A stretch of 32,212 nucleotides of DNA from Sulfurovum sp. (GTDB taxonomy: Bacteria > Campylobacterota > Campylobacteria > Campylobacterales > Sulfurovaceae), in NCBI GenBank assembly GCA_027071315.1, contig JALSUP010000079.1, positions 1-32,212 of the forward strand, read 5' to 3'. Positions 1 through 32,212 of this stretch are shown here, piece after piece (the stretch's first letter is position 1; the number at the start of each line of letters is the position of its first letter). The notes under the pieces were generated by a model that was not told the origin of the DNA, did no database searches, and was given only the letters and a program-made list of their open reading frames with translations. A program made the position numbers and the translations under genes.

Positions 1-2
1 CT

Positions 3-245
3 ATGCCAGAACTATTGATCGTACTTGCGATCGTTGTACTACTTTTCGGAGCGAAAAAAATTCCTGATCTTGCAAAAGGTATGGGTAAAGGGATCAAAGA
101 CTTTAAGAAAGCCATCAAAGAAGATGAAGAAGAAGTCGTTGAAGTAGCAAAAAAAGAAGAAGCGAAGATCGAAGAGAAAGTCGCTGAGATCAAAACAGAC
201 GTAAAAGAAGAGATCGCAGAGATCAAAGAAGAGACAAAAGCGTAA
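3..245 (+). CDS. tatA: Sec-independent translocase subunit TatA (5' end probably cut by window)
   Basis: TatA forms the pore-like element of the twin-arginine translocase in the inner membrane. The visible protein has one N-terminal membrane helix (about residues 3-17), the Phe-Gly hinge and the K-I-P-x-L-A-K-G amphipathic helix (about 15-35) typical of TatA. A long charged Lys/Glu tail follows. Family members usually have a few more residues before the helix, and the window begins two bases before this ATG, so the true start may lie upstream. The neighbour argS matches the tatA-argS order known in Campylobacter and Helicobacter. The window also encodes a probable Tat substrate, NosG. Confidence 0.88.
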
Positions 246-254
246 TACCTATAG

Positions 255-276
255 CGTTCAGCACTATTGCTGAACG
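255..276 (+). terminator. Hairpin after tatA
   Basis: A perfect 9-bp stem, CGTTCAGCA / TGCTGAACG, with a CTAT loop lies 10 bp after the tatA stop. Only a short T-run follows, so it is either a weak intrinsic terminator or an mRNA 3'-end stabiliser between tatA and argS. Confidence 0.55.
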
Positions 277-336
277 TTTAGCCCTTCTGACAGCCCTGCT
301 GTTACTACACCTATTCCATTCATATACGGAACACAC

Positions 337-2034
337 ATGAAATTAAAACAATCAATTAACCTGGCAATACAAGATGCTTTTAAAAAAGCAGAGATCAACG
401 AAACACCTTTGGCCGTTTCAGAAGCGACAAAACCGGAGTTCGGTGACTATCAGTTCAACGGTGCGATGGCTCTTTCTAAAAAACTGGGAAAAAATCCAAG
501 AGAAATAGCCGCTAACATCATAGAAAATCTTGACCACAGCGGGATTATTGCCAAAACAGAAATTGCAGGACCCGGATTCATCAATATCTGGTTGAACCCA
601 CTATGGATCGCAGCACAGTGTGATGTGGCAGAACAGGATGAGAGACTCAATATTCAAAGAAAAGAGAATCCCATTAAAGTAGTCGTAGATTACTCCGGTC
701 CCAATATGGCAAAGCAGATGCACGTGGGGCATTTACGTTCTACCATCATTGGAGACACTCTTGCCAACCTCTTGACATTCCTTGGTGATGAGGTGATCCG
801 TCAGAACCACATTGGAGACTGGGGAACACAGTTTGGTATGCTCATTGCCTACCTTGAAGAGCAGGATGAAGACGGTTCTGTCTCTCTGAAAGACCTGGAG
901 CAGTTCTACAAAGATGCCAAAGGACGTTTTGATGCCAATGCAGATTTTGCCGACAAAGCCAGAGAGTATGTGGTGAAAATACAGTCCGGAGATACCCATT
1001 GTCTGAATCTCTGGCAAAAGTTCATTGACATCTCTCTGGGACATTGTGAAGAGGTGTATGAAAAACTCAACGTGAATTTAACACGTGATGATGTGCGTGC
1101 AGAGAGTTTTTACAATGATGACCTGGCTTCTGTCATTTCCGACCTTGACAGCAAAGGTGTTTTGCAGGAGAGTGACGGTGCACAATGTGTCTTCCTTGAA
1201 GGCGATGAAATTCCTGTCATCGTACAAAAAGGTGACGGCGGGTACCTGTATGCCACCACTGACCTTGCAGCACTTCGTTTCAGAGCCAATGTATTGGGTG
1301 CAAAGCGTATCTCTTATGTGGTCGATGCCAGACAGGGCGGACACTTTAAACAAGTCTTTAAAGTGGCGAAAGAGGCAGGCTTTGTCCCCGAAGATGTCAA
1401 ACTTGAACACATTGCCTTTGGTACCATGATGGACAAGGGCGGTAAACCGTTTAAAACACGTGACGGTGGAACCGTGAAGCTTATTGACCTTTTGGATGAA
1501 GCGGTAGTGAAAGCCAAAGCAGCCATTAAAGACAAAGAGAGCTATTCGGAAGAAGAAGTGGAAGCTTTGGCGAAGATCATCGGAATTGGTGCAGTAAAGT
1601 ATGCTGACCTGGCCATCAACCGTGAATCGAACTATATTTTCAACTGGGACAAAATGTTGTCTTTTGACGGAAATACTTCTCTCTATATGCAGTATGCCTA
1701 TGCAAGAATCCAGTCTATCTTCAGACGTTTCGACGGAGAACTTAGAGGGAAGATCATCATTGGTGATGCACTTGAACACCGTTTGGCAGTCATGCTCCTG
1801 CGTTTTGAAGATGTGCTTGAACGCGCAGCAGAAGATGCTTCTCCCAATCAGATCACCACGTATCTGTATGAACTGGCAACACTTTTCATGCGTTTTTACG
1901 AGCAGAATCCTATGCTGAAAGAGGGTGTGGAGGAAGAGACAAAAATGTCACGACTTCTTTTGGCTGATTTGACGGCAAAAACCATTAAACAAGGTTTGGA
2001 TATACTTGGTATTCAGGTTGTCAATAAACTATAA
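337..2034 (+). CDS. argS: Arginyl-tRNA synthetase
   Basis: Class I aminoacyl-tRNA synthetase charging tRNA-Arg in the cytoplasm. The N-terminal Add-1 domain (about residues 1-85) contains the K-P-E-F-G-D-Y-Q motif. The HIGH signature appears as H-V-G-H-L-R near residue 130, after the S-G-P-N motif. The region K-P-F-K-T-R-D-G occupies the KMSKS position, as is usual for ArgRS. The C-terminal anticodon-binding domain ends the protein. At 565 aa the length is slightly above the usual family value. The last seven codons, including the stop, are part of a perfect 21-bp tandem duplication. Confidence 0.97.
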   Translation: MKLKQSINLAIQDAFKKAEINETPLAVSEATKPEFGDYQFNGAMALSKKLGKNPREIAANIIENLDHSGIIAKTEIAGPGFINIWLNPLWIAAQCDVAEQDERLNIQRKENPIKVVVDYSGPNMAKQMHVGHLRSTIIGDTLANLLTFLGDEVIRQNHIGDWGTQFGMLIAYLEEQDEDGSVSLKDLEQFYKDAKGRFDANADFADKAREYVVKIQSGDTHCLNLWQKFIDISLGHCEEVYEKLNVNLTRDDVRAESFYNDDLASVISDLDSKGVLQESDGAQCVFLEGDEIPVIVQKGDGGYLYATTDLAALRFRANVLGAKRISYVVDARQGGHFKQVFKVAKEAGFVPEDVKLEHIAFGTMMDKGGKPFKTRDGGTVKLIDLLDEAVVKAKAAIKDKESYSEEEVEALAKIIGIGAVKYADLAINRESNYIFNWDKMLSFDGNTSLYMQYAYARIQSIFRRFDGELRGKIIIGDALEHRLAVMLLRFEDVLERAAEDASPNQITTYLYELATLFMRFYEQNPMLKEGVEEETKMSRLLLADLTAKTIKQGLDILGIQVVNKL

Positions 2035-2055
2035 CAGGTTGTCAATAAACTATAA
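2014..2055 (+). repeat. Perfect 21-bp tandem duplication across the argS stop codon
   Basis: The unit starting CAGGTTGTCAAT and ending with the TAA stop occurs at 2014-2034 and again at 2035-2055. Being 21 bp it stays in frame. The second copy is a non-coding duplicate of the last six argS codons plus the stop, so readthrough would add Q-V-V-N-K-L and stop again. Confidence 0.95.
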
Positions 2056-2064
2056 AGGGTAAAA

Positions 2065-2409
2065 ATGAAAGCATTGATCACGATAGCGATCCTTGTCACA
2101 TTTGTTATGGCGTTTCTTGCATACAGAAAAAACAGAGATTTAAAAAAACTTTTCATCACATTGGGGAGTTTTGTTGTCATGCTTTATATCTTATGGGTCG
2201 GTTTTCGCGTCTCAGTTGCTATCTTCCCCTTAAAAATGGCAAATATTGTGTTAGGATTTTTTTCCTGGGGCGGTATTGTCTACTATATGTTACGTGACCG
2301 TTATGTATGGTGGGTGATCTTCTCTCCGCTGCTTGTCCCGGTACTGTTTGTACTGTTTTCACTTCTTGGCGGATCGCGTTATGAAGATATCTGGAGACAG
2401 CTATTTTAG
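2065..2409 (+). CDS. Small multi-pass membrane protein, unknown function
   Basis: I do not recognise a family with a known function. The 114-aa protein has an N-terminal hydrophobic helix (about 3-18), a short basic cytosolic stretch (R-K-N-R-D-L-K-K), and three further hydrophobic segments (about 31-52, 60-75 and 85-103). About four membrane passes are likely. The ATG follows a weak purine-rich site (AAAGGG, 5 nt spacing). It lies 30 bp after argS on the same strand, so it is probably co-transcribed. Length and coding pattern suggest a real gene. Confidence 0.75.
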   Translation: MKALITIAILVTFVMAFLAYRKNRDLKKLFITLGSFVVMLYILWVGFRVSVAIFPLKMANIVLGFFSWGGIVYYMLRDRYVWWVIFSPLLVPVLFVLFSLLGGSRYEDIWRQLF

Positions 2410-2429
2410 TGTTATAAGGGAGTGCGAAA

Positions 2430-2450
2430 GGTGGGAAACCCCACCCCTGC
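2430..2450 (-). repeat. REP-like hairpin, degenerate foot
   Basis: Stem GGTGGG / CCCACC (2430-2435 and 2440-2445) with a 4-nt loop. On the minus strand it is preceded by GCAGG, a one-base variant of the GTAGG foot seen in the other copies. It sits between two convergent genes. Confidence 0.6.
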
Positions 2451-2465
2451 GATGTTACCTATGCT

Positions 2466-2822
2466 TTACGCAGGGTCAATATCTTTGTTTTTCTTTTGAT
2501 TTTCCACCAATTCACTTAAAAATATTTCCAGTGAATAACGCTGTCTGTATTCAGGGATCATAATATGTACAAGAATGTCTCCCAGGTCTGCTACAACCCA
2601 TTCGTCACTTGCATCAGCGTGCATAAATGTTTCACCAAGCGGCTTTAACTCTTCTTTCAAATGTGTGAAAAGTGCCTGTGTGTGTTTGAGGTTCAATGAG
2701 TTTGCAATGACAACACGGTCTGCAATGTAGTCCGCATCATCAAGGTTGAAGACTTCTATCTCTTCTGCTTTTTTATCATCAAGTGTTTTTACGATGTTCT
2801 CTATTCTTTCTTCTATGGTCAT
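2466..2822 (-). CDS. rsfS: Ribosomal silencing factor RsfS
   Basis: RsfS binds ribosomal protein L14 (uL14) on the 50S subunit and blocks subunit joining during starvation. The 118-aa protein shows the family core: the D-x-x-D-Y-x-x-x-x-x-V-I-A-N-S-L stretch near residues 28-45, then D-E-W-V-V-A-D-L-G-D-I-L-V-H-I-M near 68-88, then the Y-R-Q-R-Y-S-L-E motif. It overlaps the stop of nadD by one base (TAATG), so translation is probably coupled. nadD-rsfS pairing is common in bacteria. Confidence 0.95.
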   Translation of the reverse strand: MTIEERIENIVKTLDDKKAEEIEVFNLDDADYIADRVVIANSLNLKHTQALFTHLKEELKPLGETFMHADASDEWVVADLGDILVHIMIPEYRQRYSLEIFLSELVENQKKNKDIDPA

Positions 2823-3385
2823 TAGGGGGTTCCTTTAAGTATCTGTTTTACAGAGTTTTCTATTTTTTTGTCAACCTTGCCAAAGGTCTGTGCTTCTCTT
2901 ATTTCTGTTGAACTCACATTTTCATTGAGTACGATGACTCTCGATGAGCTGAGTGCATCAAGTATTAAGTCATGGCCTTCACGGGTAAATACCACCCAGC
3001 TAATGTGTTGGTTCAGCCAGTCAAACTCATGCCATTGTGTCAATGTTGACAGGTTGTCAGAGCCTACAATAAGATAGCGTACATCATAGCGTTGGTTAAA
3101 ATGTTTTACAGTTTGTGAAGTACGTATACTTTTACCTTTTTTGATCTCATAATCATCAACGCTTACACGGGGTATCGCATCAAAAAGTGTATGACACCAT
3201 GCTAAACGCTGCTCGGCACTGGCAAGTGAAGAGGATTTAAAAGGGTTCAGGTAGGCAGGGACCACAATGAGTTTGTCAATATCCAGGTTTTCGACTGCAC
3301 TTTGCACAATTGCTTGATGTGCTTTATGGGGCGGGTCGAAACTCCCCCCGAAAATGGCAACTTTAGGCTTGGACTGATTAACCAA
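2822..3385 (-). CDS. nadD: Nicotinate-nucleotide adenylyltransferase
   Basis: NadD makes deamido-NAD+ from nicotinate mononucleotide and ATP. The nucleotidyltransferase signature G-G-S-F-D-P-P-H-K-A-H appears at about residues 13-23, and the C-terminal S-S-T-E-I-R motif is present. The start is TTG: an in-frame TAG stop lies two codons upstream, no ATG is usable before the G-G-S-F-D-P motif, and a GAGG ribosome-binding site sits 6 nt before the TTG. The gene is divergent from gap and followed by rsfS with a one-base overlap. Confidence 0.94.
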   Translation of the reverse strand: MVNQSKPKVAIFGGSFDPPHKAHQAIVQSAVENLDIDKLIVVPAYLNPFKSSSLASAEQRLAWCHTLFDAIPRVSVDDYEIKKGKSIRTSQTVKHFNQRYDVRYLIVGSDNLSTLTQWHEFDWLNQHISWVVFTREGHDLILDALSSSRVIVLNENVSSTEIREAQTFGKVDKKIENSVKQILKGTP

Positions 3386-3404
3386 ATGCTAACCTCATTT
3401 ACTG

Positions 3405-3429
3405 TAAAATTACGTAATTTTAGCATAAT
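3405..3429 (+). promoter_or_regulatory. nadD/gap divergent promoter with 18-bp perfect palindrome
   Basis: TAAAATTACGTAATTTTA (3405-3422) is a perfect palindrome in the 61-bp nadD-gap gap. Immediately downstream is CATAAT (3424-3429), a good -10 for gap; AAGGA then precedes the gap ATG. On the minus strand the palindrome itself contains TAAAAT, a possible -10 for nadD. The position fits an operator acting on both genes, but no regulator can be named, and an AT-rich palindrome can arise by chance. Confidence 0.5.
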
Positions 3430-3446
3430 AACTCTAAGGATAGAAT

Positions 3447-4442
3447 ATGGCTGTAAAAGTAGCGATCAATGGTTTAGGTAGAATCGGTAGATGTGTCACA
3501 CGTATTATTGCAGACAGAGATGACATCGAGCTTGTTGCCGTCAATGCAAGCGGTACAGATGAAATGATTGAATATAACCTCAAATACGACTCTGTGCACG
3601 GTAGACGTAATGATGTTTCCGTCAAAGAGGGTTACCTGAATATTGCCGATACCAAAGCAAAGATCTTTGCAGAGCGTGAACTCTCCAAGATCGATTTTGC
3701 TTCTACGGGTGCAGAGATCGTACTTGAGTGTACGGGTGCCTTCCTTACTGCCGAGGCTGTACAGCCTTACCTGGACAACGGTGTGAAAAAAGTACTTTTC
3801 TCAGCCCCTGCAAAAGATGACACGGCAACCTTCGTCATAGGTGCCAATGAAGAGCAATATGCCGGAGAATCTGTCGTTTCAAATGCTTCATGTACCACGA
3901 ACGGTCTGGCACCTGTGGCAAAAGTACTCAATGATGTTTTTGGTATTGAGAACGGTTTAATGACAACGATCCACTCTTATACTGCTTCTCAGCCGATCCT
4001 GGATACGAAGCATAAGAAAGATCCGAGAAAAGGAAGATCCGGTGCAGTCAACATTGTCCCTACTACAACGGGTGCGGCAAAGGCCATTGCCAAAGTACTT
4101 CCCGAACTTGCAGGTAAGTTGAACGGTCAGGCACTGAGAGTGCCGACACCGGATGTTTCCATGGTCGATCTTACCGTAACACTTTCCAAAGAGACAACAC
4201 TTGAAGAGGTGAAAGCAGCATTTAAAACAGCTTCTGAAGGGTCACATAAAGACATTCTCGGGATCGATGAAGAGTATAGAGTATCACAGGATTTTGTAGG
4301 TGAAGAGTTGAGTACGGTGGTTGCCATGGATACTATTCAGGTCATCGGCGGCAACATGGTCAAAGTACTCTCATGGTATGACAATGAGTGGGGTTACTCG
4401 CGTCGTTTGGTCGATATGGCTATACACATTTCTAAAAAATAA
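3447..4442 (+). CDS. gap: Glyceraldehyde-3-phosphate dehydrogenase
   Basis: Converts glyceraldehyde-3-phosphate to 1,3-bisphosphoglycerate with NAD(P). The Rossmann motif G-L-G-R-I-G is at residues 9-14. The catalytic Cys149 lies in S-N-A-S-C-T-T-N and the catalytic His176 in T-I-H-S-Y-T. Length (331 aa) is normal. The ATG is preceded by AAGGA at good spacing. It is the first gene of gap-pgk-tpiA, with 14 bp before pgk. In a likely autotroph or chemolithotroph this segment probably serves gluconeogenesis as much as glycolysis; that part is inference. Confidence 0.98.
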   Translation: MAVKVAINGLGRIGRCVTRIIADRDDIELVAVNASGTDEMIEYNLKYDSVHGRRNDVSVKEGYLNIADTKAKIFAERELSKIDFASTGAEIVLECTGAFLTAEAVQPYLDNGVKKVLFSAPAKDDTATFVIGANEEQYAGESVVSNASCTTNGLAPVAKVLNDVFGIENGLMTTIHSYTASQPILDTKHKKDPRKGRSGAVNIVPTTTGAAKAIAKVLPELAGKLNGQALRVPTPDVSMVDLTVTLSKETTLEEVKAAFKTASEGSHKDILGIDEEYRVSQDFVGEELSTVVAMDTIQVIGGNMVKVLSWYDNEWGYSRRLVDMAIHISKK

Positions 4443-4456
4443 AACAGGCAGGGTAA

Positions 4457-5650
4457 ATGAAAACATTAAAAGATATTAACATTGACGGCAAACGCGTATT
4501 TATAAGATGTGACTTTAACGTCCCGAAAGATGAATTCGGAAATATTACCGATGACAGACGTATCCGTTCTGCTTTGCAGACGATCCGTTACTGTATTGAC
4601 AGAGACTGTAAAGTGATCCTTGCATCACACTATGAGAGACCGGAACCGGGTAAATATGAAGAGAAATATTCATTGAAGCCTGTGGCAAAAAGACTTAACA
4701 CCCTTTTGAAGATCAAAAATGAATTTTACATGGCCAATGATGTGGTCGGTCCCGATGCCAAAGCCAAAGCGGCACAACTTAAAGCAGGAGATGTTCTTTT
4801 ACTTGAAAACCTTCGTTATGAAGCTGGAGAGACAAAGAACGATGAAGCTTTTGCCAAAGAGTTGGCTTCTTTTGCTGACATTTATGTCAATGACGCTTTT
4901 GGCGCCTGTCATAGAAAACATGCATCTATCTATGCCATTGCCGAACAGTTCGATATGGATCATAAGGCAGCAGGTTTTCTTATGAGCAAAGAGGTGAATT
5001 TCTTTGGGAAAGTTCTTGAAAACCCTATTCGGCCGTTTATTGCCGTGGTCGGCGGTTCTAAAGTTTCCGGAAAACTGCAAGCCTTGACCAATCTTTTAAA
5101 TAAAGTGGACAAAGTTATTATTGGCGGAGGAATGGCCTTTACTTTCCTCAAAGCACAGGGATATGAGATAGGTAACTCACTGGTAGAAGACGATCTCCTC
5201 GATGAAGCCAGAGCCATTATGGATAAAGCACACTCTCTGGGTGTGAAATTCTACCTGCCTGTCGATTTTGTGGTCGCTCCGGAGTTTTCTGAGAATACAG
5301 CCGTCAAATACCTTCCTTCACAGGAGATCCCTGTAGGCTGGATGGGACTAGATACAGGTCCTGCCTCTTCAAGACTTTTCCGTGAAGTACTGAATGACGC
5401 ACAGACGATCATCTGGAATGGCCCAATGGGTGTGTATGAAATGGATAAATTCTCAAAAGGAAGTCTCAGAATGTCTCATCATATTGCTGAAACACATGCG
5501 ACGACGATCGTGGGCGGTGGTGACACGGCAGATGTGGCACAAAGAGCGGGTGATGTTGATGAGATGACTTTTGTCAGTACCGGCGGTGGTGCGAGTTTGA
5601 AATTGATCGAAGGTATTAAACTGCCTGGTCTTGAAGCTTTGGAGAAATAA
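4457..5650 (+). CDS. pgk: Phosphoglycerate kinase
   Basis: Reversible phosphoryl transfer between 1,3-bisphosphoglycerate and ADP. The N-terminal signature R-C-D-F-N-V-P is at about residues 18-24. The L-L-L-E-N-L-R-Y motif, [14 protein letters not shown], the [10 protein letters not shown] hinge and the C-terminal nucleotide-binding G-G-G-D-T-A motif are all present. Length (397 aa) is typical. An AGGCAGGG site precedes the start. Spacing to gap (14 bp) and tpiA (1 bp) supports a single operon. Confidence 0.98.
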
Positions 5651-5651
5651 G

Positions 5652-6344
5652 ATGATATACGCAGCCAATTTTAAAACGAACCATACGCGTGCTTCAACGA
5701 AGGCTTATATGCAAGCGTTACAAGAGAAATTGTCTGCCAAAAAGCCTGAAGATCATGTCTATATTTTCCCTCCTTCTACCGCATTGGATACTTTTGAAGG
5801 TGATTTTACCATTGGTACACAAAATGCCTATGCAGCTCAAAATGGTGCATATACAGGTGAGATCGGGGTAGAACAGCTTGATGAGTTTGGTATTAAAACC
5901 ATCCTTATCGGGCACAGCGAACGTCGTGAATATATGGCTGAAACACAGGCGAAAGTCGCTGAAAAGTTTGCTTTTTTCAAAGAGCAGGGGTTTGAGATCA
6001 TCTACTGTATCGGTGAACCGCTTCACATTCGTGAAAAAGGCTTTGAATCAGTCATGCAATATCTCTTGGCACAATTTGAAGGCATTGACATTACGTACGA
6101 CAATGTCATCGTAGCCTACGAACCTATCTGGGCCATCGGAACAGGACGTTCTGCCACAGTTGAGGAGATCTCCTCAACGCACAGAGCATTAAAGAAGGCG
6201 ATCAATAACAAACCATTGCTTTATGGTGGTTCTGCAAAACCTGCAAACATTTTAGAGATCGTCTCCATTGCCGGTGTGGATGGTGTCTTGGTCGGGTCTG
6301 CATCACTTGATGCGGAGAGTTTTTCGCAAATGGTGTTGGCGTAA
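5652..6344 (+). CDS. tpiA: Triosephosphate isomerase
   Basis: Interconverts dihydroxyacetone phosphate and glyceraldehyde-3-phosphate. Catalytic residues visible are Lys8 (A-N-F-K-T-N), His88 (I-G-H-S-E-R-R) and Glu157 (A-Y-E-P-I-W). The phosphate loop A-I-G-T-G and the Y-G-G-S motif are also present. I chose the ATG at 5652, seven nucleotides after GGAG, so the protein begins M-I-Y-A-A-N-F; a longer reading frame from 5631 would overlap pgk. At 230 aa it is short for the family, as in other Campylobacterota. It closes the gap-pgk-tpiA operon. Confidence 0.96.
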   Translation: MIYAANFKTNHTRASTKAYMQALQEKLSAKKPEDHVYIFPPSTALDTFEGDFTIGTQNAYAAQNGAYTGEIGVEQLDEFGIKTILIGHSERREYMAETQAKVAEKFAFFKEQGFEIIYCIGEPLHIREKGFESVMQYLLAQFEGIDITYDNVIVAYEPIWAIGTGRSATVEEISSTHRALKKAINNKPLLYGGSAKPANILEIVSIAGVDGVLVGSASLDAESFSQMVLA

Positions 6345-6379
6345 CGGTTAGTTCGTTTCGCCTTCTCCCCTTTTTCTTA

Positions 6380-6774
6380 AATTAATTTTCTTTACTTAGA
6401 TATCCACTTATTTTACTTGTGGCGTTGTTTCTCTCTTCATTTTTTTAGAAAAAACGAAGCAAAAAATCGTCTCTGCTCTCGAATCGCTGCGCTTTCAAGG
6501 GCGTTCACAGAGACAGGTAGAGCAATTTAATGGCTTGGCTTTCGCCAGATGTCAGAGATAATAGAAACTATATTGCATACTACGGGAATAACTAATGCCT
6601 ATAGAAATTTCATTTGAAGTAAAAACACATTCAACACGCCAGCAGTTTGTGGTTTTTTCTTTTTTGGTTACTTCTTTCTTTTTTTGCGCATTGCAAAAAA
6701 GAAAAAAGTAATGAAGACAAACAACGCCACAGTTCCAATAAAGAGGAAACAAAAATAAACAATAGAAAATTAAT
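6380..6774. repeat. Gene-free inverted-repeat element (MITE-like) after tpiA
   Basis: The 524-bp stretch 6345-6868 holds no convincing gene. Two related arms face each other: 6380-6440 and 6711-6774. They share, in order, ATTAATTTTCT, a spacer of 26 or 32 bp, the perfect 13-mer TGTGGCGTTGTTT (6418-6430; inverted at 6719-6731) and TCTTCAT. Inside is a ~20-bp imperfect hairpin (6668-6711) rich in T then A, and GTCTCTG / CAGAGAC arms around 6470-6513. A 38-codon frame from 6596 has no convincing features. I infer a dispersed non-coding element; copy number elsewhere is unknown. Confidence 0.55.
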
Positions 6775-6795
6775 ATGAGAAAAAAAGAAGGAAAT

Positions 6796-6818
6796 GTTCC
6801 CACAAAAATTATGGGAAC
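6796..6818 (-). terminator. Probable intrinsic terminator downstream of nusA
   Basis: GTTCCCA / TGGGAAC form a 7-bp stem with a 9-nt loop. Read on the minus strand, a pyrimidine-rich stretch with a run of T (6780-6787) follows about 10 nt later. It lies 50 bp past the nusA stop, after a REP-like hairpin. Confidence 0.5.
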
Positions 6819-6829
6819 AAATTAAAACT

Positions 6830-6854
6830 GTAGGGGTGCCCCTTGTGGGTACCC
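6830..6854 (+). repeat. REP-like hairpin with GTAG foot
   Basis: GTAG is followed by an 8-bp stem GGGTGCCC / GGGTACCC (one G-T pair) and a CTTGT loop. It ends 15 bp beyond the nusA stop codon. Confidence 0.65.
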
Positions 6855-6868
6855 AATCACAAAATCAA

Positions 6869-8032
6869 TTATTTAAATAGGTCTGACAACGCAGTAGTAT
6901 CTTTTGTCTTAGCCACTTCAGAATTATCTGAACTATCAACCTGACGTTCAGTAACACCCTCAACCTCATTGAGCTCAATGGTATACCCCGTCAACATCGA
7001 AGCCAAACGAATGTTAATACCGGACTTACCAATCGCTTTTGCCTTCTGGTCACCGGTAATGTTAATGATGGCTTTTTTCTCATCTGCATCTACTTTAATA
7101 CTTTGTGTGATCGCAGGACTCAAGGCACGTGTAATGAAGATCTCCGGAATCGCAGAGTACTCAATACAGTCAATATTCTCACCATCGAGTTCTTGACTTA
7201 CTGCATTAATACGTACCCCTTTCACACCAACAGCAGCACCAATAGGGTCCACATTCATCTGTTCCGTTTTAAGGGCGATCTTTGCTCTTTCCCCGGGGAT
7301 TCTGGCTGCCGCAACGATCTCAACCACACCGTCTGCAATTTCAGGTACTTCTGAAGCCATAAGTGCTTCAAGGAATTTTGGAGAGGTTCTTGTCAATTCA
7401 AGGAAAAGACCATACTGCGGGTCAACTGAGACATATCGTAGGAGTGCTCTGATGCTGTCACCTCTTTTGTACTTTTCACCCTTAATACGGTTTCTGAGAG
7501 ACATGACACCTTTAAGTTCACCGATCTCTACGTGGGTGTTGTCTTCTGCGTCAACACGGTTGACAGTTCCCAGCATGACAGAGCCTACTTTTTCTCTGTA
7601 CTTTTCAAAAAGGTCCTGCTCAATACGTCTTTGAATGTGGTATTCAAGTTCTCTGAAAAGGTTTGCAGATGCCGTACGTCCGTGGTCTTCAAGAATGAAT
7701 TCTTCAGAAAGTTTGTCCCCTACTTCAATGGAGTCATCATACTCTTTTGCTTCAGAAAGAGGCATAAAGGCATCAGATTCTATCATCTCCTTGTTGTCAT
7801 CACGACCGACTTCCACCATCAGCTGCGGGTCACCGTCTTTGACAACGGTAATGACTTTGTTGACAGAGTATGTTTTTGTGTCATGATCGATGTTTACTTC
7901 AAAGGCTGAAGTAAATGACGTCAGTTTCTGTGCTGTTTTTGTGAGTGCTTCAGTAAATGCGTCGATAGCATGCTCTTTACTGATATTTTTTTCGTGTGCA
8001 ATTGCCTCAATAATGTCTAATATTTTTTCCAT
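6869..8032 (-). CDS. nusA: Transcription termination/antitermination factor NusA
   Basis: Binds RNA polymerase and modulates pausing, termination and antitermination. The N-terminal polymerase-binding domain covers about residues 1-125. An S1 domain follows (about 130-200, with G-T-V-N-R-V and V-E-I-G-E-L-K-G-V). KH1 and KH2 come next, with the R-I-P-G-E-R-A-K-I-A and G-V-K-G-V-R-I-N-A-V motifs and the late G-K-S-G-I-N-I-R-L-A-S motif. At 387 aa it lacks the C-terminal acidic repeats of E. coli NusA, as expected outside gammaproteobacteria. AAGGA precedes the ATG. It is here a single-gene unit divergent from the 8223 gene. Confidence 0.97.
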   Translation of the reverse strand: MEKILDIIEAIAHEKNISKEHAIDAFTEALTKTAQKLTSFTSAFEVNIDHDTKTYSVNKVITVVKDGDPQLMVEVGRDDNKEMIESDAFMPLSEAKEYDDSIEVGDKLSEEFILEDHGRTASANLFRELEYHIQRRIEQDLFEKYREKVGSVMLGTVNRVDAEDNTHVEIGELKGVMSLRNRIKGEKYKRGDSIRALLRYVSVDPQYGLFLELTRTSPKFLEALMASEVPEIADGVVEIVAAARIPGERAKIALKTEQMNVDPIGAAVGVKGVRINAVSQELDGENIDCIEYSAIPEIFITRALSPAITQSIKVDADEKKAIINITGDQKAKAIGKSGINIRLASMLTGYTIELNEVEGVTERQVDSSDNSEVAKTKDTTALSDLFK

Positions 8033-8121
8033 GGTTCATTCCTTAATTAAATTCAATTTCAAACCCGCTACAAGAGGTAACATAACAGTGTTAAGAACGT
8101 CCAGGAGGTGTTGTTTTTGAA

Positions 8122-8141
8122 GATTAGCATTATAGCTAATC
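8122..8141 (-). promoter_or_regulatory. nusA promoter -10 inside an inverted repeat
   Basis: On the minus strand GATTAGC-TATAAT-GCTAATC puts a consensus -10 hexamer (8129-8134) exactly between perfect 7-bp inverted arms. There is no clear -35, which is usual for Campylobacterota sigma-70 promoters. The arms could be an operator, but no regulator is known. Confidence 0.55.
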
Positions 8142-8162
8142 AAACCTTTACTGAAAATAAAG

Positions 8163-8168
8163 TATAAT
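8163..8168 (+). promoter_or_regulatory. Probable -10 for the 8223-miaB-DUF374 operon
   Basis: TATAAT with an AT-rich upstream region lies 55 bp before the ATG at 8223. It starts the plus-strand transcription unit divergent from nusA. Confidence 0.5.
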
Positions 8169-8222
8169 CTAAGCAATTACGGGAATGAACAACCCCTTAT
8201 AGATAAAATTCAAGGAATTTGT

Positions 8223-8462
8223 ATGAAACTGAAACTTGCTAGGACCACACTGAAAGCAAAACCAAAAACGATTGAGTTGAAAAAACTCGAAGATGAACTA
8301 GCAAACAGATCTATATTCTATTTCGATAAAGACAATTCACACAAAGAGCTTAAAGAGTTGATCGAGCACTTTGAAGAGAAAGGTTACTCTGTTTATATGC
8401 GTGAAGTCAAATACGGACTTGATGACAACGAGTATATCTATGAAGTACACATCATAGCCTAA
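8223..8462 (+). CDS. HP0268-like small protein (possible nuclease)
   Basis: 79 residues beginning M-K-L-K-L-A-R-T, with I-F-Y-F-D-K and a C-terminal E-Y-I-Y-E-V-H-I-I strand. From memory this pattern matches Helicobacter pylori HP0268, a small alpha/beta protein reported as a DNA-nicking and RNA-cleaving nuclease. That gene also lies directly before the miaB orthologue (HP0269) and a DUF374 gene (HP0270), the same order as here. The gap to miaB is 13 bp. Family membership is recalled rather than searched; nuclease activity in this organism is inference. Confidence 0.8.
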
Positions 8463-8475
8463 GGCGCGGCCGTAC

Positions 8476-9771
8476 TTGAAAAAATTATTTATTGAAACAC
8501 TTGGTTGTGCGATGAATGTTCGGGACTCTGAACATATGATCGCCGAGTTGAACCAAAAAGAACCCTACGAACTTACCGAAGAACTTTCCGAAGCCGACCT
8601 TATTATTATCAATACCTGCTCTGTGCGTGAAAAACCTGTGGCTAAACTTTTTTCTGAGATCGGTGTGTTCAACAAACGTAAAAAAGAGGGTGCCAAGATC
8701 GGTGTGGCAGGGTGTACGGCCAGTCACCTTGGAAAAGACATTATTAAAAGAGCTCCTTCTGTCGATTTTGTCATCGGTGCAAGAAATGTTTCTAAAATTA
8801 CGCAAGTGGTAGACAAAAAACATGCAGTAGAAGTGGACACAGACTTTGACGAAAGTACTTACGCATTCGGTGAGTACAGAACAAATCCTTTTAAAGCCAT
8901 GGTGAACATTTCCATAGGCTGCGACAAGTCATGTACCTTCTGTATTGTCCCTGCCACACGTGGTGATGAAATCTCCATCCCTTCAGACCTTTTAGTCCAG
9001 GAAATTACTAAAGCTGTCAACACTGGTGCCAAAGAGGTGATGCTTCTTGGTCAAAACGTCAATAATTACGGAAGACGTTTTGGTGGTACCGATGAGAAGA
9101 TGGACTTTACAGGACTCTTGCGTAAGATTTCCAAGATCGATGGTTTGGAGCGTATCCGATTTACCTCTCCCCACCCTTTGCATATGGATGATGCCTTCAT
9201 AGAAGAGTTCGCTTCCAATCCGAAGATCTGCAAGCAGATCCATGTACCGCTGCAGAGTGGTTCAACAGAACTGCTTAAAGCTATGAAACGCGGGTACACC
9301 AAAGAGAACTTTATTAATCGCTGTGAAAAGATCCGCGCACTCTGTCCGGAAGCGACCATCTCAAGCGATATTATCGTTGGCTTCCCCGGTGAGAGTGATG
9401 CAGATTTTGCAGATACTATGGATGTGCTTGAAAAAGTACGTTTTGAGCAGTTGTTTTCATTTAAGTACTCTCCGAGACCGCACACAGAAGCTGCCGAGTT
9501 TGAAGCACAGATCGATAATACTTTGTCAGGTGCACGTTTGACAAAGTTACAGGCACGTCACACAGAAATATTGGATGAGATCATGGATGCCCAACTGGGT
9601 ACTGTTCATCACGTCTATTTTGATGAATTGAAATCCAACGGAAGAGTTTCAGGACGTTCTGATGATGGTAAGTTGGTCTTTGTGGAAGGCTCAGAAGAGT
9701 TACTCGGACAAATCGTGCCTGTAAAGATCGTTAAGACCTCACGGGGTGCACTTGATGGTGTGCTCATCTAA
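8476..9771 (+). CDS. miaB: tRNA-2-methylthio-N6-adenosine synthase MiaB
   Basis: Radical-SAM methylthiotransferase modifying isopentenyl-A37 of tRNAs that read UNN codons. The UPF0004 domain supplies Cys11, Cys48 and Cys80 for one [4Fe-4S] cluster. The radical-SAM C-x3-C-x2-C motif is Cys149, Cys153 and Cys156. A C-terminal TRAM domain ends the protein. The start is TTG, fixed by the conserved beginning [10 protein letters not shown]. The ribosome-binding site is poor, with a GC-rich GGCGCGGCCG spacer after the preceding stop, so translation may be coupled. Its paralogue rimO is also in this window. Confidence 0.97.
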
Positions 9772-9777
9772 GTCACG

Positions 9778-10407
9778 ATGAAACAGTTTTTAAGAGGAGT
9801 GGGGCAAGTGGTTGTTCCTCCTGTTATTTATGTTTTGATGCGTTTTATCTGGTATACCTCGACTAAAAAATTCCACTATATCACAGAAATAGGCGAAGAG
9901 CAGCACGTATGTGTCTGCTGGCACAATGAACTGCTCATGTCTCCTCAAGCCTATAGACATATTCATAAAAAGCAGCCTGCTTCTGCTATTATCTCTTCTC
10001 ATTTTGATGGTTCTTTAATTGCTTCTACGTTGAATATGCTGGGTATTCGGCCTTTACGGGGGTCCAGTAAAAAAGGTGCCAGACAAGTCTTGCTGCAAGC
10101 ATTTAAAAGTATTAAAAGTGGCGAAGAAGTATTGATCACCCCAGATGGTCCAAGAGGACCGAGACACTCTATGTCTGATGGTGCTGTGGGGATTGCCTTG
10201 AAAAGTAAGCTACCCATCTTTGTGATGAACTATAAAACAGAAAAGTTTTGGCAACTGGGAAGTTGGGATCGTTTTGTCATTCCCAAACCATTTACGCACA
10301 TAGATTTTTATATTCAAAGTATTTCTCTTGACGGTATGACACTTGAAGAGGCAAAAATCTATCTCTCTCAAAAGATGTTGGAAAATACAATTGAACCCTC
10401 TGATTAG
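9778..10407 (+). CDS. DUF374 lysophospholipid-acyltransferase-like protein
   Basis: A 209-aa membrane-associated member of the LPLAT superfamily. An N-terminal hydrophobic segment is at about residues 9-27. The acyltransferase H-x4-D-like motif appears as S-H-F-D-G-S-L-I-A (about 78-86), followed by R-G-S-S and the T-P-D-G-P-R-G-P-R motif (about 121-129), both typical of DUF374. Acyl donor and acceptor are unknown; a role in envelope lipid synthesis is inferred from the superfamily. It starts 6 bp after miaB, matching the order in Helicobacter. Confidence 0.85.
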   Translation: MKQFLRGVGQVVVPPVIYVLMRFIWYTSTKKFHYITEIGEEQHVCVCWHNELLMSPQAYRHIHKKQPASAIISSHFDGSLIASTLNMLGIRPLRGSSKKGARQVLLQAFKSIKSGEEVLITPDGPRGPRHSMSDGAVGIALKSKLPIFVMNYKTEKFWQLGSWDRFVIPKPFTHIDFYIQSISLDGMTLEEAKIYLSQKMLENTIEPSD

Positions 10408-10422
10408 CCTAGACGTTCAATT

Positions 10423-10444
10423 GTAGGGTTGGCTTCAGCCGACC
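10423..10444 (+). repeat. REP-like hairpin with GTAG foot
   Basis: GTAG followed by GGTTGGCT-TC-AGCCGACC, an 8-bp stem with one G-T pair. It fills most of the 65-bp gap between the DUF374 gene and the recombinase gene. Confidence 0.65.
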
Positions 10445-10472
10445 AAAAAATTAAGCCCCAAAGGAAAGTCCC

Positions 10473-11306
10473 ATGAAAGAGAAACTTCAAACTTACTCTG
10501 AAGATTTTCTCGACTATCTTTATGATGTCAGAGGCTACTCCGAAACGTCCATTATTACCTATGAAATTGCCCTGCGTCAAATGATGGACGTGAGCCATTT
10601 TTACGAAGAGGAGGGCATGTGGATTTTAGACATTACCCCTTTTCGTTTCAGCATTGTTAAAAATGCCAAAAAAACCATTGTGAAAAAACTCTCTGCTGTT
10701 CGCTCTTTTGTAAAGTACCTGGAGGACCAATGCCACCTGAGTATTAAAGTCATCTCAGATGAGTCTATTAAAGTACCTCAGAGTCTCCCTAAACCCATTG
10801 AAGAGAAGTATATTAGAGAAGTCTTAGATACGGCAAAAATGGAAGAGAAGCTCATTGTGGCTATGTTATATGGTCTGGGGTTGCGTATCTCCGAATTGAG
10901 TGGATTGAGGCTTGAAGATATTAAAGGTAAGTGGGTGCAGGTACATGGAAAAGGAAATAAGGTCAGAGAGCTACCGTTACTGGATGACCTTCAAACTTTA
11001 ATTGCACGCTATATTACTCAATACAGCCCTAAAAAGTACCTTTTTGAAAAAGGGAATGCTCCCATGAATGCTGCCCAGTTACGCTATAAGCTGACAAAAC
11101 TTTTTAAAGATGCCGGACTGAAAGTAACACCCCACCAGTTAAGACACTCTTTCGCCACCCATTTGTTGAATCACGGTGCCAGAATCGCTGATGTGAGTGA
11201 ACTCTTGGGACATGAAACCATGGCAACGACACAGGTGTATACCAAGTTAGGTTCAGTGAAAAAGATGCAGGAATATATGAAGGCACATCCTTTGGCAAGC
11301 AAATGA
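10473..11306 (+). CDS. xerH: Tyrosine recombinase, XerH type
   Basis: Site-specific recombinase of the Xer family. Campylobacterota use a single XerH acting at difH to resolve chromosome dimers. The N-terminal SAM-like DNA-binding domain covers about residues 1-95. Catalytic residues are Arg138 (G-L-R-I-S-E), Lys160 (H-G-K-G-N-K), His221 and Arg224 (H-Q-L-R-H-S-F-A-T-H), His247 (L-G-H-E-T) and the nucleophile Tyr256 (V-Y-T-K-L). The catalytic set is complete. At 277 aa it is shorter than classical XerD. It could be a plain XerC/D relative; the XerH name rests on lineage. No dif site was recognised nearby. Confidence 0.85.
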   Translation: MKEKLQTYSEDFLDYLYDVRGYSETSIITYEIALRQMMDVSHFYEEEGMWILDITPFRFSIVKNAKKTIVKKLSAVRSFVKYLEDQCHLSIKVISDESIKVPQSLPKPIEEKYIREVLDTAKMEEKLIVAMLYGLGLRISELSGLRLEDIKGKWVQVHGKGNKVRELPLLDDLQTLIARYITQYSPKKYLFEKGNAPMNAAQLRYKLTKLFKDAGLKVTPHQLRHSFATHLLNHGARIADVSELLGHETMATTQVYTKLGSVKKMQEYMKAHPLASK

Positions 11307-11319
11307 TACATTGTTTCGC

Positions 11320-11341
11320 GTAGGGTGCGTAATCACGCACC
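11320..11341 (+). repeat. REP-like hairpin, left member of an inverted pair
   Basis: GTAG then GGTGCGT-AATC-ACGCACC, a perfect 7-bp stem, preceded by CGC. It lies 13 bp after the recombinase stop and faces the copy at 11394-11415. Confidence 0.75.
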
Positions 11342-11393
11342 ACATAATCAAATATGCATCAGATAAAACATATGCCGAAAGGACAAACAAAAA

Positions 11394-11415
11394 GGTGCGT
11401 GACTACGCACCCTAC
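11394..11415 (-). repeat. REP-like hairpin, right member of an inverted pair
   Basis: On the minus strand GTAG then GGTGCGT-AGTC-ACGCACC, a perfect 7-bp stem identical to its partner except in the loop. The TAG within the GTAG foot is the stop codon of tilS. Two REPs in opposite orientation about 50 bp apart make a BIME-like pair between convergent genes. Confidence 0.75.
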
Positions 11416-12404
11416 GCGGGAAGATTGCGCGGGTCTATACCTTCCTGAAAACAATACGCTCTTATTTTACTGGGAATTTTTTGAATCCGGCATTTTTCTT
11501 TAAATTTTTTAGGCATGACGATATCTAGATACGGTGCAATATAAATAAATTCCCCCTGTCTCTCAATTGCCCACTCCTCACCGATCACCAGTGAATCTTC
11601 TTTGCCAATTTCTTCTCTCTGTGAAGCAGATAGCAGATAGCCTAAATTTTTTAAGGCAAGGTCTATAGCTTTTGTCTTGCTCTCTTGTGTGTACAGTTTA
11701 ATAATACGTAATTGCTTTTCACTATAAATGACTTCAAACCCTTTTTCCAATATGGCTTTATCATTTCTAATATACTCAAAACTACGAGCGATCCCTTCTT
11801 TAAATTCAGTGATCAAAGGATCGGAAAACGTTTTTCTGAAACGGTTGCGTTCATACTTTTCATTACTGTTGCTTTCATCTATAAAATAGGGATGTTCATG
11901 AGCTTTCAGATATTCAACTAACTCTTCTTTGCTGTAGGGTAAAAGTGGGCGTATAAGAGTATACCCCTCTCGCTGACTGACCTCTTCAAGTCCAAGGAGT
12001 TCTGACACCCCTGCACCTTTGGTCAAACGCATTAGAAACCATTCCAGCTGGTCATTGAGTTGATGAGCTGTCAGCAGCGTGTTGTAGCCCTGTGTTTTGA
12101 TCAGGTCTTCAAAATACTTATAACGAAAATTACGGGCATTCTGCTCAAAGTGGGAGGTGAATTTGGGTGCTTTGACTGTATGACAGGTCAAATGATGTTT
12201 TTTTGCCAGGGCATAAGCATGTTCTTCTTCTCTATCTGAATTTTCTCGGGTTCCATAATTCACTAAAGCGATGTCAAAAGGGATCTTATTTTCTAAAAGT
12301 AAAAAGAAAAGGGCAGAGGAATCTATTCCTGCTGAGAATGCAAGGAGATTCTTTTTTTGAATGAGAAATGAGAAATGAGAAATGAGAAATTTTTTATTTA
12401 GCAT
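11412..12404 (-). CDS. tilS: tRNA(Ile)-lysidine synthetase
   Basis: Converts C34 of tRNA-Ile(CAU) to lysidine so that it reads AUA. The N-type ATP pyrophosphatase loop is seen as L-A-F-S-A-G-I-D-S-S (residues 21-30). Its second position is Ala where the family has S-G-G-x-D-S. The T-A-H-Q-L-N-D-Q-L-E motif and the R-N-x-x-R motif are present. At 330 aa it is the short form lacking the full E. coli C-terminal domain. The N-terminus (residues 6-14) is encoded by heptanucleotide repeats plus an A7 run. It overlaps the S23 gene by 11 bp, and its stop lies in a REP. Confidence 0.93.
   Translation of the reverse strand: MLNKKFLISHFSFLIQKKNLLAFSAGIDSSALFFLLLENKIPFDIALVNYGTRENSDREEEHAYALAKKHHLTCHTVKAPKFTSHFEQNARNFRYKYFEDLIKTQGYNTLLTAHQLNDQLEWFLMRLTKGAGVSELLGLEEVSQREGYTLIRPLLPYSKEELVEYLKAHEHPYFIDESNSNEKYERNRFRKTFSDPLITEFKEGIARSFEYIRNDKAILEKGFEVIYSEKQLRIIKLYTQESKTKAIDLALKNLGYLLSASQREEIGKEDSLVIGEEWAIERQGEFIYIAPYLDIVMPKKFKEKCRIQKIPSKIRAYCFQEGIDPRNLPA
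12361..12388 (+). repeat. Heptanucleotide array ATGAGAA x4
   Basis: Four perfect tandem copies of ATGAGAA on the plus strand (TTCTCAT in tilS sense) encode part of the TilS N-terminus. The unit is 7 bp, so a change in copy number would shift the tilS frame. The same heptad, in opposite orientation and degenerate, is on the other side of the S23 gene. Confidence 0.9.
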
Positions 12405-12753
12405 GGTTCTTTTTAGCTGTTTTGGTAGAAGAGACGAGTAATCGTATTAATGTTTCAATATCTGGGAGAATGTTTTGGAACATGTCTTGTGTAATATAGT
12501 CTGACTGAGCCAATAATTTTAGCCAATATCTTGTTTCATTTGCTTCTTTTAAAGCAACATACATCTTGTTAATAAAATCTGCTCTTGATTGGGCAAATTC
12601 AGCCTCTGAGATTAGTGCACCAATTGCTGTGCCAGAGCGTAGTACCTGTTTTGAAAGTACATACTCTTTTTTTTCTATTGTGAGATATTTGTAAAGTTTA
12701 ACGATCCTTAGGGAAAACTCAAAACTTTTTGATGTCAGTACATCATTTCTCAT
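12394..12753 (-). CDS. Four-helix-bundle protein of the S23 / rRNA intervening-sequence family
   Basis: This 119-aa protein has the pattern of the S23-type four-helix-bundle family: an N-terminal S-F-E-F-S-L-R-I-V-K-L-Y-K-Y-L stretch, then S-K-Q-V-L-R-S-G-T-A-I-G-A-L-I-S-E-A and A-L-K-E-A-N-E-T-R-Y-W-L. Such genes were first seen inside 23S rRNA intervening sequences and also occur singly across genomes. They are related to the Avd accessory protein of diversity-generating retroelements. The function is unknown. Inverted heptad repeats flank it, and it sits between rimO and tilS, which are adjacent in Campylobacter, so it looks like an inserted cassette. Confidence 0.88.
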   Translation of the reverse strand: MRNDVLTSKSFEFSLRIVKLYKYLTIEKKEYVLSKQVLRSGTAIGALISEAEFAQSRADFINKMYVALKEANETRYWLKLLAQSDYITQDMFQNILPDIETLIRLLVSSTKTAKKNHAK

Positions 12754-12777
12754 CTCTCATTTCTCACTTTTCATTTA
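12743..12777 (-). repeat. Degenerate heptanucleotide array, inverted relative to the tilS array
   Basis: Plus-strand units TCATTTC, TCATCTC, TCATTTC, TCACTTT and TCATTTA are tandem heptads. They span the last codons of rimO, its TGA stop (12764-12766) and the ATG of the S23 gene. The unit is the reverse complement of the heptad at 12361-12388. Confidence 0.75.
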
Positions 12778-14077
12778 CTAGTGTAGCCAACAGTTGCGTC
12801 CCAACTAACTCCGTAATCTTCGCTTCATAGACTTTCCCATACTCAACCGGAAGATCTGAAGTGTCGTTAATGAAGATCTCTCCATCTATGTCTACTGCCC
12901 AGTTGAGTGGTCTGGCTGAGAGTAGGTATTCGTGTTCATCACTCTCTCCATCTATCACCAGTTGTACTGTCTGTCCAACCATAGTTTCTAAGGAGTTCAA
13001 TGTAGAAGACTCTGCAATCTCACCGAGTCTGTCAGCTCTTACATCAATGACATCCTGAGAGATCTGCTCCATGTTGTAAGCTGTAGTGGTCTCTTCATTG
13101 GAGTAGTGGAAAGTGTTGAAACGGTCAAAGCCGAACTTCTCCATGAATGTACAGAGTTTTTTAAAGCTCTCTTCGCTCTCTCCCGGGTGTCCGGCAATGA
13201 CTGAAGTACGTAAAAAGGCATTGGGCTTACTTTTCATGTGTCTAAGAAGTGCAATGGTCTTCTCTTCTCCAAAACCGCGTTTCATTGTTTTGAGTACAGA
13301 GTCTTCTATGTGTTGTATAGGCATATCATAATACGTTTGGAATACCTGAGAATCAGCAATGTCATCAATGAGTTCAAAGGTGGTAGTACTTGGGTAAAGG
13401 TATAAAATACGTGCAGAACGTACACCATCAATAGCCTCTACAGCTTTTATGAGATCACGCAGTCCGTCTTTCAGGTCCATATCTCTTCCATAGCTTGAGG
13501 AGTCCTGGGAAATGAAAGAGAAGTCATGGAATCCCTGGGATGCAAGGTTCTCAACTTCTTTGACGATGGAAGAGAGAGAACGGGAATGCAGTTTTCCTTT
13601 AAAGCTTGGAATGGCACAAAAAGAACAGGTCTGGTTACACCCTTCCGCTATTTTGATGTAGGCGTGGTAGTTGGAACCTGTGATCACACGGCCGGAAGAC
13701 TCTGTTGCCAAGTAGACTTCCGGAGAGAAGGTACTCTGTTTGGAAGCAATGAGTTCATCGATCTTCTCATAGTCCCCCACACCGGTAAAGATGTCTATCT
13801 CCGGCATGTCTGCCTGCAACTCTTCTTTGTAACGTTCAGTTAGACAACCGCTCATCACTAAAATGGAGTTCTCCTTACGTGCATCATGCAGGTTCAGTAC
13901 AGTATTGATGCTCTCTTCTTTGGCAGCATCAATGAATCCGCAGGTGTTGACAATGATCACATCTGCTTCTGTATTGTCATCGGTAATTTCATACTCTTTG
14001 AGACGTCCGAGCATCACTTCGGAGTCAACGAGGTTTTTGGTGCAGCCGAGGCTTACGAGGTGTAGTTTTTTGGTCAT
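12764..14077 (-). CDS. rimO: Ribosomal protein S12 methylthiotransferase RimO
   Basis: Radical-SAM methylthiotransferase acting on the conserved Asp of ribosomal protein S12. UPF0004 cysteines are Cys12, Cys46 and Cys78; the radical-SAM motif is Cys147-x3-Cys151-x2-Cys154. The I-K-I-A-E-G-C-N-Q-x-C-S-F-C and P-S-F-K-G-K motifs separate RimO from MiaB, and a C-terminal TRAM domain follows. I prefer the ATG at 14077 (M-T-K-K-L-H-L-V-S-L-G-C), with GGAAAG upstream and the usual family start. An ATG at 14095 would add six residues and overlap the toxin remnant. Its last codons lie in a heptad-repeat array. Confidence 0.95.
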   Translation of the reverse strand: MTKKLHLVSLGCTKNLVDSEVMLGRLKEYEITDDNTEADVIIVNTCGFIDAAKEESINTVLNLHDARKENSILVMSGCLTERYKEELQADMPEIDIFTGVGDYEKIDELIASKQSTFSPEVYLATESSGRVITGSNYHAYIKIAEGCNQTCSFCAIPSFKGKLHSRSLSSIVKEVENLASQGFHDFSFISQDSSSYGRDMDLKDGLRDLIKAVEAIDGVRSARILYLYPSTTTFELIDDIADSQVFQTYYDMPIQHIEDSVLKTMKRGFGEEKTIALLRHMKSKPNAFLRTSVIAGHPGESEESFKKLCTFMEKFGFDRFNTFHYSNEETTTAYNMEQISQDVIDVRADRLGEIAESSTLNSLETMVGQTVQLVIDGESDEHEYLLSARPLNWAVDIDGEIFINDTSDLPVEYGKVYEAKITELVGTQLLATLVNEK

Positions 14078-14082
14078 AGTGT

Positions 14083-14201
14083 TTAGTCTTTCCATTGGTT
14101 TTGATTGAAGATATCGAGTATTACGATGGTCTCTTTTTCTGTGTCAATAATGTAACAGTTTGCAGTTCTTCATTGAATCTTTTAGATTTTATTAAAATCA
14201 T
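14083..14201 (-). pseudogene. Remnant of a RelE/ParE-family toxin gene (internal deletion and frameshift)
   Basis: An ATG overlapping the antitoxin stop (ATGA) opens M-I-L-I-K-S-K-R-F-N-E-E-L-Q, a typical RelE/ParE start, but this frame stops at 14121. A second frame, 14163-14083, reads C-Y-I-I-D-T-E-K-E-T-I-V-I-L-D-I-F-N-Q, the usual C-terminal strand of such toxins (Y-x-I-D-x-E...I-x-I-L-D-I-F). Intact toxins have about 90-100 residues; only about 14 N-terminal and 25 C-terminal codons remain, in different frames. I read this as an internal deletion of roughly 150-180 bp. It ends 5 bp before the rimO ATG. Confidence 0.75.
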
Positions 14202-14443
14202 ATCTTTTCTAAAATATCTTTTCTTATATTGTCTAAGCCATCATGAAATGCCTGTGTTTCCAAGGAGCCATTTTTATAATCTCTTATTCGGTTTTCTATT
14301 TCGGTATTCAATGTCGTATTGTCATTGTCTTTTTGCTTATAAAAATCAAATAGTTGATAGAGTGCATCTTTCACATTAGGGGTGTGAAATTCTTGTTTGA
14401 GGTTCTCTATAAAGTGTTTATCGACATCAATGGTAAGTTGCAT
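14198..14443 (-). CDS. Putative antitoxin of a decayed RelE/ParE-type module
   Basis: This 81-aa protein starts with a short beta-strand, M-Q-L-T-I-D-V-D, followed by helices, a layout found in RelB/ParD-like antitoxins that dimerise and bind their own promoter. The C-terminal half is strongly charged. I do not recognise a named family. The toxin call next door, the 4-base ATGA overlap and the gene size support the antitoxin role. AAAGGA precedes the ATG and TATAAT lies upstream. Since the toxin is broken, the gene may be an orphan serving only as leader for rimO. Confidence 0.65.
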   Translation of the reverse strand: MQLTIDVDKHFIENLKQEFHTPNVKDALYQLFDFYKQKDNDNTTLNTEIENRIRDYKNGSLETQAFHDGLDNIRKDILEKI

Positions 14444-14471
14444 AAATTATCCTTTATTGGATTTTTGTAGC

Positions 14472-14477
14472 ATTATA
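14472..14477 (-). promoter_or_regulatory. Probable -10 of the antitoxin-rimO transcription unit
   Basis: TATAAT on the minus strand lies 29 bp upstream of the antitoxin ATG. No other promoter-like sequence was noticed between it and rimO. Confidence 0.5.
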
Positions 14478-14537
14478 GCATAAATGCCTATTTTGATGAT
14501 TTTGGAAAGATGAAAAATGTAAGGGAAGAGGGGGTAT

Positions 14538-14573
14538 AAAAAAGAGTAGAGTCAGGCAAAAAGCCTGAACTCT
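14538..14573 (-). terminator. Intrinsic terminator of the porin gene
   Basis: On the minus strand a stem of about 10 bp (AGAGT-TCAGGC / GCCTG-ACTCT, one bulge) with a TTTTT loop is followed by ACTCTTTTTT. A second hairpin, 14580-14600, with arms around TTTAAA, abuts the porin stop codon and may protect the mRNA 3' end. Confidence 0.75.
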
Positions 14574-14599
14574 AAAGAAGGGACTGTTTAAAACAGTTC

Positions 14600-16033
14600 C
14601 TAGAAGTCGTAAGAAGCGATCAAACGGATAACGTTGTTTGAATCATCAAGACTTTCAAATCCAGCTACTGTACCAGGGAATGACTGGTTGATCCACATTG
14701 CTTTAAGACCAAGGTCTCCATAAGTTGTGTTGAATTTAGTTGCATAGATGAAGTCAAATTCAGCATAGTCATCAGTTTTAGTCTCAAGGTCAGATGATGC
14801 ATACTGAGCAACAAATTTTCCACCAAGACCTTTGTAAACACCTTTAACCTGCCAAGTATCAGAGTCTCCGAAGTGACCATCGATGAATACCTGGTTAAGT
14901 ACCTGCTGAACATAAAGTGGTGACTTAACAGATGTACCGAAGTTATTTACTGTCAGTATGTTAAGACCTCTGTCTGTACCGTCAATATTTACACTTGTAT
15001 ATGCTGCAGATAATGCAACAGGACCAAGTTTACCACCGATCTTTGCACCCCATGCAGTTGTTTTGTCAAGATCAAGTGTATTATCAGCATCGATGAATCC
15101 ACCCTGAACTGCTGCAGTTACCGGGAAGTCTGCATTGTTATATGCCAAGTCACCCCAGAGAACCATTGCATCAGAAGATGAACCGCTATTGATATCTACC
15201 CCACCGAGATTATATAGATATGCTGTATTCATACCAACTGTACCGTCTTTAGCAAATGATGGTGCATAGTAGAATGAACCTGTTGCAGTCAAACCGGCAA
15301 TTGATTTATTCTGAGCAGTTAGCATATATGTACCATTCTCACCAACATCTCTCCAGTCAGCAAGGTCAGGAGCCATATGGTTAGCACCTGTTCCTGCAGT
15401 AATAGCAACGATTGAACCGGCATAAGACAATGAACCGTTCGCTCTGTTTACATAAGCACCAACCAATGTTGTATCTGGAAGATCTGTGTTAACGATCAAT
15501 GCGGCTTCAAATGTGTTTTTGAAAATATTCCAACCTTCAGAGAAGGCAAATGGTGAGAGTGACTTAGGAAGTTCCTGACGACCGATTTTGAATGATGTGT
15601 TTCCAAGACCATATGTCAAGTATGCCTGGCTTACCCATGCGCTGCTCAATGCGTCATCAGCATCCGGAGACATTACATTAAGTCCGGCACTTTGCATAGA
15701 AGCTGTTACAACACCGTATCTTACGAGGTTAAGTGTTGAAAGACCTGTCAGTTCTGCACCAAATCCGAAACCTGCAATAACGTCTTTGTTTGCTACTCTA
15801 AGCTGAAGACCTGCATCTGCTGCAGATGATCTTCTGTCAAACATATCATTGCTGTTTCCTACAACCGGTCCGTTCCCAAGTACATAGTTCTCGTGATCCA
15901 TTGTCTGGTAATATACTTTAGCTGTTCCGCTCCACTCCCAGTTTGATTCCTCTACTACTGGCGCTGGTGCGATGTCTCCGCCTGCCATAACTGCTACCGA
16001 TGCTACTACTGATAGTAATAATGCTCTTTTCAT
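14600..16033 (-). CDS. Outer-membrane porin (Campylobacterota OprD/MOMP-like)
   Basis: A 477-aa precursor with an N-terminal signal peptide: K-R, then a hydrophobic core, with cleavage likely near A-G-G-D at residues 17-20. The mature part is rich in alternating Gly/aromatic/polar strands typical of a beta-barrel. It contains the porin motif F-K-I-G-R-Q-E-L-P followed by S-P-F-A-F, as in OprD-like and epsilon major outer-membrane proteins. It ends in aromatic Phe preceded by A-S-Y-D, the usual Bam recognition end. AAGGAG precedes the ATG. Substrate is unknown. A perfect FNR-type box lies 145 bp upstream. Confidence 0.88.
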   Translation of the reverse strand: MKRALLLSVVASVAVMAGGDIAPAPVVEESNWEWSGTAKVYYQTMDHENYVLGNGPVVGNSNDMFDRRSSAADAGLQLRVANKDVIAGFGFGAELTGLSTLNLVRYGVVTASMQSAGLNVMSPDADDALSSAWVSQAYLTYGLGNTSFKIGRQELPKSLSPFAFSEGWNIFKNTFEAALIVNTDLPDTTLVGAYVNRANGSLSYAGSIVAITAGTGANHMAPDLADWRDVGENGTYMLTAQNKSIAGLTATGSFYYAPSFAKDGTVGMNTAYLYNLGGVDINSGSSSDAMVLWGDLAYNNADFPVTAAVQGGFIDADNTLDLDKTTAWGAKIGGKLGPVALSAAYTSVNIDGTDRGLNILTVNNFGTSVKSPLYVQQVLNQVFIDGHFGDSDTWQVKGVYKGLGGKFVAQYASSDLETKTDDYAEFDFIYATKFNTTYGDLGLKAMWINQSFPGTVAGFESLDDSNNVIRLIASYDF

Positions 16034-16146
16034 GTTAATCTCCTTGTTTTGTTTAGATTGACCATAATGATATCATATAATATTTATAAAAGTCAAGTAA
16101 AATTAATAAAAAGTTAACAATTAGTTAATAATTTGCAAAAAAGACG

Positions 16147-16191
16147 GGTATAACGGGTATTTTGAGGTGAAAAAGTCTTGATCAAGATCAA
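16147..16191 (-). promoter_or_regulatory. FNR-type box and possible -10 of the porin promoter
   Basis: TTGATCAAGATCAA (16178-16191) matches the FNR consensus TTGAT-N4-ATCAA in all ten half-site positions. On the minus strand TTATAC/TATACC (16153-16147) lies where a -10 should be for an activator centred near -41. The -10 is weaker than at the nos promoters. The regulator would be a Crp/Fnr-family protein not encoded here. Confidence 0.65.
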
Positions 16192-16249
16192 TTTTAGAGG
16201 AAAATCATTCATTTTTAAATGAAAAGTTAATGAGAGTAAATTAGTCTTA

Positions 16250-16271
16250 AATAATGAGAACGATAATTATT
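16250..16271. promoter_or_regulatory. Fur-box-like sequence (weak)
   Basis: AATAATGAGAACGATAATTA matches about 13 of 19 positions of the classical Fur box. It lies 217 bp upstream of the porin start and 64 bp past the tRNA 3' end. The match is imperfect in AT-rich DNA, so this is a suggestion only. Confidence 0.25.
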
Positions 16272-16334
16272 GCCATGATCATAGTGTGGTTTTTGTTCTA
16301 AAATGTAAAGTATGAAATAAATTTTGAATGTAAG

Positions 16335-16410
16335 TGGTGGCGCCAGACGGAATCGAACCGCCGACACAAGGATTTTCAATCCTTTGCTCTACCAACTGAG
16401 CTATGGAGCC
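16335..16410 (-). tRNA. tRNA-Phe (GAA anticodon)
   Basis: A 76-nt cloverleaf with encoded CCA. The anticodon arm is AAGGATT-GAA-AATCCTT. The D-arm begins AGCTCAGTTGG, and the T-arm is GGCGG-TTCGATT-CCGTC. Acceptor arms are GGCTCCA and TGGCGCC, so six of seven pairs form and position 4-69 is a U-C mismatch. Discriminator base is A. No tRNA neighbours are seen. Confidence 0.95.
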
Positions 16411-16487
16411 ACTTGTTGTTTGAAGTGGCTGAAATTATAACACCGAAACCTTAAAATAAAAAGGGAAAAGTGTATAAAATGAGATTT

Positions 16488-17687
16488 TTACAGTTTTTTT
16501 ACCAAATCTATGAAAGTTTCGCCTCTGTGTTTATATGATTTGAACTGGTCAAAGCTTGCGGCAGCGGGTGAGAGAAGGGCAACTTCGCCTTTTTTCAGTC
16601 TTTGGTCAATGGTGTGTATGGCTGTTTCTATATTTTCGGCTTCGATGGCATCTATATTGTATTGTGCTGCCAAGGCCAAAAGTTTGTCGTTATTGGCACC
16701 TATAGTATATAGTGTAAGGTTTAGGGGTTGCATGACTTCAAAAAGCGGTGCCATATCGACACCTTTGTCATCTCCTCCCATAATGAGATGAATGTGCTGC
16801 TCGGCATAGCCTTTGACTGCCTGAATTGCAGCATCAAGGTTGGTGGCTTTTGAGTCATTGACCCAGAGACGACCCTGGCTGTCGTGCAGCTCTTCCTGTC
16901 TGTGTGCATCACGTTTGAAAGTATTGAGAAGGTCATAGTCAGTCTCATCAAAAAGGACTCTGGTAATGGCAAGTGAAAGCAGGGCATCTTCCAAAAAGGC
17001 ACCTTTATAGTTAAGTTTTGAAGCATCGAGGTTAAAATACTCACAGAGAAACTCTTTAGAGTCATACTCTACCACATAGGCATTGGTCTTTGGGAGGTTC
17101 AAGCCTTTAGGCACTAACGCTAACTCTCCCTCTTTCATGGTCAAAAGTGGTTTGAGTTTGTCTGCTTCATACTGTTCAGCTGTGCCGTGCCAGTCCAAAT
17201 GATCCGGGGTAATAGGCAAAAGAAGATAAATCTCAGGTGATGCTGTATGGGTATGATGCAGAGTGAAAGAGCTGGACTCCAGAACCCAGATAGGGGCCTT
17301 TTCATCCAAGTCAGCCAAAGGTGTACCAATGTTTCCTCCACTCAAAGCACCACGCTTCTTTAAAAGGTAGGTCAACATTTGTGTTGTTGTGGTTTTCCCA
17401 TTGGTACCGGAAATCCAAATGCTAAAAGGCATGATATCATCAAAATAATCATACTCACTCAAAAGATGTTTTGCTTTTTTCAATAGAGGATGTCCCGGTT
17501 TCAAACTGGGTGTGGTGACTTCAAGCTCAGATCTGTCAGGGTCGAATAGTGAAGAGGGAAAGATTTTATTGCCCTTTTCATCAGTATAGGGCTCTTGGCA
17601 CTTATCGTCAAAGAAGGTACAGCCTCCCCCGAGTTTGTTTGCAATGGCTTTGGTGGTAAGACCATATCCGAAAAGGGTGGGTTTCAT
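16488..17687 (-). CDS. murD: UDP-N-acetylmuramoylalanine--D-glutamate ligase
   Basis: Adds D-Glu to UDP-MurNAc-L-Ala in peptidoglycan precursor synthesis (cytoplasm). The ATP-binding loop S-G-T-N-G-K-T-T-T is at about residues 93-101. The L-E-S-S-S-F motif, T-P-D-H-L-D-W-H, the A-H-R-Q-E motif and N-D-S-K-A-T-N are all characteristic of Mur ligases and MurD. I chose the ATG at 17687 (M-K-P-T-L-F-G-Y-G), with AAGGAT upstream; a longer frame would run into the REP-like hairpin. Length 399 aa is normal for this lineage. It follows mraY across a 48-bp gap. Confidence 0.96.
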   Translation of the reverse strand: MKPTLFGYGLTTKAIANKLGGGCTFFDDKCQEPYTDEKGNKIFPSSLFDPDRSELEVTTPSLKPGHPLLKKAKHLLSEYDYFDDIMPFSIWISGTNGKTTTTQMLTYLLKKRGALSGGNIGTPLADLDEKAPIWVLESSSFTLHHTHTASPEIYLLLPITPDHLDWHGTAEQYEADKLKPLLTMKEGELALVPKGLNLPKTNAYVVEYDSKEFLCEYFNLDASKLNYKGAFLEDALLSLAITRVLFDETDYDLLNTFKRDAHRQEELHDSQGRLWVNDSKATNLDAAIQAVKGYAEQHIHLIMGGDDKGVDMAPLFEVMQPLNLTLYTIGANNDKLLALAAQYNIDAIEAENIETAIHTIDQRLKKGEVALLSPAAASFDQFKSYKHRGETFIDLVKKL

Positions 17688-17708
17688 GAAAAATCCTTTG
17701 ATAAAAAA

Positions 17709-17728
17709 GGTGGGAGATCCCACCCTAC
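17709..17728 (-). repeat. REP-like hairpin with GTAG foot and trailing T-run
   Basis: Minus strand: GTAG then GGTGGG-ATCT-CCCACC followed at once by TTTTTT. It has the REP layout (also preceded by GCG, as in the 11-kb pair) and the structure of an intrinsic terminator, placed between mraY and murD. Confidence 0.7.
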
Positions 17729-17735
17729 GCGTGTA

Positions 17736-18794
17736 TTAACGTATTTTTAATGTAATAAGTGCAAGAATATTGGTGAGGAAAGAGATCATCCAGAATCGTA
17801 CAATGATCTTGTTCTCTGCCCACTCTTTAAGCTCAAAATGGTGATGTATCGGTGCCATACGGAAAATACGTTTTTTACGTAATTTGTAAGACCCGACCTG
17901 TAAAATAACGGAAACGGTCTCCATGACAAAGACAAAACCAATGAGAATCAGCAGTATTTCACTTTTACCAACGATGGCAAGGTAGGCAAGGAAGCCACCA
18001 ATGGCTAAACTTCCCGTATCTCCCATGAAGATCTCAGCAGGGTAACAGTTATACCAGAGGAAGCCAAGCAGTGCACCGGCAAGTGCAAAGGCCAGTACGA
18101 TAAGTTCTCCCACTCCGGGGATATGTGGTATGAGAAGGTATGCTGCTGCACCGGCGTGTCCAGTGACATAGGCGATCAGCCCCAGCGAAAAAAGTGATGT
18201 GATGGAAGGTACGGTCGCCAGGCCGTCAAGACCATCTGTTAAGTTAACCGCATTGGTTGTTGCAAGGAAGATGAGTATCCAGAAAGGAATGGCAAAATAT
18301 CCCATGTCAAAAAGCGGTTCTTTGACAAAGGGTACATAAAATTCTGTAGGGAAACCGACATACACGAGTAAGCCTGTTGCCATCACGGCTACAATGACCT
18401 GTAACCCCATTTTGCCTCTTGGGGTAAGTCCTTCAAGGTTGTCTCCTGAGAGGATCTTCCCAACGTCATCTTTAAACCCTACCAGACCAAAGCCTATGAG
18501 GGTGATGATGCCTCCCCAGACGTAAGGGTTGGCCAAGTCAATGACGATAAATGCAGCAATGAGGGTTGCTGCCAAAAATACTGCCCCGCCCATGGTAGGT
18601 GTTTTACCTTTGTCCGCATGTGCTGCAACGTATTTGCTTATGGGCTGGTTGGCATGTTTTGAAATAGCCCAGGCAAGATACTTGGGCATTATCATTAGCA
18701 CAAGTAAAAAGGCTAGAAGGAAGGCAAGTCCTGCCCGAATTGAGATATATCCGAAAAGGTGCATGTGGAGTAGGTTGTTGAGTTCATATACCAT
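17736..18794 (-). CDS. mraY: Phospho-N-acetylmuramoyl-pentapeptide transferase
   Basis: Integral membrane enzyme making lipid I from UDP-MurNAc-pentapeptide and undecaprenyl phosphate. About ten membrane segments are visible. Signature motifs include K-x-x-T-P-T-M-G-G (about 67-75), the [13 protein letters not shown] motif with catalytic aspartates (about 183-195), F-M-G-D-T-G-S-L-A and the M-A-P-I-H-H-H-F-E loop. Length 352 aa is typical. The start [10 protein letters not shown] fits related proteins, although the ribosome-binding site is weak. It is divergent from gpmI, as in Campylobacter. Confidence 0.97.
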
Positions 18795-18864
18795 GGAAAA
18801 CTTTCTAATTAGATTTAAAGGGTATTCTACTATTATTTCATTAAAACAGACGAAAAGGTTGCAG

Positions 18865-20346
18865 ATGGGTATTCAAAAGACAATTTTAATCATAACAGAC
18901 GGTATTGGGTCAAAACCGCAAGGCAGCTGTAATGCCTTTGAAGGTGCAGTAAAACCTACCTATGACAGACTTTTCGACACAGTTCCCAATACACTTATTG
19001 CTACCCATGGTTTGAGTGTCGGACTGCCGGAAGGGCAGATGGGAAATTCCGAAGTAGGGCACATGACCATTGGTTCGGGTCGTATTTTATATCAGGATCT
19101 GGTCAAGATATCGTTAGCACTGGAAGACGGCAGCCTGAATGACAACCAGGTCATTATTGACAGTATGGCAAAGAGTGAACGCCTGCATCTGATAGGACTT
19201 TTGAGTGACGGAGGTGTACATTCACACATTGAGCATATGATCGGATTTGCCAAGTTGGCAAAGGCAAGAGGGAAAAAAGTTTTTTTACATTTGATCACAG
19301 ACGGAAGAGATGTTTCTCCCACTTCTGCACAAACCTACCTGGCACAGATAGAAGAGATATGTGACGAGGACATAAGCATTGCCACAGTAGGCGGACGTTT
19401 CTATACGATGGACAGAGACAACCGCTGGGAGAGAGTAGAGAAGGGGTATCGTGCCATCGCCGAAGCCCAGCCTTCTACAGACTTAATTCCGAAAGCCTAT
19501 GTGGATGCCTCGTATGCCAAAAACGAGCTTGATGAGTTTATAGAACCTGTGGCTTTTGAAGGATACGAAGGTATGCAGGAGGGAGATGCTGTCATTGTGG
19601 CAAATTTCCGTTCAGACAGAGTACGGGAGATCACTACGGCTTTGGGCGATGTCAATTTCGCCGGCTTTGAGAGAGCGTACATTCCTCTGCATATTGCGAC
19701 GATGACACAGTATGATGCTTCCTTTCCCTACCCTGTTATTTTCCCCAAAGAGGCACCGAAAAATACCATGGGAGAAGTTATTTCCCGTGCAGGTCTCAGA
19801 CAGTTGCATACGGCTGAAACAGAAAAATATGCCCATGTGACTTTCTTTATGAATGGCGGTATTGAAGAACCGATGATCGGTGAGAGTCGTGTACTCATTC
19901 CCAGTCCGGATGTCAAAACCTATGACATGCAGCCTGAAATGTCAGCACCTGAAGTGGGTGAGGCTGTGCGTACGGCTATGGATGAAGCCTATGACTTCAT
20001 TGTCGTGAATTTTGCCAATGGTGATATGGTCGGGCATACGGGTAATTATGATGCGGCCTGTGTTGCGGTGAATGCTGTGGACAAAGAGTTGGGGCTGATC
20101 ATTGAAAAAGCAAAAGCTGAGGGATATGCAGTTGTTTTGACTTCTGACCACGGAAACTGTGAAGAGATGTGTGACGGTGAAGGGCATACTTTGACGAACC
20201 ATACTGTAGGCGAAGTGTTCTGTTTTGTCATGGCTGAGGGTGTGACAGAGTTGAAAGCCAATGGTGGCTTGAATAATGTTGCCCCGACTGTTTTGAAGTT
20301 GATGGGGCTTGACATCCCTGAAGAGATGGACGAAGCACTTATTTAA
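18865..20346 (+). CDS. gpmI: 2,3-bisphosphoglycerate-independent phosphoglycerate mutase
   Basis: Interconverts 3- and 2-phosphoglycerate with a bound Mn2+ pair; alkaline-phosphatase superfamily. The metal-binding I-T-D-G-I-G starts at residue 9, and the catalytic serine lies in G-N-S-E-V-G-H-M. The [14 protein letters not shown] and L-T-S-D-H-G-N-C-E motifs follow, as does H-T-x-N. Start chosen at 18865, six bases after AAAAGG; the frame is open far upstream, but that part lies antisense to mraY and looks non-coding. Length 493 aa is normal. It completes lower glycolysis with gap-pgk-tpiA. Confidence 0.96.
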
Positions 20347-20370
20347 ATTTGTAATTTTTTCACATTGTGG

Positions 20371-20376
20371 TACAAT
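20371..20376 (+). promoter_or_regulatory. Possible -10 of the TerB-like gene
   Basis: TACAAT preceded by a GTGG extension and a T-rich stretch lies 31 bp before the ATG at 20407. It suggests the gene has its own promoter after gpmI. Confidence 0.4.
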
Positions 20377-20406
20377 AGTGATAAAAAATGCTCATAGGTG
20401 GTTTTT

Positions 20407-20745
20407 ATGGAAAAGAAAATAAAAGAGTCAGTAGGCACCCTGCTGGCACACATCATTAAAATAGATAACAGAGACGTTGCAAAAGAGGCACCGCTTTTTT
20501 GTGAGATCATGGGACAGAATTTTGACTGTTCTCAAGAAGAGGCAGAAAACTTTTTGTATGCCATGATGAATAAAGAGTATGATCTTGATGGACATATTGC
20601 CATTATTAATGATGCCCTCTGTGAAGATAAACTCTCAAAGTTCCATCTTTTGGAGCAGTTGAACCATATTATCTATTCCGATACGATTTCAGAAGAAGAT
20701 TACAAAGTATTTGAAGATATCAAAGAACGACTGTTTGCATGTTGA
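20407..20745 (+). CDS. Small TerB-like helical protein
   Basis: 112 residues, all predicted helical and acidic. The N-terminal V-G-T-L-L-A-H-I-I-K-I-D-N-R-D-V-A-K-E stretch resembles the first helix and acidic loop of TerB-like/DjlA-type domains (L-L-A-x-I-A-K-A-D-G...E). The Y-D-L-D-G-H and I-Y-S-D-T-I-S-E-E segments would then be the later helices. TerB-like domains are linked to tellurite resistance and membrane-associated complexes; no specific role can be given here. ATG at 20407 is chosen because AGGTGG precedes it; an upstream GTG would add three residues. It separates gpmI and fabG, which are adjacent in Campylobacter. Confidence 0.7.
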   Translation: MEKKIKESVGTLLAHIIKIDNRDVAKEAPLFCEIMGQNFDCSQEEAENFLYAMMNKEYDLDGHIAIINDALCEDKLSKFHLLEQLNHIIYSDTISEEDYKVFEDIKERLFAC

Positions 20746-20754
20746 CATTTTGCT

Positions 20755-20843
20755 GATTGATTCAATCATACTCCTGCACGATGCAAATGGCGGAGCCACC
20801 CCTCTGGGGACGGTGCATCGTTTGTCGCATGATTGAATCAATC
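20755..20843. repeat. Nested palindromic element with 15-bp terminal inverted repeats
   Basis: Perfect arms GATTGATTCAATCAT (20755-20769) and ATGATTGAATCAATC (20829-20843) enclose a second perfect pair, ACGATGCA (20778-20785) and TGCATCGT (20814-20821), and a core CCCC-TCT-GGGG (20799-20809). The whole 89 bp can fold into one long interrupted hairpin. No open frame. It could be a small MITE or REP-type element, a structured RNA or a strong transcript end. Confidence 0.65.
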
Positions 20844-20889
20844 GCTTGCTAAAATTATAAATGCAATAAAATAAAATTAAAGGGAAAAA

Positions 20890-21633
20890 ATGAAATTTAC
20901 AGGATCTAACGTACTGGTTACCGGTGCAAGCAGAGGGATAGGTGCACAAATAGCAAAAACATTGGCAGAGATGGGTTTGAAGGTATGGGTCAATTTTCGT
21001 TCCGGAGAAGCAGAAGCCGCAGCGGTTAAAGCGGAGATCGAAGCCGCAGGCGGAAAAGCGGAGATCATCGGTTTTGATGTGAGTGATGAAGCTGCTTTTG
21101 TGGCTGCCATGAAGCAGATCGTTTCAGAAGACGGTGAGTTGGCTTACCTTGTGAACAATGCAGGTATTACCAAAGACGGTTTGGCCATGCGTATGAAGAG
21201 TGAGCAGTTCATGGATGTCATTGAAGCGAACCTCAAATCTACGTTCATCGGTTGCCGTGAATCTTTGAAAGTGATGCGTAAGAAACGTTTTGGTTCTGTT
21301 GTCAATATTGCTTCCATCGTAGGTGAAACAGGCAATGCCGGGCAGACAAATTATGCTGCTTCCAAAGGCGGTACCATTGCCATGACAAAGTCATTTGCCA
21401 TTGAAGCAGCGACCTCCGGCATACGTTACAACACGATCACTCCGGGTTTCATTGCCACAGAGATGACAGCGGTGCTTAAAGATGAGGTCAAAGATGCCTT
21501 CACCGCAAAAATACCAATGGCACGTTTTGGTGAACCTAGAGAGGTGGCTGAAGCAGTTGCTTTCCTGCTTTCTGATCACGCTTCGTACATTACTGGTGAA
21601 ACCTTGAAAGTCAATGGCGGGATGTTCATGTAA
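20890..21633 (+). CDS. fabG: 3-oxoacyl-[acyl-carrier-protein] reductase
   Basis: NADPH-dependent reductase of fatty-acid elongation, short-chain dehydrogenase family. The cofactor loop T-G-A-S-R-G-I-G is at about residues 11-18 and the N-N-A-G motif at about 89-92. The catalytic tetrad is completed by Ser (N-I-A-S-I-V), Tyr and Lys in Y-A-A-S-K. Length 247 aa is standard, and the C-terminal V-N-G-G-M-F-M is classic. AAAGGG precedes the ATG. acpP, a common next gene, is not downstream here; a two-component system is. Confidence 0.96.
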   Translation: MKFTGSNVLVTGASRGIGAQIAKTLAEMGLKVWVNFRSGEAEAAAVKAEIEAAGGKAEIIGFDVSDEAAFVAAMKQIVSEDGELAYLVNNAGITKDGLAMRMKSEQFMDVIEANLKSTFIGCRESLKVMRKKRFGSVVNIASIVGETGNAGQTNYAASKGGTIAMTKSFAIEAATSGIRYNTITPGFIATEMTAVLKDEVKDAFTAKIPMARFGEPREVAEAVAFLLSDHASYITGETLKVNGGMFM

Positions 21634-21650
21634 TTTCCACAAGGAAATTA
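21631..21650 (+). terminator. Hairpin overlapping the fabG stop codon
   Basis: TAATTTCC-ACAA-GGAAATTA is a perfect 8-bp stem that begins with the fabG TAA. No clear T-run follows, so it may only weaken readthrough into the response regulator gene or stabilise the fabG mRNA end. Confidence 0.4.
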
Positions 21651-21681
21651 CAGTACTTTAAAAATTGGGGTCTCTTTGTCT

Positions 21682-22329
21682 ATGAAAATATTATTGCTTG
21701 AAGATGACCAGCTTTTCAACGAAACCCTTCAGGACTTTCTGGAAGAGGAGGGTTTTTCTCTCGACTATGCTTTAGATCCCTACACAGCACTTGAACTCAG
21801 CTACAAACACATTTATGACCTCTACCTTTTTGATGTTAACCTTCCGTATGAGAGTGGTTTTGACCTGCTTTCCAAACTGCGTCAAAGCGGCGATACCACA
21901 CCCGCCATTTTTTTAACATCCCGTGATGACAAGGCTTCTCTCAAAGAGGGCTTTGAAAGCGGTGCAGATGACTATATGAAAAAGCCCATTGACCTCGATG
22001 AATTGCTGCTGCGTATCTCTGCTCTTTTACGTCGTCAGGTGAGAAATGAGAAACTTGATATCGGTGAGTATCAGCTCGATCTGCGTTCTAAAACCCTCTA
22101 TTTAGAAGAAGAGGCATTGGATGTGACCAATAAAGCCATAGAGTTACTGCTCTTACTTATTCAGTCCAAGGGTGAAGTGGTGAGTACCGATGAAATTAAA
22201 AACCGTCTCTGGGCAGCAGGACAGAATGCCAGTGACGGTGCGTTACGGGTCTATGTGACGCAGCTTAAAAAGTATTTTGCTGCACATATTGTCAATGTTC
22301 GGGGCATAGGGTACAGATGGCAAGCATAA
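21682..22329 (+). CDS. OmpR/PhoB-family response regulator
   Basis: DNA-binding response regulator. The receiver domain (about 1-115) has the acidic pair Asp8/Asp9, the phosphorylation site Asp51 (L-F-D-V-N-L-P), the L-T-S-R switch and Lys in K-K-P. The winged-helix output domain (about 125-215) ends V-R-G-I-G-Y-R-W. I chose the ATG at 21682; a TTG two codons earlier has closer spacing to GGGG and is possible. It overlaps the kinase gene by 13 bp. Targets are unknown; the position before nosZ makes control of nos genes possible but unproven. Confidence 0.92.
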   Translation: MKILLLEDDQLFNETLQDFLEEEGFSLDYALDPYTALELSYKHIYDLYLFDVNLPYESGFDLLSKLRQSGDTTPAIFLTSRDDKASLKEGFESGADDYMKKPIDLDELLLRISALLRRQVRNEKLDIGEYQLDLRSKTLYLEEEALDVTNKAIELLLLLIQSKGEVVSTDEIKNRLWAAGQNASDGALRVYVTQLKKYFAAHIVNVRGIGYRWQA

Positions 22330-23165
22330 AAAGACAGACATTTTTTGCTACTTTGGGCTACTTCTCTTCGGTGGCGGTACTATTGAGCTTTGTCTACTGG
22401 TTTTTAAAAAATGAAGGTTTTTCAGAGTCCAATTTTCTTATTGCAGTTTTTATGGTGCTTTTCCTTTCTGTGGGCTGGGGGTATGTCATTGCCACCCATC
22501 TTTTGGCTCCCAAAGCGGAGCAGGATGCCAACTTGTCTCAACTAAGTTCAGAAATTCTGCATGAACTTAATATTCCTCTCTCTACCATAAAAGCCAATAC
22601 AACACTGCTTGCAAAACGTTTGGAAGATGAAAAAAGTCTGAAACGTCTGGAGCGCATCACGACCTCTTCTCTCAGACTTGAAAGACTCTATGAAGAGTTG
22701 GTGTATAGCATTAACAAAGAGATACACCCTGTCGAGAAAGTCTGTTTTTCTTTGCAAACACTTTTGGAAGAACGCGTAGAAGTCTTTCAGGCATTTCAAC
22801 GAAACAGTTTTCACATTGAAGTAGAGGACATGATGCTTAAAGCGGACAAGATCGGCTTTGAAAAAATGATAGACAATCTCTTAATGAACGCGATGAAGTA
22901 TTCCCCTAAAGAGGAAGATATTAGGCTTACACTAAAAGAGCAAGTGCTCACTATTGCCGATAACGGTATTGGTATGGATGAAACAGAACTGCTCAAAGTG
23001 TATGAACGCTATTATCAGGCTGATTCCAAAAAAGACGGACAAGGCATCGGACTGGCCCTGGTCAAAGCCTATTGTGATGAAGAAAAAATAGACATTGACA
23101 TTAAATCAAAAAAAAACAGGGGTACGATCATCTCTCTGACGCTTCCAATACTTCCCAATTGTTAA
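22317..23165 (+). CDS. Sensor histidine kinase with two membrane helices and almost no periplasmic domain
   Basis: Partner of the preceding regulator. Membrane helices are at about residues 12-30 and 40-62, leaving a periplasmic loop of only about ten residues, so sensing is likely within or near the membrane. The phospho-acceptor is His82 (E-I-L-H-E-L-N-I-P-L). The N-box is N-L-L-M-N-A-M-K-Y-S, G1 is D-N-G-I-G-M-D and G2 is G-Q-G-I-G-L-A-L-V. At 282 aa it is a minimal kinase. Its stop lies 14 bp before the FNR-type box of the nosZ promoter. The signal is unknown. Confidence 0.92.
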   Translation: MASIKRQTFFATLGYFSSVAVLLSFVYWFLKNEGFSESNFLIAVFMVLFLSVGWGYVIATHLLAPKAEQDANLSQLSSEILHELNIPLSTIKANTTLLAKRLEDEKSLKRLERITTSSLRLERLYEELVYSINKEIHPVEKVCFSLQTLLEERVEVFQAFQRNSFHIEVEDMMLKADKIGFEKMIDNLLMNAMKYSPKEEDIRLTLKEQVLTIADNGIGMDETELLKVYERYYQADSKKDGQGIGLALVKAYCDEEKIDIDIKSKKNRGTIISLTLPILPNC

Positions 23166-23179
23166 ATTAGTGTTAATTC

Positions 23180-23222
23180 TTGATACATATCAAGTAATGA
23201 ATCACGCACTTTAAGTTATAAT
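23180..23222 (+). promoter_or_regulatory. nosZ promoter: perfect FNR-type box plus TATAAT
   Basis: TTGATACATATCAA (23180-23193) matches TTGAT-N4-ATCAA perfectly and extends to CTTGAT...ATCAAG. TATAAT (23217-23222) starts 30 bp after the box centre, which puts the box near -41.5, the class II activator position. The expected transcript would start near 23229, giving a leader of about 100 nt. Confidence 0.82.
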
Positions 23223-23240
23223 TAGAAATGTTTGATGACA

Positions 23241-23261
23241 ATAATAATGTAAACTTATTAT
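23241..23261 (+). other. Inverted repeat in the nosZ leader
   Basis: ATAATAA-TGTAAAC-TTATTAT has perfect 7-bp arms just after the expected transcript start. It could be a second operator or a weak leader hairpin. AT-rich composition makes chance possible. Confidence 0.35.
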
Positions 23262-23331
23262 TTACTTGAACTGGCGTTGAGCTGAAGTATTTTGACTTTC
23301 GGTTCGGTTCTAAAAATTTGGAGGAGAGAAT

Positions 23332-25926
23332 ATGCAAAACAAATTGAATAAGCTTTCAAGCCTTTTCCTTGGTTCTGCCATTGCTGCATCGACAGTATTT
23401 GGTTCAGGTGCTTTGGAAAAAGTGATGAAAGAGAGAGGCTTGACGGAGACAGATGTCATCCATGCAGCCAAAACCTATAACCCAACCGGAGGAAGAAACG
23501 AATTCATCGTATTCAGTTCCGGTGGTCAGTCGGGCCAGGTCATCGTCTATGGTGTACCGGGTATGAGAATTTTGAAGTACATCGCTGTATTTACACCGGA
23601 GCCTTGGCAAGGGTACGGGTATGACGAAGATTCACTCAAAGTACTCAGAGAAGGTAACATTAGAGGAAAAGAGATCAACTGGGGAGATACACACCACCCC
23701 GGACTTTCAGAAACTGACGGTAAATATGACGGTAAATGGTTGGCGATCAACGATAAAGCCAATCCGCGTGTTGCCATTATTGACCTGGAAGATTTTGAAA
23801 CAAAACAAATTGTAGTTAACCCGGTATTCAAATCTGAGCATGGTGGTGCATTCTTTACCCCAAATTCAGAGTATATTCTGGAAGCATGTCAGTATGCTGC
23901 ACCGTTTGACAACAATTATCACCCGATCGAAGAGTACAAAGAGACATACCGTGGGGGTGTGACACTTTGGAAGTTTGACCATGAAAAAGGGCGAATCAAC
24001 GAAAAAGAGTCATTTGTGCTTGAAATGCCTCCTTATATGCAGGATCTTTCCGATGCAGGTAAAGGTGCTTCTTACGGTTGGGGTTTCACGAACTCATTTA
24101 ACACCGAAATGTACACAGGTGGAATAGAAGTCGGTATGCCGCCGAACGAAGCGGGTATGAGTAGAAATGATACCGACTTCCTGCACATTTACAACTGGAA
24201 AAAACTGGCTGAAGTGGCCAAAGATCCTAAAAATGTAAAAGTGATCAATGGTATTAGAGTGATCCCTATGGATGTGGCTGTGAAAAATGATGCTTTATTC
24301 CTTATTCCTGAGCCAAAATCACCTCACGGTGTCGATGTTTCTCCGGACGGTGAATACATTACCGTATGTGGTAAGCTTGACACACACGCTTCTGTCTATA
24401 AATGGTCAAAAATCAAGAAATTGATTGCTGACAAGAAGTATGCAGGTAAAGACCCGTACGGTATACCGATCCTTGATATGAAAGAGTCTCTACACGGACA
24501 GGTTGAGTTGGGTCTCGGGCCGTTACATAACCAGTACTCTCCTGTAGACGGAGAAATTTATACGTCACTGTATGTGGATTCACAAATCGTAAAATGGAAC
24601 TATAAAACACTGAAAGTACTTGACAAAGTCAATGTTCACTATAACGTTGGACACCTTTGTGGTATGGAAGGTAAATCGGCTGATCCTCAAGGAAAATATA
24701 TTATTTCTTTGAATAAATTGACCATTGACAGATTTGACCCGGTTGGTCCTTTGCATCCGCAAAACCACCAACTGATCGATATTTCCGGTAAGAAAATGGA
24801 TATGCTTGTCGATATGCCGTTGCCGTTGGGTGAACCTCACCAGGCAGTTGCGATCAGAGCAAGCAAGTTACATCCAAAAGTACGTTACCCAATGGGTACG
24901 AACACCAAAACGGGTGAAATTCATGTTGGTAAAACACTTGCCGGTCAGGAGAAGATCGTAAGAGAGGGTAACAAAGTTACTGTCTATGCAACGATGGTAA
25001 GATCTCACATCAACCCTGAGAGAGTCACTGTGAATAAGGGTGATGAAGTGACTTTCTACTTGACGAACCTCGAAAGAGCGCAGGATGAAACACACGGATT
25101 TACAGTAGACAATTACAATATTCATGCTTCATTGGAGCCGGGTGAAACAGCAGAAGTGAAATTCGTTGCAGACAAAGAGGGTGTTTTCCCTTATTACTGT
25201 ACAGAATTCTGTTCTGCGCTACACCTGGAGATGATGGGCTATCTTATGGTTAAAGATCCGAACAAGAAATATGTTTCTGCACAGAAATTGAAAATGGCTA
25301 AAATGTCTCCAGAGCAGTTGAAAGCAGAGTATGACAAAACTGTCGCTGTGAATGATGCTACAGATGCAGTTATTCAGTCTGTTGTGAAATTCCTGAAAGA
25401 CAATAAATTTGCTGATCACAAGATCGTTGCTGACCTGGTAGATGATGCCTTTGCACAGTATGGTCAAATTAAAGGTCAAAAAGAGAAAGCTGATGCTGCC
25501 GTGAAAGCGGGAGATATGGAGAAAGCCATTCTCTTTGAAAACATGATCTGGCAGCTTATGGTAAAAACAGCAGATGTTGGAATCAGAGCGAAAGACACTT
25601 TGGTAAGCGAGATCGCAACGAAGAAATCTCCGGCTGCTGAGCGTGGAGCAAGAGCCTTTGATGAAGGTGGTTGTTCAGGATGTCACGTTGTCGGTAAAGT
25701 CTCTTCAGGTCCAGACCTGACAGGTGTACTGCAACGTCACGAAAATGCTGAGAAATGGGTTGCAAGCTTTATTAAAGACCCGTCAAAAATGTATGGAGAT
25801 CCATATGTAAAAGGGATGATCGATTACTTTAATCTTAAAATGCCTAACCAGCATATGAGTGATGATGAGATCAAAGATCTTATTGAATACTTCAAATGGA
25901 TTGAAGAGAACGCTAACCTCTTCTAG
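23332..25926 (+). CDS. nosZ: Nitrous-oxide reductase NosZ with C-terminal cytochrome c domain (Sec type)
   Basis: Reduces N2O to N2 in the periplasm. A Sec-type signal peptide (K-L-N-K-L-S-S-L-F-L-G-S-A, about 1-26, no twin arginine) marks clade II. The beta-propeller holds the CuZ histidine motifs: D-T-H-H-P, E-H-G-G, S-P-H-G-V-D, G-P-L-H-N, N-V-G-H-L and E-P-H-Q. The cupredoxin CuA domain has His588, Cys623, Cys627, His631 and Met634. A linker of about 130 residues leads to a class I haem site, Cys781-x2-Cys784-His785. This 864-aa fusion is the epsilonproteobacterial cNosZ form. GGAGGAGA precedes the ATG. Confidence 0.98.
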   Translation: MQNKLNKLSSLFLGSAIAASTVFGSGALEKVMKERGLTETDVIHAAKTYNPTGGRNEFIVFSSGGQSGQVIVYGVPGMRILKYIAVFTPEPWQGYGYDEDSLKVLREGNIRGKEINWGDTHHPGLSETDGKYDGKWLAINDKANPRVAIIDLEDFETKQIVVNPVFKSEHGGAFFTPNSEYILEACQYAAPFDNNYHPIEEYKETYRGGVTLWKFDHEKGRINEKESFVLEMPPYMQDLSDAGKGASYGWGFTNSFNTEMYTGGIEVGMPPNEAGMSRNDTDFLHIYNWKKLAEVAKDPKNVKVINGIRVIPMDVAVKNDALFLIPEPKSPHGVDVSPDGEYITVCGKLDTHASVYKWSKIKKLIADKKYAGKDPYGIPILDMKESLHGQVELGLGPLHNQYSPVDGEIYTSLYVDSQIVKWNYKTLKVLDKVNVHYNVGHLCGMEGKSADPQGKYIISLNKLTIDRFDPVGPLHPQNHQLIDISGKKMDMLVDMPLPLGEPHQAVAIRASKLHPKVRYPMGTNTKTGEIHVGKTLAGQEKIVREGNKVTVYATMVRSHINPERVTVNKGDEVTFYLTNLERAQDETHGFTVDNYNIHASLEPGETAEVKFVADKEGVFPYYCTEFCSALHLEMMGYLMVKDPNKKYVSAQKLKMAKMSPEQLKAEYDKTVAVNDATDAVIQSVVKFLKDNKFADHKIVADLVDDAFAQYGQIKGQKEKADAAVKAGDMEKAILFENMIWQLMVKTADVGIRAKDTLVSEIATKKSPAAERGARAFDEGGCSGCHVVGKVSSGPDLTGVLQRHENAEKWVASFIKDPSKMYGDPYVKGMIDYFNLKMPNQHMSDDEIKDLIEYFKWIEENANLF

Positions 25927-25932
25927 CATTAC

Positions 25933-25958
25933 ATGTCAAAGGCACCCGCCTTTGACAT
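25933..25958 (+). terminator. Strong hairpin after nosZ without U-run
   Basis: ATGTCAAAGGC-ACCC-GCCTTTGACAT is a perfect 11-bp stem 7 bp after the nosZ stop. No T-tract follows. It may stabilise a monocistronic nosZ mRNA 3' end while letting some transcription continue. Confidence 0.6.
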
Positions 25959-26034
25959 ACCCTGCGACAATACTCAAAACCTCCTGCTAAAAACATAACC
26001 TTAGATTATTATCTTTATAAGTATTGATTTTTTA

Positions 26035-26076
26035 TTGATTATCGTCAACTATATGACTAGGCACTTTTGCTATAAT
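26035..26076 (+). promoter_or_regulatory. nosB promoter: near-consensus FNR-type box plus TATAAT
   Basis: TTGATTATCGTCAA (26035-26048) matches the FNR consensus at nine of ten half-site positions. TATAAT (26071-26076) starts 30 bp after the box centre, the same geometry as at nosZ. The accessory genes thus seem to have their own, probably weaker, co-regulated promoter. Confidence 0.68.
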
Positions 26077-26105
26077 CATCGGAGTTTACACTAGAAGGAG
26101 AAACG

Positions 26106-26897
26106 ATGCATCCAAGTTTTATGAAAGCAAAGATATTTGCCGGTTTGGCACTGATTATCTTAACTGTTGCTTTTACATTTCCTATGGTTACTTTTCATGG
26201 CACACTGAATCAAATAGAGCAGGGGAAAACAGATGAGATCTCGCCGATCGCTGAAAAAGTCTGGAACCTCTATAATCATGGACGATACAAAAGTGTCACG
26301 ACGCCCAAAGAGGCACACAATAACCTTAAAAAAATGATAGAAGAGTCTGCTGAGATCGGTGTGGCTTCTATGCCTATCTGGGCAGTATCGCTTGAAGCAC
26401 CGAACTACCCTAAAGAGGCATTCCCTGAAGGGATCCCTGTCTTTTTCCACTTTGACGGATACAGCGGAGAGGTCCATGAGATGAATACCATCAACCACTA
26501 TGTCGGTATGGACCCTATGTGGGTGGGTGGACATTTCGAACGTGCCATAGGACCCTATGCGCTTTTACTTTTGACACTTATTTTTATCTTGTTCATCGCG
26601 TATGATTCGAAAATAGTCACACTCTTAATGCTGATTCCTGTCTCTTTGCCTCTCTTGTTCATTATGGATTACTCATACTGGCTTTACTGGTTTGGACATA
26701 ACCTGCATGACTGGGGTGCCTTTAAAATAAAACCGTTTATGCCAACTGTCTTTGGAGACGGTAAAATCGCACAGTTTACCACACACTCTTATCCGACGAT
26801 CGGTTTTTATCTGTTGGTAGCTATTTCACTCTTGAGTCTTTTGGCATTTTTTGCAAAGCAGAAGGCTATGAAAGCAAGTGAAGAGGGAAGCAAATAG
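26106..26897 (+). CDS. nosB: NosB-like membrane protein
   Basis: This 263-aa protein has about four membrane helices: one N-terminal (8-28), then a periplasmic domain of about 120 residues, two helices around 147-195 and one near 232-250. It is recognised by place and topology as NosB, a membrane protein found next to nosZ in Campylobacterota nos clusters such as that of Wolinella. Its biochemical role is not known. Conserved-looking features are H-F-D-G-Y-S-G-E-V-H-E and the W-x-G-H-F-E motif in the periplasmic part, and G-H-N-L-H-D-W in a loop. AAGGAG precedes the ATG. Confidence 0.78.
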   Translation: MHPSFMKAKIFAGLALIILTVAFTFPMVTFHGTLNQIEQGKTDEISPIAEKVWNLYNHGRYKSVTTPKEAHNNLKKMIEESAEIGVASMPIWAVSLEAPNYPKEAFPEGIPVFFHFDGYSGEVHEMNTINHYVGMDPMWVGGHFERAIGPYALLLLTLIFILFIAYDSKIVTLLMLIPVSLPLLFIMDYSYWLYWFGHNLHDWGAFKIKPFMPTVFGDGKIAQFTTHSYPTIGFYLLVAISLLSLLAFFAKQKAMKASEEGSK

Positions 26898-26936
26898 TGT
26901 CTATATTCAAGCAGAGCACAGTAAGAGGAGAAACAT

Positions 26937-28190
26937 TTGTCTAAAATACAGCAGTATCTTTTTGCTATTGTTCTCTTAGTCACTTCTCAAAGTGCTCTGC
27001 TCAGCGCATCCGTACTTCAGGATGCCATTGACAAAGCCCCGGAAGGTTCCATTTTGAAACTTCCTGCGGGCGTGTACAAAGGAAACATCGTCATCAACAA
27101 ACCCATCACGATCGTGGGCAAAGAAGCGGGTGTCGTCATTGACGGTGAAGGTTCAGGAACGGTGATCACGGCAAAAGGTTCCTTCATTACCCTGAAGAAC
27201 CTCAAGATCGTAGGGTCCGGTGACAGACATGAAAAACTTGATGCTGCCATCAAAATGATGGAAGGTTCCCAGTGTGAAATTTCCAACTGTGACATAAAAG
27301 ACTGTCTTTTTGGTATTGACATGCAAATGATGAAAAATTCTATTGTGGCAGACAATAACATTACATCCAAAAAAGATTTTGAATTGGGCTTGCGTGGTGA
27401 CGGGCTGAGACTCTGGTACAGCAATGACAATATTGTCCGTCATAACCATTTGTATAAATCAAGAGACATGGTGGTCTGGTATTCACACGGAAACGAGATC
27501 ATTGACAATCGCGGTGAGTATTGCCGTTATTCTCTGCATTTCATGTATGCCGGGAAAAATCTTGTGAAGAACAATCACTACCAGTATAACTCGGTGGGGA
27601 TCTTTTTTATGTATTCGCAGGATACCACTGCCGAAGGAAATGTCATCAAGAGTTCACAGGGAGCCACAGGTATGGGTATAGGCTTGAAAGATGTATCGAA
27701 TTTCAGGATCATCAACAATACAGTGCTTTACAATGCCCAGGGACTCTACATAGACCGTTCTCCTTTTGAACCCGATACCCATAACTGGATCGAGGGCAAT
27801 CAGATTATTTACAATGCGGAAGCGATGCACTTTCACTCTTTAAGTGAAAACAATATTATCAAGAATAACAGTATTCTTGGAAACATTGAAGACATTGTGA
27901 ATGACAGCAGAGGAAGCAAAACAAATAAAAATGAGATCGCAGGGAATTATTGGGACAAGTATGAAGGTTTTGATGTGAACGGAGACAATATAGGCGATAC
28001 CCCGCATAAAGTCTACCAGTATGCGGATCAGCTTTGGGTCTATAACAGAGATGTAAAATTCTTTTACGCCTCACCAGTGATCTCACTTCTGAACTTTTTG
28101 GCCAAGTTGGCACCGTTCACCAAGCCGCTCTTTCTCATGGAAGACCGTGAACCAAAAGTAAAAATTGAACATACAAGAATGAAAGGATAG
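26937..28190 (+). CDS. nosD: NosD, periplasmic copper-site assembly protein
   Basis: Beta-helix protein that works with the NosFY ABC transporter in assembly of the CuZ site of NosZ. A Sec signal peptide covers about residues 1-24. Repeating right-handed parallel beta-helix rungs (carbohydrate-binding/sugar-hydrolase-like repeats, rich in I-x-x-N and N-x-I) run from about 45 to 330. The start is TTG, preceded by AGAGGAG; no ATG is placed well before the signal peptide. Length 417 aa is normal. It follows nosB by 39 bp and is 3 bp before nosG. Confidence 0.94.
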   Translation: MSKIQQYLFAIVLLVTSQSALLSASVLQDAIDKAPEGSILKLPAGVYKGNIVINKPITIVGKEAGVVIDGEGSGTVITAKGSFITLKNLKIVGSGDRHEKLDAAIKMMEGSQCEISNCDIKDCLFGIDMQMMKNSIVADNNITSKKDFELGLRGDGLRLWYSNDNIVRHNHLYKSRDMVVWYSHGNEIIDNRGEYCRYSLHFMYAGKNLVKNNHYQYNSVGIFFMYSQDTTAEGNVIKSSQGATGMGIGLKDVSNFRIINNTVLYNAQGLYIDRSPFEPDTHNWIEGNQIIYNAEAMHFHSLSENNIIKNNSILGNIEDIVNDSRGSKTNKNEIAGNYWDKYEGFDVNGDNIGDTPHKVYQYADQLWVYNRDVKFFYASPVISLLNFLAKLAPFTKPLFLMEDREPKVKIEHTRMKG

Positions 28191-28193
28191 TGC

Positions 28194-28928
28194 ATGGCAA
28201 AGATAGAAACAGACAGACGGGAATTTATTAAGTATTCAACCTTGGGTGTCCTGGGTGCTGTGTTGGCAGGTGGGTTCTTCGTTGCCCCTATGGCAGTCAA
28301 AGCAGAGAACAGACTCCGGCCTCCCGGAGCAGTTCCTGAAAGAGAATTTCTGGCACTCTGTATCAAATGCGGGCAGTGTTTGCAGGTTTGTCCTTACCAC
28401 TCCATCAAACTGACCGATATTGGACACGGACACGGTATGGGTACACCCTATATTGATGCCAATGAGAGAGGGTGTTACGCCTGTAATGCTGTTCCCTGTG
28501 TACTTGCCTGTCCAAGTGGTGCCTTAGACCATGGTACAGAGAAAGCAGAAGATATCCAAATGGGTGTGGCTGTACTTGAGTTCCCTGATACCTGTCTGGG
28601 TATCACCAAAACACCTGTACCCAAAGGCTACAATGATAAAATGCACAAATTCATTGACCATACAAGAAACGTGACTGAATTGGAGATAAAGCTGCTTGAG
28701 AAGTTCGATCAGTATGAAGGAAAAGCCTGTACGCTGTGTGCAGATATGTGTCCTGTTCCAAACCCTATGACGGCTATCTCCATGGTACGTGATGCCGGCG
28801 GTGGACAGAGACCGGAGATCTATGACGGCTGTATCGGCTGCGGTGCCTGTCAGGAAGTGTGTCCGACATCGGTACCGTCGATCGTTGTTAAACCAAGAGT
28901 GACGTATGAACAATTTTATAAAAGTTAG
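28194..28928 (+). CDS. nosG: NosG, periplasmic iron-sulfur protein (NapG-like)
   Basis: Ferredoxin-type protein with four [4Fe-4S] sites, predicted to carry electrons from NosH towards the cytochromes in place of NosR. Clusters: C-I-K-C-G-Q-C-L-Q-V-C-P (about 56-67); C-Y-A-C-N-A-V-P-C-V-L-A-C-P; C-T-L-C-A-D-M-C-P; and C-I-G-C-G-A-C-Q-E-V-C-P near the C-terminus. The N-terminus has D-R-R-E-F-I-K followed by a hydrophobic stretch, a twin-arginine signal with Asp in place of the usual Ser/Thr. Length 244 aa. The NosG/NosH pair resembles NapG/NapH. Confidence 0.93.
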   Translation: MAKIETDRREFIKYSTLGVLGAVLAGGFFVAPMAVKAENRLRPPGAVPEREFLALCIKCGQCLQVCPYHSIKLTDIGHGHGMGTPYIDANERGCYACNAVPCVLACPSGALDHGTEKAEDIQMGVAVLEFPDTCLGITKTPVPKGYNDKMHKFIDHTRNVTELEIKLLEKFDQYEGKACTLCADMCPVPNPMTAISMVRDAGGGQRPEIYDGCIGCGACQEVCPTSVPSIVVKPRVTYEQFYKS

Positions 28929-28936
28929 GGATAATA

Positions 28937-29557
28937 ATGAAAATCAGAGATAAGAAATTCCAGGTTTTGGCTTCAACTGCAGCAGTACTTGTGCTAATGA
29001 CAGGCTGTGGAGCAAAGAAGAATAAAGAGACTTCAAAGGCAGAGAGTGAAGTGGTACAGGCATCTCAAATAGAAGTTGTTGCCAACGATAATGCTGAAGA
29101 GATCAAAGTAAAAAAGAAGTCTTTCGATAAAAATCAGAGTAAATCATACTACTATGACTACAACATTAAAAGTGAATATGACCCCAATGCAAAGCCTGCC
29201 AATGAGGATGCTTCGGTAAGAGCCAAACCTAGAACCCCGGTCGATGCCAATATTCATATTCGTAGTCCTTATGAAAAAGTGCAGATATCCATGCTTGTAG
29301 GAAAACTCAGTAAAACTTTCCGGATCAAGTGTTCTGCCTGTCATGATGATTATGCCAACGGGATCATAGGCCCTTCTCTGCTCTCGCGTGATTCGGACTA
29401 TATCTATAACAAGATCGCTGATTTTAAAAGCGGTAAGAAATCGAACCCGTTGATGAATGATCTTATTAAAAATATGAGTGATGAAGAGATCCGTACACTT
29501 GCTGATGAGATCTATGCGTTCAATAAAGAAATTAAAAAATCGAGGGAGGCAAAGTAA
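28937..29557 (+). CDS. nosC1: NosC1, c-type cytochrome lipoprotein
   Basis: Mono-haem cytochrome c proposed to carry electrons to NosZ. The signal ends in a lipobox (V-L-M-T-G-C) with lipidated Cys24, so it should be membrane anchored. A charged, low-complexity linker of about 90 residues rich in Lys, Tyr and Pro follows. The haem site is Cys132-x2-Cys135-His136 (C-S-A-C-H). The stop and the nosC2 start overlap by one base (TAATG). nosC1/nosC2 naming follows the Wolinella cluster by position. Confidence 0.9.
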   Translation: MKIRDKKFQVLASTAAVLVLMTGCGAKKNKETSKAESEVVQASQIEVVANDNAEEIKVKKKSFDKNQSKSYYYDYNIKSEYDPNAKPANEDASVRAKPRTPVDANIHIRSPYEKVQISMLVGKLSKTFRIKCSACHDDYANGIIGPSLLSRDSDYIYNKIADFKSGKKSNPLMNDLIKNMSDEEIRTLADEIYAFNKEIKKSREAK

Positions 29558-30057
29558 TGAAAAATACAATTGTAGCTGTTTTGGTACTGTTGATCGTCGC
29601 TGTCGGAGGCTGGGTAGCTTCCAAAGGAGGTGCCTATAATGGTGGGGAACACGGAAAAGTGATCGCTGACATAGGTAACAAGACCAATGCAAAAAGTGTC
29701 GTGGAAAAAGAGAAAGATGATCGACAGAAAGAGAATGATGAGTTGAGTGCTTTGCGGGATAAAGCAGGAAATGCAGGTGCATTCGAAGTCAGTCAGGCTT
29801 ATAAAAGTAAGTGTGCTTCCTGTCATGGCGTGAACGGTTCCGGTTTCCAGAACGGAAAACCAATGATGGGGCCGAAACTCTTTGGACAGACTTCGGATGT
29901 GATCTTCAAAAAACTGCTTGATTTCAAATCGGGAAGAAAAGAGAATGTTGTCATGAAAGGACTTCTGCTGCATCTTGAAGAGGCAGACCTTAAAACCTTT
30001 GCAGATGAGATAGGTGAATTTCCGGCAAGAGCAGCAGCCGCCGCGGCAAAAGAGTAA
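29557..30057 (+). CDS. nosC2: NosC2, membrane-anchored c-type cytochrome
   Basis: Mono-haem cytochrome c, 166 aa, with an uncleaved-looking N-terminal membrane helix (about 4-21). A charged, helical linker comes next. The haem site is Cys86-x2-Cys89-His90 (C-A-S-C-H), followed by G-V-N-G-S-G. The downstream domain (K-L-F-G-Q-T...K-L-L-D-F-K-S-G-R-K) resembles that of nosC1, so the two probably arose by duplication. The C-terminus is an Ala run (A-A-A-A-A-A). It is translationally coupled to nosC1. Confidence 0.9.
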   Translation: MKNTIVAVLVLLIVAVGGWVASKGGAYNGGEHGKVIADIGNKTNAKSVVEKEKDDRQKENDELSALRDKAGNAGAFEVSQAYKSKCASCHGVNGSGFQNGKPMMGPKLFGQTSDVIFKKLLDFKSGRKENVVMKGLLLHLEEADLKTFADEIGEFPARAAAAAAKE

Positions 30058-30077
30058 AGCTAAAAGGGAGTACCGTT

Positions 30078-30983
30078 ATGGATAAATATAACAATAGAGA
30101 GACCATTAAGAACAGTACGTTCTGGTCTACCTTTATCAGCACGACAAGAGAGGGTAAAAAGCATTTGAGCTACCGTTCCAAACGCTGGATCCTGGTATTT
30201 GCGATCCACCTGCTTTTCTTTCTGTCTTTCTTCATCGATATACAGACACTGGAAGGCACACTCAGCGGTTCGCGTTTTTTAGGCTTTCACCTCATTGATC
30301 CGTTTACCACGATGGAAATGTTCCTTGCAGAACATCATATGCATATCAATATGATCATCGGTACGTCTACGATCATCATTTTTTATCTGCTGGTCGGTGG
30401 CCGGTCTTACTGTGCCTGGGTCTGTCCTTACGGTATACTCTCAGAGATCGGTGAGAAATGGCATAATACGCTGGTGAAGAAAAAGATCATCAAAAGTAGA
30501 AAATTCGACCATCGTGTACGCTATATTTTCTGGGTGATCTTCCTGATCCTGGCATTTACTTCGGGTTATATGGTCTTTGAAACGTTTAATGTGGTCGGGA
30601 TCTTGAGCCGTGCCATCGCTTACGGCTGGTCACTGGCACTTATTTGGGTACTTCTGGTACTGGCAATGGAAGTCTTCTTCTCCCGTCGTGCCTGGTGTAC
30701 TTATATTTGTCCTATCGGTACCACTTACGGGATAATAGGAAAAGCATCTGCACTCAGAGTAGAGTGGAATGACAATTGTGACTCCTGTATGGTCTGTCAT
30801 GATGTCTGTTTTGAAAATCAGGTGCTTGAGATCACCAAAGCCAAATATAAAAAACAAATTGATGAAAAAGAGATCAAAACAGCTTATATTACGGGTGCAG
30901 ATTGTACACTATGCGGACGATGTATCGACGTCTGTCATGAAGATGCATTGAAATTTGATTTTAGATTAAAGAGTTTGGTATAG
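30078..30983 (+). CDS. nosH: NosH, membrane iron-sulfur protein (NapH-like)
   Basis: Predicted menaquinol-oxidising partner of NosG. About four to five membrane helices lie within residues 30-220. Two cysteine pairs at the membrane face are C-A-W-V-C-P-Y-G and C-T-Y-I-C-P-I-G, typical of the NapH/NosR C-terminal module. Two [4Fe-4S] motifs follow near the C-terminus: C-D-S-C-M-V-C-H-D-V-C and C-T-L-C-G-R-C-I-D-V-C. Length 301 aa. AAAGGGAG precedes the ATG; nosF starts directly after its stop codon. Confidence 0.93.
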   Translation: MDKYNNRETIKNSTFWSTFISTTREGKKHLSYRSKRWILVFAIHLLFFLSFFIDIQTLEGTLSGSRFLGFHLIDPFTTMEMFLAEHHMHINMIIGTSTIIIFYLLVGGRSYCAWVCPYGILSEIGEKWHNTLVKKKIIKSRKFDHRVRYIFWVIFLILAFTSGYMVFETFNVVGILSRAIAYGWSLALIWVLLVLAMEVFFSRRAWCTYICPIGTTYGIIGKASALRVEWNDNCDSCMVCHDVCFENQVLEITKAKYKKQIDEKEIKTAYITGADCTLCGRCIDVCHEDALKFDFRLKSLV

Positions 30984-31622
30984 ATGATAAAAATTAAGAA
31001 TTTAAGTAAAAAATTTGACAAGACGCTCTCCCTTGATAATGTCTCACTGGAACTTGTCAAAGGAGATGCCATTGCCCTCATGGGTGCGAACGGTGCAGGG
31101 AAAACAACTTTGATCCGCTCTATTCTTGGGTATTACCACCCAAGCAGCGGTTCGGTTGAAGTGAAAGGGCTTGACCCGATCAAAGCACGGACTGAAGTGT
31201 TGAAACATGTCTCCTTTGTACCGCAGCTGCCCCCTCCCATCAAGTTGAGTCTGGGTGAGCTTATCTATTATGTCTGTCAGAGTTCCGGTGTGGAAGAAGC
31301 ACGTATCTACCACTATGCAACACAGATGAAGCTGGATGTCAAAGCGAACCTGCATAAATCATTTTTTAAACTCTCCGGAGGGATGAAGCAGAAACTTTTG
31401 ATTGCTATCTCCTTGGCGAAAGAGTCGGAGATCGTCATTTACGATGAACCTACTGCAAACCTTGACCCCAAAGCAAGAGATGATTTTTATGCGTTGATAC
31501 AGGAGAGTCAGAAAGAGAAACTGACACTCTTTGTTACACACCGTATTGAAGAGGTAGAGTCTATAGTGAACCGTGAGATCTACATGGACATGGGAAAGGT
31601 GGTCTCCGATGAACGCTGTTAA
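30984..31622 (+). CDS. nosF: NosF, ABC transporter ATPase
   Basis: ATPase of the NosFY transporter needed for maturation of the NosZ copper sites. Walker A is G-A-N-G-A-G-K-T (34-41). The ABC signature is L-S-G-G-M-K-Q-K and Walker B is I-V-I-Y-D-E-P-T. The D-loop N-L-D-P and the switch His in F-V-T-H-R follow. At 212 aa it is a minimal ATPase subunit. Its ATG abuts the nosH stop, and its 3' end overlaps nosL by 14 bp. Confidence 0.95.
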   Translation: MIKIKNLSKKFDKTLSLDNVSLELVKGDAIALMGANGAGKTTLIRSILGYYHPSSGSVEVKGLDPIKARTEVLKHVSFVPQLPPPIKLSLGELIYYVCQSSGVEEARIYHYATQMKLDVKANLHKSFFKLSGGMKQKLLIAISLAKESEIVIYDEPTANLDPKARDDFYALIQESQKEKLTLFVTHRIEEVESIVNREIYMDMGKVVSDERC

Positions 31623-32094
31623 GGTTTTCTCTCTTACTTTCTTTCTCTCTTTTTTGCTTGCTTTGGGATTTTCCGGCTGTGAGAAGAAAGAGATCAGCAC
31701 AGCACTTCAGGAAGTCCATTGGGACAGAGACATGTGCCAGCGTTGTAAAATGGTAACGTCAGACAGACACCATACGGTACAGGTCATCAACCCCAAAACA
31801 GGCAAAGCCTATATGTTCGATGACCTGGGCTGTGCTTTGCTCTGGTTCGATGAAGAAAAGATCGCATGGAAAGATCAGGCCAAAGTGTGGATCACCGACA
31901 ATGAGAGTGGCAAGTGGATCGATGCACGGTCTGCCTATTATGATGCCGGAAATGTCACACCGATGGCTTACGGTTTTGCTGCACATGAGAAAAAAGAGCA
32001 GATCAAAAAAGGCAAAGAGGTCTTATCGTATGATGCTCTTTCCCAGCGTGTCATCGCTGTTGAAAAGAAAAACAACCAGAGGAGAGCTTATTGA
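31609..32094 (+). CDS. nosL: NosL, copper-binding lipoprotein
   Basis: Membrane-anchored Cu(I) chaperone delivering copper to NosZ maturation. The signal peptide ends in a lipobox L-G-F-S-G-C with lipidated Cys24. The copper motif M-C-Q-R-C-K-M supplies Cys43, Cys46 and flanking Met. F-D-D-L-G-C-A-L-L-W and D-A-R-S-A-Y-Y are NosL family features. I chose the ATG at 31609 (M-N-A-V-K-V-F) since it begins the signal peptide, although it lies within the nosF end. It overlaps the nosY start by 4 bp (TTGA). Confidence 0.93.
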   Translation: MNAVKVFSLTFFLSFLLALGFSGCEKKEISTALQEVHWDRDMCQRCKMVTSDRHHTVQVINPKTGKAYMFDDLGCALLWFDEEKIAWKDQAKVWITDNESGKWIDARSAYYDAGNVTPMAYGFAAHEKKEQIKKGKEVLSYDALSQRVIAVEKKNNQRRAY

Positions 32095-32212
32095 AAAACT
32101 TACTTTTGATCGCCTATCTTGACCTGAAAGAGTCAATCCGTGCGAACTGGTTCATTGTCTACTCCCTGGTCTTCGGCGGCTTGATCGCGCTGTTCTTTAT
32201 TGCCGGTATCAC
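32091..32212 (+). CDS. nosY: NosY, ABC transporter permease (3' end outside window)
   Basis: Only the first 40 codons are inside. A TTG start overlapping the nosL stop and preceded by AGAGGA opens K-N-L-L-L-I-A-Y-L-D-L-K-E-S-I-R, then a hydrophobic helix W-F-I-V-Y-S-L-V-F-G-G-L. The amphipathic start with D-L-K-E-S-I-R-A/x-x-W is typical of NosY-type permeases. Order here is nosF-nosL-nosY. Confidence 0.85.
   Translation, partial: MKNLLLIAYLDLKESIRANWFIVYSLVFGGLIALFFIAGI

Follow-up and report, generated by a model that had tools for sequence, protein, structure and literature searches.

The 89-bp palindromic structure at positions 20755-20843 of the analysed Sulfurovum sp. DNA (the window, a stretch of 32,212 nucleotides) is best read as one short-form member of a family of mobile, non-coding hairpin repeats that is scattered through the genomes of Sulfurovum and related Campylobacterota. 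According to this reading, to which we give a probability of about 60% as a whole, the repeat resembles REPs and MITEs, is inserted through single-stranded DNA at the replication fork, and owes the rewriting of its arms and their continued pairing to template switching, to selection or to both. The window palindrome is ordinary as an intergenic repeat and unusual in the behaviour of its arms.

The window palindrome belongs to a mobile repeat family

The element lies between a TerB-like gene (20398-20745, + strand), which ends 9 bases 5′ of it, and a fabG-like gene (20890-21633, + strand). The former matches Pfam TerB with E = 2e-4 and 21.9 bits, slightly below the cut-off of 24.4; the latter matches Pfam short-chain dehydrogenase families and is conserved in 73/78 genomes of the genus. 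The left outer arm (GATTGATTCAATCAT, 20755-20769) and the right outer arm (ATGATTGAATCAATC, 20829-20843), both given on the + strand as are all parts of the element below, are perfect complements with 15/15 positions paired, so that the coordinates and perfect ends reported in the preliminary description were confirmed; the near-palindromic arm reported there, ATTGA-T-TCAAT, is present on the left. Perfect arms of at least 15 bp with a spacer of at most 100 occurred in none of 60 shuffled windows, where the longest arm was 13, and the fold z-score was −4.45 for the strand as read and −6.85 for the complementary strand, in agreement with the earlier judgement that the structure is too ordered for chance. 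Both inner stems described earlier were also found, but the view that three nested stems share one axis was refuted by the fold, which is branched. P1, formed by the outer arms, is followed by an asymmetric internal loop with ACTCCTGC on its 5′ side (20770-20777, conserved in the 16-copy alignment) and TTGTCGC on its 3′ side (20822-20828, near-invariant), then by the 8-bp stem P2 (ACGATGCA, 20778-20785, paired with TGCATCGT, 20814-20821), and then by two adjacent hairpins, P3 (TGGC-GGA-GCCA, 20788-20798) and P4 (CCCC-TCT-GGGG, 20799-20809, with a 4-bp stem 20799-20802 / 20806-20809 around TCT).

A core of ~58 nt constitutes the conserved structured module, and four copies of it were found in the source genome: that of the window, one after an hsp20 gene (L002), one after a DUF167 gene (L003), and a fourth, recovered by covariance model search, on contig C84. 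The arms of all four differ. Using a covariance model built from 16 copies, family members were detected in 32/78 Sulfurovum genomes, some of which contain over 20, and in 8/73 genera sampled in the order. A pattern for the inner core yielded 55 matching stretches among 84,980 species genomes, all of them from Sulfurovum or other Campylobacterota/Epsilonproteobacteria. Viral contigs scanned by pattern for the core and the inserted module gave no hits, neither the short nor the long form had an Rfam 15 match near any gathering score, and no published description of the family was found in the open-access literature. Judged from the aligned copies, the conserved part of the element is the core and not the perfect ends, a distinction invisible from one sequence alone. 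A search of the genome and its relatives for the ends had been proposed earlier; the ends proved unconserved, and it was the core that recurred as a family. The outcome named there as refuting, a single unconserved copy with no compensatory changes in relatives, was contradicted by copy number, conservation and compensatory changes alike.

Two classes of copy were distinguished. In the first, many copies with shared arms occur per genome (GGTTTCACTCGAT in the G054/G048 clade and G247, GCTTTCACTCGAT in G102, others in G069 and G236), the longer ones carrying an additional outer stem. In the second, which includes the window copy, there are few copies per genome, their arms are unique, and most lie directly after a stop codon between co-directional genes. 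The occupation of several loci in distant species is consistent with long residence and perhaps with a function. Since its arms are unlike any others found, the left-arm sequence GATTGATTCAATCAT being absent from all other copies found, the window copy is probably an old and immobile resident, a relic with intact structure.

Mobility was shown by orthologous sites that lack the element, readable at the hsp20 locus, between TerB and fabG and in one G054/G048 pair, together with near-identical copies within some genomes. The G054/G048 pair (C90), the only one with a readable insertion boundary, indicated an insertion of roughly 130 bp with no target-site duplication seen, few sites being comparable; pairs from G247 and G102 gave no sharp boundaries, as their intergenic regions are too diverged. 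Several copies are long forms, in which a second repeat of ~85 nt replaces P3. This structured repeat (TGAGAAGCG..AGCCGTGAAGGC, ~85 bp) was also seen outside the long forms, singly or in tandem, in many of the 78 genomes (L194-L223, for example L219, L201, L207 and L205), often starting at a TGA that is the stop codon of a gene, such as fabG in L219. In other families of the order (L045, L262, L263) the inner module GCAAACGGC..GCCGCCC was observed without the ACTCC/TTGTCGC loop and with A/T-rich stems instead. In genome G037 (L108, L144) a family copy precedes TerB, and on the downstream side of that gene, at the position that corresponds to the window copy, there is a variant that keeps the outer shell (CCTCCGG..TTGTCGG) but differs inside.

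Pairing of the outer stem is kept while its sequence is free

Among the 16 aligned copies, changes on both sides were found in 14/15 pairs of P1 and in 4/8 pairs of P2, the second covarying helix. For P1 the covariation score was 0.519; shuffles reached 0.129, and slid-partner controls no more than 0.123. Copies were grouped into orthologous clusters by their neighbouring genes. In clusters B, C and D the two arms of a copy match each other at 10-13 of 13 positions, the left arms of orthologs are 41-44% identical, and arms taken from different orthologs pair at ~5/13. In cluster A, a close clade, the arms are common to the copies and carry single unpaired substitutions. The hsp20-hsp20 locus has the same arms in G002 and G038, unrelated arms in G004 despite 96% identical Hsp20, no element in G024 and a long form in G003. 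These comparisons show that P1 keeps its pairing while its sequence is free. They suggest that arms are inherited for a while and, over longer times, are either replaced wholesale or succeeded by re-occupation of the locus; the two alternatives, arm rewriting and re-insertion at hot spots, are not fully separable, which counts against the preferred reading.

At the DUF167 locus the left arm includes the last codons and stop of the gene, which recur in inverted form as the right arm, over 21 bp with one mismatch in G043 and at 15/16 positions in G000; the arms in G004 have decayed. Two tandem copies whose arms differ from each other follow DUF167 in G043 (L010 1392-1572), and in G038 (L391) the 3′ end of DUF167, which reads through, contains an apparent core-deleted remnant with arms still nearly complementary.

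When template switching occurs during replication, one arm can be turned into an inverted copy of the other, so that a perfect stem is created or repaired in one event (PMC8794818), and in E. coli it makes quasipalindromes more perfect (PMC7202029). Such a process would explain both whole-arm replacement and arms derived from host flanks more simply than would many paired point changes. As in quasipalindrome template-switch mutations, one arm would become the inverted copy of the other and several stem bases would change per event (PMC7202029, PMC8794818); unlike in those, the arms of a mobile repeat would be the substrate. The conserved core folds into P2 and two small hairpins beneath the outer stem P1. 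In the mechanism we propose, copies would be inserted through fork single-stranded DNA, on the strand that templates lagging synthesis, movement probably depending on a candidate enzyme acting in trans. After insertion, the folded nascent strand would copy one flank onto the other by template switching, rewriting the arms with local sequence and restoring their pairing, and selection for the hairpin may help to keep them paired. A bolder version, in which the element has neither a protein nor fixed ends, the structured core alone is transmitted through fork single strands, and each copy builds matching arms from inverted host flank, is tentative and has the odds against it.

Copies are preferentially oriented along replication

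GC skew marks the leading strand and was used to judge the leading-strand side at each copy, the core strand being that with ACTCC..TTGTCGC. In four genomes the core strand lay on the GC-skew leading strand in ~70/82 copies. All 24/24 copies examined in G247 had it on whichever strand is richer in G across the ~20 kb around them (p = 1.2e-7); the counts were 18/23 in G054 and 16/21 in G236. For G102, a single contig of 2.10 Mb with a clear skew switch, a count by hand gave 12/14, the exceptions lying at 264 kb and at 1,148 kb, the latter adjoining the switch. The window copy agrees with the bias (skew +0.068). Genes around the G247 copies are about evenly split in direction, nor do the copies follow the orientation of the genes next to them. 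Since IS200/IS605 elements insert into the lagging-strand template (PMC6006769), the bias fits insertion of this kind, or else orientation-dependent loss of hairpins; outside G247 it is partial and could come from such loss. Seven near-identical Y1 transposase genes of the IS200 family in G102, mostly with tnpA on the GC-skew leading strand, might serve as an internal positive control.

A REP-like element mobilised by a Y1 HuH transposase of RAYT or IS200/IS605 type, and thus a non-canonical REP/REPIN family, would be expected to show the same strand bias. Y1 transposases were detected in 19/33 tested genomes, among them G247 with one RAYT-like gene. We regard this explanation as unlikely, although it survives better than the other alternatives. 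The RAYT-like proteins of G247 and G054 (256 aa) scored 68 and 74 against the NCBIfam REP-associated tyrosine transposase cut-off of 80, and the RAYT-like Y1 genes (L344, L358, L342, L343) are flanked by an inverted repeat of their own, GGTCAGGTGAT..ATCACCTGACC, unrelated to the palindrome, for which reason a RAYT was rejected as owner of the element. No covariance-model match was found within ~1.5 kb on each side of 30 Y1 loci, no GTAG tag adjoins the stem, and several element-bearing genomes, some of them incomplete, had no Y1 match. The presence of Y1 transposases did not account consistently for copy number across genomes, and derivation from the IS200-family copies of G102 was discarded, as only chance matches and no common ends were seen. 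No mobilising enzyme tied to the repeat was found, the RAYT-like genes examined carrying another repeat.

Arm mismatches bear on a different possibility, a cis-acting mRNA structure (an intercistronic stabiliser, processing site or attenuator) whose P1 is kept by compensatory selection. Its attractions are the strong covariation, the occupation of the same loci in several species and the position of most unique-arm copies directly after a stop codon between co-directional genes. Among 29 non-redundant arm pairs, however, the mismatches on the core strand were 25 A.C against 6 G.T (p = 9e-4), a count that leaves out most mismatches of the innermost P1 column (39 A.C), which belong to the shared shell. 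Wobble pairs therefore fall on the complementary strand. In unique-arm copies that strand runs opposite to the flanking genes, a point against the stem being maintained for their mRNA. The complementary strand also folded better in 101/121 copies with RNA parameters and in 79 with DNA parameters; since copies share the core and are not independent, the non-redundant mismatch count was preferred to fold stability. Two readings fit the pattern: a structure formed by the other strand, as DNA or as antisense RNA, or selection that disfavours stable hairpins where the lagging-strand template is exposed. With A.C rather than G.U mismatches, with G247 copies that disregard gene direction and respect that of replication, and with patchy presence at loci, an mRNA structure ranks next and is likewise improbable; an RNA element, as suggested earlier, keeps a low probability in view of the strongly covarying helix pairs.

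A small MITE had been suggested as well, and of the three earlier options a small mobile repeat is the best supported: there are many copies, empty orthologous sites and related families in relatives. A classical MITE, with fixed terminal inverted repeats and a DDE transposase, would likewise explain why non-coding copies bounded by terminal inverted repeats are scattered about and, in some genomes, nearly identical, yet it is very improbable. The palindrome ends are not MITE-like terminal repeats, since their sequence varies by site and only complementarity is kept; arms are conserved only inside recent families, orientation follows replication, and the one readable pair showed no target-site duplication. 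Only the location between two genes speaks for an intrinsic terminator or a chance palindrome. Both were refuted by the family and covariation results; a degree of order beyond chance and the lack of any terminator-like site also tell against them, the absence of a T-run having been noted already in the preliminary description.

Relation to known hairpin repeats

The mobile hairpin repeat preferred here shares with REP/REPIN elements (BIMEs) and their RAYTs a multi-copy, intergenic, dispersed, hairpin-forming and non-coding nature and a patchy presence between relatives, and the use of single-stranded DNA by RAYTs can be likened to the single-strand route proposed for it. It differs in being longer and branched and in having locus-specific arms. 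It has no GTAG-type tetranucleotide tag beside a conserved short stem, its outer stem and flanks being unconserved, and no RAYT gene flanked by its copies was found at the Y1 loci. GTAG and CGTC REPs were reported for Sulfurovum sp. NBC37-1 in a 2013 survey (PMC3733652). The CGTC-tagged ones, from the same genus, are also intergenic palindromes without a dedicated transposase, but they are small, with conserved stems and a CGTC tag, and their sequence is unrelated to that of the element (PMC3733652). Non-autonomous hairpin elements derived from IS200/IS605 are similar in that structure outweighs coding and orientation is biased relative to replication, as in the four genomes counted above; unlike these, the element has free arm sequence and no ends in common with the G102 IS200-family copies. 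The R′/R″ boxes of integron attC sites have no counterpart in the unconserved outer stem.

The combination of a structured core, paired arms of free sequence and an orientation linked to replication is unusual, and it is found here in an ecologically abundant vent genus. Occupied and unoccupied sites provide a natural series with which to ask if long bacterial hairpins are made and mended by template switching, and the family offers a test of which enzyme moves non-coding hairpins through single-stranded DNA.

Two other inverted repeats were observed in the window. A further perfect 15-bp repeat, of the kind CGTAGGGTGCGT..ACGCACCCTACG, lies between convergent genes at 11317-11418, and a 14-bp repeat rich in A- and T-runs (TTACTTCTTTCTTTTTT / AAAAAAGAAAAAAGTAA region) occupies an intergenic position at 6653-6707.
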